Shown in pieces: positions 1 to 64,000 of a stretch of DNA of 64,000 nucleotides. Position numbers and translations under genes: made by a program. Each line of letters opens with the position of its first letter. Positions within the stretch are counted from its first letter, which is position 1. The notes beneath the pieces are model-generated. The model had not been told where the DNA came from, searched no databases, and saw nothing but the letters and a program-made list of their open reading frames with translations. The stretch is taken from positions 1,674,001 through 1,738,000 of the forward strand of contig NZ_JANHDH010000001.1 of assembly GCF_026616195.1 (NCBI RefSeq), in the 5' to 3' direction. This DNA comes from Haloarchaeobius amylolyticus (lineage in GTDB: Archaea > Halobacteriota > Halobacteria > Halobacteriales > Natrialbaceae).

Positions 1-60
1 CAGGTCACCTTCGACGAGTCCCTCGACGCGACGCGGGTCCAGCGCCAGCGCGAGCGGTAA
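1..60 (+). CDS. C-terminal end of an unidentified protein (partial)
   Basis: Frame 1 is open from the window edge and closes at a TAA, giving 19 residues that end in an Arg/Gln-rich tail (VQRQRER). The acidic-to-basic ending is compatible with a real gene, but too little is present to name a family. The next gene is about 100 bases away on the same strand. Confidence 0.5.
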   Translation, partial: QVTFDESLDATRVQRQRER

Positions 61-157
61 CCCGGACAGGGCGACGGGCCCCGTCCCGGTTCCCTCACGG
101 AGAAACGAATTCTCGGCGTGAATCAGCACTTTGCTCGTCCGCGACCTAGAGAGTGAC

Positions 158-406
158 ATGCGTCGCACTGTCACGAGTCTGAAAGCCGCCATCTCCCGGC
201 GGCGGTCGCGCCGGACCGACCCCATCGACCTGGCCAACGTCGCGGTACTGGCCGTGCTGGTACTCGCCGGCACGTTGATGATGCTGGTGTGGCTCATCCC
301 GCGCTTCGGCCTCCTGTTCGCCATCGTGGCCTGGGTCGCCGTCCTCGGGCTCGCCATCGGCCTGCCGATCCTCGCCGTCCAGTACTTCGGCGAGGCCATC
401 GACTGA
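158..406 (+). CDS. small two-helix membrane protein
   Basis: An 82-residue protein if the ATG at 158 is used; an in-frame TTG at 131 would add 9 residues. A basic N-terminal stretch (SRRRSRRTDP) is followed by two hydrophobic segments, roughly residues 28-46 and 50-72, so it is probably an inner-membrane protein with a cytoplasmic N-terminus. The C-terminal half (GLPILAVQYFGEAID) closely matches the end of the next gene (ALPVFAVQAIGEAL), so the two look like tandem paralogues. No known domain is recognised and no function is assigned. Confidence 0.55.
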   Translation: MRRTVTSLKAAISRRRSRRTDPIDLANVAVLAVLVLAGTLMMLVWLIPRFGLLFAIVAWVAVLGLAIGLPILAVQYFGEAID

Positions 407-486
407 CTGAAACGGATTTCAGTCCGACGGGTTACAGAAATGTAATTCAGATTACCTATTTGTGGTCGGGGTGCTACGTTCAGTCG

Positions 487-732
487 ATGATGAACGAGAA
501 CTCACACCGGAACCGCATCGCACCCTCGAACGACCTCTCGCTGGCCGCCGTGGCCGGGAAGAGCGCCCTGGCTGTCGCCGCCGTCCTGCTGGCGGTCGGC
601 GTCGTCTTCGCGGCCCTCGCGGCCGTCCCGGCGCTGGCGCTCCCACTCGGCATCGCGGTCTGGGTCGCCCTCATCGGCGGCCTCGTCGCGCTGCCGGTGT
701 TCGCGGTCCAGGCCATCGGCGAGGCGCTATAA
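487..732 (+). CDS. small two-helix membrane protein, paralogue of its upstream neighbour
   Basis: An 81-residue protein starting MMNENSHRNR, with two hydrophobic segments at about residues 24-45 and 48-72. The ending VFAVQAIGEAL matches the end of the preceding small protein, which suggests an old tandem duplication. The bases just upstream (about 420-480) are AT-rich compared with the surroundings and could hold a promoter, so the gene may be transcribed separately. Function unknown. Confidence 0.6.
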   Translation: MMNENSHRNRIAPSNDLSLAAVAGKSALAVAAVLLAVGVVFAALAAVPALALPLGIAVWVALIGGLVALPVFAVQAIGEAL

Positions 733-812
733 GCAGCGACACACGACCACCCCGGCTGTTCTCTCCCCGTCTCGGCGCGAGGTTTTAGGCCACGGCCACC
801 CGAGCGAGTGAC

Positions 813-1784
813 GTGCGCGAATTCGGGTTCGAACTCCACCTCTGTGCGTTCCTCGAACGCGAGCGAGACGCCGTCCTCGCCCGCCAGCTCGGCGGCGGCG
901 TCCACGGCAGCAGGCGCGTCCTCGACGTGGTCTGCGTCGAACCCGGGCCGGCCTTCGACGACCGCGCGGCCATCACCGCCGAGCGCATCCCCGCCCTCGC
1001 CATCGAGAGCGACATCGGCCCCGGCAGGGCACGGTACTACCGCGACGGGTTCGACTGCCGCCCCGACCGGGCGCGCCACGTCGTGGAGTGGGCGACCGAC
1101 ATCGGGTTCTTCGAGACGGAACGTCGCAACGGCCGGGACTACGTCCGCCAGACCTGCCGCTACCCGGACGACTGGTTCGGGCGCATCACGGCCATCGAGA
1201 ACAAGCCCGACCTCGGCGCGCCCGGCGACCTGGAGACGCAGCTCCGCAAGGACGTGCGCCTCGGGCTGGTCGACGAGGTGGTGCTCGCGACCGAGAGCCA
1301 CGTCACGGGCGCGCACCTCAACCGGATTCCGGAGGCGGTCGGCGTGTGGCGCTTCGACCCCGAGACGCTCTCGCGCGAGGTGGTCCGCGAGCCGACGGCG
1401 CTGGAGCCGGGCGAGCACGGCGTCGAGCTACTGGACGAGCACGCGGGCTGGACCGAGGTCCGCATCGCCGACCCCGGGCAGAAGGCGCGGGCGCGCCGCC
1501 GGCTCGCCGAGCGCGCCTACGGCAAGGGCTGGCGGAGCTACGACTTCCCGGGCTGTGCCGCGGCCGCGGAGACGACCGTCGCCGGCGGTGGCGGCGTCCC
1601 CTACTGCGAGTGGAAGGGCCGGGTCGTCGACCCCGGGAACGAGTGCGGGCCGGACTGTCCCGGGTACGAGGCGGCGGACCCGCCGGTCGTCGACGGGGAG
1701 GCAGAGCGCGACCGGCGGACGCCCTGGGTCGCCGACCCCGAGGGGCAGGCGCGGCGACAGTCGGGACTCGACCGGTTCACGTAG
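813..1784 (+). CDS. DUF5787 family protein, possible nuclease-like
   Basis: A 323-residue haloarchaeal protein with a GTG start (MREFGFELHLCAFLERERD), an N-terminus that I recognise from the DUF5787 family. The segment from DVVCVEPG through AIESDIGPGRARYY to AIENKPDLG has the order of acidic residues followed by E-x-K seen in PD-(D/E)XK nuclease folds. This is an inference from motif shape only. The C-terminus carries a cluster of cysteines (PYCEW, NECGPDCPGY) that could bind a metal. It stands alone: the next gene converges on it. Confidence 0.7.
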   Translation: MREFGFELHLCAFLERERDAVLARQLGGGVHGSRRVLDVVCVEPGPAFDDRAAITAERIPALAIESDIGPGRARYYRDGFDCRPDRARHVVEWATDIGFFETERRNGRDYVRQTCRYPDDWFGRITAIENKPDLGAPGDLETQLRKDVRLGLVDEVVLATESHVTGAHLNRIPEAVGVWRFDPETLSREVVREPTALEPGEHGVELLDEHAGWTEVRIADPGQKARARRRLAERAYGKGWRSYDFPGCAAAAETTVAGGGGVPYCEWKGRVVDPGNECGPDCPGYEAADPPVVDGEAERDRRTPWVADPEGQARRQSGLDRFT

Positions 1785-1902
1785 GGCGAACAGACGACGA
1801 TGGCGGGGTGGCGCGAACGGGGTCGCCGTGCAACCGCGGACCCGTCCGCGTCGATGAATCAGGGCACACCGCGCATGGCCGCGGCCTCGTACTTGAACCG
1901 TC
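1785..1902. repeat. intergenic element, copy A of two
   Basis: A stretch of 118 bases that begins immediately after the DUF5787 stop codon with GGCGAACAGACG and ends TCGTACTTGAACCGTC. The same two ends, 119 bases apart, occur at 37526-37644. The interior is diverged but alignable (GCGCGA-A/G-CGG near the 5' third, TCAGG in the 3' half). It contains a perfect 6-bp hairpin with a CCCG loop near 1839-1854 (CGCGGA/TCCGCG). The last two bases overlap the stop codon of the convergent gene. Nature unknown; a structured RNA or a dispersed repeat are both possible. Confidence 0.5.
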
Positions 1903-2788
1903 AGTCGAGTCGTGCGTCGACCAGCGTGCTCGCGACCCGGACCGCGTTCTCCAGCCCCAGTTCGAATCCGACCTCGAAGTCCTCGTCCGCGAGGCTGTCT
2001 TCGACGGACTGCCCCGGCTTCGGCCGGTCGAAGTTCGCGATGCCCCGGACGCTCAGGTAGTCGTCGAGTCTGTCGAACCTGGCGAGTGCGCTCGCTGCGG
2101 CAGCATCCTCCATCTCGGTCGCACAGTAGGTCCCGGCGTCGTACCTGTCGCAGAGCCACTGGACGCGCTCGGCGAGGACGCGGCCGTGCCAGAACTCGTC
2201 GCCGCAGACGTTGGTACCGACGAGGAGGCGCGGGTCCGCGTGGGCACCCCGGCCCTCGTACTGTTCCCGGTGTGTCCTGACCGCCGGGTCGTCCGCGAGG
2301 TCGGTGTCGTCGGCACGGGCGACCGCCCAGTCGAGCAGGTCGGGGTCGGGCCGGTGGACGTGGTCGGCCTCGCGGTACGGGTTCAACTGGAGGGGGACGC
2401 CACCCTCGCCCTCGGCGGCGTCCCAGCGGACCTTCACGTCCCAGTCGACGATGGCCTCGGCGAGGACGACCGACCCGATGGTGGTGTCGGTTGGTGGGCC
2501 GCCCGCGACGCCGACCGAGAGGAAGAGCGTGTCCGAGAGGTCGAGGTCGGGGCTGGCGAGCGCCGCGGCGAGCGTGGTCGCGGTGTTCGCCTTGCCCATC
2601 CCGGTCGGGAGCAGAGCGAGGCCGGCGCTGTCGCTGTCGGTGTCGGTGTACCGGAGCGGGTCGGGCGCACCCGGCAGGTCGTACTCGCGGGCGAGGTCGT
2701 AGCGGTCGAGCCACGGTTCGCGCTCGTCGAGCACGTCGGCGTCGTGGACGAACGCGGGGAGGACGAGTGCCGCGGGGGCGATGGACAT
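1901..2788 (-). CDS. purine nucleoside permease (NUP) family protein
   Basis: A 295-residue protein resembling the NUP family, first described for fungal purine nucleoside uptake and structurally related to nucleoside phosphorylases. Visible family features are the N-terminal AFVHDADVLDEREPW segment, LLPTGMGKANTATTLAA, the FLSVGVAGGPP glycine loop and ATEMEDAAAASAL near residue 220. There is no clear run of membrane helices, so a soluble nucleoside-binding or phosphorylase-like role is at least as likely as transport. The start is the ATG at 2788. It sits 37 bases downstream of the PhnP-like gene on the same strand. Confidence 0.72.
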   Translation of the reverse strand: MSIAPAALVLPAFVHDADVLDEREPWLDRYDLAREYDLPGAPDPLRYTDTDSDSAGLALLPTGMGKANTATTLAAALASPDLDLSDTLFLSVGVAGGPPTDTTIGSVVLAEAIVDWDVKVRWDAAEGEGGVPLQLNPYREADHVHRPDPDLLDWAVARADDTDLADDPAVRTHREQYEGRGAHADPRLLVGTNVCGDEFWHGRVLAERVQWLCDRYDAGTYCATEMEDAAAASALARFDRLDDYLSVRGIANFDRPKPGQSVEDSLADEDFEVGFELGLENAVRVASTLVDARLD

Positions 2789-2825
2789 GTGTCGGCTGGC
2801 GGGTGGGACCGAGAAACGTCTTTCG

Positions 2826-3647
2826 TCAGAGCGAGAAGGTCTCGCCGTCGACCGCGATGGGGTCCGCGAACGCCTGCTCGACCGGGTAGTAGTGCGCCGC
2901 GTGGACGATGCGCGTCTCGCTGGCGTCGAGGTCGTCCGCGAGAGCGAGTGCGCCCTCTCTCGTCATGTGCTTCGTGCCGAAGGTGTAGTAGACGTCGTCG
3001 TGCTCGTGCTTCCCGCCGAGGGGATGGTACTTGCAGAGTTCGCTCGGGACGATGCCGTCGGCGAGCAGCAGGTCCGGGTCGGCGAGCACCTCGCGTGCCT
3101 CCGCGGGCAGGCCGTAGCTCGTGTCACCGGACAGCGAGAGCTTCGCACCGGTCTCCGGGTCCTCGATGCTGAGCCCGTAACAGACCAGCGGCGGGTGGTC
3201 GACCGGGACCAGCGTCACCTCGAACCCGCACGTCTCGAACGTCTCGAGGGGGGCCTGCGGGTGGACGGTGACGGCGTCGAGGTAGTCGTACTTCCGCGAG
3301 ACGGTGTCGGCGACGCTCTCCTCGGTGACGGGGTCGGTCTCGTTCGCGGCGTACACGTCGAGTTCGTCGAACAGCCGGTAGGCGTTCCCGAGACCGTCGA
3401 GGTGGTCGAAGTGGATGTGCGAGATGACCATCGTGTCCGGCAGGGAGACGCCCTCGCGGAGGAACTGGTACCGGAAGTCCGGGCTCGCGTCCACGAGCAG
3501 CGACTCGTCGGTCCGCTCGTTGTAGACGTGCACCGAGAACCGGGTGCGTTCCACGTCGCGGCGCCGCGCCTCCTCGCAGGTGTCGCAGTCGCAGCCGACG
3601 GTGGGCGTCCCCGTGGTGTCGCCGGTCCCGAGCAGCGTCACCTCCAT
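2826..3647 (-). CDS. PhnP-like metallo-beta-lactamase fold hydrolase
   Basis: A 273-residue MBL-fold enzyme. The metal-binding HIHFDHLDG motif is at about residues 77-85, and further candidate ligands are SGDTSYG and HAAHYYP near the C-terminus. The N-terminal C-x-C-x2-C (VGCDCDTCEEA) matches the structural zinc site of PhnP, the cyclic ribosyl-phosphate phosphodiesterase, so a phosphodiesterase activity is likely; the substrate is not known. It begins 2 bases after the stop of the AAA ATPase gene and is probably translated with it. No C-P lyase genes are nearby. Confidence 0.8.
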   Translation of the reverse strand: MEVTLLGTGDTTGTPTVGCDCDTCEEARRRDVERTRFSVHVYNERTDESLLVDASPDFRYQFLREGVSLPDTMVISHIHFDHLDGLGNAYRLFDELDVYAANETDPVTEESVADTVSRKYDYLDAVTVHPQAPLETFETCGFEVTLVPVDHPPLVCYGLSIEDPETGAKLSLSGDTSYGLPAEAREVLADPDLLLADGIVPSELCKYHPLGGKHEHDDVYYTFGTKHMTREGALALADDLDASETRIVHAAHYYPVEQAFADPIAVDGETFSL

Positions 3648-3649
3648 GC

Positions 3650-4993
3650 TCAGTGGTCGTGGTCGTCGTGGTCGTGGTCGTGGTCGTGGTCGTGTCCGCT
3701 CCCGTCACCGGCGACGAGCGCGTCGCTGTCGTCCATCATGTCGAGGTTCTTCAGGTTGTCACGCTCCTCGAAGTCGGCGACGGCCTCCTCCAGGTCCTCC
3801 TGCGTGAGCGTCGTCCGCTCCTCGGTGAGGGCGTCGAGTACGGCCTCGCGCATGACGAGCCGGAGGTCGCTGCCGGTCAGCCCCTCCGTGATGTCGGCGA
3901 TGGCCTCGGGGTCGAACTCCTCGATGTCCATCGCCCGGGTGATGATGCGGAGGATGTCCGCGCGCATCCCGTGGTCCGGCTTCGGGAAGTTGACGATCTC
4001 GTCGAAGCGCCGCCAGGCCGCCGCGTCGAGCTGGTCCGGGTGGTTGGTCGCGCCGATGAGGAGCACGTCGTCCTGGATGAGCGAGACGTCGTCGATGCTC
4101 TTCAGCAGGGTGTTGACTGCGCGCTTGATGGCGTTGTGCTCGTCCCCGCCGCGGGTCTTCGCGACGAAGTCGAACTCGTCCATGAACAGGATACACGGCG
4201 AGAGCCGCTTGGCGACCTCGAAGGTCTTCTCGACGTTCTTGGCCGTCTCGCCGAGGTACTGGCTCGTGATCATCGAGAGCTTCACCTCGACGAAGGGCAG
4301 GTCGAGTTCGTACGCCAGCCCCTTCGCGGCGGAGGTCTTCCCCGTCCCCGGCGGGCCGACGAACAGCAGTTTGCCGATCTCGCGCAGGCCGATCTCCGCG
4401 AGGTAGTCGCGGTGCTCGATGGCCTTGACGACCTTCTGGATCTCCTCCTCCTGCTCGGTGGTGAGGACGATGTCGTCCAGCGTCTGGTCGATCTCCTCGG
4501 GTGCCCGGATGTCCACGAGGTCGAGCATCTCCTCGTCCTCCTCGTCCTCGAACATCTCGTCGAGCAGCGAGTCGATCCAGACGCGGTCGGCCTGGATGGG
4601 CCGGTTGGCATCCCGGGCCGACCCGTAGCTCACGTCGACGTCCTCGTCGTCCTCGAAGGCGGACGCGAGCACGGGGTTCTGGAGGAGCATCGCGTCGTCC
4701 GCGCGCTCCTTGAACCAGCGCTCGGCCATCTCCGGCTGCGTGAGGTTCAGTTTCCCGGAGAACTCGTCGCGGTCGGTGAACATCAGGTCGGAGACGGCGT
4801 CCCACGGGTGGTCGATACCCGTGGCCGCGCGCGCCGTCTTGTTCGTGACCGTGAGCGGACGCTCGACCGTCCCGTCGGTGTAGAAAACCCGGCGATAGCG
4901 AGGGGGAAGGTCGTTCTCGTCCAGCGCACGGTCGTTCGTGTACACGTGGGCTGTCAACAGGAACTCGACGACCGATAGCGCCGCGGTACTCAT
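3650..4993 (-). CDS. AAA-family ATPase with His/Asp-rich C-terminal tail
   Basis: A 447-residue AAA ATPase. The N-terminal 150 residues are acidic and of unknown fold. The ATPase module has Walker A GPPGTGKTSAAKG (about residue 213), Walker B ILFMDEFDF (about 268), sensor 1 GATNHPDQ and a Cdc48-like small domain (EGLTGSDLRLVMREA). The protein ends in alternating His and Asp (about 14 residues), a probable divalent-metal-binding tail. The ATG at 4993 is preferred over an upstream GTG at 5014 because a TTAAG box lies 28-33 bases before it, as in a leaderless mRNA. It is cotranscribed with the PhnP-like hydrolase. Confidence 0.85.
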   Translation of the reverse strand: MSTAALSVVEFLLTAHVYTNDRALDENDLPPRYRRVFYTDGTVERPLTVTNKTARAATGIDHPWDAVSDLMFTDRDEFSGKLNLTQPEMAERWFKERADDAMLLQNPVLASAFEDDEDVDVSYGSARDANRPIQADRVWIDSLLDEMFEDEEDEEMLDLVDIRAPEEIDQTLDDIVLTTEQEEEIQKVVKAIEHRDYLAEIGLREIGKLLFVGPPGTGKTSAAKGLAYELDLPFVEVKLSMITSQYLGETAKNVEKTFEVAKRLSPCILFMDEFDFVAKTRGGDEHNAIKRAVNTLLKSIDDVSLIQDDVLLIGATNHPDQLDAAAWRRFDEIVNFPKPDHGMRADILRIITRAMDIEEFDPEAIADITEGLTGSDLRLVMREAVLDALTEERTTLTQEDLEEAVADFEERDNLKNLDMMDDSDALVAGDGSGHDHDHDHDHDDHDH

Positions 4994-5018
4994 TCCCCGT
5001 AGCGTACTTGCCACACGC

Positions 5019-5027
5019 GCTTAAGAC
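5019..5027 (-). promoter_or_regulatory. TATA-like box of the AAA ATPase operon
   Basis: On the minus strand the sequence reads GGTCTTAAGC, centred about 30 bases before the ATG at 4993. That spacing fits a haloarchaeal promoter with a transcript starting at or a few bases before the start codon. It would exclude the GTG at 5014 as start, since that codon would lie upstream of the transcript. Confidence 0.5.
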
Positions 5028-5081
5028 CGTCGAACTCCGCGGTATCCGCGCTTCTCGTGGGGCGAGAGCACGTGACAGGGG

Positions 5082-5102
5082 AGCGCCGCGCTACGCGGCG
5101 CT
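5082..5102. terminator. perfect GC hairpin between agl23-like gene and AAA operon
   Basis: AGCGCCGCG-CTA-CGCGGCGCT is a perfect 9-bp stem with a 3-base loop. It lies in the 220-base gap after the stop of the Agl23-like gene, on whose strand it could be a transcription end. There is no adjacent T-tract, so termination is only inferred. Confidence 0.4.
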
Positions 5103-5215
5103 GGCGTCGAGAGAACCGGTCTGGCGCGTGCTGCCCCGGTGCGAGCGATAGCAGGCCGTCGAACCAGGGTCACACGAGGGGCGAAGAACAGCCAGGAGGA
5201 ATCGACGACGCGACC

Positions 5216-7462
5216 TCAGCCCGCGAACCGCGGCCCTGCTGCGACCGGTCCGCGAACCGGTTCGACCGTCCGGCCGGGGGCGACCGCAGCAGGCTCGATA
5301 GCTGTGAGGTCACTCGACGGGGGCGCGAGCGATGCGGACCGGTCTGGGTCCGCCGAATCGCTCGCGGACTCGTTCAGCGCCGACTCGTCGATGTAGATCA
5401 TGAACGGCGTCCCGGGCCCGTAGCCCTCGTCGGTCCGGTTGGTGGTCAGGAACCGCTGGAACTCGCGGGCCTCGTAGCCGTTCTCCAGCGCCCAGTCGTG
5501 TATCTCCTCGGCGTCCTGGCTGTTGTTGCCGTTCCCGATGGCGATGATGACCGGGGGCTGGGTCTCGTTGAGCGTGCTCAGCGACAGCGTCGAGTCCCAG
5601 TTGAACGCGGCGTCGGGGTCGTCGAGCGCCCGATGCTGGTACATCTCCATGTACCACATCAACGTCCGGCGTTCGAAGTAGCCGCCGCCGGCGTGTGGTT
5701 GCAGGTTCTCGGACTCGTTCGAGACGTAGTACTTGTTCCCGTAGAACATCACGTCGGTCTCGTCGGGGCCGCCGTGCTGGTAGCCGACCCGTTCGACGTC
5801 GGCGAGCGTCGGCTTCAGGTCGGTACTGGAGGACTGGGCGTACTGGATGAGCGAGTTGTCGGGGTCCTGTGGCTGGGCGTAGACGAGGTTGCCGGCCGGG
5901 ACGGCGATGAACATGAGGACCACGAGGACGACCACGGCCGAGAGCGCGACGCCGACGGCGTCGTCGTCGGTGAAGGCGTCGATGCCCCACCGGAAGACGA
6001 TGGCGAGGCCGACCGCGGCCGGGATGGCCAGCGGGAAGATGGCGTGGGTGGTCGCCCAGCCGGCGCGGATGTCGGTCGCGATGGGGTAGCCGAGGATGCT
6101 GACGAAGCCCCAGTACGCACACAGCGCGACGAAGTCACGCGGGCCGTGGTTGGAGTACCGGTCCACGATGAACCCGATGATGGCGAACAGCAGGACGACG
6201 AGTGCGCCGTCCAGCATGACCGTCACGTAGTGCTCGAAGAACTGGAGGAACGGGTTGCCGTGGCCGCCGCCCCAGGTGCCCAGGAACTCGTTCCAGGAGC
6301 CGACGAGGGACTCCCAGACGATGGCGCCGAACATGCCCACGTCGGCGGTCCCGATGGCGTGCCAGAGGCCGATGTCCATGCCGGCCTGCTCGGGGCCTGG
6401 CCAGCCGGCCACGCCCTCCTCGGTGAAGCCGCCGCCCCGTGGCGCGTAGAACAGCACGATGATGGCGACGAACTCGACGACCAGCGAGAACGCGAAGCCG
6501 ACCGACTGCCAGTTGCCGCGCCACCAGCCGAGGTGGCGGTCGACGAGGGCGCCGCCGTTGGCGCGCCGGAGCTCGGCCCAGCTCCCGCGCAGGTCGAACG
6601 GCGCCAGCCAGTCGAGGTAGTCGACGAGGACGGTGAGGGTGGACTCGCCGCGGGCCGGTGCCCGGAACAGCCGGTGGTCGAGCAAGAGCGCGGCCGCGCC
6701 GAGCCAGCACACCGGGTAGAGCAGCACGTTCTCCTTCGTCGTCATGGCGAGCGCGAAGACGCCGACCCCGGCCGCGAGGTGCCAGCGCCGGCGGTCGTCG
6801 GCGTAGCGCAGGAAGAACCCGAGTGCGAACGCCGTGAACACGACCAGCGGGATGTCCTCGCGCATGAACCGCGAGTAGTACAGCAACACGGGGTTGAACG
6901 CGAACAGCAGGCCGAGCGCGACGACCTCGGTGTCGCGCAGGTGCTTGCGGTAGAGCCACGCCGCCAGCGGCATGGACGCGCCGAGGATGGCGGGCACGAG
7001 TCTGGACGTGAAGTCCGAGGGCCCGAGGAACTGGAAGACGTACTTGTTGACGTGGAAGAGGAACGGTCCGTGGACGATTGGTCGGTACTCCCAGACGCCG
7101 CTCTCGAGGTACCTGAGGATCCAGTACGCGACGCGACCCTCGTCCTGGTGGGCGACGCGTTGGCCGAGCCACACCAGTCTGGCGACCAGCCCGAGGACGG
7201 CGAAGACGACCAGCGCGCCGAGTGCCTTATCGGTGGAGGCGAAGGGGACGAGGCTGTCCCGGCGGCTGGTCTGCTCGGCTGCTCCATCGGCGGTGGACTC
7301 GTCCGCGGGCGACTGCTCGTCCGCGACGGCCGCGGCCGCGGACTCGTCGGCGGCCGGCCGCCCCGGTTCGTCGACCGACTCGGCGCTCCCGCTGGCGCCG
7401 CCGTCGGCCTGGGGGGCGTCGGCCGACGGACGGTCTGGCGAGTGCGGGGACTCGTCTGACAT
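5216..7462 (-). CDS. agl23: flippase activity-associated protein Agl23 (TIGR03663 family)
   Basis: A 748-residue polytopic membrane protein. An acidic, Ala-rich cytoplasmic N-terminus (about 1-70) precedes a first helix (80-100) and the motif HQDEGRVAYW (D107, E108), placed like the acidic motif of GT39/PMT-type glycosyltransferases. About ten hydrophobic segments follow, then a soluble C-terminal domain of about 230 residues. Haloarchaeal members of this family are linked to lipid-carried glycan translocation or transfer in N-glycosylation. The ATG at 7462 was chosen because a TATA-like box lies about 28 bases upstream; longer in-frame starts lie upstream of that box. It is a single-gene unit here, with no other agl gene in view. 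Confidence 0.78.
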   Translation of the reverse strand: MSDESPHSPDRPSADAPQADGGASGSAESVDEPGRPAADESAAAAVADEQSPADESTADGAAEQTSRRDSLVPFASTDKALGALVVFAVLGLVARLVWLGQRVAHQDEGRVAYWILRYLESGVWEYRPIVHGPFLFHVNKYVFQFLGPSDFTSRLVPAILGASMPLAAWLYRKHLRDTEVVALGLLFAFNPVLLYYSRFMREDIPLVVFTAFALGFFLRYADDRRRWHLAAGVGVFALAMTTKENVLLYPVCWLGAAALLLDHRLFRAPARGESTLTVLVDYLDWLAPFDLRGSWAELRRANGGALVDRHLGWWRGNWQSVGFAFSLVVEFVAIIVLFYAPRGGGFTEEGVAGWPGPEQAGMDIGLWHAIGTADVGMFGAIVWESLVGSWNEFLGTWGGGHGNPFLQFFEHYVTVMLDGALVVLLFAIIGFIVDRYSNHGPRDFVALCAYWGFVSILGYPIATDIRAGWATTHAIFPLAIPAAVGLAIVFRWGIDAFTDDDAVGVALSAVVVLVVLMFIAVPAGNLVYAQPQDPDNSLIQYAQSSSTDLKPTLADVERVGYQHGGPDETDVMFYGNKYYVSNESENLQPHAGGGYFERRTLMWYMEMYQHRALDDPDAAFNWDSTLSLSTLNETQPPVIIAIGNGNNSQDAEEIHDWALENGYEAREFQRFLTTNRTDEGYGPGTPFMIYIDESALNESASDSADPDRSASLAPPSSDLTAIEPAAVAPGRTVEPVRGPVAAGPRFAG

Positions 7463-7483
7463 TAGTGGCGCAGAGTAACACGG

Positions 7484-7499
7484 CGGGTATACGCTTTTT
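7484..7499 (-). promoter_or_regulatory. TATA-like box of the agl23-like gene
   Basis: Minus strand reads AAAAAGCGTATACC, centred about 28 bases before the ATG at 7462. This fits a leaderless transcript and supports the chosen start. Confidence 0.5.
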
Positions 7500-7596
7500 G
7501 GGTTCGGCTGGCGGCCGGTTCCGGGCCGCTCGCGGGGCGGTGCTTGCGTAGACAGGGTAAAGAATCGTGTGGTGTGCAAACAAATACCATGTTGCC

Positions 7597-8661
7597 ATGC
7601 AGGCAGTCGTACTCGAGGCATTCAAGGAACCGCTCCAGGTGCAGGATGTCGACCGGCCCGAGGTGACACCGGAGGGCATCGTCGCCAGGGTCGACGGTTG
7701 TGGCGTCTGCCGGAGCGACTGGCATTGCTGGCAGGGGGACTGGGACTGGTTCGGCTACCGGCCGGACCCGCCCCACATCCTCGGCCACGAACCATGCGGA
7801 ACCGTCGTCGAGGTCGGCGAGGACGTCGAGTCCGTCGCCGAGGGCGACCGCATCGCCATCCCGTTCAACTTCGCGTGCGGGAAGTGCACCCTCTGTCGTA
7901 ACGGGCGAGAGAACATCTGCGAGAACCACGTCGGCCTCGGCTTCATGAACGAGGCACCGGGTGCCTTCGCCGAGGAGGTCCACGTCCCGAACGCGGACAT
8001 CAACGCCGTCCCGCTGCCGGACGGTATCGCCACCGACACCGCCGCCGGCATCGGCTGTCGGTTCATGACCTCCTACCACGCGATGGCCCACCAGGGCGAC
8101 GTCGGCGACGGCGAGTACGTCGTCGTCCACGGCTGTGGCGGCATCGGCCTCTCGGCCATCCACATCGCCGACGCGCTGGGGGCACACCCCATCGCGGTCG
8201 ACATCATGGACGAGAAACTGGAGAAGGCGAAGTCACTGGGGGCGGTGGCGACGGTCAACGCCGAGGCGACCGACCCGGTACAGGAGGTCCACGACATCAC
8301 CGACGGGGGCGCCGACGTCTCGGTCGACGCGCTCGGCATCGCGACCACCTGCCGGAACGCGGTCGACAGTCTCCGGAAGGGCGGCCGCCACGTGCAGGTC
8401 GGGCTGACCACCTCCGAGGAGGCCGGCGAGGTGGCGCTCCCGACCGACGAGTTCGTCGCCAAGGAGATCCAGTTCGTCGGTTCGCTCGGACTCCAGCCTT
8501 CGCGCTACCCGGAGATGCTCCGGATGATCGACAGCGGGAAGCTCGACCCGACCGAGCTGGTCGAGAAGACCATCGACATCCACCAGGTGCCCGACGAGCT
8601 CGCCGCGATGAGCGACTACGACACCATGGGCATCCCGGTCTGCAACGACTTCAGCGCCTGA
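7597..8661 (+). CDS. zinc-dependent alcohol dehydrogenase (MDR family)
   Basis: A 354-residue medium-chain dehydrogenase that oxidises alcohols or reduces aldehydes with NAD(P). Catalytic-zinc ligands are visible as C38 in GCGVCRSDWH and H64-E65 in LGHEP. A structural-zinc lobe has four Cys (C94, C97, C100, C108). The Rossmann loop is HGCGGIGLSAI, followed by AVDIMDEKLEKAK, where the Asp at the strand end suggests NAD rather than NADP. The ATG at 7597 gives the usual family N-terminus (MQAVVLEAFKEP). It is divergent from the agl23-like gene and followed by a GC hairpin; substrate unknown. Confidence 0.88.
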   Translation: MQAVVLEAFKEPLQVQDVDRPEVTPEGIVARVDGCGVCRSDWHCWQGDWDWFGYRPDPPHILGHEPCGTVVEVGEDVESVAEGDRIAIPFNFACGKCTLCRNGRENICENHVGLGFMNEAPGAFAEEVHVPNADINAVPLPDGIATDTAAGIGCRFMTSYHAMAHQGDVGDGEYVVVHGCGGIGLSAIHIADALGAHPIAVDIMDEKLEKAKSLGAVATVNAEATDPVQEVHDITDGGADVSVDALGIATTCRNAVDSLRKGGRHVQVGLTTSEEAGEVALPTDEFVAKEIQFVGSLGLQPSRYPEMLRMIDSGKLDPTELVEKTIDIHQVPDELAAMSDYDTMGIPVCNDFSA

Positions 8662-8674
8662 CCCGGCGCACCAC

Positions 8675-8690
8675 GCCGCCCCCGGGCGGC
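8675..8690. terminator. GC hairpin after the alcohol dehydrogenase
   Basis: GCCGCCC-CC-GGGCGGC, a perfect 7-bp inverted repeat starting 14 bases after the dehydrogenase stop codon. The 2-base gap means the loop would open part of the stem. It may mark the end of transcription; a T-tract is lacking. Confidence 0.35.
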
Positions 8691-8875
8691 ACCCGTTCTC
8701 ACCGCGTCGCAGCCACCCGACGACCGTCGAAACGATGCAACTTTTGCAGGGTTGAAACCGGGCAGCCGCCCGGAACGCACGTCGAAACCTCACGCGATAG
8801 CCCGCGAGAGGGGCCGCCGCGCCACTGCCCCCAGCGGGAGTAAACTCCTGGCCAGATTACTCGGGGTTCTACGGT

Positions 8876-8884
8876 GATTTAAGG
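8876..8884 (+). promoter_or_regulatory. TATA-like box of the thiolase gene
   Basis: GATTTAAGG is centred about 28 bases before the ATG at 8908, the position expected for a leaderless haloarchaeal transcript. Confidence 0.5.
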
Positions 8885-8907
8885 GGCAGGACCACGAGGT
8901 ACTCATC

Positions 8908-10053
8908 ATGGCAGCGAACACGCCCGTCATCGCGGCAGCGTACCGGACACCGCAGGGGAAGAAGGATGGGGTCTACTCGGAGATCCGCGGCGAGGACCTC
9001 GCCGTCCCCCTCATCGACGAGATCCTCGCGGACACCGGTCTCAGCGGCGAGGACGTCGACGACCTCATGTGGGGCTGCGCCCAGCAGCGCGGCCACCAGG
9101 ACAACAACGTCGCCCGCGTCATCGCCCTCATGTCCGAACTCGGCGAGACCGTCCCGGCGACCACCATCAACCGCTGGTGTGCTTCCTCGATGCAGTCCGT
9201 CATCTCCGCCAGCGACGCCGTCGCCGCGGGCAACCGCGACTGCGTCATCGCGGGCGGCTTCGAGCACATGACCAACGTGCCGATGGAGGGCGGGATGGAC
9301 GGTCGGAGCTTCCACCCCGACTTCCAGGACATGTACAACATGATCGAACTCCAGATGGGCATGACCGCCGAGAAGGTCGCCCGGGAGTACGACATCTCGC
9401 GCGAGGCCCAGGACCGCTACGCCGTCCAGAGCCACCAGCGCGCCGCGGCCGCCACCGAGGAGGGCCGCTTCGACGACGAGATCATCCCCATCGAGACGCC
9501 CGAGGGGACCGTCTCCGAGGACGAGGGCATCCGGCCCGGCACCGACTTCGAGACCCTCCAGGGCCTCCCGACCGTGTTCATGGAGGACGTGACCGCCGGG
9601 AACTCCAGCCAGATCTCCGACGGTGCAGCCGCGACGCTCGTCACCTCGAAGGAGTTCGCCGAGGAGCACGACCTCGAGATCCTCGCCGAGGTCGGCATGA
9701 ACAACGTCGCCGGCGTCGACCCGACCGTCATGGGCATCGGCCCGGTCCCGGCCACCCGCGGCCTGCTCGAGCGCAACGGCCGTGACATCGAGGACTACGA
9801 CCTCGTCGAACTGAACGAGGCGTTCGCCTCCCAGACCGTCTACGCCCGCGACGAACTCGGCATCGACAACGACATCTTCAACGTCAACGGCGGCGCCATC
9901 GCCATCGGCCACCCGCTGGGTGCCTCCGGCGCCCGCCTGCCCGTGACGCTCATCCACGAGCTCAGAAAGCGCGGCGGCGGCCGCGGGCTGGCGACGCTGT
10001 GTGTCGGCTTCGGTCAGGGTGCCGCCATCGAGTTCGAAGTCGAAGGCGAGTAA
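8908..10053 (+). CDS. thiolase (acetyl-CoA C-acyltransferase)
   Basis: A 381-residue thiolase, the usual family length, that cleaves 3-ketoacyl-CoA or condenses acetyl-CoA. Active-site residues are all present: nucleophile C91 in NRWCASSMQ, the NEAFA motif, the His in [14 protein letters not shown], and the second Cys in CVGFGQGAA. The Phe in that last motif is less usual than the Gly of CxGGGxG. A single gene with its own TATA-like box; the two acyl-CoA synthetases 6-10 kb away could act in the same fatty-acid pathway. Degradative or biosynthetic direction cannot be told from sequence. Confidence 0.9.
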
Positions 10054-10732
10054 GGGCGTTCGCGGTCACTTCTCTTCCCAGCATTTGCGAGCGACGAGTG
10101 AGTTCAGTGCGGAGACAGTTCCCGGCGAATCGTGTCTGTTCCCGTGACAATCACGTTCCCTGATGTGTCCGTGGTCCGTCCCTGGCTGCGAGATGGCTTC
10201 CCAGCGATGGATTCGGTGAAGAGGCGCGAAATAGTCAGATAACAGACTGGACGAGGGCCTGATTGGTCTGTGATTGCGCACGAACGAGGAGGGGCCGCAA
10301 AACGCCTTCCAGGCCGCTCTGAAGACCGTCTTCCACACTTCCAGAAAGTCGAAGATTGCAGGGTGTGCGCCCCGCAGACACGATTGGCAAAGAACAGGAT
10401 GGTGGGCAGATAGCTCACCCCTGTAACTGGTCCTGTTTCCGCACCTGTCGGTGATAGCGCACCAGCAGACAGCCGACTGACGTATCTGCGGGCTGTTCCG
10501 ACGGATGCGAGTAATCACGCGGGCGGACCGTTTCGGCCGGGGCCAACGTCTCGTTAGATGTGGACGAGGTTCCGAGAGGTCCACCTCCAGCGTCGGTGAC
10601 AGGACCGGCGAAACCGATAGCCTGCGTCGACCTCCCCCGGCGACCGTTCAGGAGAACGTGTCAGCCACGGACTGTGTTAGTTTGTGACACACACCCATAC
10701 ACCTTAGGTTCGTCCGTCCCGTTGGTACAGGC
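10054..10732. other. 680-base stretch of atypical composition, no gene assigned
   Basis: This gap is visibly richer in A and T than its neighbours between about 10070 and 10700. The longest open frame, on the minus strand, encodes a basic Cys/Arg/Ser-rich sequence unlike haloarchaeal proteins. Small inverted repeats occur (GAAGAC-C-GTCTTC at 10321-10333). The last 40 bases hold a TATA-like CCTTAGG about 27 bases before the next gene. It may be a decayed gene or mobile-element remnant, or carry an unrecognised RNA; I see no clear transposase or RNA signature. Confidence 0.5.
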
Positions 10733-11206
10733 ATGACCGGGGAATTTCCGACCGGGACTCGGCTGGAGCTCTGGCTCCGGCCGTCGTGCGAATGGATGTG
10801 CAGACACGAGAAGGGCCTCGTCGAGTGTACGAAGGGACTCGCGGACGCTGGCGTCGTCGACGAGGTCCAGGTAGAGCAGTGGGGCAAGTACGCGCCCATC
10901 GACCCCGCAGACGCCAGTACCGAGTCCGAGCGAAAGGCGAGCGAGCGACTCGCCGAGTACCGCGAGTGGGCCCGGGACGCGGACGTCGAACTCCACGCGT
11001 TCTCGCGGACCGCCGTGCTCACCCGGGGTGGTGACCCGGTGACGATGCAGGTGCTCCCGCTCGTCGCGCTGGCGTCGTACGACGCCGACGGGGAGTTGCT
11101 GTGGGTCGTCCCCCACGGACAGGGGTCGGCCGCGGTCAGCGTCACCGAACGGCTGGACGAGCTCGAAGCACTCGCGTCCGAGGACCGCGTGCTGGTCGCG
11201 GACTGA
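10733..11206 (+). CDS. conserved haloarchaeal protein, possibly HTH-domain related
   Basis: A 157-residue acidic protein (RLELWLRPSCEWMCRHEKGL...). The opening, a beta strand followed by a helix and then VVDEVQVEQWGKYAPID, resembles a haloarchaeal family often labelled HTH domain-containing protein, but I cannot confirm it. Two Cys near the N-terminus (C19, C23) and one at C32 could bind a metal. A leaderless promoter box lies about 27 bases before the ATG. Followed 83 bases later by the ABC ATPase. Confidence 0.6.
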   Translation: MTGEFPTGTRLELWLRPSCEWMCRHEKGLVECTKGLADAGVVDEVQVEQWGKYAPIDPADASTESERKASERLAEYREWARDADVELHAFSRTAVLTRGGDPVTMQVLPLVALASYDADGELLWVVPHGQGSAAVSVTERLDELEALASEDRVLVAD

Positions 11207-11289
11207 GACGCGGCCACGGACAGACGACCGGCCACCTTTTCGAACCGATTCCGCGAAGTTTCTTGACACCGCCGGGTGAATCCGGGCGT

Positions 11290-12045
11290 ATGGCAGTCCC
11301 CGCCATCGAGACCGACGGGCTCACCAAGCGCTACGACGGGGAGACCGCCGTCGCCGACCTCGACCTCTCCATCGAGGCCGGGGCGGTGTACGGGTTCCTC
11401 GGCCCGAACGGCGCGGGCAAGACGACGACCATGCGGATGCTGACGACGCTCATCCGGCCGACCGCGGGCACCGCCCGGGTCGCCGGCACGCCCGTCACCG
11501 ACCGCGACGCCGTCACGCCCGACATCGGCTACCTCCCCGAGGAACCGCCGCTGTACGACGAGTTGACCGGCCGCGAGCAGTTGCACTACATGGCCGGCCT
11601 GCGGGACATCCCCGACGACGAGGCCGCAGAGCGCATCGACTCTCTGCTCCACCGGTTCGACCTCCACGAGGACGCGAACAAGCGCATCTCCGCCTACTCG
11701 AAGGGGATGCGCCAGAAGACCGGCGTCATCCAGGCCGTGCTCCACCGGCCCGACGTGGTGTTCCTCGACGAACCAACCTCGGGGCTGGACCCCCGCGCCG
11801 CCCGGACGATGCGCGACACCATCGCCGACCTCGCCGACCAGCGCATGACCGTCTTCCTCTCGACGCACATCCTCCCCGTGGTCGACGAACTCGCCGATAC
11901 GATCGGCGTCCTCCACGACGGCCGCCTCGTCGCCGAGGGCGCGCCCGAGGAGCTGAAACGCCGCGCCGAGTCGGGCGAAGGCCGGAGCCTCGAAGAGGTG
12001 TTCCTCGAGGTCACCACCGAGGTCGAGGAGACGCCGGCGGACTGA
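11290..12045 (+). CDS. ABC transporter ATP-binding protein, no adjacent permease
   Basis: A 251-residue ABC ATPase of the drug/antibiotic or Na+ export (CcmA/DrrA-like) type. Walker A is GPNGAGKTTT, the Q-loop region reads IGYLPEEPPLYDELT, the signature is YSKGMRQK (Lys replaces the second Gly of the usual SGG), and Walker B is VVFLDEPTSGLDP. Such proteins normally work with a membrane permease encoded next door. Here the next gene is on the opposite strand and unrelated, so the permease must be elsewhere or the ATPase has another partner. Confidence 0.88.
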   Translation: MAVPAIETDGLTKRYDGETAVADLDLSIEAGAVYGFLGPNGAGKTTTMRMLTTLIRPTAGTARVAGTPVTDRDAVTPDIGYLPEEPPLYDELTGREQLHYMAGLRDIPDDEAAERIDSLLHRFDLHEDANKRISAYSKGMRQKTGVIQAVLHRPDVVFLDEPTSGLDPRAARTMRDTIADLADQRMTVFLSTHILPVVDELADTIGVLHDGRLVAEGAPEELKRRAESGEGRSLEEVFLEVTTEVEETPAD

Positions 12046-12051
12046 CCCGTC

Positions 12052-12582
12052 TCAGAACTCCACGCGCGAGCAGATGCGCGTCTCGCCGTCGTTCGACTCC
12101 AGGTGGGCGATGTCCTCGACGCGCATCTCCCAGTCGAACGACCGCTCGGACAGGTACGACACCACGTCGCCGACCAGTTCCGCGTCGAGGCTGTAGTACG
12201 CCAGCGTGATGTGCGGGAACCACCGGTCGGGGTGGTAGTAGTGGTCGGCGTGGTCGGCGAAGTCGGTGAGACTCGTCCAGACGCGGTCGTGCAACGCGGC
12301 CAGTTTCGGCGACCGCGCCAGTGGGAGGTAGACGACCGGCGCGGCCGTGAACACGCCGATACCGCCGGTGTGGACGGTGAAGGGGTCGACCTCCGGGGTC
12401 ACCGAGTGCAGGCGCGACTCGACGGTCGTCTTGTCGTACCGCTCCGCGACGTGGTAGGAGATGTGCGGCGGCGGCAGTTCGCCGGCGGGGTCGATGCCGA
12501 ACTCGGCGTGCAACTCGTCCCAGATGTCGAGGACGCGCTGGTGGTGGTCGTCCGGCAGCGTGGAGATGACCGCGGAGTTCAT
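12052..12582 (-). CDS. 2'-5' RNA ligase / cyclic phosphodiesterase superfamily protein
   Basis: A 176-residue 2H phosphoesterase-like protein. The two H-x-S/T motifs that define the superfamily are present and about 85-90 residues apart: PPHISYHV and FPHITLAYY. Members act on 2',3'-cyclic phosphates or 2'-5' RNA linkages. Its ATG follows the TAG stop of the aldehyde ferredoxin oxidoreductase gene with no base between, so translation is almost certainly coupled. The reason for pairing it with a tungstoenzyme is not evident. Confidence 0.75.
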   Translation of the reverse strand: MNSAVISTLPDDHHQRVLDIWDELHAEFGIDPAGELPPPHISYHVAERYDKTTVESRLHSVTPEVDPFTVHTGGIGVFTAAPVVYLPLARSPKLAALHDRVWTSLTDFADHADHYYHPDRWFPHITLAYYSLDAELVGDVVSYLSERSFDWEMRVEDIAHLESNDGETRICSRVEF

Positions 12583-14262
12583 CTAGTCGTCCGCGGGGGT
12601 GTGCCCGGCGACGTGGTCGTCGGGGACGGTGCCGTCGTCGTTCCAGCCGCGGGCCTCGTAGTACTCCGAGAGCGCGGTGTCGAAGTCGGGCAGGTCGTAC
12701 GGCAGGGTGTCGTCCTCGCGGTCGAAGCCGCGCTGGTTGTTGAAGTGCCGTTCCAGTTCGACGATGCGGGCACCGATGGCGAGCAGGTCGTCGTAGTCCG
12801 CCGCCAGCAGTGCCGCGAGCGTCTCGTCGTCGACGAAGTCACGCGAGAACTTGCAGATGACGGCGGAGTCGAGCACCGCGTTGTGGTTCTCCTTCTCGGC
12901 GACCTTCGGGCCCTTGCCCTCCAGCCCCTCCTTCGGAAGCGCCTGGTCCTTGCCGACGAGGGGGTACTCCAGCGCGTAGAACTCCGCGTACATGTGGTCG
13001 GCGCCGCGGTTCGACGTGGCGAACGCGAGCCCCTGCCCGTTCAGGGTGCGACCGTCGTGCGCGGAGAACTCCATCCCCTTGACCGACCAGTTCTCGACGC
13101 CCAGCTCCTCGTGACAGCGCGCGACCCCCTCCGCGAGCGTGTCGCCGATGCCCTCGCGCATCGCTATCTTCTCGACCGTCTCGTGGACCAGCTCGGCGTT
13201 CCCGAACTCGTTCTCGCTGGCGAGGTACGCCGAGACCACGTCGCCACAGGAGATGGTGTCCATCCCGTACTCGTCACACAGCTCGTTCGACTGCATCACG
13301 TCGACCACGTCGTCGATGCCCGCGTTCGAGCCGAACGCCATCACGGTCTCGTACTCGGGCCCCTCGGTCTCCAGCCCGGACTCCTCGTCCTTCGTCGGGA
13401 GCTTGCAGGCGAACGCACAGGCCGAACAGGTGCCCTTCTTGTACTTCTTCTCCTCGACGGCGTCGCCGCCGATGCCGTCGGCCCCCTCGAACGAGAGTTC
13501 GGAGAAGTACCGCGTCGGCAGTGCCTCGACGTGGTTCGCGTAGGAGGTGACGCTGGTCGTCCCCTGCCGGCGCATGATGTGGTCGCTGGTCGCGGCCTCG
13601 CGGTGGACGTCCATCTGCACGTCCGGGATGGTCACCTCGGGCGAGGCGTCCCCGCCGAAGGTGATTGCCTTCACGTGCTTCGACCCGAGGACGGCACCGA
13701 GGCCACCACGGCCGAAGGCACGCGTCTCCGTCGTCATGATGGACGCAAAGCGCACCAGGTTCTCGCCGGCCGGACCGATGCAGGCGATCTGGTCCTCCTC
13801 GAGGTCGTGGGTGTCTTGCATGTACGCCGAGACCTCGGAGGTCGTCGCGCCTTCGAGGCTCGAGACCTCCTCGAACTCGACGCCCTCGTCGGTCACGTGG
13901 ATGGCCAGCAACTCGTCGCTCTGGCCTGTCACCTCGACCGCGGCGTAGCCGGCCCCGGCGAAGTTCCGGGACATGAAGCCACCCGCGTTCGAAGAGAGCA
14001 ACCCGCCGGTCAGCGGCGAGACGCCGGTACAGCTCATCCGGCCGGTGAACGACATCTGGGACAGCTGCATCGGCCCCGTCGCGAAGAACAGCGAGTTCTC
14101 CGGGGCGAACGGGTCCACGTCGAACGGGACGCGGTCGTGGGCGAGTTTCGTCCCCACCCCCCGGCCGCCGATGAAGGATTCGAGGACGTCGTCGACGTCG
14201 GTCGTCCGCGTCTCGCGGGTACCGACGTCGACCGTGAGCAGTGGACCGACTGCGTGGTTCAT
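12583..14262 (-). CDS. aor: aldehyde:ferredoxin oxidoreductase family tungstoenzyme
   Basis: A 559-residue AOR-family enzyme that oxidises aldehydes to acids with ferredoxin, using a tungsten (or molybdenum) pterin and a 4Fe-4S cluster. The N-terminal domain has ESFIGGRGVG and the ATGPM/FTGRMSCTGVSPLTGG segment expected for pterin binding. Cluster cysteines are in CSACAFACK with a fourth in VICKF near residue 475. A TATA-like GTTTATCGG lies about 30 bases upstream of the ATG. It is slightly shorter than the classical ~605-residue enzymes. It is the first gene of a two-gene unit with the 2H phosphoesterase. Confidence 0.9.
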   Translation of the reverse strand: MNHAVGPLLTVDVGTRETRTTDVDDVLESFIGGRGVGTKLAHDRVPFDVDPFAPENSLFFATGPMQLSQMSFTGRMSCTGVSPLTGGLLSSNAGGFMSRNFAGAGYAAVEVTGQSDELLAIHVTDEGVEFEEVSSLEGATTSEVSAYMQDTHDLEEDQIACIGPAGENLVRFASIMTTETRAFGRGGLGAVLGSKHVKAITFGGDASPEVTIPDVQMDVHREAATSDHIMRRQGTTSVTSYANHVEALPTRYFSELSFEGADGIGGDAVEEKKYKKGTCSACAFACKLPTKDEESGLETEGPEYETVMAFGSNAGIDDVVDVMQSNELCDEYGMDTISCGDVVSAYLASENEFGNAELVHETVEKIAMREGIGDTLAEGVARCHEELGVENWSVKGMEFSAHDGRTLNGQGLAFATSNRGADHMYAEFYALEYPLVGKDQALPKEGLEGKGPKVAEKENHNAVLDSAVICKFSRDFVDDETLAALLAADYDDLLAIGARIVELERHFNNQRGFDREDDTLPYDLPDFDTALSEYYEARGWNDDGTVPDDHVAGHTPADD

Positions 14263-14356
14263 GTTCCCAGATTACGGGCTACTCCCGATAAACGTTGTTG
14301 CAGAACCCGCCAGCAGGCGCGACGTCTGACGCCGGAGTGAAAGTGGAGAGAACGGA

Positions 14357-16258
14357 TCAGCCGCTCGGGTTACAGAGGTCCATCGCCTCGCGGACGCCCT
14401 CGCGGCGACCCAGCAGGGTGATGCGGTCACCATCCTGCAGCGTGAAGTCCGCGTCGGGGACCTGCGTCTCCCCGTTGCGACTGACCAGCGCGATGAGACA
14501 GCCCTCCGGCAGTTCCGGGCCGATCTCGCGGACGGTCCGCCCGACGAACTGGTCGGAGGTGATCTGGATCTCCTGGACGTCACCGGTGCGCCCGATGTGG
14601 GTCATCCAGTTCGCGAGCGCGGGGCGTTCGATCTCGTTGTCGATGGCCCACGCGGTCGCCATCGCCGAGGAGATGGTCCGCACGCCGAGGTCCTCGAAGG
14701 CCTCGACGTTGTCCGGGTTGTTCGCCCGGGCGATGATGGTGTCGATGTCGAACTTGCTGTTGGCGAGCTGTGCCGCGAGGAGGTTCGCGTCGTCGTCACC
14801 GGTGGCTGCCACGAGGATCTTCGCGTTGCCGGCACCCGCCGAACGTAACACGTCCGTGTCGGTGCCGTCGCCCATGTGGACCGTGTAGCCGGCCTCACGA
14901 GCGATTTCGACGATCTCGGGGTCCTTCTCGATGATGACGACGTTCTCCCCTCGGTCGTCGAGGCGGGCGGCGAGCTGTCGGCCCACCTTGCCGCCTCCGA
15001 TCACGAGTACACGCATTGGAATCACGTCGAGTGCTTCTGCTATCTGTCTGGCGAGTCCGGCCTCGAAGACGACCGTCATCAGGATGACGAGGAAGACGGT
15101 GCCGACGAGCACGTTGGCACCGGCCTCGTTGTAGATGGGCGAGTCGACGTTCGAGAGTTCGAGCGCGAACAGGGTCGCGACCGACGCCGGGATGATACCG
15201 CGGGGGCCGACCAGGCTGATGAACCAGCGTTCCGCCGAGGTGAACCGGTCCCCGGTCGTGCTGAGGAAGACGAGCGCCGGTCGGAGCACGAGCGCGACGA
15301 CCAGCACCAGCGCGATGCCCTGCCAGCCGAGGTCGAGCAGTTTCTCGAACTCGAGCAACGCGGCGAGGGCGATGAAGACGAACGAGAGCACCAGCAGCGT
15401 CACGTCGCCCTTGAACGACTCTATCTGCTCCTCGTAGGGCAGGTCGGCGTTGCCGAGGAGGATGCCGGCGGTCGCCGTCGCCGCGACGCCCGCCTCGGAG
15501 TAGATGCTGTTCGCGACCGCGAACGCGACGACAGCCCCCGCCAGGGTGAGCAGTCGCGCGTTCTGTGGGGCGTTGTCCGGCGAGAGGTCGACGTGCCGGA
15601 GCAGGTACCAGACCACCCCCGCGACGATGAGCCCGACGAGCACGCCGGTCCCGAGTCGCTCGGCGAACAGCCGGACGTACTCGGAGACGCCCGGTTCCTG
15701 CACCCGGAACGTCTCGAAGATGACGACCGCGAGGATGGCCGCGGTCACGTCGTTGACGATACCCTCGGTCTCGAGGACCGCCTCGACGCGGTCGCGCACC
15801 GCGACCACCTCGAGGATGGGCGTGACGACCGTCGGCCCGGTCGCGACCAGCAGTGACCCGACGAGGAACGAGATGCCCCACGACGCGTCGAGCAGGTAGT
15901 GGACGGAGATGGCCGTGCCGACGAACGAGATGGCCGCGCCGAGGGTGACGAGCCGGAACGTCGCCGACGGCGCCTCGCCGAGCTTGTCGAGTTTGAGGTG
16001 GAACGCGCCCTCGAAGACGATGATGGCGACCGCGAAGCCGACGATGGCCGACAGGGGGGTCGGCCCACCGAACGTCTCTAACTCGACCAGTCCCAGCACC
16101 TCCGGGCCGACGAGGATGCCGGTGATGATGAGGAACAGGACGCTCGGCACGCGGAACCGGTCGCCGAGGACCTGGGCGACGACGCCCAGTGCGAGAATCA
16201 GTGCGACGAGTGCGAGCAGGCTGCTGCTCCCGCCTGCAGCCGCTGCAAGGGCTACCAC
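14357..16258 (-). CDS. Na+/H+ antiporter (CPA1/NhaP type) with TrkA-N and TrkA-C domains
   Basis: A 633-residue protein in three parts. Residues 10-395 hold about 12 membrane helices with CPA-type motifs (VATGPTVVTP, EGIVNDVTAA with the conserved Asp, LVGPRGIIPAS). Residues about 400-515 are a TrkA-N/RCK nucleotide-binding domain (LVIGGGKVGRQLAARL, acidic strand end VVIIEKD). The last ~80 residues form a TrkA-C domain. It probably exchanges Na+ for H+ under control of a bound nucleotide, which suits a salt-in halophile. The start used is a GTG. It is a single gene. Confidence 0.88.
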   Translation of the reverse strand: MVALAAAAGGSSSLLALVALILALGVVAQVLGDRFRVPSVLFLIITGILVGPEVLGLVELETFGGPTPLSAIVGFAVAIIVFEGAFHLKLDKLGEAPSATFRLVTLGAAISFVGTAISVHYLLDASWGISFLVGSLLVATGPTVVTPILEVVAVRDRVEAVLETEGIVNDVTAAILAVVIFETFRVQEPGVSEYVRLFAERLGTGVLVGLIVAGVVWYLLRHVDLSPDNAPQNARLLTLAGAVVAFAVANSIYSEAGVAATATAGILLGNADLPYEEQIESFKGDVTLLVLSFVFIALAALLEFEKLLDLGWQGIALVLVVALVLRPALVFLSTTGDRFTSAERWFISLVGPRGIIPASVATLFALELSNVDSPIYNEAGANVLVGTVFLVILMTVVFEAGLARQIAEALDVIPMRVLVIGGGKVGRQLAARLDDRGENVVIIEKDPEIVEIAREAGYTVHMGDGTDTDVLRSAGAGNAKILVAATGDDDANLLAAQLANSKFDIDTIIARANNPDNVEAFEDLGVRTISSAMATAWAIDNEIERPALANWMTHIGRTGDVQEIQITSDQFVGRTVREIGPELPEGCLIALVSRNGETQVPDADFTLQDGDRITLLGRREGVREAMDLCNPSG

Positions 16259-16347
16259 GACACGTCACCTCGGGTGTCCGCCATGTGGACGGGACGAAGA
16301 ACGCCTGTAGTATAAACGACCCGTTTGCGGTCGGTCGGTTCCGCCAG

Positions 16348-18321
16348 TCAGTCGTCCGAACGAGACGTTCCGGCCGCTTTTGCCTCCTCGTAGATATCGA
16401 AGACGAAGTCCTCGTAGCGCTCCCGGATCGCACCGCGTTTCTTCTTCATCGTCGGCGTCAGCATGCCGTTCTCCTCGGTGAACTCCTCGGGAACGAGGCG
16501 GAACTCCTTGATCTGCTCGTGGGGCTCGAAGCGCTCGTTGACCCGGTCGACCTCCGCCTGGACCAGGTCGCGGACCTCGGGCTGGCGACAGACCGCCTTC
16601 AGGTCGTCGGGCAGGTCGGTGTCGACCGCCTCGCGCAGCGCCTCGAAGTTCGGGACGACGAGCGCCGAGATGAACTTCTCACCGTCACCGAGGACGAGCA
16701 CCTGCTCGATGATACGGACCGAGGCGAAGGCGTCCTCGATGGGCGCCGGCGCGACGTTCTTCCCGGTCGAGAGCACGAGCAGCTGCTTGGCGCGCTCGCG
16801 GAAGACGAGGTAGCCGTCGGGCCGCTTCTGGACGATGTCGCCGGTCCGGAAGTAGCCGTCGTCGGTGAACGCCTTCTCGGTCTCCTCGGGCTTGTTCCAG
16901 TAGCCGTCGGTGACGTTCGGCCCCTTGATGAGCAACTCGCCGAAGGTGCCGAGCGCGTCGGTGAACTTGCCCTCGGGGACGACCGTCGTGTCGATCTCCG
17001 TCTCCATGTCGTGGACGACCGGCCCGATGGTGCCGATCTTCGGCTCCTCCGGCGGGTTGGTCGAGACGACCGGGGCCGCCTCGGTGAGGCCGTACCCCTC
17101 GTAGATGGGCAGGCCCATCCCGTGGTAGAGGGTACACAGTTCGTCGGAGAGCGTGCCACCGCCACTGATGAGGAAGTCGATGTTGCCGCCGAGGGCCTGG
17201 CGCACGTCGCTGAACACGAGTCTGTCCGCGAGCCAGTAGCGGGCCTTCAGCAGGGCGCCGGGGCGGTCCGCGCGGTAGTAGTCGCGGCTGACCTCGGTCG
17301 CCCAGTTGAACACGCGCTCTTTGAACGACGACTCCTCGGCCTGCTCGCGGATGGCGTCGTATATCTTCTCGTACACCCGCGGGACGCTCGTCGCCGTGGT
17401 CGGCTCGACGGCCTGGAAGTCGTCCTTGAGGGTGTCGACGCTCTCGGCGTAGGCGACGCAGGCGCCGGCACCGAACTGCAGGAAGTGCCCGGTCAGGCGC
17501 TCGAAGACGTGTGCCAGGGGCAGGTACGAGACGGTCTGGGTGCTCTCGTCGACCATCGGCGCGCTGGCCGGCTTGCCCGGTCGCGGCCCGTAGCGTCGGT
17601 AGCACTGGTTGACGTTCGTCCGGAAGTTCCGGTGGGTGAGCTTGACGCCCTTGGGCTGGCCCGTGGTCCCGGAGGTGTACACCAGGCTCGCGAGGTCGTC
17701 CATCGCGACGTCGTCGATCCACCCCTGGTACTCGTCCTCGTCGAAGCGCTGCTTGCCCTGCTCGTACACGTCCGCGAGCGTGTAGATGCCGTCGCGGTCC
17801 GCGTACTCCGCCGAGAGCGAGTCCATCGAGATGATGAACCGGGTGTCGAGCGCGTCGACGACCTCGAGGACGCGCTCCAGGAGCGCCTCGTTCTGGACGA
17901 CCACGCCGGTCGCGCCGGGGTCGCCCAGCAGGTACTGTATCTGCTCCGGCGAGGACGACTTGTACACCGTCGTCACGGTCGCGCCGGCGGCCAGCAGCGC
18001 GAAGTCACACTGCGCCCACTCCATCCGTGTGTCGGAGAACATCCCGACACGCTGGCCGTGTTGCAGGCCGAGCGCCCGGAACCCGGCCGCCAGGCGCCGG
18101 ACGATGTCCCGCATCTCGCCGTACGTCAGCGTCGCGAACTCACCGTCTGGTGCCGGGTCGATGGCGTCGGTCGTCGCCAGGGCCCGGTCGTGGACCCCGC
18201 CCTTGTACTGCTGTGCCGACCTCTCTGCGTGTCGCCCTGCGCTCTCCTCGAACATCCGTGGCAGGGTGTTCTCGACGAGTACCTCGTCCGAGAACTCCCG
18301 TTCTGCCTCCCGCCAATCCAT
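16348..18321 (-). CDS. long-chain acyl-CoA synthetase (AMP-forming), copy 1
   Basis: A 657-residue member of the AMP-dependent ligase family that activates fatty acids to acyl-CoA. Motifs: the ATP loop YTSGTTGQPKGVKLTH, the GYGLTEAAPV segment, the hinge RTGDIVQKRPDGYLVF, and the C-terminal lysine region (STGKNVAPAPIE; MLTPTMKKKRG). The next gene encodes a close paralogue with the same layout. Its promoter region contains an inverted repeat and a direct repeat (see 18349-18364), so it is likely transcribed and regulated separately from copy 2. Confidence 0.9.
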   Translation of the reverse strand: MDWREAEREFSDEVLVENTLPRMFEESAGRHAERSAQQYKGGVHDRALATTDAIDPAPDGEFATLTYGEMRDIVRRLAAGFRALGLQHGQRVGMFSDTRMEWAQCDFALLAAGATVTTVYKSSSPEQIQYLLGDPGATGVVVQNEALLERVLEVVDALDTRFIISMDSLSAEYADRDGIYTLADVYEQGKQRFDEDEYQGWIDDVAMDDLASLVYTSGTTGQPKGVKLTHRNFRTNVNQCYRRYGPRPGKPASAPMVDESTQTVSYLPLAHVFERLTGHFLQFGAGACVAYAESVDTLKDDFQAVEPTTATSVPRVYEKIYDAIREQAEESSFKERVFNWATEVSRDYYRADRPGALLKARYWLADRLVFSDVRQALGGNIDFLISGGGTLSDELCTLYHGMGLPIYEGYGLTEAAPVVSTNPPEEPKIGTIGPVVHDMETEIDTTVVPEGKFTDALGTFGELLIKGPNVTDGYWNKPEETEKAFTDDGYFRTGDIVQKRPDGYLVFRERAKQLLVLSTGKNVAPAPIEDAFASVRIIEQVLVLGDGEKFISALVVPNFEALREAVDTDLPDDLKAVCRQPEVRDLVQAEVDRVNERFEPHEQIKEFRLVPEEFTEENGMLTPTMKKKRGAIRERYEDFVFDIYEEAKAAGTSRSDD

Positions 18322-18348
18322 AGTCTGGCACCATACACACGGTACACA

Positions 18349-18364
18349 CCATAATAGTTTATGG
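18349..18364. promoter_or_regulatory. inverted repeat over the promoter of acyl-CoA synthetase copy 1
   Basis: CCATAA-TAGT-TTATGG is a perfect 6-bp inverted repeat centred about 35 bases before the ATG at 18321, covering the likely TATA box. Between it and the gene lie two short direct repeats on the minus strand (GTGTGTACC, then GTGTGTATG), one helical turn apart. This layout suggests an operator, perhaps for a regulator of fatty-acid use. No matching repeat is visible before copy 2. Confidence 0.45.
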
Positions 18365-18399
18365 CAGATTCGTGTGTTTACACCGGTTTATCGGGTCGG

Positions 18400-20355
18400 T
18401 CAGTCCTCGGCGTAGAGGGCCGCGATCTCGTCCTCGTAGCGCTCCATGATGTTCCGACGCTTCTTCTTCATCGTCGGCGTCAGCATGTCGTTCTCCTCGG
18501 TGAACTCCTCGGGGACGAGCCGGAAGTCCTTGATCTGCTCGTGCCTCTCGAAGTTCTGGTTGAGCCGGTCGACCTCCTCTTGGATGGTCTCCCGGACGAA
18601 CTCGTGGGCGCACATCGCGCCGGGGTTCTCCGGCAGGTCGACGTCCGCCTCCGCGGCGAGCGTCCGGAGTCGCTCGGAGTTCGGGACGATGATGGCCCCG
18701 ACGAACTTCTCGCCGTCGCCGACGACCATGCACTGCTCGACGACCTGCGACGACGCGAAGGCGTCCTCGATGGGCGCCGGCGCGACGTTCTTCCCCGTCG
18801 AGAGCACGAGCAACTGCTTCGAGCGCTCGCGGAACTCGAGGTAGCCGTCCTCGCGCTGGTGGACGATGTCGCCGGTGCGGAACCAGCGCTCGCCGTCGTC
18901 GTCCTCGACGAACGCCCGGCGCGTCTCGCCGGGTTTCTCCCAGTAGCCCTGCGTCACCGTCTCGCCCTTGACGAGCAACTCGCCGACCGTGCCGGGGTCG
19001 TCCGCGAACGGCTCCTGGTCGATGGCGCTCTCGTCCACCTTCACCTCGACGCCCGGCAGCGGCGGCCCGATGGTGCCGATCTTCGGCTCCTCCGGCGGGT
19101 TGACGCTGACGACCGGCGAGGTCTCCGTGAGCCCGTATCCCTCGAGGATGGGCAGGCCCATCCCGTGGTAGAGCGAACAGAGTTCGGCCGAGAGCGACCC
19201 ACCGCCGCTGAGGAGGTAGTCGACGTTCCCGCCGAGGGCGTCGCGCACCTTCTTGAACACGAGGCGGTCGGCGACGGCCGCCTTCGCCCGGAGCGCCACG
19301 CCCGGGTTCTCCGTCTCGTGGTACTCCTTGCCCACGTCGGTCGCCCACTCGAAGATCTTCAGGCGGAACTCCGACTCGGAGGCCTGCTCGCGGATGGCGT
19401 CGTATATCTTCTCGTACACCCGCGGGACGCTGGTCGCCGCGTTGGGCCTGACGAGCGCGAAGTCGGCGCGCAGGGTGTCGGGGCTCTCGGCGTACCCGAC
19501 CGCCGCCCCCGAGGCGAACATGATGAAGTGCCCCGCGGTGCGCTCGAAGACGTGCGCCAGTGGGAGGTACGAGACGCTACGCGTGTTCTCGTCGATGACC
19601 GGGGTATCGCCCTTGTCCGGGCGCGGGCCGTACCGCTTGCGGATCTGGTTCACGTTCGCCCGGAAGTTCCCGTGGGTGAGCTGGACGCCCTTGGGCTGGC
19701 CCGTGGTCCCGGAGGTGTAGATGAGGCTCGCGAGGTCGTCCCACCCGCGCTCGTCGACCCACTCCTGGTAGGCGTCCACGTCGAACACCTCCGCGCCGCG
19801 GTCGTGGACCTCGTTCAGCGTGTAGATGTCCTCGCGGTCGTGGAACCCCTCGATCCAGTCCATCACCACGATGAACTCCAGGTCGAGGTCGTCCTCGACC
19901 TCCAGCACCCGGTTCATCGCGTCGGCGTTCTCGACGACCACTCCCTCGGCGTCCGGGTCGTCGAGCAGGTACCGGACCTGCTCCTTCGACGACCCCGAGT
20001 AGACGGTCGTCACGACCGCACCGGCCGCCAGCAGCGCGAAGTCACACTGCGCCCACTCCATCCGTGTGTTCGCGAACAGCCCCACGCGGTCGCCCGGGCC
20101 GACGCCGAGGTCGCGGAACCCCGCCGCGAGGTTGCGGACGATGGACTGCATGTCGGTGTAGCTGATGGCCCGGAACTCCTCGTCGGGGACCTCCGGGAGC
20201 ACCGACCGCGTCAGCGACCGGTCGTACACGCCACCCTTGTAGAGCTGTGCCGGCCGGTCGTCGTACCGGTCGGCGGCCTCCTCGAACATCCGGGCGAGGT
20301 TCGTTCGCCCGATGACCTCGTCGTCGTACTCCCGCTCCGCGTCCTGCCAGTTCAT
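18400..20355 (-). CDS. long-chain acyl-CoA synthetase (AMP-forming), copy 2
   Basis: A 651-residue paralogue of the neighbouring synthetase, similar along its full length: YTSGTTGQPKGVQLTH, GYGLTETSPV, RTGDIVHQREDGYLEF and MLTPTMKKKRRN. All catalytic motifs are kept, so both copies should be active, perhaps on different acyl chains. A TATA-like TTTTTATTC lies about 29 bases before the ATG, consistent with its own leaderless transcript. The gap to copy 1 is 78 bases. Confidence 0.9.
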   Translation of the reverse strand: MNWQDAEREYDDEVIGRTNLARMFEEAADRYDDRPAQLYKGGVYDRSLTRSVLPEVPDEEFRAISYTDMQSIVRNLAAGFRDLGVGPGDRVGLFANTRMEWAQCDFALLAAGAVVTTVYSGSSKEQVRYLLDDPDAEGVVVENADAMNRVLEVEDDLDLEFIVVMDWIEGFHDREDIYTLNEVHDRGAEVFDVDAYQEWVDERGWDDLASLIYTSGTTGQPKGVQLTHGNFRANVNQIRKRYGPRPDKGDTPVIDENTRSVSYLPLAHVFERTAGHFIMFASGAAVGYAESPDTLRADFALVRPNAATSVPRVYEKIYDAIREQASESEFRLKIFEWATDVGKEYHETENPGVALRAKAAVADRLVFKKVRDALGGNVDYLLSGGGSLSAELCSLYHGMGLPILEGYGLTETSPVVSVNPPEEPKIGTIGPPLPGVEVKVDESAIDQEPFADDPGTVGELLVKGETVTQGYWEKPGETRRAFVEDDDGERWFRTGDIVHQREDGYLEFRERSKQLLVLSTGKNVAPAPIEDAFASSQVVEQCMVVGDGEKFVGAIIVPNSERLRTLAAEADVDLPENPGAMCAHEFVRETIQEEVDRLNQNFERHEQIKDFRLVPEEFTEENDMLTPTMKKKRRNIMERYEDEIAALYAED

Positions 20356-20465
20356 ATCACACCCAAGCAGGCCAAAGAGAATAAAAACCTATGAACTTTC
20401 GGTCGGTTTCAACCCTGTCGCCCGGAGGGCGGCAGGGCTGACCTCGCTGCCGGGTCGCGAGCGCC

Positions 20466-23400
20466 TCAGGCTCGCCGCCGTGCGAGCACGACCGTGAACA
20501 CGACCGCCAGCAGCGCGGCGACCGGTCCGAAGCCGGGGATGGCGTCGCTGTCATCCTCGCCGTCGCCACCACTCGCGGTCGGGGTCGCCCCCGCCGCAGT
20601 CGTGGTCGTCTCGGACGGGTCGGCCGCCGCCGTGGTGGTCGGCGGCTGGTCGTCGGTCGTCGCGGTCGTCGTGGAGTGACTCGTCGTGGTCGCTCCGCCG
20701 TTCTTCGCGACGGTCACCGTCCTGGACTCGATCGTGTCGGGGCTCACCCGGTGCGTGCCGGTCTCCTCGAACCGGTAGGTGAACTGGACGGTCCGTTCGG
20801 TCCCCTGCAGCACCGCCAGCCGCTTGCCCTCGACGAGGTCGCCGTCGACGTACAGCGCCGGCGTGATGGTCTTCGTCTCGTCGGCCGTGTTCGAGACGGT
20901 GACCGTCATCGTCACCTGCTCGCCGGGCGCGACCGTCGACTCCGAGAGCGACCAGTCGCTGATTTTGACGGTGCCGGCCGGGCCGTCGCCCTGGCCGACA
21001 CCGCCACCACCGCCAGCACCACCGCCGCCGGTGTTGGTCTGCTCCGGTTCGACCGTGACCGTCACCGTGTCGGTCGCGAGCGTCGGGTCGTCGTCGGTCA
21101 CGTCGAGGCGGAAGGTGACCGTCTCCGCCGAGGAGACGCTCGGTGCGGTGAACGTCGGCATGGACACGTTCCGGTCAGAGAGCGTGACGTTGAGCCCCGC
21201 GGTCCGCGTCCAGTTGTACTGGAGCGTGTCGTTGTCGGGGTCGTCGGAGTTGTTCCCGAGGAGCGTCACCGTGTCGCCCTCCGTGACGGTCTGGTTCGCC
21301 CCGGCGTCGGCGACCGGCAGGCTGTTGGAGACGTTCAGGGTCGTCGTCGCCTGGTCGGTGTTACCGCCGCGGTCCACGACCGTGACCGTCACGGTGTAGG
21401 TGCCGTCGACGGGCGGGGTGCGGTTGACCGTCGCGTTGGTCGTGGTCGCGTCGACGCTACCGTCACCGTCCCAGTCCCACCGGAACTCGGCGAGCTGGTC
21501 GTTGTCGGTGGCGTTCGAGGCGTTGAACTCGACCGTGTCGGTCGCCTTCAGGTCCGTCGCGGACCCGTTCGGACTCACCGAGAGAGCCGCGGTCGGTGCG
21601 ACCGCGTCGGTCACGTTGACCCGGAGCGTCGCGGTGTCTTCGTTCCCGCTGGCGTCGACGGCCGTGACCGTCACGGTCCGGTTCGCGGGCGCGGTGAACG
21701 TGTGGTTCTGCGTCGCGTCGGTCGTGTTCGCCTCCGCCGTTCCGTCGCCGTCCCAGTCCCACAGGATGGAGACGATGGTGCCGGCGTCGGTCGTCTTCGT
21801 GGCGTCGAACGCGACCGTCGCGTCCGAGAGCGTCACGTCCGTCCGGTTCGCCGTGAGTGCGGCCGCCGGGGCCGTCGTGTCCTCGACGGTCACGTCGAGG
21901 GTCGCACTCGCGTTGTTCCCGCTCGCGTCCTCGGCGGTCACCTCGACGGTGTGCGTGCCGAGCGCGGTGTACGTGTGCGTGGTGGTCGGACTGCTCGTCG
22001 TGGACTCGACGGTGCCGTCACCGTCGACGTCCCAGTGGAACGTCGCCACCTCGTCGTTGTCGGTGGTCCCCGAGGCGTCGAGTGCCACCGTCGCGTCGCC
22101 GAGTTCGAGCGTCGTCGCGTTGGCGGTCAGGCTCGTCGTCGGCGCCGTCGTGTCCTCGACCGTCAGGCTCGTGCTGGCGGTCGCGTTGTTCCCGGACGGG
22201 TCGGTCACCGTCACCGTCGGCGTCATCGCGCCGAGGGTCTCGTACGTGTAGGTGGTCGTCGCGTCGGTCGTGTTCGCCTCGACCGTGCCGTCGCCATCGA
22301 CGTCCCACTCGTAGTAGACGATCTCGTGGTTGTCGCTCGCGCCACCGGCGTCGAAGGCGACCGTGGTCGCGTTCACCTCGGGCGTCGTGTCGCTGACGCC
22401 GAGTGTGGCGGTCGGGTCGATCTGGTCGACGACCGTCACGTCGACCGCGTCGGTGCCCTCGTTTCCGGCGGCGTCGACGGCGGTGACGGCGACGGTGTGG
22501 GTCCCGAGTGTGTCGAACGTGACGACCTGCGAGACGCCCTCGGTGTCACCGTCCTCGCCGGTGACGTTCCAGGTATAGGAGACGATGCCACCCTCGTCGG
22601 TCGAGTTCGCTGCGTCGACCTGAACCGACCCGGAGACGTTCACCGTCGTCCGGTTGGCGAAGACGGCCGCCGCCGGGGCGCGCGTGTCGGAGACGTCGAT
22701 GGTCGCGAGGTCGACCGTCCTCGCGTTCCCGGCGTCGTCGACGACCCGGACCACCGGCGTCAGGTTCCCGGTCGTCTCGAAGACGTGGGTGGTCGTCGCT
22801 GCGGTGGTGTTCGCCTCGTAGGTGCCGTCACCGTCGTAGTCCCACTCGTAGTAGGCGATGCCGTACTCGTCGGTGGTGTTCGAGGCGTCGAAGTCCACGG
22901 TCGTGACGTTCAGTTCTGCCTGGCTCCGGTTGACGGTCACCGAGACGCTCGGAGCCTTCCGGTCGACGACCGTGACGGTCTTCGTCACCGTGTCGGTCTG
23001 GCCCGCGCTGTCCGTGACGGTCAGCGAGGCGGTGTACTCGCCCAGTTCGTCGAAGGTGTGCTCGACGGTCCGGGCGCTGTAACTCGTCCCGTTGACGGAC
23101 CACTGGAAGTCGTCCAGCCCGAAGTTGTCCGAGGAGGACGTCCCGTTGAACTCGATGGGCTGGCCGACCTGCACCGTCGGGCTGTCGTCGTACCGCGGGA
23201 CGGTGAAGAAGTCTGCCGTCGGCGGGGTGTCGGTGACGACCGTGGCGTTGAACACGGTCGTCTTCGCGACGCTACCGTTGTCGGTCTCGGCCCGGACGGC
23301 GACGTGGATGGGGCCCTTCGACCCGAGCCGGGTCCCGGCCTCCGCGGTGAAGTTGGCAGAGTAGATGTAGTCGGTCCACTTCGTGTCGGGCGACGCCTCG

Positions 23401-26400
23401 ACCCACTCACCGTTCGGGTTGATGCCGTTCTCGGTGAACGGTACCGTGTCGACGGAGTCGTTGGCGAGGAAGATGCGAACCTCGGTCACGTTGCTCTCGC
23501 CGCCGATGTCGTACGCGTGGGCGAGGACCTCGATGGTCCCCGCACCGACGGTGCTGTTCGGCGTCTGGTTACCGAACCAGATGTCTGGAATCTCCGGGGG
23601 TGTCGTGTCGGACTGGTTCGTCGCCGAGACCGACGCGACGGTCTTCGTCGACTGGGTCATCTGCTCGTTCCGGGCGACGATGCTGATCTCGTACGGGTCA
23701 CCCGGACCGATGGGGACCGCGGTGGAGAAGTCTGAAGCGGGCTCCTCGGCGGTCCAGACGGTGCTTCCGTCGACCGAGATCGTCATGTTGTCGGCGGCCG
23801 TGTCGTTGTACCGCAGCAGGGACCCGCCCAGTTGCGTCCTCGCCCACACCTCGAGCTCGCCGCCGTCGATATCCGGATAGAACCGGGTCGTGTACGGGTG
23901 CTCGTTCACGAGGCCCGCGTGCGTGTAGTCGGATTCACGTGGGTACAGCGACCGCTCGAGCGTCCAGTTCCCGTCGCCGCTCTCCGAGACGGTGACGTGG
24001 TACTGTTCGAGCAGCGGCGAGAGGTAGAAGGTCTGGCGGAGGCGGTCACCGACGTCCCCGGAGTGTACGACGTTGCTGGTGAAGTAGCCCGCCTCGTACT
24101 CCGCCTGATGCTCGATGGTGAAGTTCCGCGTCGACTCGGTCCGGCGGTACCGGAACTCCTGTTCGTGCAGTCGCGTCAGATTCACGTCGAACTCGACGGG
24201 GCCGGAGATGCCCTGGACCTGGTTGAGCAGCCGGTAGACGCGCGGGACGTCCAGCGTCTCGTTGCCCGCACCGGAGTCGGGGTACAGCAGGTGGTCGACG
24301 GTGACGTTCACGTCGTCGTTCGTACTGACCCGCACCGTCGTGGTATCGGGACCGGGCACACTGTCGCTCCCGGACACCCCCGTGATGGACATCGGATAGC
24401 CGTAGGTTGCCCAGGAGCGAGAGTATCCACTCGTCCCGTAGTAGAGCGGTGCCTTCTTCACCGCCTCGACGTGGATCATCCGCTTCACCAGCGGCTTGTC
24501 CGCGTCCGGAATCGCCGAGGTGTTCAGCGAGAGCGTCGTCGTGTTGGCCTCGTCGAGCGTGATGGTCGTGCTTCCGTCGATAGTCACCTCGCGGACGACC
24601 ACGATGGGTTGCCCGGTATCCTCGTCGACACCGGTCGTCATGAGGTTGTACTCGCCCGGTTCGACGATGCCGTAGGAGTGACTGTCGCTGGTGAGCGTGG
24701 TCAGCCCCATCTGGAAGCGATGCTGGAGCTGGTGGCTCTCGTTGGTGAACAGCCACAGAGCGTCGCCTGTGACATTGCTCCCGCCGAGCCCCTGCTTCTC
24801 GACGGTGACGTTGTACGCCCGGACGAACCCGAACGCCGCGGTGTACTCGTTGTCGTCGAGCGAGAGCCGACCGGAGTAGAGGTCGGCCGGGAGGCTCGTA
24901 TCGACCGTGAGCTCGATGTCAGCGGACTCGTTCGGGCCGAGCGTCAGGGGGTTCGAGACGTTCGTCCAGACCGATGCGTTCGCGTCGGTCCCGGTCCGGA
25001 CGCCGGTCGCGCTCGCGGTGACGTTGAACGTCTCCGACTGGTCACCGAAGTTGGTGACCGTGACCGTCCGGGTGACCGTCGTGTTCTCGCTGTAGGCGCC
25101 GAAGTCGACCGTGCTGGGCGTGACGACCGCACCGGGGTCGACCGCGTCGGTCGCGTTGACCAGGCCGGTCCCCTGCCCGTAGACGTTGTCGTGGTCGGCG
25201 GGGTCGAGTGGGTCCGCGGTCGAGCCGATGACGCTTCGCAGGCGCTCGACCGAGTAGTTCGCGTTGTTCTCCTCGACGAGCGCGGCGATGCCGGAGACGA
25301 CCGGCGTCGACATGCTGGTCCCGGAGAGCGAGTGGTAATCCGCTTCGGACTTCCAGTTGGTGTTCGCGCTCATCACGTTCGAACCCGGCGCGACCACGTC
25401 GGGCTTCAGGAAGAAGCCGCCGTTGGTCGGCCCGAGCGAGGAGAAGGCGCTCAGGTTGCCGGTCTTGTCGGTCGAACCGACGGTGAACGCGTCGTCGAGC
25501 GTGCCCGGACTCCCGACGGTCCCGTACCCGACCCGGCCATCGTTGCCGGCCGAGATGACGACCATCGTCCCGTTGTTCACCGCGTACTGGACCGCGTCGC
25601 GGTAGATGTCGTTCGAGCGAACCTGGTAGTTCGGACCGCCGATACTGATACTGATGACGTCGGCGTCGTTGTCGGTCGCCCACTTGATGCCGCTGATGAT
25701 GGCGGAGGAGGGACAACCGGTGTCACAGACGCGGCCGTCGAGCAGCGTGACGTTCGGGGCCATCCCGACGTAGCTGCTGTTGCTGGTCCCGTCACCGGCG
25801 ATGATGCCGGCGACGTGGGTCCCGTGGCCGTCCGGGTCCTCCTCGGAAGCGGCGGTGAAGTTCTTCTCCAGGGCGACCTGGTCGATGTCCGGGTGTGACT
25901 CGTTGATACCCGTGTCGAGCACCGCCACCCGTACGCCCTCGCCGGAGACGTCGAACTGCTGGCGAGCGCTCGCCGCGTTCGTCCGGTTCGCGGCCTCGTC
26001 GAGCGCGAGGTCGTAGCGCACGTCCAGCGAGACGCGCTCGACGCTGTCGGCCGACGCGAGGTCGGTGTAGGCTGCGCCCGCGCCGTCCTTGGCGACGGTC
26101 GCGGACTGCATCGACGGCGTCGAAAGCGTCTCGGTCGTCGTGACCGCCGAGGTGCTGGCGAGGACGTCGCCGGTGCTGGTCTGGCCCGGCCGGAACTCGA
26201 CCGGTTCGGTCTCGACGATGACCGGGAGCGAGGACGTGTTCGCGTCGTCGAGTCCCTGCGAGAGGAGCAGGTCGACGTTGAACAGGTCCATGTCGAACCG
26301 GGAGTAGTCCACCCCAGTCGGGAGGACGTACGTCCCCTGTGGCGTCCGGACCGTCTGGACCGGCTGGTCACCCGAGACGCGGTACTGTCGGGTGCCGTTG

Positions 26401-26714
26401 CGCTCGGTCACGTGGACCGTCTGCCCGGTCACCAGCGTCACGGCTGTCTCGTTCGCCGTTGCACTCGACTGGGCCGGTGCCGTATCCGTCGGCGTCGACG
26501 ACTCGTTCGCCGGTGCCGCCGCCAGACCGGCAGTGTCCCCACCATGCTGCGTCGGCGAACTCGTCGAAGCAGAGAGACCCGTCGCCGACTGGGCAACAGA
26601 ACTCGATTCGGGCTGGGCGCCGACCGCGAGTGGTGCGGCGACCATCCCGAGCACTACCATCACCGTCAGTACGGCTGCGAGCCCCGGTCGCAGCCGTCGT
26701 GCATCCCATCGCAT
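20466..26714 (-). CDS. secreted S8 (subtilisin-like) protease with PKD-like repeats and PGF-CTERM anchor
   Basis: A 2082-residue surface protein. A Sec-type signal peptide (1-35) is followed by an N-terminal region and the peptidase domain with the triad D267 (VLDTGINESHPD), H300 (GHGTHVAGI) and S467 (GTSMSTPVVSG). The middle (about 540-1160) is beta-rich with no named domain. From about 1164 to 1890 there are eight tandem PKD/Ig-like modules of ~90 residues, several with the W-D-x-D-G-D-G-T core. A CARDB-like module (about 1905-1990), a Thr-rich linker and PGFGPVAALLAVVF plus RRR complete it: the PGF-CTERM signal for archaeosortase processing and lipid anchoring. A cell-surface proteolytic or adhesive role is inferred. 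Confidence 0.9.
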   Translation of the reverse strand: MRWDARRLRPGLAAVLTVMVVLGMVAAPLAVGAQPESSSVAQSATGLSASTSSPTQHGGDTAGLAAAPANESSTPTDTAPAQSSATANETAVTLVTGQTVHVTERNGTRQYRVSGDQPVQTVRTPQGTYVLPTGVDYSRFDMDLFNVDLLLSQGLDDANTSSLPVIVETEPVEFRPGQTSTGDVLASTSAVTTTETLSTPSMQSATVAKDGAGAAYTDLASADSVERVSLDVRYDLALDEAANRTNAASARQQFDVSGEGVRVAVLDTGINESHPDIDQVALEKNFTAASEEDPDGHGTHVAGIIAGDGTSNSSYVGMAPNVTLLDGRVCDTGCPSSAIISGIKWATDNDADVISISIGGPNYQVRSNDIYRDAVQYAVNNGTMVVISAGNDGRVGYGTVGSPGTLDDAFTVGSTDKTGNLSAFSSLGPTNGGFFLKPDVVAPGSNVMSANTNWKSEADYHSLSGTSMSTPVVSGIAALVEENNANYSVERLRSVIGSTADPLDPADHDNVYGQGTGLVNATDAVDPGAVVTPSTVDFGAYSENTTVTRTVTVTNFGDQSETFNVTASATGVRTGTDANASVWTNVSNPLTLGPNESADIELTVDTSLPADLYSGRLSLDDNEYTAAFGFVRAYNVTVEKQGLGGSNVTGDALWLFTNESHQLQHRFQMGLTTLTSDSHSYGIVEPGEYNLMTTGVDEDTGQPIVVVREVTIDGSTTITLDEANTTTLSLNTSAIPDADKPLVKRMIHVEAVKKAPLYYGTSGYSRSWATYGYPMSITGVSGSDSVPGPDTTTVRVSTNDDVNVTVDHLLYPDSGAGNETLDVPRVYRLLNQVQGISGPVEFDVNLTRLHEQEFRYRRTESTRNFTIEHQAEYEAGYFTSNVVHSGDVGDRLRQTFYLSPLLEQYHVTVSESGDGNWTLERSLYPRESDYTHAGLVNEHPYTTRFYPDIDGGELEVWARTQLGGSLLRYNDTAADNMTISVDGSTVWTAEEPASDFSTAVPIGPGDPYEISIVARNEQMTQSTKTVASVSATNQSDTTPPEIPDIWFGNQTPNSTVGAGTIEVLAHAYDIGGESNVTEVRIFLANDSVDTVPFTENGINPNGEWVEASPDTKWTDYIYSANFTAEAGTRLGSKGPIHVAVRAETDNGSVAKTTVFNATVVTDTPPTADFFTVPRYDDSPTVQVGQPIEFNGTSSSDNFGLDDFQWSVNGTSYSARTVEHTFDELGEYTASLTVTDSAGQTDTVTKTVTVVDRKAPSVSVTVNRSQAELNVTTVDFDASNTTDEYGIAYYEWDYDGDGTYEANTTAATTTHVFETTGNLTPVVRVVDDAGNARTVDLATIDVSDTRAPAAAVFANRTTVNVSGSVQVDAANSTDEGGIVSYTWNVTGEDGDTEGVSQVVTFDTLGTHTVAVTAVDAAGNEGTDAVDVTVVDQIDPTATLGVSDTTPEVNATTVAFDAGGASDNHEIVYYEWDVDGDGTVEANTTDATTTYTYETLGAMTPTVTVTDPSGNNATASTSLTVEDTTAPTTSLTANATTLELGDATVALDASGTTDNDEVATFHWDVDGDGTVESTTSSPTTTHTYTALGTHTVEVTAEDASGNNASATLDVTVEDTTAPAAALTANRTDVTLSDATVAFDATKTTDAGTIVSILWDWDGDGTAEANTTDATQNHTFTAPANRTVTVTAVDASGNEDTATLRVNVTDAVAPTAALSVSPNGSATDLKATDTVEFNASNATDNDQLAEFRWDWDGDGSVDATTTNATVNRTPPVDGTYTVTVTVVDRGGNTDQATTTLNVSNSLPVADAGANQTVTEGDTVTLLGNNSDDPDNDTLQYNWTRTAGLNVTLSDRNVSMPTFTAPSVSSAETVTFRLDVTDDDPTLATDTVTVTVEPEQTNTGGGGAGGGGGVGQGDGPAGTVKISDWSLSESTVAPGEQVTMTVTVSNTADETKTITPALYVDGDLVEGKRLAVLQGTERTVQFTYRFEETGTHRVSPDTIESRTVTVAKNGGATTTSHSTTTATTDDQPPTTTAAADPSETTTTAAGATPTASGGDGEDDSDAIPGFGPVAALLAVVFTVVLARRRA

Positions 26715-26752
26715 ACGTTAGTGAGTTGAAACTCTGCTGTAAGTCTCCTAAC

Positions 26753-26765
26753 TATATCAGATATA
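26753..26765 (-). promoter_or_regulatory. AT-rich promoter region of the S8 protease gene
   Basis: TATAT-CAG-ATATA, a perfect 5-bp inverted repeat, lies about 40-50 bases before the ATG and is likely to contain the TATA element, implying a short 5' leader. A second small inverted repeat (GAGTT-GA-AACTC, 26723-26734) lies between it and the start codon. Regulation is not known. Confidence 0.4.
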
Positions 26766-26878
26766 ATCTTCGGTTCGAATAGCAATCAAACAAGGCCAAA
26801 GGGTGACGGAGAGAGAACTGGTCTGGTGGTGGATATCTCGAAAACAGAGTCGACCAGTACAGGAACTACTGCTGCCGG

Positions 26879-27790
26879 TCAGTTGCCAGTCCTGTCCAGG
26901 TACTGCAACACGCCCCGGACGTTCATCGCCGTCTCACCGCGGGCCTTCTCCTCGCCCCACACCTCGCCCATCTCGGTGTCCTCGACGAAGTGCGCGACGA
27001 CCGCCTCGTCGTCCTCGAGTTCCTCGCGCATCTCCGCGACGCTGGCGACCCACGCCTCCAGCTGGGCCTCGTACTCGGTGAGCCGGCTCTCGGTCGGGGC
27101 CGGGCCGAAGTGCGGGTACAGCAGGGTCGACGGGTCGATGGCGCGGAGCTTCTCCACGTCGTCGATGGCCTGTTCGAGGTCGAACTGCGGCGGCGGCGTG
27201 GTCTCGCGGACGCTGTCGAACGTCGGTACGTAGATACCGGCCGCGTCCGCGGTGAACACCGCGTCGTTGGTCGGGTCGTAGAAGACGTGCTGGTGCGGGG
27301 CGTGACCGGGGGCGTGGGTCGCGTGCAGCGAGTGGTCGCCGAGCCTGACGACGTCGCCGTCGGCGAGTTCCCGCACCCGGTCCTCGGGCACCGGTTTCGG
27401 TTCGGTGTACCACTTGATCTGGTCGCCGACCGCGCCCTTCGTCCCCTCCCAGAGCCTGGACGGGTCGACGATGTGGCGGGCGCCGCGCTCGTGGACGGCG
27501 ACGGTCGCGTTCGGGCACGCCTCGGCGAGGTAGCCCGCCCCGCCCGCGTGGTCGAGGTGGACGTGCGTGGGCACGAGGTACTCCACGTCGCCCGGCGCGA
27601 TGTCCAGCGCGTCGAGCGCGTCGAGGATGCGCTCGTAGTTCGTCCCGATGCCGGTGTCCACGATGGCCACCTGCTCGGCGTCGAGGATGTAGACGGCGCC
27701 GTACTCGTCGGTGTCGTACATCCCCGTATCGACGTAGTAGAGGTCTGTACACTCTCCTGTCGTGACTTCTCGAGGGTCGCCTGGAGCCAT
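26879..27790 (-). CDS. metallo-beta-lactamase fold hydrolase
   Basis: A 303-residue MBL-fold protein if started at the ATG at 27790; an in-frame upstream start at 27817 would add 9 residues. The metal motif is THVHLDHAGG, followed by VHERGARHIVD, APGHAPHQHVF and a buried Asp in FTADAAGIY. The C-terminal ~90 residues are helical and acidic (YEAQLEAWVASVAEM...). The overall layout resembles hydrolases of the RNase Z/glyoxalase II type; the substrate cannot be assigned. It is divergent from serS. Confidence 0.8.
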   Translation of the reverse strand: MAPGDPREVTTGECTDLYYVDTGMYDTDEYGAVYILDAEQVAIVDTGIGTNYERILDALDALDIAPGDVEYLVPTHVHLDHAGGAGYLAEACPNATVAVHERGARHIVDPSRLWEGTKGAVGDQIKWYTEPKPVPEDRVRELADGDVVRLGDHSLHATHAPGHAPHQHVFYDPTNDAVFTADAAGIYVPTFDSVRETTPPPQFDLEQAIDDVEKLRAIDPSTLLYPHFGPAPTESRLTEYEAQLEAWVASVAEMREELEDDEAVVAHFVEDTEMGEVWGEEKARGETAMNVRGVLQYLDRTGN

Positions 27791-27925
27791 GTGTAGAGAC
27801 GCGCGCGGTACGGGCAAAAAGATTCAGTCGGGAGGGGCAAGCAGTGTGGTTCGGTACCGTCCCTGTGCCACGCCTGACCACGGTTCCGATACGGTTTTCC
27901 CGGCCCCTCGTGAAGGATTCGGCAA

Positions 27926-29302
27926 ATGCTTGACCGCCGGTACATCCGAGAGAATCCGGAGGAGGTCCGCGAGAGTCTCGACCAGCGAGGCTACGACGTC
28001 GACCTCGACGAGATCCTCGATATGGACGAGGAGTGGCGCGAACTGAAGGCCAGGGGCGACGAACTCCGCCACGAGCGCAACACGGTGAGCCAGAAGATCG
28101 GCCAGCTCAAACAGGAGGGGAAGGACGAGGAGGCTCAGGAGGCCATCGAGCGCTCGAGCGAACTCAAGGAGGAGCTCGAGGACATCGAAGACCGCGCCGA
28201 CGAACTCGACGCGGAACTCGACGAGCGCCTGCTCGAGATTCCCCAGGTCCCCCACGAGTCGGTCCCCGTCGGCGAGGACGAGGCCGACAACGTCGAGGAG
28301 GAGCGCTGGGGCTTCGACGACCTGCGCGACCTGCCCGCGGAGGTCACGCCGCACTACGACCTCGGCGAGGACCTCGACATCATCGACGAGGCGCGCGGTG
28401 CGAAGACCACCGGCGCCGGCTTCTACTTCCTCAAGGGCGACGGGGCACGCCTCGAGCACGCGCTCATCCAGTTCATGCTCGACGTCCACCGCGAGCAGGA
28501 CTACGTCGACGTGTTCCCGCCGGTCCCGGTGAAGTCGACCTCGATGCGTGGCACCGGCCAGCTGCCGAAGTTCAACGAGGACGCCTACCGCATCGGCGGC
28601 GACGAGTTCGACGACTACGACGACGACGACCTCTGGCTCTGTCCCACCGCGGAGGTCCCGGTGACGAACATGTACCGCGACGACATCCTCCTGCGCGAGG
28701 ACCTTCCCCTCAAGCACCAGGCGTACACGCCGAACTTCCGGCGCGAGGCCGGCGAGCACGGGACCGAGACCCGCGGCATCGTCCGCGTCCACCAGTTCAA
28801 CAAGGTCGAACTCGTCAACTTCGTCGAGCCGGAGGGGAGCTACGACCGGCTCGAGACGCTGGTCGACGAGGCCGCCGAGGTGCTCGAACGCCTCGGACTC
28901 CCGTACCGCGTGTTGAACCTCTGCACCGGCGACCTCACCTTCGCCAGCGCGAAGACCTACGACCTCGAGGTGTGGGCCCCCGGCACCGACAGCGACGAGG
29001 GCCCGGAGGACCTCGGTGGGCGCTGGCTCGAGGTGTCGAGCGCGTCGAACTTCGAGGACTTCCAGGCGCGGCGGGCCGGCATCCGCTACCGCCGCGAGCA
29101 CCACGAGAGCGCGGAGTACCTCCACACGCTCAACGCCTCGGGCACCGCGGTCGGCCGCGTGATGGTCGCTATCCTCGAGTACTACCAGAACGAGGACGGC
29201 ACCGTCACCGTCCCCGAGGCCCTGCGCCCGTACATGGGCGGCACCGAGGTCATCGAGGGCCACGAGAAGGTCGGCGAGAGCGCCCTCGGCACGGGCGAGT
29301 AG
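27926..29302 (+). CDS. serS: seryl-tRNA synthetase
   Basis: A 458-residue class II enzyme that charges tRNA-Ser (and tRNA-Sec where present) with serine. The N-terminal ~110 residues form the long antiparallel coiled coil that grips the long variable arm. The catalytic core shows LCPTAEVPVTN (T-x-E motif), motif 2 FRREAGEHGTETRG...HQFNKVE and motif 3 NASGTAVGRVMVA. It is the common (bacterial-like) type used by haloarchaea, not the rare methanogen type. A tRNA-Ser it would charge is at 55510-55591. Confidence 0.97.
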   Translation: MLDRRYIRENPEEVRESLDQRGYDVDLDEILDMDEEWRELKARGDELRHERNTVSQKIGQLKQEGKDEEAQEAIERSSELKEELEDIEDRADELDAELDERLLEIPQVPHESVPVGEDEADNVEEERWGFDDLRDLPAEVTPHYDLGEDLDIIDEARGAKTTGAGFYFLKGDGARLEHALIQFMLDVHREQDYVDVFPPVPVKSTSMRGTGQLPKFNEDAYRIGGDEFDDYDDDDLWLCPTAEVPVTNMYRDDILLREDLPLKHQAYTPNFRREAGEHGTETRGIVRVHQFNKVELVNFVEPEGSYDRLETLVDEAAEVLERLGLPYRVLNLCTGDLTFASAKTYDLEVWAPGTDSDEGPEDLGGRWLEVSSASNFEDFQARRAGIRYRREHHESAEYLHTLNASGTAVGRVMVAILEYYQNEDGTVTVPEALRPYMGGTEVIEGHEKVGESALGTGE

Positions 29303-29355
29303 GTCCCTGAGCACTCCGGGCGTCCGCCTTTCCCGTTGCGGCCCGTTCTCTGGGT

Positions 29356-29622
29356 ATGTCCCCTGCCCTGGCCAGTCACGGCGCCGGGTTGTCGCCCGCG
29401 TTCCTCGGCGGCATCGGCGCCCCCGAACTCCTCGTGTTGCTCCTGCTGGTCGCGCTCCCGGTGGGTATCGTCCTCGCACTGGTCGTCGCCATTCGTGGCC
29501 TCACCGGCGGCCGGCGACAGGACCCCGCGCTCGAATCGCTCCGGCTCGCCTACGCAAGGGGCGACCTCTCCCGGAGCGAGTACGAGGAGCGCCTGCACGT
29601 GCTCGAACAGGACCGGCGCTGA
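29356..29622 (+). CDS. SHOCT domain small membrane protein, copy 1
   Basis: An 88-residue protein with one or two hydrophobic segments (about residues 23-48) and a C-terminal SHOCT motif (DPALESLRLAYARGDLSRSEYEERLHVL). SHOCT is a short helical motif usually found at protein ends and thought to mediate oligomerisation. The next gene is a paralogue of the same length and layout, 46 bases downstream. The N-terminus could begin at the ATG used here. Function unknown. Confidence 0.75.
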   Translation: MSPALASHGAGLSPAFLGGIGAPELLVLLLLVALPVGIVLALVVAIRGLTGGRRQDPALESLRLAYARGDLSRSEYEERLHVLEQDRR

Positions 29623-29668
29623 CCCCACAGAAAGTTGATTCGGCAGGAGGCCGAAGTGCAACCTACCG

Positions 29669-29935
29669 ATGGTCCTCGCACTCGACACCCTCGCCGCGGC
29701 CGGCCCCCTGTTCGTGGGTGGTATCGGCGGTCCGGAGATACTGGTCATCCTCCTCGTGTTCGGCCTCCCGGCCGTCCTCGTCCTCATCGCGGCCGGGCTC
29801 GGCCGCGAAGTGCTGACCGGGGCGAACGAGGACTCCGCACTCGAAGCGCTCCGGGAGGAGTACGCCCGCGGGGAGATCGACCGCGAGGAGTACGAGGAGC
29901 GCCGCGACGTGCTGGTCGACGAGGGCCGGGACTGA
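29669..29935 (+). CDS. SHOCT domain small membrane protein, copy 2
   Basis: An 88-residue paralogue of the preceding gene. A hydrophobic segment (about residues 22-44) follows the shared GGIGGPEILVILL start of the helix, and the C-terminal SHOCT motif reads ALREEYARGEIDREEYEERRDVL. The two genes are probably a tandem duplication and may be cotranscribed. No function is known for either. Confidence 0.78.
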   Translation: MVLALDTLAAAGPLFVGGIGGPEILVILLVFGLPAVLVLIAAGLGREVLTGANEDSALEALREEYARGEIDREEYEERRDVLVDEGRD

Positions 29936-30054
29936 GGACTCCACGCTTCTGCCTGCTCCCTGTACCCGCCGCCGGCTCGCTCACCCCACGGCCGAGCACA
30001 ATATTGCCAAGGCTGGACATTTTTCTGCGGGACGCCGTTACCGCCAGACGAGTC

Positions 30055-31197
30055 ATGATCCAGCACCTCTCCCCCGAGACGTTCCGCGACATGCAGGACT
30101 CCGAGAACACCTACGCGCTCATCGACACCCGCGGTCCGGAGAGCTACGAGTCGTGGCACGTTCCGGGCGCGGTGAACCACCCGTTCGGGCCCGACGAGGA
30201 CCTCGAGGAGGCGGAGCGTCGGGAACTCGACCGGAAGACGACCGACACGGACACCGCGGTCACCATCTGCGCGAAGGGTATCACCTCCGAGACACTGGCC
30301 GAGGAACTGGACGACACGGACGCCTTCGACGACGTGTACGCGGTCGAGGACGGCATGCGCGGCTGGAGCCAGGTGTACGACGTGGCGCCGGTCCGGACCG
30401 GCGACCCCGAGATATACCAGGTCCAGCGCCGCGCGAAGGGCTGTCTCGGCTACGTCGTCGGCTCCGACGGCGAGGCCGCAGTCGTCGACCCCACCCGGAA
30501 CACCGAGGTCTTCCGGACCGTCGCGGAGAACGCCGGCCTCGAGGTCACCCACGTCCTCGACACCCACGTCCACGCCGACCACCTCTCCGGCGGCCGCGAC
30601 CTCGCCGACGAACTCGGCGTGCCCTACCACCTCGGTTCGGGGGCGCAGGAACGCGGGGTCGAGTACGAGTACGAGCCACTGGACCACGGCGACACCATCA
30701 CCGTCGGCGACACCACCATCGAGGCGCTGCACACGCCCGGGCACACGTCCGAACTGCTCAGCTACCGTGTCGAGGACGAGGCGGTCATGACCGCCGACAC
30801 CCTGTTCGTCGACTCGACCGGCCGGACCGAACTGGAGTTCGACGCGGACGCCGGTCGGGAGGGCGCCCGACAGCTCTACGAGTCACTCTCGGACGTGCTC
30901 CTCACCCTCCCCGACGACGTCACCGTCCTGCCGGGACACGTCACCGTCGAGGAGGACGGGACCTTCGCCTCCGGCGTCCCGGGCGAGGCGGTCACGACCA
31001 CCATCGGCGGTGCCAAGGACGCCATCGACGTGCTCGACGTAGACGAGGCGTCCTTCGTCGAGACCCAGGTCGAGAACCTGCCCGAGAAACCCCCGAACTA
31101 CGAGACGATCATCGACGTGAACCGCGGGAAGGCCACCGTCGACGACGAGGAGCGCGCGGTCGACCTCGAACTCGGGCCGAACAACTGCGCCGCCTGA
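30055..31197 (+). CDS. rhodanese-metallo-beta-lactamase fusion (persulfide dioxygenase-like)
   Basis: A 380-residue two-domain protein. Residues 1-110 are a rhodanese domain with active-site loop C72-A-K-G-I-T-S, which can hold a persulfide. Residues about 115-350 are an MBL-fold domain with THVHADHLSGG (H171, H173, D175, H176), HTPGHT and a late GH, the pattern of ETHE1/persulfide dioxygenases and glyoxalase II. The gene next door encodes a CoA-disulfide reductase-like flavoenzyme, supporting a role in low-molecular-weight thiol or sulfane-sulfur handling. Domain order, rhodanese first, is the reverse of many bacterial fusions. Confidence 0.85.
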   Translation: MIQHLSPETFRDMQDSENTYALIDTRGPESYESWHVPGAVNHPFGPDEDLEEAERRELDRKTTDTDTAVTICAKGITSETLAEELDDTDAFDDVYAVEDGMRGWSQVYDVAPVRTGDPEIYQVQRRAKGCLGYVVGSDGEAAVVDPTRNTEVFRTVAENAGLEVTHVLDTHVHADHLSGGRDLADELGVPYHLGSGAQERGVEYEYEPLDHGDTITVGDTTIEALHTPGHTSELLSYRVEDEAVMTADTLFVDSTGRTELEFDADAGREGARQLYESLSDVLLTLPDDVTVLPGHVTVEEDGTFASGVPGEAVTTTIGGAKDAIDVLDVDEASFVETQVENLPEKPPNYETIIDVNRGKATVDDEERAVDLELGPNNCAA

Positions 31198-31213
31198 CGG
31201 GACGGGAACGCAG

Positions 31214-31245
31214 TAGTATTGTTTTCTTCTTGCAATACTATTATC
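31214..31245 (+). promoter_or_regulatory. inverted repeat and TATA region of the CoA-disulfide reductase-like gene
   Basis: TAGTATTG (31214-31221) and CAATACTA (31233-31240) form a perfect 8-bp inverted repeat with an 11-base T-rich spacer. The right arm runs into TACTATTAT, centred about 28 bases before the ATG at 31270, where a TATA box is expected. A regulator bound here would block or help the promoter. The same repeat lies 17 bases after the upstream stop codon, so a transcription terminator is the alternative. Confidence 0.5.
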
Positions 31246-31269
31246 TCGCTGCGCCGCCAACGGTCACGT

Positions 31270-32670
31270 ATGACCACGTTCGTCATCGTCGGCGGGGACG
31301 CTGCGGGGATGAGTGCCGCGAGCAAGGCAAAGCGCGAGGACCCCGACATGGACGTCGTCGTCTTCGAGAAGGGTGCGTGGGTCTCTTATGCCGCCTGCGG
31401 GATGCCCTACTACATCAAGGGCGAGATCGAGACCATCGACGACCTCGTGCAGGTCACCCCGGACGCGTTCCGCGAGGAGCGCGACATCGACCTCCGGACG
31501 AACCACGAGGTCGTCGCCATCGACACCGACGCCCAGACCGTCACGGTCGAGGGCCCGGACGGGACGTTCGAGCAGCCGTACGACGACCTGCTCGTCGCGA
31601 CCGGTGCCCACGCCATCGTCCCACCGTTCGAGGGCCGGGACCTCGACGGGGTCTACACGCTCCACGACCTCGACAGCGCCGAGGAACTCCGCGGCATCGT
31701 GGACGGCCGGGTCCCCGAGGAACACGCCGGCTACGGCTCGGAGGCCGATAGCTACGCAGACCACGTCGAGACCGTCGCGGTCGTCGGCGGGGGCTACGTC
31801 GGCCTGGAGATGGCCGAGGCGTTCCGTGCCCGTGGCCTCGACGTGCACCTGTTCGAGATGCTTCCGCACGTCCTCCAGCCGTTCGGGGAGGCGGTCGCCC
31901 CCACCGTCGAGGAGCACCTGCGCGAGCAGGGCGTCCACCTCCACCTCGACACCGCCGTCGACCGGTTCCACGGCGCGAACGGGCACGTGGTGAGCCTCGA
32001 CGCCGACGGCGAGGAGTACGACGTGGACCTCGTGTTGCTCGGCGTCGGCGTCGCGCCGAACAGCGACCTCGCGGCCGACGCCGGCATCGCGGTCGGCGAG
32101 TCCGGCGCGGTCGCTACCGACGAGTACGGCCGGACGAACGTCGAGCACGTCTACGCGGCCGGAGACTGCGCCGAGTCCCGCCACGCCGTCACCGGCGAAC
32201 CCGACCACGTACCCCTCGCACTCACGGCGAACCGGGCGGGCCGCGCCATCGGCCAGACCGTCACGGGTGACCCCGAGCCCGTCGGCGACATCGTCGGCAC
32301 GGCGGTCGTGAAGGTGTTCGACCTCGCGGTCGCCCGGACCGGCATCGTCGACGAGGACGAGGCCCGCGAGCACGGCTTCGACCCGGTCTCGGTGACCATC
32401 ACCGGGTCCTCACGGGCGCACTACTACCCCGACGCACAGGAACTGGAGATACACATGGTCGGCGACCGCGAATCCGGGAAGCTCCTCGGGGCGTCGATGG
32501 TCGGCCGCGAGGGGGTCGCAAAGCGCATCGACACGGTCGCGACCGCCCTCCACGCGGGCATGACCGTCGGCGAGGTCGAGGGGCTCGACCTGGCGTACGC
32601 ACCGCCGTTCTCGCCGGTCTGGGACCCGGTGCTCACCGCCGCGAAGGTCCTCGGTGGAAAACTCGACTAG
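31270..32670 (+). CDS. FAD-dependent oxidoreductase, CoA-disulfide reductase / NADH oxidase type
   Basis: A 466-residue flavoenzyme of the Cdr/Nox group. It has an N-terminal FAD-binding VIVGGDAAGMSAA, the redox-active single cysteine C43 in SYAACGMPYYI, an NAD(P)-binding VVGGGYVGLEMAEA, the FAD motif YAAGDCAE and a C-terminal dimerisation domain. Enzymes with this single Cys reduce CoA disulfide, persulfides or oxygen. The start is the ATG at 31270, 28 bases after a TATA-like box. Together with the upstream rhodanese-MBL gene it forms a likely thiol/sulfur redox pair. Its stop overlaps that of the convergent next gene. Confidence 0.88.
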   Translation: MTTFVIVGGDAAGMSAASKAKREDPDMDVVVFEKGAWVSYAACGMPYYIKGEIETIDDLVQVTPDAFREERDIDLRTNHEVVAIDTDAQTVTVEGPDGTFEQPYDDLLVATGAHAIVPPFEGRDLDGVYTLHDLDSAEELRGIVDGRVPEEHAGYGSEADSYADHVETVAVVGGGYVGLEMAEAFRARGLDVHLFEMLPHVLQPFGEAVAPTVEEHLREQGVHLHLDTAVDRFHGANGHVVSLDADGEEYDVDLVLLGVGVAPNSDLAADAGIAVGESGAVATDEYGRTNVEHVYAAGDCAESRHAVTGEPDHVPLALTANRAGRAIGQTVTGDPEPVGDIVGTAVVKVFDLAVARTGIVDEDEAREHGFDPVSVTITGSSRAHYYPDAQELEIHMVGDRESGKLLGASMVGREGVAKRIDTVATALHAGMTVGEVEGLDLAYAPPFSPVWDPVLTAAKVLGGKLD

Positions 32671-32993
32671 TTCGTGTAGGTCCGCAGGGCGGTGATCTCG
32701 CCGTCGGCGAGCTCGAACACGTCGACGAACCTGACGAGCACCTCGCCGTCGTCGGCGAGGACGCGCCCCCGGACCGTCGTCTCGGTCCCGTCCTCGTGGA
32801 CCGCGTCGAGGGCGTGGGTCGTGTCGGTCCGTGGCCGGTCCTCGCGCATGAACCGGACGAACGACGCGCGGTCCTCGAAGGTGCGGTCCGGTCGGTACTG
32901 GACGAATCCCGGCGCGAGCACCGCCTGCAGCGACTCGTACTCGTGCTCGTCCAGGGCGCGATAGTACGTGGCGACTGGCTCGGCGAGGTCCAT
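32667..32993 (-). CDS. nuclear transport factor 2-like (SnoaL) fold protein
   Basis: A 108-residue protein with the NTF2-like pattern: N-terminal helices (VATYYRALDEHEYESLQAVLAPGF), then beta strands ending LVRFVDVFELADGEITALRTY. The fold is used by many small enzymes and binding proteins, so no function follows. The stop codon overlaps the last bases of the convergent oxidoreductase gene. It lies 39 bases downstream of the peroxiredoxin gene on the same strand and could be cotranscribed with it. Confidence 0.75.
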   Translation of the reverse strand: MDLAEPVATYYRALDEHEYESLQAVLAPGFVQYRPDRTFEDRASFVRFMREDRPRTDTTHALDAVHEDGTETTVRGRVLADDGEVLVRFVDVFELADGEITALRTYTN

Positions 32994-33032
32994 ACCCGCG
33001 CTTCGCCCCGATGATAGAAAGGTCCGTCGTGC

Positions 33033-33914
33033 TCACGCACGCTCCGAGAAGAGCGTGCTCGGCTTCCGTAACTCGTCGGCCGTGCTGACCTGCTCGTGGT
33101 GGCGCTGGGCGTCCGCGAGGTACTCTTCCGCGAGGTCGGGCTCGTCCGCGTCGAAGTGCTCGGCTGCCTTCGCGTACCACTTCGCGGCCCGCCGGTAGTC
33201 GTCGCTCCGGGTGCGCGCCGCCTCGGCCGCCGCCTCGACCTCCTCGGACTCCGAGAAGCGCTTCGCGGAGCGGAAGCTCTCGCCGGCCGCGTCGAAGTAG
33301 GCGACCGCCTCGTCGAACTGCTCGACCGCGCCCTCCCACGCCTCCATCTCGTACAGCGACCACGCCGTGCCGAACCGGTCGCGACCGCCGTCGTGGTGTT
33401 CGAACCCCCGCGCGTAGCGCTGGATGGCGGTCCGGTCGTCGCGCACGTCGTCGATCGCGGCCCGGATCTCGCCGAGTTCGGGGACCACCGTCTGGTCCTC
33501 GGTCGTCCAGGCGTACCGGACGCGCTGGCGGTCGTCGACGACGAACACCGAGCGCTGGGGGATGTTCCGGTGACCCCGCCAGTCCTCCATGCAGACGTCG
33601 TACTCCGCGGCGACCTCCCCGATGGAGTCCGTGAGCAGTGGGTACGTGATGTTGTTCTCCTCGGCGAAGCGCCGGTGGCTGAACACGGAGTCACCCGAGA
33701 TGCCGAACAGCGTCACGTCGGCGTCGAGGTTCAGGAGGTCGAAGTCCTGCATCGTACACAGCGAGGAGGTACACGTCGGACTGAAGTCCGCGGGGTAGAA
33801 CGCGAGGACCACCACGTCCTCGCGGAGCGCCGCCGACAGCGAGAACTCGTCCATCTCGCCGTTCTCGACGCCGGGGAGCGCGAAGTCCGGCGCGTGCGAG
33901 CCTACCGATAGCAT
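33033..33914 (-). CDS. peroxiredoxin (BCP type) with C-terminal TPR-like helical domain
   Basis: A 293-residue protein. Residues 1-150 are a thioredoxin-fold peroxiredoxin with SPTCTSSLC, matching the TPGCTxxxC motif of bacterioferritin-comigratory proteins: peroxidatic C48 and likely resolving C53. It would reduce peroxides with thioredoxin-like donors. Residues about 170-293 are helical and TPR-like (WSLYEMEAWEGAVEQFDEAV; DDYRRAAKWYAKAAEHF), an unusual addition to a ~155-residue family, and may recruit a partner. It is divergent from the Rieske gene with a 114-base gap. Confidence 0.87.
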   Translation of the reverse strand: MLSVGSHAPDFALPGVENGEMDEFSLSAALREDVVVLAFYPADFSPTCTSSLCTMQDFDLLNLDADVTLFGISGDSVFSHRRFAEENNITYPLLTDSIGEVAAEYDVCMEDWRGHRNIPQRSVFVVDDRQRVRYAWTTEDQTVVPELGEIRAAIDDVRDDRTAIQRYARGFEHHDGGRDRFGTAWSLYEMEAWEGAVEQFDEAVAYFDAAGESFRSAKRFSESEEVEAAAEAARTRSDDYRRAAKWYAKAAEHFDADEPDLAEEYLADAQRHHEQVSTADELRKPSTLFSERA

Positions 33915-34028
33915 AGCCCTCCGTTGTGTGCCACAGAACTTAGCTCTGGCCGCCGGCCGGCGAGTCAGCTCGGCTACAGGAACGCGCTTCAGGGAACGGT
34001 TTTGGGCCACGCGGCAGAACCGTGAGAC

Positions 34029-35771
34029 ATGGCAACAACCGACGACTCGTTCGTCCCGGTCGCATCGCTCGCCGAACTCGAGGCGGACGGGCGCAAGCTC
34101 GTCACCCCGCAGGGACACGCCATCGCCGTCTTCTACCACGAGGGCGAGGTCCGGGCGGTCGACAACCGCTGCCCGCACATGGGCTTTCCCCTCGCAGACG
34201 GGACCGTGGACGACGGCGTCCTGACGTGTCACTGGCACCACGCCCGGTTCGAGCTCTCCTGTGGCGACACCTTCGACCCGTGGGCCGACGACGTCCAGAC
34301 CTACCCGGTCGAGGTCCGCGACGGGGAGGTGTACGTCGACCCTGACCCGCCGCTGGAGACCGACCCCGCCGACCACTGGGCCGACCGACTGGACACCGGC
34401 CTGGAGGAGAACCTGCGGCTGGTCGTCGCCAAGGCCACCATCGGCCTGCTGAACGAGGGCGTCGACCCGGGCGAGCCCCTCGCACAGGGGGTCCGGTTCG
34501 GGACCCGGTACCGCGAGCAGGGCTGGTCCTCGGGACTCACCATCCTCGCCGCGATGGCGAACGTCCTCCCCGAACTCGACGACGAGGACCGCAAGCGCGC
34601 GCTCTACACCGGGCTGCGCCACGTCGCCTCGGACTGTGCGGGACAGGCCCCGAACTTCGACCAGCCGTCGTTCTCGACCCGTGAGGTCTCGCCCGACCGC
34701 CTCGAATCGTGGTTCCGCGAGAACGTCGAGGTCCGCGACGCCGACGGCGCCGAGCGCGTGCTCCGGACCGCGGTCGAGACCTGCGACCGCGAGCAAATCG
34801 AGACGATGCTGTTCGCGGCCGCGACCGACCACCGCTACCTCGACGCGGGGCACTCGTTCGACTTCGTCAACAAGGCGATCGAGACGCTCGACCACGTCGG
34901 CTGGGACGCGGCGGACGAAACGCTCGCGAGTCTGGTCCGGCGGTTGACCGAGGCCCAGCGCAGCGAGGAGCTGTCCTCGTGGCGCCAGCCCGTCGACCTC
35001 GCCGGCATGCTGGACGACGCCTTCGACGACCTCGACGAGCTGGCCGCCGCAGGCGAGGGCGACTCCTGGACCGAACCCGAGGACTTCCAGGAGACGATCC
35101 GCTCGGACGACCCCGAAGCCATCGTCGACACGCTCTGTGACGCCATCGAGAACGGCGCGACGCCCGAGGAACTCGCACACTCGGTCGCCCACGCCGCCGC
35201 GACCCGGGTCGCCCGGTTCGGCACCGCGAACGAGTTCTCGGACTGGAACACGGTGCATCACACGTTCACCTACGCGAACGCGGTCCACCAGGCGACCAGA
35301 CGCGTCGACGCGACCGAACTCTACCGCGGCGTCTTCGACGCGGCGGCCAACGTCTACCTCGACCGGTTCCTGAACACGCCGCCCGCGCCGATTCCCGACC
35401 CCGGCGACAGCGACCGCGACCCCGAGACGGTGCTCGCCGACCTCCGCGAGACGTTCGACGAGGAGGGCCGGGTGAACGCAGCCGGCGAACTCGTCGGCGA
35501 GTTCCTCGACTGCGGCGGCGACCCCGCCGCCCTGAAGCGGACGCTCGGGCACTTCCTCCTGCGGGAGGACGCGGGCTTCCACACCCTGCAGGCGCTCGAA
35601 GCGGGCTTCCGACAGTTCGACCTCGCCGACGACGACCACCGCGCCCGGGTCGCGATGATTGCGGTCGCCCGGTACATGGCCGCCCACTTCCCGACCCGCC
35701 GCGAGGCCGAGCAGACGTTCACCATCGCCGCACGGCTCCTGCGCGGCGAGGCGGTCCACGAGGCGGAGTGA
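34029..35771 (+). CDS. Rieske [2Fe-2S] protein with a long C-terminal helical domain
   Basis: A 580-residue protein. Residues 8-105 form a Rieske domain of the oxygenase-ferredoxin type: C48-P-H50 and C67-x2-H70 with 16 residues between, and no disulfide cysteines. The remaining ~470 residues are predicted mainly helical, with conserved-looking His clusters (TDHRYLDAGHSF; NTVHHTFTYANAVHQ) that could bind a metal or cofactor. No transmembrane segment is evident, so it is probably cytoplasmic. It starts at the ATG at 34029. The role is unknown; electron transfer into the helical domain is an inference. Confidence 0.82.
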   Translation: MATTDDSFVPVASLAELEADGRKLVTPQGHAIAVFYHEGEVRAVDNRCPHMGFPLADGTVDDGVLTCHWHHARFELSCGDTFDPWADDVQTYPVEVRDGEVYVDPDPPLETDPADHWADRLDTGLEENLRLVVAKATIGLLNEGVDPGEPLAQGVRFGTRYREQGWSSGLTILAAMANVLPELDDEDRKRALYTGLRHVASDCAGQAPNFDQPSFSTREVSPDRLESWFRENVEVRDADGAERVLRTAVETCDREQIETMLFAAATDHRYLDAGHSFDFVNKAIETLDHVGWDAADETLASLVRRLTEAQRSEELSSWRQPVDLAGMLDDAFDDLDELAAAGEGDSWTEPEDFQETIRSDDPEAIVDTLCDAIENGATPEELAHSVAHAAATRVARFGTANEFSDWNTVHHTFTYANAVHQATRRVDATELYRGVFDAAANVYLDRFLNTPPAPIPDPGDSDRDPETVLADLRETFDEEGRVNAAGELVGEFLDCGGDPAALKRTLGHFLLREDAGFHTLQALEAGFRQFDLADDDHRARVAMIAVARYMAAHFPTRREAEQTFTIAARLLRGEAVHEAE

Positions 35772-35814
35772 ACGGGCCGAAACTGTTTTGTCGGATTCCC
35801 GAGAAATGGCGTGC

Positions 35815-35955
35815 ATGATGTCACTAAAGCAGAAGGTCATCGCGTTCGCCACCATCTTCTTCCTGAACCTGCTGGTGTTGCTGTTCATGGGTGGCTTCGT
35901 GGTGTTCTCGCTCATCCCATCGGTCATGCTCGGGCTCGCCATCCTCGCGCAGTGA
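35815..35955 (+). CDS. 46-residue single-span membrane protein
   Basis: [20 protein letters not shown] followed by further hydrophobic residues to the end; a positive N-terminus and a long hydrophobic stretch (about residues 9-45, one or two spans). It may begin at either of two adjacent ATG codons. Its TGA stop overlaps the GTG start of the following SpoIIM-like gene by GTGA, which argues that it is real and translationally coupled to it. Function unknown. Confidence 0.6.
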
Positions 35956-36512
35956 GGACGCGCCTCCGGGGGGCGATACGGGGACTGGCCCCGTACTGGC
36001 TCGCGGCCGTCGGCCTGTTCGGTGCCGGCTTCCTCCTCGGCTGGGCCGCGAGCGTGAGCCCCGGCGGGACGCCGTTCTTCCCGGTCCGCGAGCACGGCCT
36101 GACGGCGGTCGCGGCGGACGCCCTCTTCGTCCACAACGCGACCATCGCCCTCGCGATGGCGGCCGGCGGTCTGCTGTTCGGCCTCCCCGTCGTCGGACTG
36201 CTCTCGTTCAACGGCTTCGTGCTCGGGAGCGTGACGGCCGGGATCGTCGACGCGAGAGGACTGGTCGAGACGGTCGCCCTGCTCGCACCACACGGCGTCG
36301 TCGAGCTGTCGGCGCTCTGGCTGGCCGGCGCGGTCGGGCTGCGGTGGACGCACGTGGTCTGGCGCACCGCCCGGGGCGACCGCCACGAAACCGGTCTCGT
36401 GACCCTCGCCGGCGAGAGCGTGGGCTGGGTCGTGCTCGTCCTGGCGTTGCTCGCGGTGGCGGCCGTCGTCGAGGCGTCGGTGACGCCGTGGGTGGCCCGG
36501 GTGGTGACGTGA
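35952..36512 (+). CDS. stage II sporulation protein M-like membrane protein
   Basis: A 186-residue membrane protein with four or five hydrophobic segments, of the SpoIIM/DUF95-like type: [19 protein letters not shown] then [12 protein letters not shown] and [16 protein letters not shown], where the PHGxxEL motif is typical of the family. Archaeal members are not involved in sporulation and their role is unknown. The GTG start overlaps the stop of the preceding 46-residue gene, so the two probably form a unit. Confidence 0.8.
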
Positions 36513-36552
36513 CGACCGATAGCTTTTGCCCGCCGGGGACCTGCACCAGCAC

Positions 36553-36969
36553 ATGCTGCGCTTCGAAGTCCACGGCGTCTACGGTGGCTGGGAGGCGGCC
36601 GTCACCGGGCCGTCGGACCACGTCGAGTTCGGCGTCGAGACCGACGGCTCGCCCGTGTTGCACACCTACGGCTCGATGCACTCCCTGCTCCGCCTGTACG
36701 ACCTCGCCCGACTTGAGCAACCGCGCCACCCGCGGTTCCTCGGCTACGACGTCCACGAGGGACCGAACGGCATCACCCTCGACTTCCAGGCGGCCCGGGT
36801 CGAGACGACGTACCCGGAGCTCCGCGATGCGATGGAGCCGTTCCTCGCCGAGGTGTTCGGGCGGCTGGACGACCAGACCGTCGGCGACCGCGAGGCCCAC
36901 ATCGACACCATCCTCGACCGGGACGAGGTGCTGGTCGACCTCCACGACCTCCGCGACCAGCTCGGGTAG
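36553..36969 (+). CDS. conserved hypothetical protein
   Basis: A 138-residue acidic protein starting [17 protein letters not shown] at the ATG at 36553. It appears soluble, with mixed beta strands at the N-terminus and helices at the C-terminus ([19 protein letters not shown]). I do not recognise the family. It follows the SpoIIM-like gene by 40 bases and precedes tsr3 by 37, so it may belong to a same-strand cluster, but no functional link is apparent. Confidence 0.65.
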
Positions 36970-37006
36970 CGAGGCGCTTTTCTCCCTCGGCAGGGAACCC
37001 CCTCCC

Positions 37007-37507
37007 GTGAACCTCCACGTCCGCTACGAGGGCGACGACGACCCGAAGAAGTGCACGGCGCGCAAGCTCGCGCGGTTCGACCTCGCCGAGTTGCACCGCT
37101 CGAACCGGGCCACGCCCTACGGCGTCGTCCTCAACCCCCACGCGGAGCAGGCGCTCTCGCCGGCGGACGCGGACGCGACGAACCTCGTCGCGCTGGACTG
37201 CTCGTGGGAGACCGCCGAGGCCGCGATGTTCGAGATGGCCGGCGAGCACCGGGCGCTCCCGTTCCTCGTGGCGGCGAACCCGGTGAACTACGGCCGGCCG
37301 TTCAAACTGACGACGGTCGAGGCGCTGGCGGCGGCGCTGTGCATCCTCGGCGAGCGCGACCACGCCGAGGAGATCCTCGCGAAGTTCACCTGGGGCGAGA
37401 CCTTCCTGACGATGAACGAGGAGCCGCTGCGACGCTACAGTGAGTGCGCGGACTCGAGCGAGGTCGTCGCGGTGCAGGACGACTACCTCGCCGACGACGA
37501 GGAGTAG
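37007..37507 (+). CDS. tsr3: Tsr3-like rRNA aminocarboxypropyltransferase (DUF367)
   Basis: A 166-residue protein of the DUF367/Tsr3 family, the enzymes that transfer a 3-amino-3-carboxypropyl group from S-adenosylmethionine to a modified uridine of small-subunit rRNA. Family segments are [14 protein letters not shown] near the start, [21 protein letters not shown] and [15 protein letters not shown]. The start is a GTG. It lies 218 bases upstream of the L40e gene; both concern the ribosome. Confidence 0.88.
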
Positions 37508-37525
37508 GCCGGCCTTCGGCTGGAA

Positions 37526-37644
37526 TGGCGAACAGACGGCACGAACCCGATACGCGCGAGCGGTGTGCCGTACACCCGCTGCCCCTCGCGCGGTGGCTGG
37601 TCAGGACATGGCGAGGGTGGCCGCGGTATCGTACTTGAACCGTC
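37526..37644. repeat. intergenic element, copy B of two
   Basis: A 119-base stretch beginning GGCGAACAGACG and ending TCGTACTTGAACCGTC, as in copy A at 1785-1902. A perfect 7-bp pairing, CCCTCGC with GCGAGGG (about 37580-37617), encloses ~20 bases; a weaker pairing exists at the matching place in copy A. A second, bulged stem (AGCGGTGT with ACACCCGCT) occupies the 5' half. It begins 19 bases after the tsr3 stop and ends 80 bases before the L40e start. Confidence 0.5.
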
Positions 37645-37693
37645 GTGCAGGCACCGGCGTCGGCTCGCGAGGACGGCGAGGTGACTCGGAAAC

Positions 37694-37703
37694 GCTTTTA
37701 TCC
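37694..37703 (+). promoter_or_regulatory. TATA-like box of the L40e gene
   Basis: GCTTTTATCC centred about 26 bases before the ATG at 37725, the position expected for a leaderless transcript of a highly expressed gene. Confidence 0.6.
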
Positions 37704-37724
37704 GCACCCGCATGAAGTCACGAT

Positions 37725-37874
37725 ATGGCTAAATTCGACGCTGCGGTCGACCGGACGCTCGAGAAGATGATCTGCATGCGATGTAACGCCCGCAACGCCA
37801 AGCGCGCAGAGAAGTGCCGCAAGTGCGGCTACTCGAAGCTTCGCCCGAAGGCGAAGGAGAAGCGCGCGGCGTAA
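37725..37874 (+). CDS. rpl40e: 50S ribosomal protein L40e
   Basis: A 49-residue basic protein ([20 protein letters not shown]...) with the zinc ribbon C17-x2-C20 and C31-x2-C34 and a Lys/Arg-rich tail. It is a standard-length archaeal L40e, part of the large ribosomal subunit. It stands out from its acidic neighbours by its high charge. It has its own promoter and probably no 5' leader. Confidence 0.95.
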
Positions 37875-37925
37875 TCGACCCGGTCTTTCTTCCCGCCGTC
37901 TTCCTGTCCGTAGTGCCGACTGTCG

Positions 37926-38537
37926 CTACTCGTCGGGGTACTTCGGCTCGCGGCGCTCGGCCCGCGCGAGCGCGGTCTCGACCACGTCCCGGACGTCGCC
38001 GTGGAACTCGTCGCCGTGGCCGGCGTACATGTGCTCGACGGAGTCCGGCATCCGGTCGAGCAGGTCCTTGATGCTCTCGATGAGTCGTTCGCGGGACTGG
38101 CCGTCCATGTCGGTCCGGCCGAAGCTACCGTAGTCGAAGGCGGCGTCGTTGTGGACCACCACGTCGCCCGAGAACAGCGTCGACTCGCTGACGAAGGCGA
38201 CGTGGTCGGCGGCGTGCCCGGGTGTGTAGACGACCTCGAAGGTCTCGTCGCCGATCTTGACGAAGTCGCCGTCGTCGACCTCGTGGGTCCGGCGCGGGTG
38301 CTCGGCGTAGGCGTAGCAGTCACAGCCGAACGCGTCGAGGACGGCGTCGAGCTGGGCGACGTGGTCGCCGTGCTGGTGCGTGAGGACCACCTGATCGAGG
38401 TGGTCGACGTGCTCGCGGACCACGTCGACGACGCCCGTCATGGCGCCGGCGTCGACGAGTGTCGTCCGGGCCCCGGTGACCAGGTAGGCGTTACAGGTGA
38501 ACACGTCGGCGTCCGCCGTCACGTGCGTCACGTTCAT
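37926..38537 (-). CDS. metallo-beta-lactamase fold hydrolase
   Basis: A 203-residue MBL-fold protein of glyoxalase II-like size. Metal-binding motifs are THQHGDHVAQLD, YTPGHAADHV, a central FSGDVVV and the late YAGHGDEF. It is the third separate MBL hydrolase in the window besides the PhnP-like and rhodanese-fused ones. The start is the ATG at 38537. It converges on L40e and is divergent from the DUF5786 gene. Substrate unknown. Confidence 0.82.
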   Translation of the reverse strand: MNVTHVTADADVFTCNAYLVTGARTTLVDAGAMTGVVDVVREHVDHLDQVVLTHQHGDHVAQLDAVLDAFGCDCYAYAEHPRRTHEVDDGDFVKIGDETFEVVYTPGHAADHVAFVSESTLFSGDVVVHNDAAFDYGSFGRTDMDGQSRERLIESIKDLLDRMPDSVEHMYAGHGDEFHGDVRDVVETALARAERREPKYPDE

Positions 38538-38668
38538 GTTCGGAGCCTCGCGGCCACACCTGAAAACGGTGACGGGGCAGGCAAGGCGAGGTTCCGGGCC
38601 CCGAACGGGTTGGTATTCCAAGGCAAGGCCGTGATTTTTTTGAGTCCTTAACGATTATACCCAAACGC

Positions 38669-38848
38669 ATGGGCTTCGGGAGCTACGACGAATCGGAACA
38701 GGAGAACCAGAGCATCGACACAGACCTCGACGAGAACGAGTCTGTGAACACACGAGAGACCAACCACGAGGGTAGCATCGAGTTCGAGAACGGGGCATCG
38801 AACGACGAACTCATCGACCGACTGAAAGACATCAAATCCACGGAGTAG
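38669..38848 (+). CDS. DUF5786 family small acidic protein
   Basis: A 59-residue, strongly acidic protein with the N-terminus MGFGSYDESEQENQSIDTD that marks the haloarchaeal DUF5786 family, and a C-terminal helix (NDELIDRLKDIKSTE). It contains no Cys and is probably disordered in its middle. It is followed after 6 bases by the DUF99 gene, so the two are probably cotranscribed. Function unknown. Confidence 0.85.
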   Translation: MGFGSYDESEQENQSIDTDLDENESVNTRETNHEGSIEFENGASNDELIDRLKDIKSTE

Positions 38849-38854
38849 CGACGA

Positions 38855-39409
38855 GTGAAACCCGGAGTGCGGGCGCTGGGTGTCGCAGAGTCGTTCAGGG
38901 ACGACGAGAGCACACTCGCGGGCGTGGTCGTCAGGGCGAATCGCGTGGTAGACGGCTTCTCTTTTGGGACCTGTACCGTCGGCGGGAGCGACGTGACCGG
39001 CGCGGTGGCCGGCCTGTACGACCGCCTCGGCCGCGAGGACGTCCGGTACGTGCTGGTCTCCGGCATCGCGCTGGCGTGGTACAACGTCCTCGACATGCAC
39101 CGGCTCGCCGACGAGACCGGCCGGCCGGTCCTCTCGGTGACCTACGAGGCGAGCGACGGCCTCGACGACGCCATCCGCGAGGCGTTCGAGGGCGACGCGC
39201 GCGAGGAACGCCTGACGACCTACCGGGCACAGCCCGCCCGCACGCCAGTCGAGGTCAACGGCGAGACGGTGTACGTCCGGGCCGTCGGCGTGGAGGACGC
39301 CGAGGCGCGCGACGTGGTCCGGGCGTTCACGCCCGAAGGTGGCCGACCCGAGCCACTTCGGGTGGCCCGCATGGCTGCCCGGGCGGGGGACGCGCTCCGC
39401 AGGGATTAG
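38855..39409 (+). CDS. DUF99 family protein (UPF0215)
   Basis: A 184-residue protein of the archaeal DUF99 family, recognised by the opening VRALGVAESF, the segment YVLVSGIALAWYNVLDMHRL and PVLSVTYEAS. Endonuclease V-like folds have been proposed for this family; the activity is not established. It starts with GTG, 6 bases after the DUF5786 stop, and is followed by the uracil-DNA glycosylase gene after 25 bases. A DNA-related role would fit that neighbour, but this is inference. Confidence 0.8.
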   Translation: MKPGVRALGVAESFRDDESTLAGVVVRANRVVDGFSFGTCTVGGSDVTGAVAGLYDRLGREDVRYVLVSGIALAWYNVLDMHRLADETGRPVLSVTYEASDGLDDAIREAFEGDAREERLTTYRAQPARTPVEVNGETVYVRAVGVEDAEARDVVRAFTPEGGRPEPLRVARMAARAGDALRRD

Positions 39410-39434
39410 GTACGCCCGGCGCGCCCCTCCCGAC

Positions 39435-40052
39435 ATGGAGAACGACGGCCCCGAGAACATGGACGGGCTCGTGGTGACGGCCTGCGAGCGCTGCCCCGAG
39501 CTGTGCGAGTCGCGCAGCCGCATCGTCAACGGCGTCGGCCCCGACGACGCCGACGTGCTCTTCCTCGGCGAGGCGCCCGGCGCACAGGAGGACGAGGAGG
39601 GCGAGCCCTTCGTCGGCCGGTCGGGCGACGTGCTGACCGAGGAACTCCGGAACGTCGGGCTCGACCGCGAGACGGTCCGCATCACCAACTGCGTGCGCTG
39701 CCGGCCGCCGGACAACCGCGACCCCTACAAGGAGGAGCTGGCGAACTGCCGGTCGTACCTCGAACGCGAGATCGACCTCGTCGACCCCGCGGTCGTCGTC
39801 ACGCTCGGGAAGGTTCCGGCCGAACACCTGCTCGACCGGTCGGTCGCCGTGACGAAGGAGACGGGCAGCGTCGAGGAGGTCCGCATCGCGGGCGAGCCGC
39901 GCCGGGTCATGCTCTGTCTGCACCCGGCCGCGACGCTGTACGACCGGAGCCAGCGCGACCCGTTCGCGGAGACGCTCGCCGAAGCCGCGTCGCTCGCCGG
40001 CGTGCGCGACAACGGTGGAGAAGGTGGGCAGTCGCGGTTAGGCGACTTCTAG
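39435..40052 (+). CDS. udg: family 4 uracil-DNA glycosylase
   Basis: A 205-residue iron-sulfur glycosylase that removes uracil from DNA. Family 4 marks: motif GEAPGAQEDEEGEPFVG, the NCVRCRPPDNRDP segment and the late LHPAATL. Cluster cysteines are C17 and C20 (ACERC) with two more in NCVRC and ANCRSY. GC-rich halophile DNA would suffer C-to-U deamination, so the enzyme is expected. The start could also be the ATG 8 codons inside. The stop codon overlaps that of the convergent phnE. Confidence 0.9.
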   Translation: MENDGPENMDGLVVTACERCPELCESRSRIVNGVGPDDADVLFLGEAPGAQEDEEGEPFVGRSGDVLTEELRNVGLDRETVRITNCVRCRPPDNRDPYKEELANCRSYLEREIDLVDPAVVVTLGKVPAEHLLDRSVAVTKETGSVEEVRIAGEPRRVMLCLHPAATLYDRSQRDPFAETLAEAASLAGVRDNGGEGGQSRLGDF

Positions 40053-41086
40053 TTCCCGCTGCGGCCCATCCACTTGTTCCCGTCGGCGAGTCCACGGATC
40101 TTCTCGAAGAAGCCCTCGGAGACCTCCTCGTCCGGGCGCAGGCGCGAGCGCAGCCGGGAGGAGAACAGCTCGACGGAGATGACGATGACGATGACCATGA
40201 AGATGCCCGCGGCCGCGTGGCGGAACGCGAGCTGGGCGAGCTGGCCCTTGATGAACTGGCCGAGGCCACCGGCACCGACGACACCGAGCGAGATGGCGAT
40301 GCGGACGTTGATCTCGAGGATGTACAGCGCCCAGGCGATGAACGAGGAGAACACCTGGCTCAGCATCCCGAAGGTGATGACCTGCGAGCGGTCGGCACCC
40401 GTCGAGGAGATGGCCTCGATGGGGCCGTCCTCGACCTCCTCGAGTTCGTCCGTGAACAGCCGACCCATGTTCCCGATGGTGTCGGTCGCGATGGCGAACA
40501 TCGCCGACAGCGGCGTCGGGCCGAACACCGGGATGTAGAAGAGCACCCAGACGATGGCCGGGATGGCCCGGATGGTGCTCATCGTGCCACGGAAGATGAA
40601 GTTGAACGGGAACGGCGTCACGCGCTCGGAGCCGAGCACACCGAAGAACAGCGCGAGGGGGAACCCGACGATGGTCCCGGTCGCGCCGACGACGATGGTG
40701 ACGACGCTGGCGCCGACGATGGAGGTCGCCTGCTCGCGCTGGAGGACGGCCTCGACGAACGAGCCGGGGTGGGTCAGACTGCCGAAGAAGGCCTCCCAGC
40801 CGTGCAGGCCCTGGTCCTGGGAGTACAGCGTGAAGAAGTAGAAGTCGGGGCTGAGGAACGTCAGCAGGTTGGAGATGAACTCCGGCCCCTGCCGGACGAC
40901 CGCCGCGACGGTGAAGTTGAGGTAGGTGAGGCCGACGCCCGTGAGCGCGAGTACCGCGACGATCAGTCCGGCGAACAGCCCGCGCCGGATGAGCTGCTGG
41001 CGCTCGATGATCTCGAGGCGTTCCTCGATGCGCGGGTCGGTCCCGGAGACGGTGCCGCCGTCGGTTGCGGTCCGGTCGTCGCTCAT
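40049..41086 (-). CDS. phnE: phosphonate-type ABC transporter permease
   Basis: A 345-residue permease with about six membrane helices after an acidic N-terminal extension. The binding-protein-dependent transport motif is near residue 215-265 (EAISSTGADRSQVITFGMLSQ; GVVGAGGLGQFIKGQL). It would form the membrane channel for uptake of phosphonate, phosphite or phosphate. The start codon overlaps the phnC stop (ATGA), showing operon coupling in the order phnD-phnC-phnE. Confidence 0.9.
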   Translation of the reverse strand: MSDDRTATDGGTVSGTDPRIEERLEIIERQQLIRRGLFAGLIVAVLALTGVGLTYLNFTVAAVVRQGPEFISNLLTFLSPDFYFFTLYSQDQGLHGWEAFFGSLTHPGSFVEAVLQREQATSIVGASVVTIVVGATGTIVGFPLALFFGVLGSERVTPFPFNFIFRGTMSTIRAIPAIVWVLFYIPVFGPTPLSAMFAIATDTIGNMGRLFTDELEEVEDGPIEAISSTGADRSQVITFGMLSQVFSSFIAWALYILEINVRIAISLGVVGAGGLGQFIKGQLAQLAFRHAAAGIFMVIVIVISVELFSSRLRSRLRPDEEVSEGFFEKIRGLADGNKWMGRSGN

Positions 41087-41841
41087 TGGGTGACCTCCCC
41101 GGCCGTGGCGGCCGACATCTCTCCGCCCTCGCTGTAGTAGATATCGTCGACGATGTCCATCGTCAGGTCCTCCTTGCCGCCGTCGAACACCTTCTTACCG
41201 TCGCGCAGGCCGATGTAGCGCTCGCCGAACTCGCGGGCGAGGCCGACCTGGTGGAGGCTGGCGATGGTGGTCAGGTTCCGCTCGTCGGCCGCCTGGCGCA
41301 TGTAGCCCATGACCTCCTCGGCCGCCTTCGGGTCGAGGCTGGCGACGGGCTCGTCGGCCAGGAGCAGGGACGGTTGCTGGACGAGCGCGCGGGCGATGCC
41401 GACGCGCTGTTTCTGCCCGCCGGACATCGAGCCGGCGCGCTGGCTGGCCTCGTCGAGCAGCCCGACGGTGTCGAGCGCCTCGAGTGCGTTCACCTTGTCC
41501 TCGCGGTCGTACCGCGTCAGGAGGCTCCCGATGAGGTCCTCCCGGGAGAGCGCACCGGTGAGCGCGTTCTTGTAGGCGTTCATCGCCTCGACGAGGTAGT
41601 GCATCTGGAACACCATCCCGATGTCACTGCGCCGGCCGGTGACCTTCGAATCACCGATGTAGACGCTGCCCTCCGTGGGCTCTGCGAGCCCGTTGAGGAG
41701 CCGCAGGAGTGTCGATTTGCCGGCGCCCGAGGGCCCGAGCAGCACGACGAACTCCCCGTCGGGGATCGTGAACGACACGTCGTCGAGCGCGACCGTGTCG
41801 CCGTATCGTTTCGTGAGATTCTCCACCTGTATCGCTGTCAT
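41083..41841 (-). CDS. phnC: phosphonate-type ABC transporter ATP-binding protein
   Basis: A 252-residue ATPase with Walker A GPSGAGKSTLL, Q-loop FQMHYLV, signature MSGGQKQRVGIARAL and Walker B LLLADEPVASLDPK, in the PhnC subfamily. It supplies energy for the PhnD/PhnE importer. It is second in the operon, 63 bases after phnD, and its stop overlaps the phnE start. Confidence 0.92.
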   Translation of the reverse strand: MTAIQVENLTKRYGDTVALDDVSFTIPDGEFVVLLGPSGAGKSTLLRLLNGLAEPTEGSVYIGDSKVTGRRSDIGMVFQMHYLVEAMNAYKNALTGALSREDLIGSLLTRYDREDKVNALEALDTVGLLDEASQRAGSMSGGQKQRVGIARALVQQPSLLLADEPVASLDPKAAEEVMGYMRQAADERNLTTIASLHQVGLAREFGERYIGLRDGKKVFDGGKEDLTMDIVDDIYYSEGGEMSAATAGEVTQ

Positions 41842-41904
41842 TACCAGATAATTCGTGAAGGAAGGTTAGTTTGTTTCGGACTCGACTGCGTCGGAAATCG
41901 CCGC

Positions 41905-42885
41905 CTATGCCGAGTCGAGCAGGTCGGTGCTCAGGTTGAGCTGGTTCGCGACGTCGATGACCGGCTGGTAGTCCTCGAGCTTGGCCGGGCGGACACCGTC
42001 GAACCAGAGGTCGTCCTCGACGACGCCTTCCTTGTCGGCGTTGGTCTCGGAGTTGGGCTTGCCGTTCTCGCCGAGGTACGCCTTGTCCGGGGCGTCCTTG
42101 AGCGCGTTGACGACGTCCTCCTTCTCGGACTCGGAGAGTTCGGGGCTGACGACCATCGGTGCGCGCGGGATGCCCTTGCCGTACTCCTTCTTGTAGTCCA
42201 TGATGGGCTCGATGCCCTCGACGTAGCCGTCGTCACCCTGCGTGATGAACTTGCCAACGCCGGCGGCCTCGACCTGGCCGTCCTGCAGCGCCTTGAACGC
42301 CTCGGCGTGGCCGGACCAGGTGCCGGTGAAGTCCGCGCCGTTGTCGCTGACCGGCGCCTCGCCGATCTCGAGGCCGGCGTCCTTCAGCATGTACAGCGGG
42401 TAGAGCGAACCGCTCGCGGAGGTCATGTCCGCGAAGGCGATGCGTTTGCCCTCGAGGTCCGACAGCGAACTGATGTCGCTGTCCTTGCGCGTCACGATGA
42501 CGCTGGTGTACGTCCAGGAGCCGTAGGCGTGGCGCTGGAGCGCGATCTCGGCCTTGTCGGCCTTGACACCGAGTGCGGCCGCGAACGGGCCGGTCTCCGC
42601 GATGTCGGCGGAGCCACTGCCGAGGCCCTGCAGGACCGCGGAGTAGTCCGCGGCGTACTGGAGCTTCACGTCGGCCGTGTCGCCCAGTTCCTTGTCGAGG
42701 TAGTCCCGCATCGGGCCGTACTGTTTCATCATGTAGTTCTGCGGCTCGGACGGGGACATCATGAACTGGACCGTCCCGTCACCGTACGCCTGCTCGCCGA
42801 AGGAACCGAGACACCCTGCTGTTCCGGTGAGGGCTGCTGCCCCCGCCACACCTGCTGCCTTGAGGAAATCGCGTCGACTTTCCAT
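41905..42885 (-). CDS. phnD: phosphonate/phosphite-type ABC transporter substrate-binding lipoprotein
   Basis: A 326-residue PhnD-family binding protein. The N-terminus carries a twin-arginine signal (SRRDFLKAAG) and a lipobox ending at C25 (TGTAGC), so it is Tat-exported folded and lipid-anchored outside, common in haloarchaea. The mature part has the family pattern (PLYMLKDAGLEIG; SGHAEAFKALQDGQVEAAGVG). No C-P lyase or phosphite dehydrogenase gene is in the window, so the ligand could be phosphonate, phosphite or phosphate. Confidence 0.9.
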   Translation of the reverse strand: MESRRDFLKAAGVAGAAALTGTAGCLGSFGEQAYGDGTVQFMMSPSEPQNYMMKQYGPMRDYLDKELGDTADVKLQYAADYSAVLQGLGSGSADIAETGPFAAALGVKADKAEIALQRHAYGSWTYTSVIVTRKDSDISSLSDLEGKRIAFADMTSASGSLYPLYMLKDAGLEIGEAPVSDNGADFTGTWSGHAEAFKALQDGQVEAAGVGKFITQGDDGYVEGIEPIMDYKKEYGKGIPRAPMVVSPELSESEKEDVVNALKDAPDKAYLGENGKPNSETNADKEGVVEDDLWFDGVRPAKLEDYQPVIDVANQLNLSTDLLDSA

Positions 42886-42915
42886 AGCGAATCAATTCAT
42901 AGTTCTTGATGCCGA

Positions 42916-42926
42916 CCTTAAAAGTT
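42916..42926 (-). promoter_or_regulatory. TATA-like box of the phn operon
   Basis: Minus strand ACTTTTAAGG, about 35 bases before the phnD ATG, implying a short leader of about 8-10 bases. The whole stretch 42890-43015 is markedly AT-rich and could hold sites for a phosphate regulator; none is recognised. Confidence 0.45.
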
Positions 42927-43021
42927 CCTAATCTGTCTACGTGAGACTATTTAGATTACATTAGTAATTCGATGGCGAAAAAATCAAAAATCATTACGGA
43001 AAATAAAGTTTGTGGCCGGCG

Positions 43022-43420
43022 TTAACTGTACGGTCCCGGGAGCCCGGCCGAACCGTCGAACGCGCTCGTGGTCGGGACGAGCTCGTCGGCGGCCAGGATG
43101 TCCGTGCTGTGGCGCACCGCGGCACCGAGCCGGGGGTCGGTTCCAAGCTCGCTGGCGAGGTCGTTCAGGGCGGACGCGGCCCCCGGTCAGGCGCCCCACT
43201 GGACGACCGCACCACCCCCGGCGGCGGACTCCGAGAGCGCCGTGACCTCGGCACTGATGGACGAACGCGAAGGTGTCGCCACGACGACCGCTCGCGCGCC
43301 GGAGAGGTCGGCGGTCGCGAGGTCGGTACGCTGCTCGGAGGCGCTGGCCGTGGCCGCGGGAACCTGCTGGATGGCCGGAAAGGAAACCGACTTGCCACCG
43401 GAGGAACGATGGTGAGACAT
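43022..43420 (-). pseudogene. hypothetical gene interrupted by an in-frame TGA
   Basis: Reading from the ATG at 43420, the frame gives 77 residues with haloarchaeal composition (ARAVVVATPSRSSISAEV ... GGGAVVQWGA), then TGA at 43187-43189. The same frame continues for 54 more codons of equally protein-like sequence (LNDLASELGTDPRLGAAVRH, TDILAADELVPTTSAF, AGLPGPYS) to a TAA. No shift of frame is needed, so a single nonsense change in an intact gene is the simplest explanation. The ATG overlaps the divergent hisH start as CATG, which makes the exact start uncertain. Family not recognised. Confidence 0.6.
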
Positions 43421-44084
43421 GACACAGCAGTCCGTCACCGACGAGCGCGAGACGCTCGCCTCGGTCGTCGTCGTGGACTACGGGCTCGGGAACCTCCGGA
43501 GCGTGACGCGGGGGCTCGAACGCGCCGGCGCCGACGTGGAGATATCGGACGACCCGGCCGACTTCGAGGCCGCCGACGGCGTCGTCCTCCCCGGCGTCGG
43601 TGCCTTCGGCGAGGGGATGGAGAACGCCGAGTCGGTGCGCGACGAACTCGTCGCCGTGGCCGACCGCGGCCAGCCCCTGTTCGGCATCTGTCTCGGCATG
43701 CAGATGCTCCTGACCTCGAGCGAGGAGGCCGAACGCGAGGGTCAGGGCGACGTGCGCGGCCTCGACCTGATATCGGGGACGAACCTCCGGTTCGCGGAGG
43801 GCCAGAAGGTCCCGCACATGGGCTGGAACGACCTCGACGTGCAGCGCGAGCACCCCCTCGTCGAGGGTGTCGACGGACAGTACGCCTACTTCGTCCACTC
43901 CTACTACGCGGCGCCCGACGACGAGCACGCGACGGTCGCGACGACCGAGTACGGCGTCGAGTTCCCCTCCATCGTCGCCAACGAGGAAGGCAACGTCTTC
44001 GGGACGCAGTTCCACCCGGAGAAGAGCGGCGAGACCGGCCTGCAGATCCTCCGGAACTTCGTCGACATCTGCGCCGAGCAGTAG
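43419..44084 (+). CDS. hisH: imidazole glycerol phosphate synthase subunit HisH
   Basis: A 221-residue class I glutamine amidotransferase that supplies ammonia to HisF in histidine synthesis. The nucleophile is C91 in FGICLGMQML; the His and Glu of the triad are in GTQFHPEKSG. The family opening VVVDYGLGNLRSV is present. No other his gene is in the window, as is usual for scattered haloarchaeal his genes. Its start codon overlaps that of the interrupted divergent gene. Confidence 0.95.
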   Translation: MTQQSVTDERETLASVVVVDYGLGNLRSVTRGLERAGADVEISDDPADFEAADGVVLPGVGAFGEGMENAESVRDELVAVADRGQPLFGICLGMQMLLTSSEEAEREGQGDVRGLDLISGTNLRFAEGQKVPHMGWNDLDVQREHPLVEGVDGQYAYFVHSYYAAPDDEHATVATTEYGVEFPSIVANEEGNVFGTQFHPEKSGETGLQILRNFVDICAEQ

Positions 44085-44106
44085 TCGGCACACTCGTCTT
44101 CCTGCC

Positions 44107-44265
44107 TCAGAGGAAGAGCCCGTAGAGGACCACGACCGTCCCGAACACGGCGAGCGGGAAGCTCGCGACCGCGGGGGGCCCGCCGAACGCGGCGAGGAAC
44201 GCCCCGAGCACAGTCAGCTGGATACCGAACGCGACGATCTTCGCGGGGGTGGACAGGGACGACAT
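44107..44265 (-). CDS. 52-residue membrane protein
   Basis: MSSLSTPAKIVAFGIQLTVL and onward: two hydrophobic segments (about 9-29 and 33-51) joined by GGPPAV, ending GLFL. The pattern resembles many small haloarchaeal membrane proteins of unknown role. The ATG at 44265 is supported by the change from AT-rich upstream sequence. It converges on hisH. Confidence 0.55.
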   Translation of the reverse strand: MSSLSTPAKIVAFGIQLTVLGAFLAAFGGPPAVASFPLAVFGTVVVLYGLFL

Positions 44266-44324
44266 GGACGAAGGGTGCACCCGCCTGGAATATAAAAGAA
44301 GGCGACCGGCCGCGGTCGCGAGAC

Positions 44325-44621
44325 CTACAGCACCGCCAGCAGTTTCGAGACCCCGGTCGCCAGCAACACCACGCCCACGACCCCGGTCACGACCGCGATG
44401 AGTTCGGGCCCGTGCGACCCGAGTGGGGTCCGCGCCCAGTCGCGATGGTTGTCCCCGGTCGCCACGGACAGCCCGATGACCGCGAGCAGGACCGCCCCGG
44501 CGAACTGCGAGACGACGAACAGCAACGTCCCGTCGCCCGCCACCAGGGTCGCCACACCCAGCACGAGGTTGCCCAGTGCCGCCAGTACCAGCGCGCCGCC
44601 GAGGTGTCGGAACTGGTCCAT
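44325..44621 (-). CDS. small integral membrane protein
   Basis: A 98-residue protein from the ATG at 44621 (an upstream GTG would add 3 residues). Three hydrophobic segments at about residues 8-28, 35-53 and 73-95, with a polar loop GDNHRDWARTPLGSHGPEL between the second and third. No family recognised. It lies between two other minus-strand genes with gaps of 50-60 bases. Confidence 0.6.
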   Translation of the reverse strand: MDQFRHLGGALVLAALGNLVLGVATLVAGDGTLLFVVSQFAGAVLLAVIGLSVATGDNHRDWARTPLGSHGPELIAVVTGVVGVVLLATGVSKLLAVL

Positions 44622-44672
44622 ACGTGACACTACGCGGGCGGGGGTAAAAGTGTCCGCGGTCGCCCGACAGAA

Positions 44673-45038
44673 TCAGAGGAACTCCCGGACCTCGGAGTAC
44701 CACATGTCGTGGTGGTCGACCGCGCCGACCCGTTCCGCGATGGCGACCGCGAGCGCGTGCCAGCACTGCTCGGTCGGGTCGTCCGGGTCGAGGTTGTACT
44801 CGGCGTCCTTGCAGTTGCAGCCGCCGGCCTCGACGATGTACTCGTCCTCGTAGCCGACGACGACGGTGAAGTCCCGGTACTGCTTCACCCGGCGCTCGGA
44901 GACGGCCTCGATGGCGTGGTGGCCACGGTCGCCGTGGACCTGCATGATGCGCTGGACCGCGTCGGGCGTGAGGCTCTCGGCCTCCTCCAGCAGGCGGTGC
45001 CACTCGGCGACCGCGTCCTCCCCGCTCACGCCCACCAC
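44673..45038 (-). CDS. SWIM-type zinc finger protein
   Basis: About 121 residues from the first of several GTG codons near 45030; the start is uncertain. The C-terminal half holds the SWIM signature C-x-C...C-x-[13 protein letters not shown] then [16 protein letters not shown], a zinc site used for DNA or protein binding. The N-terminal half is helical ([19 protein letters not shown]). Short SWIM proteins are common in haloarchaea and mostly uncharacterised. It follows the PAS-receiver gene on the same strand by about 85 bases. Confidence 0.65.
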
Positions 45039-45124
45039 CTGGGCCCGGACACCGGAATCACTGGCGGACGTACGGACGGCCCCGTGAAAACAGGTTCGAC
45101 TGTTCTCCCGTGACGGGTCGGGAC

Positions 45125-46543
45125 TCAGTCCTGTCCGGGCAGCGGTTCTTCCTCGTCGACGACCGCCTCCTCCGCCGAGTCGAGCAGGTCGTGCAGGTCC
45201 TCGACCACCGGGAGCAGGTGCTCGACCGCCCCCTTCGCCGCGCGGACGTGGTCGCGCCCGGCGTCGTCGTCGAGGGCCCGCTGCAGGTGGCTCTGGGCGA
45301 CGGCGAGACCGGGCGAGACCTCGTCGTCGAGCAGCGCGACCGCGTCCGTCAGCTGGTCCAGGACGGCCACGAGCGCCCGACGGGTCGTCTCGAACTCGGT
45401 GATGTCCTCGAACATCACGACGACGTGTTCGACCGTCCCGTCCGACCCGGTCAGGGGCGCGGCGTTGACCTGGCACTCGAACTGGTCGCCGTCCCCGCGG
45501 GTGACGACCATGCGCTCCCCGACGACCTGTTCGGCGGTGTCCAGCGCCCGGAACGTCGGATGGTGTTCGATGGGGTAGGTTCGACCGTCGTCCATCGTGG
45601 ACAGTCCCCACCCGGGGTCGTCGTAGGTGGTTCCGACGATGTCCTCGAGGTCCCGCCGGAGCAGCGACGCCGCCCGGTCGTTGGCCCGGACGATGGTCCC
45701 GGACGCGTCGACGAGGACGATACCGACCGGACTGGTCTCGAAGAGCCGGTCCAGCAGGTCGCGCTCCTGTTGCAGCGACGCGTCGAGCTCCCGCCGCTCG
45801 GTCAGGTCGCGGACGACGCAGACGTGGCCGCCGTCGTCCAGTCGGGCCAGCGAGACCGTCTCGGGGACCGTCGACCCGTCGGCCCGTTTCCCCACCGCCT
45901 CGCCGTGCCAGGACCCCTCCTCCTCCATCCGCGGCAGGATCTCGGTCTCGAAGCGGTCGACCTCGTCCGCGTCGTACAGCATCCGCCAGTGTTCCCCGAC
46001 GATCTCCGACGGGTCGAGGCCGTACACCGCCGCGTAGGCGCGGTTCATGTAGGTGTAGACGCCGTCCGCGTCGATGATGGCGATGCCCTCGTTCGCCGTC
46101 TCGATGGCCTGCAGGCGCCGGACGAGGGTGCGCTCGGTCCGGTACCGCCCGACCAGGTTCTCGATGCGGTTCGCGAGGATGGTGTACTGGTCGGTCCCCC
46201 GGCCCTTCTGGATGTAGTCGGAGACGCCCTCCGAGATGGCCCGGCTGGCGATCTCCTCCGACCCCTTCCCGGTGAAGAGGATGAACGGGAGGTCCGGGTC
46301 TATCTCGCGTACCTTCGCGAGCAGTTCCAGTCCGTCCATCCCCGGCATGTCGTAGTCACTGACGACGCAGTCGACGCCCGTCGCGACGAGGTCGAGTGCG
46401 TCCGCTCCCGCGGTCACGGACAGCACCTCGAACCCGTCCCCGACCTGTTCGAGGAACTCCTTCGAGACCTCGCCGAACGACGGCTCGTCGTCGACGTGGA
46501 CCATCGCGATTCGCCGTGTTTGCCCCTCGCTGCTCGCTGCCAT
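45125..46543 (-). CDS. receiver-PAS-PAS signalling protein without kinase domain
   Basis: A 472-residue protein. Residues 10-130 are a response-regulator receiver with phosphoacceptor D63 ([12 protein letters not shown]) and K in FTGKGSEE. Two PAS domains follow (about 140-255 and 270-395; [37 protein letters not shown]). The last ~75 residues are helical and end acidic, with no HisKA or HATPase domain, so it cannot act as a histidine kinase itself. It probably receives a phosphate from another kinase and senses a ligand or redox state. No linked output gene is visible. Confidence 0.85.
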
Positions 46544-46633
46544 ACCCTATTTAAGGGGAGGTGCCGTGCATCGATAAAGAGCGCGCCCCGACGTATCGAG
46601 CGGTTTAACGGCTTCCCTCGGCGACTGGGGAGT

Positions 46634-47740
46634 ATGGACGTCACGGAGGGCCAGGTCACCGTCGCGGTGCCCGAGCAGGACGGGTCGGGCAAGACGGAGT
46701 CGGTCTTCTTCAACCCGAAACAGGAACTGAATCGCGACCTCACCATCGCCGTCCTGCGCGCCTACCGCGACCACGACGAGCGCGCCGAAACCTACCTCGA
46801 CGCGATGACCGCCTCGGGCATCCGGGGCGTGCGGGCCGCCGCCGACGGCTGGGACGTCACCATGTGCGACGTCGAGGCAGAGGCGGTCGACCTCGCCCGC
46901 GAGAACCTCGCGCGCAACGACTGCGATGCCTCGGTCCTGCACCGCGACGCGAACGCCTACCTCTGGGACGAGTACGTCGACGTGACCGACCTCGACCCGT
47001 TCGGGACGCCGATGCCCTTCGCGGACGCGGTGTTCGCGAACACCCGCGACCTCGCCTGCATCACGGCGACCGACACCGCGCCGCTGTGTGGCGCACACTT
47101 CCAGTCCGGCGTACGCTCCTACGGCGCGATTCCCCGGAACACGGAGTACCACGCCGAGATGGGCGTCCGGGTCCTGCTCGGCGCGCTCGCCCGGAGCGCG
47201 GCCCGCTTCGACGTGGGCATCGAACCGCTGTTCACGCACGCGACGAGCCACTACGTCCGCACCTACCTCGACCTGACCCACAAGCCGAGCGCGGCGAACC
47301 GGAGCCTCGAGGAACTGGGCTACCTCTACCACTGCGAGGACTGCCTGTTCCGGGAGGCCGAGTCCGGCCTCATCGCCCACCCGCCCGAGACGTGTCCCGA
47401 GTGCGACTCGAACCGCCTGCTGGAGGCCGGACCGGTCTGGCTCGGCCCCTACCGCGACCGCGATTTCACCGCCGACGTGCGCGCACACGTCACCGACGAC
47501 ATGGGCACCGCCGAGACGGCCCGCGACCTCTGTACCACCGTCGAGGACGAACTCGACGAGCCGACCCACTACGACCAGCACAAGCTCTGCAAGCTCTGGG
47601 GCCGCGGCGCGAGCGGCATGGACGAGTTCCTCGACCGCCTCCGCGAGGCGGGCCACGCGGCCGAGCGCGCCCACTACGGCGGGACCACGTTCAAGACCGA
47701 CGCGTCGATCCCCGAGATGCACGACGCGACCAGCGACTGA
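46634..47740 (+). CDS. trm1: tRNA (guanine(26)-N(2))-dimethyltransferase Trm1
   Basis: A 368-residue methyltransferase that makes N2,N2-dimethylguanosine at position 26 of tRNA. The N-terminus has [13 protein letters not shown]; the SAM-binding region has [11 protein letters not shown] and an acidic CDVEAEAV; the catalytic motif is DLDPFGTP. A zinc site is formed by CEDC...CPEC in the C-terminal half. Standard archaeal length. It is divergent from the receiver-PAS gene. Confidence 0.95.
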
Positions 47741-47859
47741 GCGAGCCGGGCCGGGCACGCCGGCGACCGACCCCCCGAAGGGCCCACCGGCGACCGACTC
47801 CCACCCCACCAATCGACCGTCGGCTGGTCTTTTTGTAGCTACTCGGCGTAGCGACACCC

Positions 47860-48756
47860 GTGTCCCAGCCACCAGTCGAGTCGCTGCCACCCCGGCTCCA
47901 GCGTGCGAAGTCGGTCCTCCTCGCCGTCGTGGCGCTCGCGCGGGACGAACAGCTCACGTTCCTCTCGGCCGCCATCGCGTACTACGCGTTCGTCTCGCTG
48001 GTCCCGCTCGTGCTCCTCGCGGTCGCCGTCGCCACCAGCCTCGGCGGCGAGGCGCTCGCCACGGCGGTCGCCGAGGCCGCCGGGGACGTGCTCACGCCGG
48101 CCAGCCAGGACGTGCTGACGGACGTGCTCACCGCGACCGAGGGCCGGTCGGCCACGACGGTCGTCGGCCTCGTCGTCCTGCTGTGGAGTGGCCTCAAGGT
48201 GTTCCGCGGCATGGACCAGGCCTTCTCGGAGGTGTACGGCAACGGGAACGGCGACTCCATCGTCGACCAGCTCACCGACGCCGCGCTCGGGCTGGCCGCC
48301 GTCGGTGCGGCCGCGCTCGTCGCCCTCGCCGCCATCACCGTCGTCCAGCTCGTCGACCTGCCCTTCGAGGAGCTGCTCGGGGCGGTGTTCAGCCTGCTCG
48401 CGCTCGCGTTCGCGTTCTATCCGCTCTACTACCTCTTCCCCGACGAGACCGTCGAGTGGCGCGAGGCGGTCCCCGGCGCGCTGTTCGCGGCCACCGGCTG
48501 GACCGTGATGAGCGTCGCGTTCAACCTCTACGCCGGGTACGCCGGTGCGACCTCCCTCTACGGGTTCTTCGGGGCCATCCTCCTGCTCGTGACGTGGCTC
48601 TACCTCGGGGCGCTGGTGCTGTTGCTCGGGGCGGCTCTCAACGCGGTGCTGGCGGGGCGGACGACCAACCTCGACCCGGACCTGTCAGCCACCGTGGACC
48701 GGCACCTTCAAAGCGCGGGGCTGCGACAGGAAGAAGCGACAGAGGACGATGTCTGA
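47860..48756 (+). CDS. YihY/BrkB-like membrane protein
   Basis: A 298-residue protein with about six membrane helices of the YihY (formerly BrkB/RNase BN) family. Family marks: QLTFLSAAIAYYAFVSLVPL near residue 30, VLLWSGLKVFRGMDQAF, and the C-terminal SLYGFFGAILLLVTWLYLGA. The biochemical role of the family is not established. The start is a GTG. Its stop overlaps the start of the coiled-coil gene, the first of a three-gene overlapping run. Confidence 0.85.
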   Translation: MSQPPVESLPPRLQRAKSVLLAVVALARDEQLTFLSAAIAYYAFVSLVPLVLLAVAVATSLGGEALATAVAEAAGDVLTPASQDVLTDVLTATEGRSATTVVGLVVLLWSGLKVFRGMDQAFSEVYGNGNGDSIVDQLTDAALGLAAVGAAALVALAAITVVQLVDLPFEELLGAVFSLLALAFAFYPLYYLFPDETVEWREAVPGALFAATGWTVMSVAFNLYAGYAGATSLYGFFGAILLLVTWLYLGALVLLLGAALNAVLAGRTTNLDPDLSATVDRHLQSAGLRQEEATEDDV

Positions 48757-49360
48757 GGACGAGCCGCCGGCGGACGACGACCGGCCCGACGAAGGGGAAC
48801 GTGAGCCTGCCGACAGTGGCGACCAGCCCGACCCGGCAGGCGGCCCGGACGCCTCGCCCGACGGCACCGACCAGCCGTCCGACGACGACCCGGCGCCCGA
48901 CGCCGCCGGCGACCCGACCGACGTGAGCGAGGCCGAGATCGAGCGGCTCTACGAACGCCTCGCCGAACTCGAGGACGAGGTCGAGGGCCAGCGTGCGAGC
49001 AAGGCGTCGGTCGCCGAGTTGCGCGAGGAACTCGAATCCTTCGAGGACGACGTCGAGTCCCGGACCGTCGACCGCGACGAGGTCGAGTCCGACCTGAAGC
49101 GCTACGTCCGGCGCAAGCTCCGGCGCGGCCACGCCCGCGGCTGGGGTCCCTACCTCGTCCTGCTCTACGGGACCGCCATGACCCTCGGGCTGCTCTACGC
49201 CCCGAAGATGGACGGCGACTTCTGGGTCGTCTTCGCCATGATCGTCATCTGGCTCTCGGTCCTCGGCCTCTACGTCCTGTTCGTCATCGTCGGCGTCACC
49301 TTCAGCGTCCTCGGCGTCCCCGGCCGCCTCCGCGACCGCGTCCAGGAATGGCGGTCGTAG
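48749..49360 (+). CDS. coiled-coil membrane protein of unknown function
   Basis: A 203-residue protein. The first 58 residues are acidic and probably disordered (Asp, Pro, Glu, Gly). Residues about 59-110 form a coiled coil (EIERLYERLAELEDEVEG). A basic patch (RYVRRKLRRGHARGW) precedes two membrane helices (about 132-150 and 158-185). It overlaps the YihY gene by 8 bases and the PAP2 gene by 13, which points to one transcript and perhaps one complex. No family recognised. Confidence 0.75.
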   Translation: MSEDEPPADDDRPDEGEREPADSGDQPDPAGGPDASPDGTDQPSDDDPAPDAAGDPTDVSEAEIERLYERLAELEDEVEGQRASKASVAELREELESFEDDVESRTVDRDEVESDLKRYVRRKLRRGHARGWGPYLVLLYGTAMTLGLLYAPKMDGDFWVVFAMIVIWLSVLGLYVLFVIVGVTFSVLGVPGRLRDRVQEWRS

Positions 49361-49932
49361 CCGGTGCGACGCTCGGCAGGGACGCCACCCTCGTTCTCAC
49401 CGTCTTCGCGACGCTCGTCTCGCTGCTCGGCGACCCGTCCCTGCTGCTCGCGCTCGTCACCGGTCTCACAGTACTCGACCGCGAGCGCTGGGTCCCGGTC
49501 CTCGCGGTGACCCTCGGCGGCTACGCGCTCACCCTCGGTGTCGAGACGGCACTCGCGGTCCCTGCCCGGACCGCGACAGCGCCGCCGGTCGCGGCCGAGT
49601 CCCTGCCGTCGCTCCTCCGACCACTGTACGAGCGCGAGGCCGCGAGCGACGGCTACGCGCTGCCCAGTGGCCACGTCGTCGCCGCGACCGTCGTCTGGCT
49701 CCAGCTGGCGTGGCCCGGCGCGGTCGGGACCCGGCCCGGGAAGGACCGACTCCGCGCCGCGCTCGCGGCCCGCCGGGCCCGCATCGGGCTGGCAGCCACG
49801 GTCGTCGGCCTCGTCGCCTGGTCGCGGGTGTTCCTCGGCGCACACGTCGCGGTCGACGTGGTCGCGGGCGTGGCGCTCGGGGCGAGCTACCTGCTCGTCG
49901 TCGCGGCTGTCTGGCGACGGTACCGTCGGTGA
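49348..49932 (+). CDS. PAP2-family membrane phosphatase
   Basis: A 194-residue membrane protein of the type 2 phosphatidic acid phosphatase family. Two of the three family motifs are clear: LPSGHVVAA (motif 2) and SRVFLGAHVAVDVVAG (motif 3); the first is less obvious in LRPLYERE. The His in each motif would form and resolve a phospho-enzyme. A lipid phosphate or polyprenyl phosphate is the likely substrate. It overlaps the upstream coiled-coil gene. Confidence 0.83.
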   Translation: MAVVAGATLGRDATLVLTVFATLVSLLGDPSLLLALVTGLTVLDRERWVPVLAVTLGGYALTLGVETALAVPARTATAPPVAAESLPSLLRPLYEREAASDGYALPSGHVVAATVVWLQLAWPGAVGTRPGKDRLRAALAARRARIGLAATVVGLVAWSRVFLGAHVAVDVVAGVALGASYLLVVAAVWRRYRR

Positions 49933-50036
49933 CGAACGGCCGCAGGGTGGGTCGGTGGGCTGGCCAGCGAGCAGCCTACGCGACCTCGACCGTCGCCCGC
50001 GAAAAAGGACCGCAGTCGGCCACAGGTCTCCTGCGC

Positions 50037-51389
50037 CTAGAACTTCTCGAGGTACCGGTCGATCTCCCAGTCGGAGACGTCCACGAGGTAGTCCTTGAAC
50101 TCGGCGCGCTTGGCCTCGATGAACTTCTCGTAGACGTGTTCGCCGAGTGCGTTCGCGATGACCTCGTCCTCCTCGAGGGCGTCGACGGCCTCGCCGAGGT
50201 TGGTCGGCAGCGTGTCGATGCCGTACTCCTCGCGCTTCTGCTCGTCGAACTCGTAGATGTTCTCGCGGACCGGGTCCGGGCAGTCGAGGCCCTGCTCGAT
50301 CCCGTCGAGACCCGCGTGGATGAGCGCGGCGAACGCGAGGTACGGGTTACAGGACGGGTCGGGGAAGCGTGCCTCGATGCGGCTCGCGGCCGGGACGCGG
50401 GCGGCCGGCTTCCGGATGAGCGCGGAGCGGTTGCGGTCGGACCACGCCACGTAGACGGGTGCCTCGTAGCCGGGCACCAGGCGCTTGTAGGAGTTCACGG
50501 TCGGGTTCGAGACCGCCGTGATGGCCGGCGCGTGCTCGAGGATACCCGCGGTGAACTGCTTGGCCGTCTCGCTCAGGTTGAACTCGTCGTCGTCGTCGTG
50601 GAACGCGTTCTCGCCGTTCTGGAACAGCGAGATGTGCGTGTGCATGCCCGACCCGTTGATGCGCGGGATGGGCTTGGGCATGAACGTCGCGTGCAGGTCG
50701 TGCTCGGCCGCGATGGCACGGACGACGGAGCGGAACGTCGCGACGTTGTCGGCCGTCGACAGCGCGTCGTCGTAGGTGAAGTTGATCTCGTGCTGGCCCT
50801 CGGCGACCTCGTGGTGGGAGGCTTCGATGTCGAAGCCCATGGACTCGAGGCCGTAGATGATGTCACGGCGCACGTCCGAGGCGAGGTCCTTCGGCGCGAG
50901 GTCGAAGTAGCCACCGGCGTCGTTGGTCTTCGTCGTCGCACGCCCCTCCTCGTCCTCCTCGAACAGGAAGAACTCCGGCTCGGGCGCGGCGTTGATCTCG
51001 TAGCCCATCTCGTCCGCGCGGTCGATGGCGCGCTTGAGGACGCCACGCGGGTCGCCCGGGAACGGCTCGCCGGTCGAGGTGTCCATCACGTCACAGATGA
51101 GACGTGCGGCCGCGCTCTCCTCGGTCTTGCGCCACGGCAGGACGGCGAACGTCGTCGGGTCCGGCTCCAGGCGCATGTCGGACTCCTGGATGCGGACGAA
51201 GCCGTCGATGGACGACCCGTCGAAGTAGATGCCCTCGGTGAACGCCTTCTCGGCCTGACTGGCCGGGACGGAGACGTTCTTGACGGTCCCGAGGATGTCG
51301 GTGAACTGCAGGCGCAGGAAGTCCACGTTCTGTTCTTCGATCTGCTCGATGACCGCTTCCTCTTCTGCAGACAGGTTTCCGCTTGTCAT
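50037..51389 (-). CDS. glnA: glutamine synthetase (type I)
   Basis: A 450-residue glutamine synthetase that joins ammonia and glutamate with ATP. Motifs: the N-terminal beta-grasp ([16 protein letters not shown]), [16 protein letters not shown], the metal site [12 protein letters not shown] and [30 protein letters not shown], and [18 protein letters not shown]. The ATG at 51389 is preferred to a TTG 7 codons upstream. It is divergent from an Lrp-family regulator, an arrangement also known in other haloarchaea, where Lrp affects glnA expression. Confidence 0.95.
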
Positions 51390-51515
51390 CTTTCTGGTCG
51401 AGTAATCCAACTATCCCCACTACAAAAACCCTACTGTTATACGCAATTCTGCCCTCACCACACCCGAAGTGGATATTCGTAAAATTCTAATGGCTGGAGA
51501 CGGAGGTTGGACGTA
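51390..51515. promoter_or_regulatory. shared divergent promoter region of glnA and lrp
   Basis: A 126-base AT-rich gap. For glnA the minus strand has TTTTTGTAG about 33 bases before the ATG; for lrp the plus strand has AAAATTCTAA about 28 bases before its ATG. A regulator encoded by lrp could bind between and control both. No clear operator repeat was found. Confidence 0.5.
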
Positions 51516-51971
51516 ATGACGTACGAAAATCTCGACGCGAAGTTGGTGAATGCACTTCTGGACAACGGCGACGCGAGTCTTCGCAGTCTGGCAGAACAAC
51601 TCGACGTGTCCGTGACGACCGTCTCGAACCACGTCTCCGCGCTGGAGGACGAAGGGGTCATCCGCGGGTACACGCCGAAGATCGACTACGACCAGCTCGG
51701 CTACGACGTCACCGCCGTCGTCCAGCTCAAGGTCGAGGGGAGCGCCCTGCCCGACGTGACCGAACGCCTCCGCGAGGAGAAGCAGATGGTGTCGGTGTAC
51801 GAGGTCACCGGCGACTACGACGTCATCGCCATCGGGAAGTTCGAGGACACCGACGGCATGAACACCCAGATCAAGCGCCTGCTCACCGACCCGGAGATCA
51901 AGGAGTCGAACACCTCGGTCGTCCTGAACCCGGTCTGCGAGAACGAGCAGTTCGAACTCGACATCGAGTAA
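51516..51971 (+). CDS. lrp: Lrp/AsnC family transcription regulator
   Basis: A 151-residue regulator. Residues 1-60 are a winged helix-turn-helix ([40 protein letters not shown]). Residues about 65-145 form the ligand-binding RAM domain with the [16 protein letters not shown] strand. Lrp proteins sense amino acids; the divergent glnA gene suggests glutamine or a related signal. It is preceded by its own promoter. Confidence 0.92.
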
Positions 51972-52157
51972 CGCACCACCCACGAGCACGAGCGCCCGCG
52001 GTGGCCAGCGACGGCGACACCGTCGCGGCAGCGACATCGTCGGCGCCCAGATACTCCACGTCGGTGAGGCGTCTCGATAGCCCAAGAAAACCATTTTCGC
52101 GGCCGTGGTGTATGCTAGCTCGAATCGTTCGCCCGAACGACCCGCCACACCACAGCC

Positions 52158-52472
52158 ATGTCAGTCATCGCCCGATTCGAGATACTGCCCGTCGGAGAAC
52201 AGCACATGTCCGAGTCCATCGCCCGCGCGCTCGACGCGCTGGACGACCTCGGCGTCACCTACGAGACGACCGCGATGGACACCATCGTCGAGGCCGAGAC
52301 CGCGGCCGAGGCCTTCGCCGCCGTCCAGGCCGCCCACGAGGCGGCCGGCGACGGCCGCATCGTCACCTCGTTCGAGCTCGACGACGACCCGGAACGCGAA
52401 CTGCACGCCGCCGACCGCGTCTCGGCTGTCGAGAAGGCACGCGAGCACTCCGCGGACGCGGCGAAGCCGTAA
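52158..52472 (+). CDS. MTH1187-type thiamine-binding protein
   Basis: A 104-residue protein of the MTH1187/YkoF-like family (MSVIARFEILPVGEQHMSE...). Members form ferredoxin-like beta-alpha barrels as dimers or tetramers and bind thiamine or its parts. The TYETTAMDTIVEAET and TSFELDDDPERE segments match the two strand-helix units. Followed by the multi-hairpin region before the convergent thermosome gene. Confidence 0.85.
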   Translation: MSVIARFEILPVGEQHMSESIARALDALDDLGVTYETTAMDTIVEAETAAEAFAAVQAAHEAAGDGRIVTSFELDDDPERELHAADRVSAVEKAREHSADAAKP

Positions 52473-52562
52473 GGGGAACGAAGAGCAGGAGCTGTGCGAC
52501 CTGCGCAGCAGAAAACGGTTCTTCGACCGAATACGGCTTCGGGAGCGGTTCGGGGGGTGAAG

Positions 52563-52715
52563 TTATGGAAGTTCTTCTACGCCGAACTTCACATAGCCTT
52601 GGCCGAGGAAACCTCGGCCGTGCGATGAGATTTCTCGTTCCTCGAAATCTACATCGGCTTCGTCAGACTCCGTCTGACGGCCTATGAAAATCGGTCTTCG
52701 CCCGATTTTACATAG
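52563..52715. repeat. array of five regularly spaced hairpins
   Basis: Five inverted repeats with centres about 29-31 bases apart. Hairpins 1, 3 and 5 (52563-52596, 52623-52656, 52682-52715) share one design: a 5-bp outer stem (such as CTATG with CATAG), one unpaired A on the 3' side, a 7-8-bp inner stem and a 7-9-base loop. Their stem sequences differ but keep pairing. Hairpins 2 and 4 (52601-52619, 52661-52679) are perfect 8-bp stems (GGCCGAGG; CGTCAGAC) with 3-base loops. Hairpin 5 includes the thermosome stop codon. The array fills the gap between two convergent genes and may end transcription from both sides. Confidence 0.8.
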
Positions 52716-54357
52716 CGCCGCCCATGCCGCCCATACCGCCCATGCCGCCAGCACCGCCGGGGCCACCTTCGTCGTCGCCCTTGTCGGTGCTCAGGTCACC
52801 GGCGGAGATGATGTCGTCGATCTTGAGGACGAGGTTCGCGGCCTCGGTGGCAGACGTGTACGCCTGCTCCTTGGAGTGGGCCGGCTCGACGACGCCAGCG
52901 TCGAAGGTGTCCTCGATCTGGCCGGAGAAGACGTTCAGACCGGCGCGCTTGTTGCCGCTCTCGTGCTCGGAGCGGAGGTTGACGAGGATGTCGATGGAGT
53001 CGAGACCGGCGTTCTCGGCGAGGACGCGCGGCACGAGTTCCAGCGAGTCGGCGAACGCCTCGACGGCGAGCTGCTCGCGACCCTCGACGGAGTCGGCGTA
53101 GTCGCGGAGGCGCGAGGCGACCTCGACCTCGATGGCGCCGCCACCGGCGACGACGCGGCCGTCGGAGACGGTCTGGGCGACGACGTCGAGGGCGTCGGTG
53201 ACGCCGCGCTCGAGCTCGTCGACGACGTGGTCGGTGGAGCCACGGAGGGTGAGCGTGACGCCGTGGGCGTTCTCGGCACCCTCGACGTAGAACAGCTCGT
53301 CCTCGGCGTCGCGGCTGATGGAGCCAGCGCCGAGGTCGGAGGCGTCGAAGTCGTCGAGGTCGGAGACGACGGACGCGCCGAGGATCTCACGCAGGAACCG
53401 GACGTCGGACTTCTTCACGCGGCGGACGGCGAGGATGCCCTCCTTCGCGAGGTAGTGCTGGGCGAGGTCGTCGATGCCCTTCTGGCAGAAGACGACGTCG
53501 GCACCGGAGTCGACGATGGACTGGACCTTGTCCTTGAGCTGCTTCTCCTCCTGGTCGAGGAACTGCTGGAGCTGGCTCGGGTCGGTGACGTTGACCTCGG
53601 TGTCGACGTTGGCCTCCTCGACCTCGATGGCCTCGTTGAGGAGGAGGATCTTCGCGTCGTCGACCGACTTCGGCATGTCGTCGTGGACCGGGTCCTTGTC
53701 GATGACCGCGCCCTTCAGGAGCTCGGAGGCGGAGGCGGGCTGGCCGGTCTGGGTCTCGATCTTGAGGTACTCCATGTCGACCTGCCCCTCGACGGTGACG
53801 GACTGGACGGCCTCGACGATGAGCTCTGCGAGGTGCTCCTTGTCGAGTTCGGCGCCCTTGCCCGTCATGGAGGTCTCGGCGACCTTGCGCAGGAGCTCCT
53901 CGTCGTCGGCGTCGACGTTCTCCGCGATGTCGTCGACCTCTTCGCGAGCCTGCTTGCTCGCGAGGTGGAAGCCCTTGATGATGGCGCTCGGGTGGATGTC
54001 CTGCTCGAGGAGGTCCTCGGCGTTCTTCAGGAGTTCGCCCGCGATGGCGACGGCGGTCGTCGTGCCGTCACCGGCCTCGTCCTCCTGCGTCTCGGCGACC
54101 TCGATGATCATCTCGGCCGTCGGGTTGTCGATGTCCATCTCCTTCAGGATGGTTACGCCGTCGTTCGTGATGGTGACGTCACCCATCGAGTCGACGAGCA
54201 TCTTGTCCATCCCTTTCGGGCCGAGTGTGGAACGCACGGCCTCGGCGACTGCGCGAGCCGCCTGGATGTTGTACTCCTGCGCGTCACGGTCCTTGACGCG
54301 CTGGGACTCCTCGGACATCACGATCATCGGCTGACCTTGCTGCATTCGCTGGCTCAT
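52708..54357 (-). CDS. thermosome (group II chaperonin) subunit
   Basis: A 549-residue chaperonin subunit of the Cct1/Cct2 type that folds proteins in a double-ring complex. Visible motifs: [29 protein letters not shown], the catalytic [28 protein letters not shown], and the Gly-Met-rich tail ([13 protein letters not shown]). The ATG at 54357 ([11 protein letters not shown]) is the conserved haloarchaeal start, and a TATA box about 31 bases upstream would place the transcript start just before it; an ATG at 54372 is less likely. The stop codon lies inside hairpin 5 of the downstream array. Confidence 0.96.
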
Positions 54358-54383
54358 GTACAGACGAGGCATTGATTGTGCTT

Positions 54384-54396
54384 CTATATAAAAATT
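54384..54396 (-). promoter_or_regulatory. TATA box of the thermosome gene
   Basis: Minus strand TTTTTATATAG, centred about 31 bases before the ATG at 54357. This is the strongest TATA box in the window and fits a nearly leaderless transcript. Haloarchaeal chaperonin genes are heat-inducible from such promoters. Confidence 0.65.
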
Positions 54397-54532
54397 TGGT
54401 TCTAGGTCGCAGCCGGTGACACGGACACACCAGCAGACGACACGCATAATCGCAATACAGTGGCACGACACCGCCGGAATCATGCGCATCCGTACCAAAC
54501 CACGAGCCGGCAATCTGGTCGCCGAACACACG

Positions 54533-54543
54533 CATTTATATAC
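54533..54543. promoter_or_regulatory. second TATA-like site upstream of the thermosome gene
   Basis: ATTTATATAC, readable as TATATAAAT on the minus strand, about 180 bases before the thermosome ATG. It could start a longer thermosome leader or an antisense transcript into the SRAP gene. No short reading frame after it is convincing. Confidence 0.3.
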
Positions 54544-54599
54544 GACGAATCGACTCCCGTCGGCACCTCGCGGCGACCCCCTTCCTCGCCCCGACCAGC

Positions 54600-55340
54600 T
54601 CAGTTCGCGCCGAGTTCCTCGACCACCGCCGGCGAGTCGTTCGCCGGGTCGTTCACCGCCGTCGACACCGGGTACGCCCGCATCTCGTCGGCCGGGTACG
54701 GCTCGCACAGCCCGACCGCCTCGTCGGTGTCACCGTGCAGCCACGTCTCCTCCTCGCCCTCGGGGACGATGACCGCCATCCGGTGGTGCAGGTCGGCGAC
54801 GAGGTCGTTCGGCTCGGTCGTACAGACCGTGAAGGAGACGATTCGTTTCGTCGCGGGTTCCGCCGCCTCGCCGCCCGCGAAGGCGTCGAGGCCGGTCTGC
54901 TGTTCGATGCCCTCCCAGACCGCGTACAGCCCGGCCATCGCGAACGGCGCCTCGTCGGTCAGCGTCACGCGGTAGGGCTGCTTGCCGTCACCCTCCTGTT
55001 TCCACTCGTAGAACCCGTCCGCCGGGACGAGACACCGCCCGGCCGTCGCGAGGTCGGCCCCCGGCCCGGCCGAGGCGAACGCGGTCCGGAACATCGGCTT
55101 CTCCTGGACGGTCTCCGACCGCGCGTTGATCGGCCGGGGCGCGTCGTCGGGGTCGTCGGTCCACGACGGGACGAACCCCCAGTTCGCCCGGGTCAGCTCG
55201 TCGTCGGTGTCGGCCCGGACGACCGGCAGGTCCTGCCGCGGCGCCGCGTTGTACCGCGGCCCGTAGTCGTCGGGGACGGAGACGCCGAAGCGTTCCTGCA
55301 ACTCGTCGGGCGTCACGAAGAGACTGTAGCGACCACACAT
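54600..55340 (-). CDS. SOS response-associated peptidase (SRAP, HMCES/YedK type)
   Basis: A 246-residue SRAP protein that traps abasic sites in single-stranded DNA by forming a thiazolidine crosslink. All key residues are present: C2 after Met removal (MCGRYSLF), N31 (RYNAAPRQD), E112 (PADGFYEW) and H185 (DLHHRMAV). The extra insertion around residues 120-165 is within family variation. The ATG at 55340 is required to expose Cys2. It follows tRNA-Ser on the same strand. Confidence 0.93.
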
Positions 55341-55509
55341 GCGCCTGCGTACGCGTGGGAACCACAAAAGCGGCCGCAAGGTGGCGAGGAGGACGGACGA
55401 GATTCCGGCCTGACTGTTCAACCTGCAGTGGAAACGAAGGGGTTGGGGGGTCGCGGTGCTCGGCGGTGAGTGAATCAGCGGAAGGAACAGCGTCCGTGGC
55501 TCGCAGGAG

Positions 55510-55591
55510 CGCCAGGACAGGGATTTGAACCCTGAATCCCGAAAGGGAACACGCTTTCCAGGCGTGCGCCTTACCGTTCGGCCATCCTGGC
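55510..55591 (-). tRNA. tRNA-Ser (anticodon GGA)
   Basis: 82 bases on the minus strand. Acceptor stem GCCAGGA pairs with TCCTGGC, followed by discriminator G. The anticodon arm is CACGC-CTGGAAA-GCGTG, giving GGA, which reads TCC and TCT serine codons. A long variable arm (TCCC-TTTC-GGGA) marks a class II tRNA, and the T arm contains GGTTCAAATCC. No intron and no encoded CCA. Confidence 0.95.
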
Positions 55592-55655
55592 TTCACCCGA
55601 GAGTTACCGGGTGTTGCATTTAACGGCTTTGTTTCGTCGGGGAGTGTGCGAAGGG

Positions 55656-55862
55656 CTAGCGGCCACGGCCGAGCAGCCGTATCTCGGCGACGTAGGCCGC
55701 CGCGGCGACGCCAGCGCCGACGACGAGCGCGACCCCGAACGCGGGCAGGAAGCCGACGCTGTCGTTCCCGAACAGCACGTACCCCTGGTAGAGCACGAGG
55801 AACGCGAACACGCCGACGGCGCCCCACAGCAGGGCCGACTTCGTTCGCTCGTCCACCCTCAC
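55656..55862 (-). CDS. small two-helix membrane protein
   Basis: A 68-residue protein (MRVDERTKSALLWGAVG...) with two hydrophobic segments at about residues 10-30 and 38-60 and a basic end (RLLGRGR). Its GTG start overlaps the stop of ridA by GTGA, so it is translationally coupled to it. No family recognised; a role tied to RidA is not evident. Confidence 0.65.
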   Translation of the reverse strand: MRVDERTKSALLWGAVGVFAFLVLYQGYVLFGNDSVGFLPAFGVALVVGAGVAAAAYVAEIRLLGRGR

Positions 55863-56239
55863 TCGCTGGACGCGATGGCCTCGATCTCGACGCCCACGCC
55901 CTTCGGGAGGTTCGCGACCTCGACCGCCGAGCGGGCCGGCGGGTTGTCGATGAAGTACTCCTTGTAGGCGTCGTTCATCTCGTCGAAGTCCTCGATGTCG
56001 TCCATGAACACCGTCACCTTGAGCACGTCCTCCATGGTGCAGCCCTCCTCCTCGAGGATGGCGGTGACGTTCTCCAGTGCCTGCCGGGTCTGGACCGTGA
56101 TGGACTCCTCGTCCAGCAACTCGCCCTCGGGTGTCATGGGAATCTGGCCGGCGGTGAACACGATGTCGCCGTTGGTCGTCGCCTGACTGTACGCCCCGAC
56201 CGCGGCCGGTGCCTCGTCCGTGCTGATGACGCGCTTCAT
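55859..56239 (-). CDS. ridA: RidA family enamine/imine deaminase
   Basis: A 126-residue RidA (YjgF/YER057c) protein that hydrolyses reactive enamines and imines, such as those released by threonine dehydratase. The family signatures GAYSQATTNGDIVFTAGQIP and the substrate-binding Arg in ARSAVEVANLPKG are intact. The ATG at 56239 gives the standard length. A threonine ammonia-lyase gene, whose product generates the enamine, lies 7 kb away at the window end. Confidence 0.93.
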   Translation of the reverse strand: MKRVISTDEAPAAVGAYSQATTNGDIVFTAGQIPMTPEGELLDEESITVQTRQALENVTAILEEEGCTMEDVLKVTVFMDDIEDFDEMNDAYKEYFIDNPPARSAVEVANLPKGVGVEIEAIASSE

Positions 56240-56311
56240 ACTCGGGGCGACGACCGCCGCCGTCTTAAAAACCCTCGACTTCCCGCAACGTTTCGGGTCG
56301 CGACAGCGCAC

Positions 56312-56743
56312 TCACTCGTAGCCGACCTCGGGCGTCAACTCGATGCTGCTGCGCTGGAACGTCCCGCTCCCGCGGGCGATCTCGTTGCCCTCGCCGTCCC
56401 ACGCTACTGCCTCCGCGATGAGCTGGCGCGGGTTGTCGTTGACCACCTCGCCGACCGCGCGTATCTCGCCCTCCGAGACGGGTCGTTCGAGGTAGATGTT
56501 GAACTCCGTCGTCAGCACCGAGACGTCCTCGACCAGCGAACTCGCGGCGAAGAAGGCGGCGTCGTCGAGCACCTTGAAGTACACCGACCCGTGGACCCCA
56601 CCGAGGGCGTGGAAGTGGGATTCGTCGACGGGCGTCACGAGTTCGGCCTCGCCCTCGCGGACGGTCAGCTCCGGGTCGTAGTGGTCGTTGACCGGTGCCG
56701 CGTCGTACATGCGTTCGAGCTTCCGGAAGTGCTCCTCGTTCAC
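56312..56743 (-). CDS. PaaI-type hotdog-fold thioesterase
   Basis: A 143-residue hotdog-fold protein. The family motif HFHALGGVHGSVYFKVLDDAA places the acyl-CoA-binding Gly and the catalytic Asp in the central helix, followed by TTEFNIYLERPV. It probably hydrolyses acyl- or aryl-CoA thioesters. The start is taken as a GTG at 56743; an internal ATG 11 codons on is possible. It is adjacent to the cyd genes but has its own gap. Confidence 0.82.
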   Translation of the reverse strand: MNEEHFRKLERMYDAAPVNDHYDPELTVREGEAELVTPVDESHFHALGGVHGSVYFKVLDDAAFFAASSLVEDVSVLTTEFNIYLERPVSEGEIRAVGEVVNDNPRQLIAEAVAWDGEGNEIARGSGTFQRSSIELTPEVGYE

Positions 56744-56810
56744 GTGCCCCGAGTCGCGGGCCGGCGAGAAATAGCTGTCCGCACCGGCATCGAACCGGCG
56801 CGACCGACAG

Positions 56811-57794
56811 TCAGTGCCCGTACCCGCCCTCCTCGACCGGGCCGGCGAACGTCGCGTAGAGCACGCCGAAGTAGGTCAGGACGAGGGGGAGCAAGAACGC
56901 CGAGGCGCCGGTGAGGATGTTCATCGACAGCGGCGAGACGGCGGCCTCGCGGGCGGTGAGACCGGTCGCCGGGTCGAGCACGGGCCAGAGCAGGACGCCG
57001 ACGAGGGCGACCAGCGCGTAGGTGAGCCCTCCGGCCGAGAGGAACGCGAGCAGGTCGCGTTCGGTTCGTATGGTCATCGCGTACGCCCCCGCGAGGAGCA
57101 CCGAGCCGACGACCAGCGCGATGGGCACGGGCGCCAGCAGGGCCTCGCGGACCGCGGGGCGCAGGAGCAACCCGCCGAGGGTCACGACCACGAGGCCGAG
57201 GTAGACGACGACCGCCCGCAGGCCCCACCGACGCAGCTCGGCCGCCATTCCGGGCGCGGGTCGGCCGACCTTCATCGCGAGGAACGCCGCGCCCGTCACG
57301 ACCGTCAGCGCGACCACCGCGAGGCCGACGACGAGCGCCTCGGGCGCGAAGGTCGTCCCGAGCAGCCAGTTCCCGGTGAAGACCCCGAGCAGGAACGGGG
57401 AGCCGATGGAGCCGACCACGAAGGCGCGGCCCCACCAGCGTTTCCAGGCGGCGTCCTCGCGCTGTTCGTACATCTCGGGGGCGAGCCCGCGCAGGATGAG
57501 CGTCCCGAGCACCCCGAACAGCAGCAGGTAGTGCCGACTGAACAGGGTGGCGTAGATGCGGGGGAAGGCGGCGAACAGACCCCCGCCGAAGACGACCAGC
57601 CAGACCTCGTTGCCGTCCCAGAACGGCCCGATGGCCGCGAGGACGTGCTCGCGCTCTTCCTCGGCCTCGCGGGTCGCGAACAGTGCGCCGGCCCCGAAGT
57701 CGAAGCCGTCGAGGAACAGGAACGTCCCGAGGAAGGCGAACACGACGCCGACCCAGATGGCCGGCAGCGGAAGCCCGAGGAGGTACTCAGTCAT
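56811..57794 (-). CDS. cydB: cytochrome bd oxidase subunit II
   Basis: A 327-residue membrane protein with about eight helices, of the CydB family: FLDGFDFGAGALF near residue 30, FWDGNEVWLVVFGGGLFAAFP near 58-78 and LRGLAPEMYEQRED. It pairs with CydA to form the quinol oxidase that reduces oxygen with high affinity. Its ATG overlaps the end of cydA by 8 bases. No cydX-sized gene or cydDC exporter is in the window. Confidence 0.93.
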   Translation of the reverse strand: MTEYLLGLPLPAIWVGVVFAFLGTFLFLDGFDFGAGALFATREAEEEREHVLAAIGPFWDGNEVWLVVFGGGLFAAFPRIYATLFSRHYLLLFGVLGTLILRGLAPEMYEQREDAAWKRWWGRAFVVGSIGSPFLLGVFTGNWLLGTTFAPEALVVGLAVVALTVVTGAAFLAMKVGRPAPGMAAELRRWGLRAVVVYLGLVVVTLGGLLLRPAVREALLAPVPIALVVGSVLLAGAYAMTIRTERDLLAFLSAGGLTYALVALVGVLLWPVLDPATGLTAREAAVSPLSMNILTGASAFLLPLVLTYFGVLYATFAGPVEEGGYGH

Positions 57795-59199
57795 CCGCGG
57801 GCACCTCCGCGACCGGTATCTCGGGCCGGTCGCTCGGCCGCGGCTCGTCCTCGGCGACGCCGACCTCGGGCGGACCCCTCCGGATGATTCGCCAGACGAC
57901 GTAGCTGTAGAGCGCGAGCAGGCCGGTGTAGACCAGCGCGAACCCGACCAGCGTCAGCGTCGCCTCGAAGCCGGTGAGCCCCGGTGAGACGCCATCCTCG
58001 GTCCTGAGGACGCCCTGGATGACCCAGGGCTGGCGGCCGACCTCGGTGACCAGCCAGCCGAGTTCGGTCGTGGCGATGCCGAGCAGGGACGAGCCGACCA
58101 TCGCCTGGTGGAGCCGGGTGTCCTCGAAGAGCCGGCCCTGGCGCCACCGGACCGCACCCCACAGCGCGAGCGCGACGAACCAGAGCCCGAGCAGCACCAT
58201 CAGCCGGAACGCCCAGAACACGATGGCGACGGGCGGCGAGTCCTCGAACTCGCCGAGGCCCATCACCTCGTATGTCGGGTCACCTCCGCTGGCGAGGACG
58301 GACGCGAGGGCCGGGATGTCGACCGTCCAGAGGTTCTCCGCGCGGGGGTCGGTGAACGCCGCGGGGTCGGTCGGGATGGCGATGACGTGCAGCGCCGCGG
58401 GCGCCTCGGTCTCGTACTGGGCCTCCATCGCGGCGAACTTCTGGGGCTGGGTCTCGGCGACGTGGCGGGCATAGGAGTCGCCGTGGACCACCTGGAAGGG
58501 CGCCATCACGACCAGCATCACCAGCGCGAGCTTCATCGTCACGCGCCAGAACCGGGTGTCGCGGTGGCGCCAGAGGTGGTAGCCCGCGACGCCGAGCATG
58601 AACAGCGACACCGAGATGACCGCCGCCGACTGCATGTGGACGAACATCCACGGGAACCGCGGGTTGAGGTAGGCCGCCCAGGGGTCGACCAGCGTCACGA
58701 TGGACTGGCCGCTCTGCTGGACCATCTCGAACCCGCGGGGTGTCTGCATCCAGGAGTTGGCGATGAGGATCCAGACCGCCGAGAGCCACGTCCCGGCGCC
58801 GACCGCGACGGCAGAGACCATGTAGAGGGCGTCGCCGACCTTCTCGCGGCCGAAGACGAACACCCCGAGGAACGTCGCCTCGAGGAAGAACGCCATCATC
58901 CCCTCGACCGCGAGCGGGCCGCCGAACAGCTCCCCGGCGACGGTCGAGAACGCCGCGAAGTTCGTCCCGAACTCGAACTCGAGGACGATGCCCGTCACGG
59001 TCCCGACGACGAACGAGACGGCGAAAATCTTCGTCCAGAACCGGCGTTGCTGCTCCCAGAGCCGGTCGTCGCTCCGGATGGATTTCCACGTGAAGTAGAC
59101 GAGGAAGGGCGCGAGGCCCATCGACATCACGGGGAAGATGATGTGGACGATGGTCGTCAGTGCGAACTGGAGGCGACTTGCGAGTACGGGGTCTACCAT
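57787..59199 (-). CDS. cydA: cytochrome bd oxidase subunit I
   Basis: A 470-residue subunit with about nine helices that carries the hemes. Starting at the ATG at 59199, the haem ligand H19 (TTIVHIIFP) falls at the same number as in E. coli, as do E99 and E107 (GGPLAVEGMMAFFLEATF); H188 (MFVHMQSAA) fits the b558 ligand. The Q-loop region GDSYARHVAETQPQKFAAMEA lacks the long insertion of the E. coli enzyme. The numbering supports this start over one 4 codons upstream. It leads the cydAB operon. Confidence 0.95.
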   Translation of the reverse strand: MVDPVLASRLQFALTTIVHIIFPVMSMGLAPFLVYFTWKSIRSDDRLWEQQRRFWTKIFAVSFVVGTVTGIVLEFEFGTNFAAFSTVAGELFGGPLAVEGMMAFFLEATFLGVFVFGREKVGDALYMVSAVAVGAGTWLSAVWILIANSWMQTPRGFEMVQQSGQSIVTLVDPWAAYLNPRFPWMFVHMQSAAVISVSLFMLGVAGYHLWRHRDTRFWRVTMKLALVMLVVMAPFQVVHGDSYARHVAETQPQKFAAMEAQYETEAPAALHVIAIPTDPAAFTDPRAENLWTVDIPALASVLASGGDPTYEVMGLGEFEDSPPVAIVFWAFRLMVLLGLWFVALALWGAVRWRQGRLFEDTRLHQAMVGSSLLGIATTELGWLVTEVGRQPWVIQGVLRTEDGVSPGLTGFEATLTLVGFALVYTGLLALYSYVVWRIIRRGPPEVGVAEDEPRPSDRPEIPVAEVPADD

Positions 59200-59337
59200 G
59201 GGCGGTCTCACCGACCGGGTGGAGGGCGAACCGGTCGCTGTTCACCCCTATGGACACCCGACTTACAACCGCCGGGGCGATTCCCGGACCCCGGGAACCG
59301 GCGGGGTTTTCAGTGTTCCCCCGAACGTGTTCTCGTG

Positions 59338-60225
59338 ATGGACTCCTCCCCGTCGTCCCGCCGCAGAGCCGTGGCGATGCTCGCGCTCGCGGCCGGGCTG
59401 GCGGTCGCTGTCGCCCGGCTGGCCGCGGCGCGCGTCACCGACGTTCCCCTCTGTCCCCTCACGGCCCGGGGCCGGGTCGGCCCGGACTGGGTCGTCCGCA
59501 CCGGGGTCGGCACCGGCGAGGCCCTGCCCGGGGAGATGGACGACCTCGACGCCTTCGCCCGCCCCGACTTCGACCCCGGGCTGGTCGCACCCGCGGTCCG
59601 ACGGTTCTACGAGCAGACCGCCCGGTACGACCTCGCCCTGACCGCCGAGTGGCACCGCCCCTTCCGGACCGGGGCGTGGCTGGCGAGTCGCCTGACGACC
59701 TACCTCGAACAGTTGAACCTGCCCGCGCCCGGTGACTCGCGGGTCCGCCACCTGACGAGCCGTTTCGAGCGCCTCGACCCGGCCGCCGACCCCCGCGAGG
59801 GTGCCCGGGCCTGGGTCCGGACCGACCGCGACACCGGCGAAGGCGTGTTCACCGCGATGTACGCCGCCCACGAGGACGACGGCGAGCGATTCGTCAACAT
59901 CGGCGTCCCCCTGCCCTTCGCGAACCTCTCGACGGTGCTGTCGCTCCGGCAGCTCGGCGAGTCGGGCGCGGTCGAGCTCACGACCGACGCCCCGGGCGAC
60001 CCGGGGCTCTACCTCGTGACACCCCTGGGAACCGTCGAACTACCCATGCGACAGCGGTTCCGGGTGTGGCCGGCAGACGTCGCCGGGGCGCCGGACGCGC
60101 CCGAGTCACCCGAAACCGGGGTCGGAGACGCGACCGTCGTCGCGACCCACGAGATGTGGCTGGCCGGCCGACAGTTCCTGACGGTCAGGTACGCCGCGGT
60201 GGCAGCGAGCGACGCCCGGGAGTGA
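59338..60225 (+). CDS. hypothetical protein with N-terminal membrane segment
   Basis: A 295-residue protein from the ATG at 59338 (preceded directly by an in-frame GTG). After MDSSPSSRRRA, residues about 11-30 are hydrophobic and could be a signal or anchor. The rest is a soluble domain rich in Arg and Asp (RRFYEQTARYDLALTAEWHR; GVFTAMYAAHEDDGERFVN). I do not recognise the family. It is divergent from cydA with a 138-base gap. Confidence 0.65.
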   Translation: MDSSPSSRRRAVAMLALAAGLAVAVARLAAARVTDVPLCPLTARGRVGPDWVVRTGVGTGEALPGEMDDLDAFARPDFDPGLVAPAVRRFYEQTARYDLALTAEWHRPFRTGAWLASRLTTYLEQLNLPAPGDSRVRHLTSRFERLDPAADPREGARAWVRTDRDTGEGVFTAMYAAHEDDGERFVNIGVPLPFANLSTVLSLRQLGESGAVELTTDAPGDPGLYLVTPLGTVELPMRQRFRVWPADVAGAPDAPESPETGVGDATVVATHEMWLAGRQFLTVRYAAVAASDARE

Positions 60226-60312
60226 CCCAGGGCAGCGGCTGCTGCCCGGTCGACCCCTGCACCAGTTGCGCCGACACGCAGAGTCAATACCATGCGTGTC
60301 GTAGCGGGACGA

Positions 60313-60591
60313 ATGCCAGAAGAGACGCTGTTCGAGTTCGAGCGGGACATGAGCACGAGCGAGGTCGCACGCTACCTCCGGACGGTCGCGGACCACCTCG
60401 AATCCGGCGACGAGTTCACCCTCGAATCCGGCGGTGAGTCGGTGACGCTCGCGCCGGCGGGGCGCATCGAGTTCGAGGTCGAGGTCGAACGCGAGACCTC
60501 GAAGTCGGGCGGGTCCGCGGAAATCGAACTCGAGTTCGAACTGGAGTGGGACGAGGACGGGAGCGACGGCGGCGACCTGACCATCGAGTGA
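60313..60591 (+). CDS. amphi-Trp domain protein
   Basis: A 92-residue protein with the amphi-Trp pattern (MPEETLFEFERDMSTSEVA RYLR-type helix, ESGGESVTLAP, then alternating acidic/hydrophobic strands EFEVEVERE and IELEFELEWDED). The single Trp near the end is in the position that names the family. The ATG at 60313 is preferred over one 7 codons upstream. Function unknown. It converges on the histidine kinase gene. Confidence 0.75.
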   Translation: MPEETLFEFERDMSTSEVARYLRTVADHLESGDEFTLESGGESVTLAPAGRIEFEVEVERETSKSGGSAEIELEFELEWDEDGSDGGDLTIE

Positions 60592-60636
60592 GGCTACCCC
60601 ACGAGCCGGGAGGGGAGACCGGGTCAGCGGGACCGG

Positions 60637-63126
60637 TCACTCTATCTCGGAGCGTGGCGCGAACTCGAACCGTGCACCGCCCTCCTCGCTCTCCTCGACC
60701 GACACCTCCCAGTCGTGGGCGGCAGCGATGCTCTCGACGATACTGAGCCCGAAGCCGGTGCCGTCTCCGGTCGTCGAGTACCCGTGCTCGAAGACGCAGT
60801 CTCGCTCTTCGGGCGGGATGCCGGGGCCGTCGTCCGCGACGAAGAACAGGCCGTCTTCGACCCCGACGCGGATGGTCACCCCGGACCCACCGTCTTCGAC
60901 GCTGTCGCCGGGATTCTCTGCTGTCTGCTCGCTCGTCGAGCCGTGCTCGACGCTGTTGCGGAACAGGTTCTCGAACAGCGTGCGCAGTCGCTCCGGGTCG
61001 CACTCCAGCGTCACGTCGTCCGCCTCGACGACGAGGGTCGCGTCCGGGGCGTCGATGGACTGCCACGCGTCCTCGGCGACCGCGGCGAGTTCGACCGTCT
61101 GGTACTCGCTGACCATCTCCCCTTCGCGGGCCAGCGTCAGCAGCGACGACACCAGGTCGTCGATGCGGTCGAGGGCCCGGGCGATGCGGTCGTGGTTCTC
61201 CGCGGCCCCGGGAGCGTCCTCCCTCGCGAGTTCGAGACTCGTCTTCGCGACGCCGAGGGGGTTCCGCAGGTCGTGGCTGAGCACGCTCGCGAACCGGTCC
61301 AGCCGTTCGACGTTGCGTTCGAGTTCGCGCTCGCGTTCGACGCGTTCGAGCAGTCCCGCGGCCAGTCGGATGTAGAGGTCCGTGAGCTTGAGCTCGCGTT
61401 CCGAGGGCCGGTGGGGGTTCCTGAAGTGCGTCGACAGCATCCCGAGGAGGGTGCCGGAGCTGTCGACTATCGGGGTCGACTGGACGGCGCGATACGGGAC
61501 GCTGGCGGCGACCTCGCGGTGCGGGCGGAACGCCTCGTCGGCCATGACGTCTTCGACGACGACGCGTTCGCCCCCTCGCAGGGCCCGTCCACAGATGGAC
61601 GTGTCGGACGTCTGCACGACCGCGAAGTGGTCGAGGAACTCCTGCGGGAAGCCGCGCTGGGCGGCTATCGTCAGCGTCTGGTGCGTGGCGTCGTAGAGCT
61701 GGACGTTCCCGTAGTCCGCGTTCTGGAGTGCGATGGTCGCGTCGAGGATCTCCTCCAGCATCTCCTGGACGTCGTCCGTCTCGACGAGTCGCATCGTCAA
61801 CTCGTGCAGTCGCGTCATCGCCGACAGTTCGGTCGCCAGCTGGTCCCGGAGCGCCCGGTTCTCGGCCTCGGTCTGTTTCCGGTCGGTGACGTCCTCGAAG
61901 AGGATCGCGACCTTGTGCTCGTCGGGGTCACCGACCCGGACCGCGTAGACGTCGAACCAGCGCTCGTCGAGGTACCTCGCCTGTCTCGTGAACCGCCGCG
62001 ACTTCCCGGTCAGGGCCACCTCGCCGTAGATCTCGAACCAGAACTCCTCGTGCAGTGGTTCGAGTTCCCGCATGCGCTTCCCCTCGACGTCGACGAGCCC
62101 GGACTCCTCCTCGAACGCCGGGTTCGTCAGGAGGAAGCGGTAGTCCACCGGTTCCTCGTGCTCGTCGAACAGCATCTCGACGATGCAGTAGCCCTGCTCG
62201 ATCGACTGGAAGAGCGTGCGATAGCGCTCCTCGCTCTCCCGGAGGCGGTCGTAGGCGTACTCCTTCGCCCGGTAGAGCTCCCGGCCCCGGAACGCGATGT
62301 TCCCGGGGCTGTACTTCTCCTCGAGCCCGAAGCGTTCGAGCAGGTCCGACCCCTCCTCGGACCGGACGTAGGACACGACCGCGGTGACGTCCTCGAACCG
62401 GAGGACGATGTAGTCGATGTCCCCGCTCGGCCCGAACAGGGGCGTACAGAGCAGACACCACCAGCGCTCGGTCGCCTCGTCGTCGGTGAACTCGTTCGGC
62501 GGGAGCCGGATGCGCATCGCCGGCAGCACGTCGGCCTGCCGGCTGGTCGTCACCCGGTCGAGCGACGCCAGGATGCGGTGGAGGTTCTCCGGGTCGCCCA
62601 CCTCGAGTGCGGCGTCGATGACCACCGGGAGCGACCGCCTGACGACGTGGTCGCGCTCGGCCGCGGTCGCCTCCAGGTACGCATCGCTCGCCTCGACGAC
62701 CTCGTAGTCGTCGGGTTCGACGACCTCGTAGTCGTCGGGTTCGACGACCTCGTAGTCGTCGGGTTCGACGACCTCGTAGTCGTCGGGTTCGACGACCTCG
62801 TAGTCGTCGGGTTCGACGACCAGCGCGAGTTCGGGCCCGGTCTCGAACAGCTGGCGGAACATCGAGATGTCGAGTCGCGGTGCCGCGACGGAATCCGTCG
62901 GCTGGCGGTGCCGCCCCGGTGGCCGCCACCAGAGCTGGTCCCCCGACTCGACCGTCTTCGTCTGTAGTTCGCCCGCTTCGACCAGGTCGGCGAGCACGTC
63001 GAAGAGCGCCGGCTCTGCACAGTCCAGCTCGCTCGAAAGTTCCCCGACCGAGACCGGGGTCCCTGGTGGGTCGAGGCTGTCGAAGACTGTCAGTACTGAA
63101 GCCCGCGACAGGACGGGGGAACTCAT
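60637..63126 (-). CDS. hybrid-sensor histidine kinase: winged helix-PAS-PAS-GAF-HisKA-HATPase
   Basis: An 829-residue sensor kinase. Residues 10-75 resemble a winged helix (SVGELSSELDCAEPALFDVL). A first PAS domain (about 90-250) contains the five-fold repeat VVEPDDYE; a second PAS (about 300-420) ends DVTDRKQTE; a GAF domain spans about 440-600. The dimerisation helix has FASVLSHDLRNPLG with the phosphoacceptor His, and the ATPase has LFENLFRNSVEH, DDGPGIPPEE and GTGFGLSIV. It should autophosphorylate and signal to an unlinked response regulator. No membrane helix is evident, so it probably senses a cytoplasmic signal. Confidence 0.9.
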   Translation of the reverse strand: MSSPVLSRASVLTVFDSLDPPGTPVSVGELSSELDCAEPALFDVLADLVEAGELQTKTVESGDQLWWRPPGRHRQPTDSVAAPRLDISMFRQLFETGPELALVVEPDDYEVVEPDDYEVVEPDDYEVVEPDDYEVVEPDDYEVVEASDAYLEATAAERDHVVRRSLPVVIDAALEVGDPENLHRILASLDRVTTSRQADVLPAMRIRLPPNEFTDDEATERWWCLLCTPLFGPSGDIDYIVLRFEDVTAVVSYVRSEEGSDLLERFGLEEKYSPGNIAFRGRELYRAKEYAYDRLRESEERYRTLFQSIEQGYCIVEMLFDEHEEPVDYRFLLTNPAFEEESGLVDVEGKRMRELEPLHEEFWFEIYGEVALTGKSRRFTRQARYLDERWFDVYAVRVGDPDEHKVAILFEDVTDRKQTEAENRALRDQLATELSAMTRLHELTMRLVETDDVQEMLEEILDATIALQNADYGNVQLYDATHQTLTIAAQRGFPQEFLDHFAVVQTSDTSICGRALRGGERVVVEDVMADEAFRPHREVAASVPYRAVQSTPIVDSSGTLLGMLSTHFRNPHRPSERELKLTDLYIRLAAGLLERVERERELERNVERLDRFASVLSHDLRNPLGVAKTSLELAREDAPGAAENHDRIARALDRIDDLVSSLLTLAREGEMVSEYQTVELAAVAEDAWQSIDAPDATLVVEADDVTLECDPERLRTLFENLFRNSVEHGSTSEQTAENPGDSVEDGGSGVTIRVGVEDGLFFVADDGPGIPPEERDCVFEHGYSTTGDGTGFGLSIVESIAAAHDWEVSVEESEEGGARFEFAPRSEIE
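62701..62820 (-). repeat. coding minisatellite: five identical 24-base units
   Basis: Five perfect head-to-tail copies of a 24-base unit encoding VVEPDDYE, located where the first strand of the PAS domain begins (ALVVEPDDYEVVEASDAYLE). The flanking VVEASDAY shows that the unit arose by duplicating one strand of the domain. Copy number is a multiple of 3, so changes keep the frame. Identity of the copies suggests recent or ongoing slippage. Confidence 0.95.
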
Positions 63127-63246
63127 GCTAGTAGTTCGTTCGAATCACGATTAAGAATTCCTCCTGATGGGCTTGCACAGTCAGGTCGAAGCCGCGTCAG
63201 GACAGGCGTACGCCAGGAGACGGGGTGGGGGTCGCCTGTTCGCGGC

Positions 63247-64000
63247 TCAGACCAGCACCTCGACCTCGTAGCCCGCGTCGCGGATCGCCTCCAGCAGTTC
63301 CTCGACGTGGTCGTGCCCTCTCGTCTCGAGGTCGACCTCGACCTCGGTGTCGGCCATGCCGATCTGCCGGGAGGTGCGGTCGTGCTGGATGGCGTAGATG
63401 TTCGCCTTCTTCTCGGCGATGATGTGCAGCAGTTCCTCGAGCGAGCCGGGGCGGTCCCGGAGGACGGTCTTGATCTTCACGTACCGGCCGGTGGCGACGA
63501 GGCCGCGCATGACGACCGTCGTGAGCATGTTCAGGTCGATGTTGCCCCCGCACATCGCCGGGACGATGACCTCGCCCTCGTCGTAGTCGAACTTGTTGAA
63601 CAGGATGGCCGCGAGGGGGGCCGCACCCGCGCCCTCGACCAGCGTCTTCCCGCGTTCGAGGACGTAGGTCAGCGCCATGGCTATCTCCGGGTCGGAGACG
63701 GTGACGACCTCGTCGACGCGCTCCTTGATGACCTCGAAGGTCTGCGTGCCGGGCCCGCGGACCGCGATACCGTCCGCGATGGTATCGACGGTGTCGAGTT
63801 CGTAGCGTTCGCCCTTCTGGAGGGACTGGGCGACGCTTGAGGCCCCCTCGGCCTGCACGCCGACGATGCGCGTCTCGGGGCTCTTGGCCTTGATGGCGGT
63901 CGCGATACCGGAGATGAGCCCGCCGCCGCCGATGGGGACCACGACGGTCTCGACCTCCGGGAGGTCGTCGAGGATCTCCAGCCCGATGGTGCCCTGTCCG
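63247..64000 (-). CDS. ilvA: threonine ammonia-lyase (threonine dehydratase), C-terminal part
   Basis: The gene runs off the window at 64000. The visible 250 residues include the PLP-phosphate loop IGGGGLISGIA, the fold-type II core (GAGAAPLAAILF) and a C-terminal ACT domain (VKIKTVLRDRPGSLEELLHII; TEVEVDLETRGHDHV). It deaminates threonine to 2-oxobutanoate, the first step of isoleucine synthesis or threonine breakdown; ACT domains bind amino-acid effectors. A ridA gene for its enamine by-product is 7 kb away. Confidence 0.92.
   Translation of the reverse strand, partial: GQGTIGLEILDDLPEVETVVVPIGGGGLISGIATAIKAKSPETRIVGVQAEGASSVAQSLQKGERYELDTVDTIADGIAVRGPGTQTFEVIKERVDEVVTVSDPEIAMALTYVLERGKTLVEGAGAAPLAAILFNKFDYDEGEVIVPAMCGGNIDLNMLTTVVMRGLVATGRYVKIKTVLRDRPGSLEELLHIIAEKKANIYAIQHDRTSRQIGMADTEVEVDLETRGHDHVEELLEAIRDAGYEVEVLV

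Follow-up and report, generated by a model that had tools for sequence, protein, structure and literature searches.

In-frame palindromic elements are best known from Rickettsia. The bacterial RPEs are elements of about 150 bp, described as short palindromes that lie in frame within unrelated conserved genes (PMC10969869, PMC3733652). The portions of these two papers that deal with CGTC-type elements, some RPEs included, assign them no dedicated transposase. REP hairpins with a GTAG or CGTC tag are found mostly downstream of genes, some of them being intragenic and some clustered, and the phyla named for them in the relevant part of the account are all bacterial (PMC3733652). From haloarchaea, the IS605-related PATEs of Haloquadratum have been reported; in the sections of PMC3119063 devoted to them they have no inverted terminal repeats, carry palindromes near their ends, are too short for a transposase gene, and produce no target duplication. 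A 52-bp form consisting of the ends only is also mentioned there. Finally, where a gene has stable hairpins at its 3′ end, archaeal terminators come to mind: in Haloferax volcanii, hairpins were reported upstream of 503 termination sites, according to the part of PMC7237163 that treats them.

Here we describe an array of five hairpins at the 3′ end of a thermosome gene. Very probably, the array is made up of a small insertion element of Halobacteria, a double hairpin, about 2.5 copies of which are stacked after successive insertion at the thermosome stop. It is best read as a REP/RPE-like palindromic insertion element, not as a thermosome-specific terminator, and on this best reading the observation leads beyond what the first-pass annotation of the locus supposed, to a widespread haloarchaeal palindromic element behind the array. 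In the literature searched, as judged by titles, the openings of abstracts and some passages, no such haloarchaeal element or target preference was found.

The hairpin array and thermosome ends in related genomes

The window, i.e. the whole stretch of 64,000 nucleotides analysed here, comes from a haloarchaeal genome of 4.6 Mb (G000), taken to belong to Haloarchaeobius, a genus that NCBI places in the Halorubellaceae. It contains a thermosome gene convergent with an MTH1187-like gene, and the five hairpins lie between the two stops. The features are:

52158-52472, plus strand: weak match to the MTH1187 family (39.8 bits; family cut-off 54.7)
52563-52596: unit 1, a half copy (module C, minus strand), presumably the oldest, with the displaced Met-stop ATGTGA (TGA at 52589-52591)
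52601-52619: unit 2, hairpin 2 of module B
52623-52656, minus strand: unit 3, hairpin 1 of module B, with the displaced Met-stop ATGTAG (TAG at 52649-52651)
52661-52679: unit 4, hairpin 2 of module A, CGTCAGAC-n3-GTCTGACG
52682-52715, minus strand: unit 5, hairpin 1 of module A, containing the live thermosome stop TAA
52597-52656, minus strand: module B, composed of unit 3, unit 2 and AAGGC
52656-52716, minus strand: module A, composed of unit 5, unit 4 and AAGCC, presumably the youngest copy
52708-54375, minus strand: thermosome (group II chaperonin) subunit (NCBIfam TIGR02339, E 6.4e-225)
60934-60952, minus strand: lone hairpin-1-type palindrome at the N-box of a histidine kinase (HATPase_c/HisKA), a weak, partial match to model R2 described below (E 0.014)

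The five inverted repeats noticed in the first-pass annotation were all recovered at the positions and with the architecture given there, and unit 5 does contain the thermosome TAA (52708-52710, minus strand). In the sense of the thermosome gene, the array reads as 2.5 copies of a module of about 60 nt, in which hairpin 1 is followed by hairpin 2 and then by AAGC or AAGGC. Hairpin 1 consists of CnATG, an unpaired T, a stem of 7-8 bp closing a loop of 7-9 nt, and CATnG, and hairpin 2 is a stem of 8 bp with a 3-nt loop. In module A, unit 5 has the outer arms CTATG/CATAG, the unpaired T, an inner stem of 8 bp and a 7-nt loop, and unit 4 has 8 bp and a 3-nt loop. Inner stem and loop together measure 23 nt in each of units 1, 3 and 5; the lowest outer pair of unit 1 is U-G on the plus strand and C-A on the minus strand. 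The "single bulged A" of the earlier description is indeed an unpaired base, but on the minus strand, which is that of the thermosome, it is the T of a stop codon. Hairpin 1 starts with a Met codon followed by a stop, namely ATGTAA (live), ATGTAG or ATGTGA, and the two downstream Met-stops in units 3 and 1 look like former gene ends.

An additional weak stem had been suggested at 52491-52509; it is present as sequence but falls outside the repeated module. A 10-bp perfect inverted repeat, CGAAGCCGTA/TACGGCTTCG, occupies positions 52462-52471 and 52532-52541 of the window, starting at the end of the convergent MTH1187-like gene. Rfam gave 4 matches in 52000-53200, none of them above the gathering score and none inside the array. 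The exact unit 4 pattern, CGTCAGR-n5-YCTGACG, occurs elsewhere in the genome at G000:C2:543054 only.

Comparison with a congener (G002) may provide some clues regarding the history of the array. Its thermosome gene stops at the TAG of unit 3, and units 5 and 4 are absent. The 92 nt of units 3-2-1 are identical in the two genomes, as compared with thermosome genes that are 94.6% identical across 1197 nt (88.5% when the 399 third codon positions are taken alone), and beyond unit 1 there is no match (39% identity in a global alignment of 95 versus 150 nt). These sequences indicate that the array has grown through insertion at the thermosome stop codon. In Haloarchaeobius sp. FL176 (G004), units 3 and 2 are found at another thermosome locus, where they are succeeded by a different module and then by GCCGATGTAAGC. 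One imperfect hairpin of the odd type was found at the thermosome locus of G001, and no such hairpin was seen at the loci inspected in G003 and G005.

Outside the genus, the comparison was extended to thermosome ends of Halorubrum, on the basis that G028 is inferred to belong to that genus. A clean 59-nt insertion, GGCGC^GATGTAAG (the flank also given as GATGTAAGCGAGG), distinguishes L181 from L174, and the module is present or absent between close species. Thirty Halorubrum thermosome ends were chosen via their coding sequence, and five of them exceed 50 bits with R1, a model built from four thermosome-end modules including window module A (93.9 bits, the copy itself being one of the four). 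The module is intact in three (L167, L181, L190); in L176 the outer 5′ arm is replaced and in L183 hairpin 1 is broken or decayed. Two more ends, L187 and L188, match R1 at the thermosome stop with 26-28 bits. A stretch of 35 nt is identical between G004 and Halorubrum copies, and homologous recombination in which thermosome 3′ ends were exchanged may account for this.

Other hairpins are found at such ends as well. In L176, the 3′ end of the thermosome gene of G060, the module's first bases are replaced by another hairpin element, so different elements nest at one stop codon. Hairpins of another type (CGAnCGG...CCGyGAG, interrupted by a small internal loop) are located downstream of the thermosome stops in L023, L045, L046 and L050; at thermosome 3′ ends they sometimes adjoin the first type or sit within it.

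A general 45-nt element in gene ends and coding regions

Matches to R1 are present in 70 of the 292 haloarchaeal genomes sampled. The 30 R1 loci listed comprise 28 thermosome 3′ ends, with the stop inside the match in 25, and two DnaK 3′ ends (L090, L091). Twenty weaker matches were read: six are at DnaK ends, four at thermosome ends and ten elsewhere, and most of these ten have the compact form GTTG-N6-n3-N6′-CAGCC-CG-N6-n3-N6′-CG-AnGCC. An exact-frame pattern search yielded 27 matches, six of which were judged real by eye, and it was replaced by a second model, R2, whose sources were seven compact copies, three copies from the pattern search and the copy on G000:C2. In the R2 alignment (A3), 97.0% of cells are paired and 15 of the 18 pairs are changed on both sides.

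R2 matches occur in 246 of 292 Halobacteria genomes. In a sample of the phylum they occur in 43 of 294 genomes, and all 43 belong to the window's order; the negatives are at least 10 members of that order and 241 other genomes, 231 of which may belong to any order. Copy numbers are low, at least 1 to 20 per positive genome, and represent lower bounds, 20 candidates per genome having been scored.

Hairpin 2 of the window with its flanks (AGGC-CGTCAGAC-GGA-GTCTGACG-AAGCC) matches R2 with an E-value of 8.2e-8, most of the model's hairpin 1 being skipped. Hairpin 1 of the thermosome copies is AT-rich, about 34 nt long and unlike hairpin 1 of the general element in sequence, and in thermosome and DnaK copies alike it is longer than in the 45-nt form. 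Based on hairpin 2, its flanks and the common layout, the thermosome/DnaK copies and the 45-nt form probably constitute one family, the former being a subtype.

The surroundings of the element were studied at 49 loci, of which 29 are among the best R2 matches (L160 was dropped as an incomplete locus) and 20 were hand-picked, some for being tandem. At 25 of them, the flanks are open and coding as supported by codon usage and the element is free of stops; phase and strand are shared by 23 of the 25. Such context counts are not a random sample because R1 and R2 were built from copies picked by eye, partly coding ones. The other 24 loci failed the coding-flank test, 12 of them being of the TnpB type. 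All ten element-bearing ORFs tested against Pfam turned out to be known enzymes or kinases: NAD-dependent DNA ligase (LigA), TsaD, PurL, a carboxyltransferase, a P-type ATPase, a histidine kinase, a class I tRNA synthetase, a pyridine-nucleotide-disulphide reductase (merA), TrpA and a chorismate-binding enzyme. Further hosts are PurC, ThiI, an ABC ATPase and a beta-lactamase-fold protein. The peptide coded by the element is close to VDExSSARQTxSDDV. In L140 and L157, from two genera, homologous ABC transporters bear the element at one and the same position, shortly after Walker A, which may be either one old insertion or a repeated target.

In histidine kinases, the element is located at the N-box, often as 45-nt tandem copies. 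L225-L228, L233, L236 and L244 have in-frame 45-nt inserts directly at the N-box, several in tandem, that read close to VEHGSTGxQTxSGDA; the native N-box sequence makes up one arm of hairpin 1. The lone palindrome at 60934-60952 of the window lies where the general element is located in histidine kinases of other genomes, and it may be a remnant of the element or just the N-box sequence of the gene itself.

Twelve of the 49 loci have the flanks of L112, TGCAA before and GGAAGC after the element. The host of L112 is a TnpB-type OrfB_IS605 protein by Pfam, and the one further ORF tested, at L147, had no Pfam match. From their flanks, the twelve loci are read as probable TnpB 3′ ends. The contig G050:C3 contains eight equal-scoring double-hairpin copies; the four that were read (L229-L232) are identical and apparently also belong to the 3′ ends of TnpB genes. 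It is possible that IS605-type transposons carry the element, perhaps within the TnpB guide-RNA region.

A filled site and its empty counterparts are seen in merA. On plasmid pCBA1232-02 of Halorubrum trapanicum (NZ_AP017571.1), this gene has exactly 45 bp more than on plasmids of Natrinema pellirubrum, Halorubrum sp. CBA1229, Haloplanus rallus, Haloarcula marismortui, Halobacterium sp. BOL4-2 and Natronomonas gomsonensis, which are 87-94% identical around the insertion (twelve records, one filled; six of the eleven others were aligned). The insertion is flanked by GACGTTGAC and GACGTCGAC, a 9-bp near-duplication, one copy of which is present at the empty site. The filled record was the only one obtained with an element peptide from the plasmid collection; its E-value of 0.7 is not significant alone, and it was confirmed through a 100% match to merA. 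A search of the phage collection for one element peptide was negative. In the P-type ATPase, the insert is present in G232 and G322 and absent from all ten other genomes aligned (a set that leaves out the three further loci L221-L223). The closest empty allele is shorter by 63 nt and the other nine have longer gaps, so this linker is variable. The histidine-kinase copy on G000:C2, when compared with G002, showed no clean empty site.

The near-duplication is also visible across loci. At 24 sites, identity at a lag of 45 reaches 58% over positions -6 to +10, as against 28-29% outside; the orthologous duplicate L154 and L234 (other length) are excluded from this set, in which L140 and L157 count as the same place in homologous genes. 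Control lags of 44 and 46 gave 17-19%, and lags of 42 and 48 gave 45%, which we put down to codon periodicity. The direct repeats at element sites are imperfect, and the 12 loci of the TnpB type have no lag-45 repeat (32% versus 32% and 23%).

Possible role in chaperone mRNA and probable origin of the array

Could the array instead be a thermosome 3′-UTR structure, selected as a terminator or mRNA stabiliser in a highly expressed heat-shock gene? This possibility, which is compatible with the insertion of an element, is to be taken seriously but falls somewhat short of an even chance. Alignment A4 of thermosome-linked copies is limited to matches with an E-value of 1e-6 or better, which were taken from 35 chosen sources and amount to 33 distinct rows. 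Of its 675 pair cells, 94.4% are standard pairs, both partners have changed in 16 of the 21 pairs, and cells changed on both sides number 109 versus 29.6 in shuffles; these figures are biased upward because the rows were found and aligned with a structure model. With this reservation about model-selected rows, the compensatory change between repeats proposed in the first-pass annotation is supported at thermosome-linked copies, and so is its structured 3′ region as far as retained pairing goes. The retained pairing fits selection, and the 92 nt shared identically by G000 and G002, above the level of third codon positions, point the same way. Moreover, the part of PMC7237163 concerned with it reports that 59% of reporter transcripts in Haloferax volcanii were terminated by a hairpin taken from a coding region.

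Several observations speak against this explanation. First, 25 of the 30 Halorubrum thermosome ends stay below 50 bits with R1, although in L187 and L188 a match at the stop is preserved and several of the others possess some hairpin of their own. Second, the copy in L183 has decayed. Third, neither strand showed a terminator-like site when 52400-52900 was scanned, and elements of this kind are also found within unrelated ORFs; the elaborate two-way terminator supposed earlier has to be given up on both counts. The idea of an RNA element tied to the chaperonin survives as an association with chaperone genes, at thermosome and DnaK 3′ ends, but not as something confined to the thermosome: a thermosome-only RNA element was rejected in view of the weaker matches, which are found at the ends of DnaK genes as well as within conserved enzymes and a TnpB gene. 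In the sense of the thermosome gene, this region has just two occurrences of T4, one in the unit 5 stem (52690) and the other at 52515, the first beyond the array. Given this position and the lack of a terminator-like site in or near the array, the copies at chaperone ends are probably transcribed as 3′ UTR, where, judging from the sequences, they may possibly serve in ending or protecting the mRNA.

An improbable alternative is that the array is of local origin, i.e. that it arose by template switching or tandem duplication at the thermosome end with no mobile element, and then spread via gene conversion between thermosome paralogues and recombination between species. The gene's own end (ATGTRR) is repeated in the odd units, more than one thermosome locus bears an array (the window locus in G000 and G004:C30), and 45-nt tandem copies are known from the histidine kinases, all of which would agree with it. 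However, hairpin 2 with its flanks is also present at DnaK ends and inside unrelated genes, and of the 45-bp insert in merA the empty site contains nothing but the 9-bp target. Two other candidates were discarded. Fold-back copying of host sequence (gene end, inverted copy, hairpin, direct copy) is attractive for DnaK and the thermosome, but most of the merA insert is absent from the empty site. Integron-like cassettes with attC sites were suggested by the bulged base and the growth at one end, but the bulge is missing in L077 and L079 and the general copies are inside ORFs.

The stability of the array on both strands, which the first-pass annotation had proposed to check by folding against shuffled sequence, is well above expectation: the minimum free energy of the 181-nt region is -83.2 kcal/mol on the plus strand and -81.5 on the minus strand (z -6.70 and -5.98). 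Perfect hairpins are common in this GC-rich genome, with 109 of 7-nt arms in the window by the same count, and the array is not the densest spot, as a 24-bp tandem repeat at 62694 scores 10 versus 5. This repeat (62694-62823) is present five times, in frame, in a GAF/PAS histidine kinase (VVEPDDYE five times) and forms ten overlapping hairpins. Nevertheless, chance palindromes or a compositional artefact can be dismissed for practical purposes, since none of 200 dinucleotide shuffles folds as well on either strand, 2000 mononucleotide shuffles contain 0.06 perfect hairpins (7-nt arms, loops 3-9) on average and never more than 2, as against five in the array, and related modules occupy orthologous sites in other genomes.

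Returning to successive insertion of a mobile palindrome, the comparisons show that a short double palindrome is inserted at defined sites, repeatedly at one site, with the reading frame or a stop preserved. What speaks against this explanation is the differing sequence of hairpin 1, the low copy numbers, the imperfect direct repeats with none in the TnpB-type group, the variable linker of the P-type ATPase, the lack of a clean empty site for the G000:C2 copy and the 35 nt shared by G004 and Halorubrum. Gene ends and acidic linkers would be tolerated because a reading frame or a stop survives. The mobile form is perhaps a single-stranded hairpin DNA, which may be handled in trans by a transposase. 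The newest copy would lie nearest the gene; each copy at the thermosome end has a Met-stop of its own, with the older stops downstream. At the thermosome end the copies are probably located in the 3′ UTR, where stable hairpins may protect or end the mRNA. More tentatively, haloarchaea may own a family of ultra-short mobile palindromes with a core of 36-50 nt, a 9-bp near-duplication and frames usually left open, which stack in tandem, land repeatedly at the stops of thermosome and DnaK, the two main chaperone genes, bring a fresh stop with each copy and are kept as 3′-UTR structure.

If true, this would represent an archaeal route to protein insertions and new gene 3′ ends, through a family present in most sampled haloarchaeal genomes that occupies ligase, tRNA-modification, purine and signalling genes. 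It would also account for odd 15-residue inserts (near VDExSSARQTxSDDV) and for the tandem N-box inserts of haloarchaeal histidine kinases. The insertion ladder at one gene end offers a setting to ask how a 45-nt element moves without its own transposase.

Comparison with known palindromic elements

The element resembles archaeal terminators in forming stable hairpins at a gene's 3′ end. It differs from them in that the scan of the array revealed no terminator-like site and that the same kind of element is also inside ORFs; the hairpin followed by a T-run of an intrinsic terminator is not seen at the array (52400-52900, both strands). MITEs are characterized by inverted terminal repeats in common with a transposon, whereas the ends of the 45-nt insertion are, by inspection, not inverted copies of each other.

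The resemblance to the RPEs lies in the insertion in frame within unrelated protein genes, which is found here in 25 of 49 loci, in Pfam-identified hosts and in merA. In contrast to RPEs as described in the portions of the literature cited above, the element is only 45-60 nt long and has two separate hairpins, is restricted in our sample to the window's order, and stacks at chaperone gene ends. With REPs it shares hairpins that lie mostly downstream of genes, with intragenic and clustered cases, but it is archaeal. The REP tag is unpaired in the account of PMC3733652, whereas CGTC in our element forms the foot of the hairpin 2 stem, paired with GACG (A3 columns 25-28), and GTAG is absent from the element consensus.

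The PATEs are alike in being haloarchaeal, in lacking room for a transposase gene and in having palindromes near both ends without inverted terminal repeats, an arrangement that inspection also finds here. Unlike the PATEs, for which the description in PMC3119063 gives no target duplication, our element has the 9-bp near-duplication in merA and the lag-45 repeat at 24 sites, with none at the 12 TnpB-type loci. Since the unpaired tag of REPs and the absence of target duplication in PATEs do not apply to it, the element is not assigned to either group. By analogy, it is best read as closest in kind to the bacterial RPEs and REPs and to the haloarchaeal PATEs.
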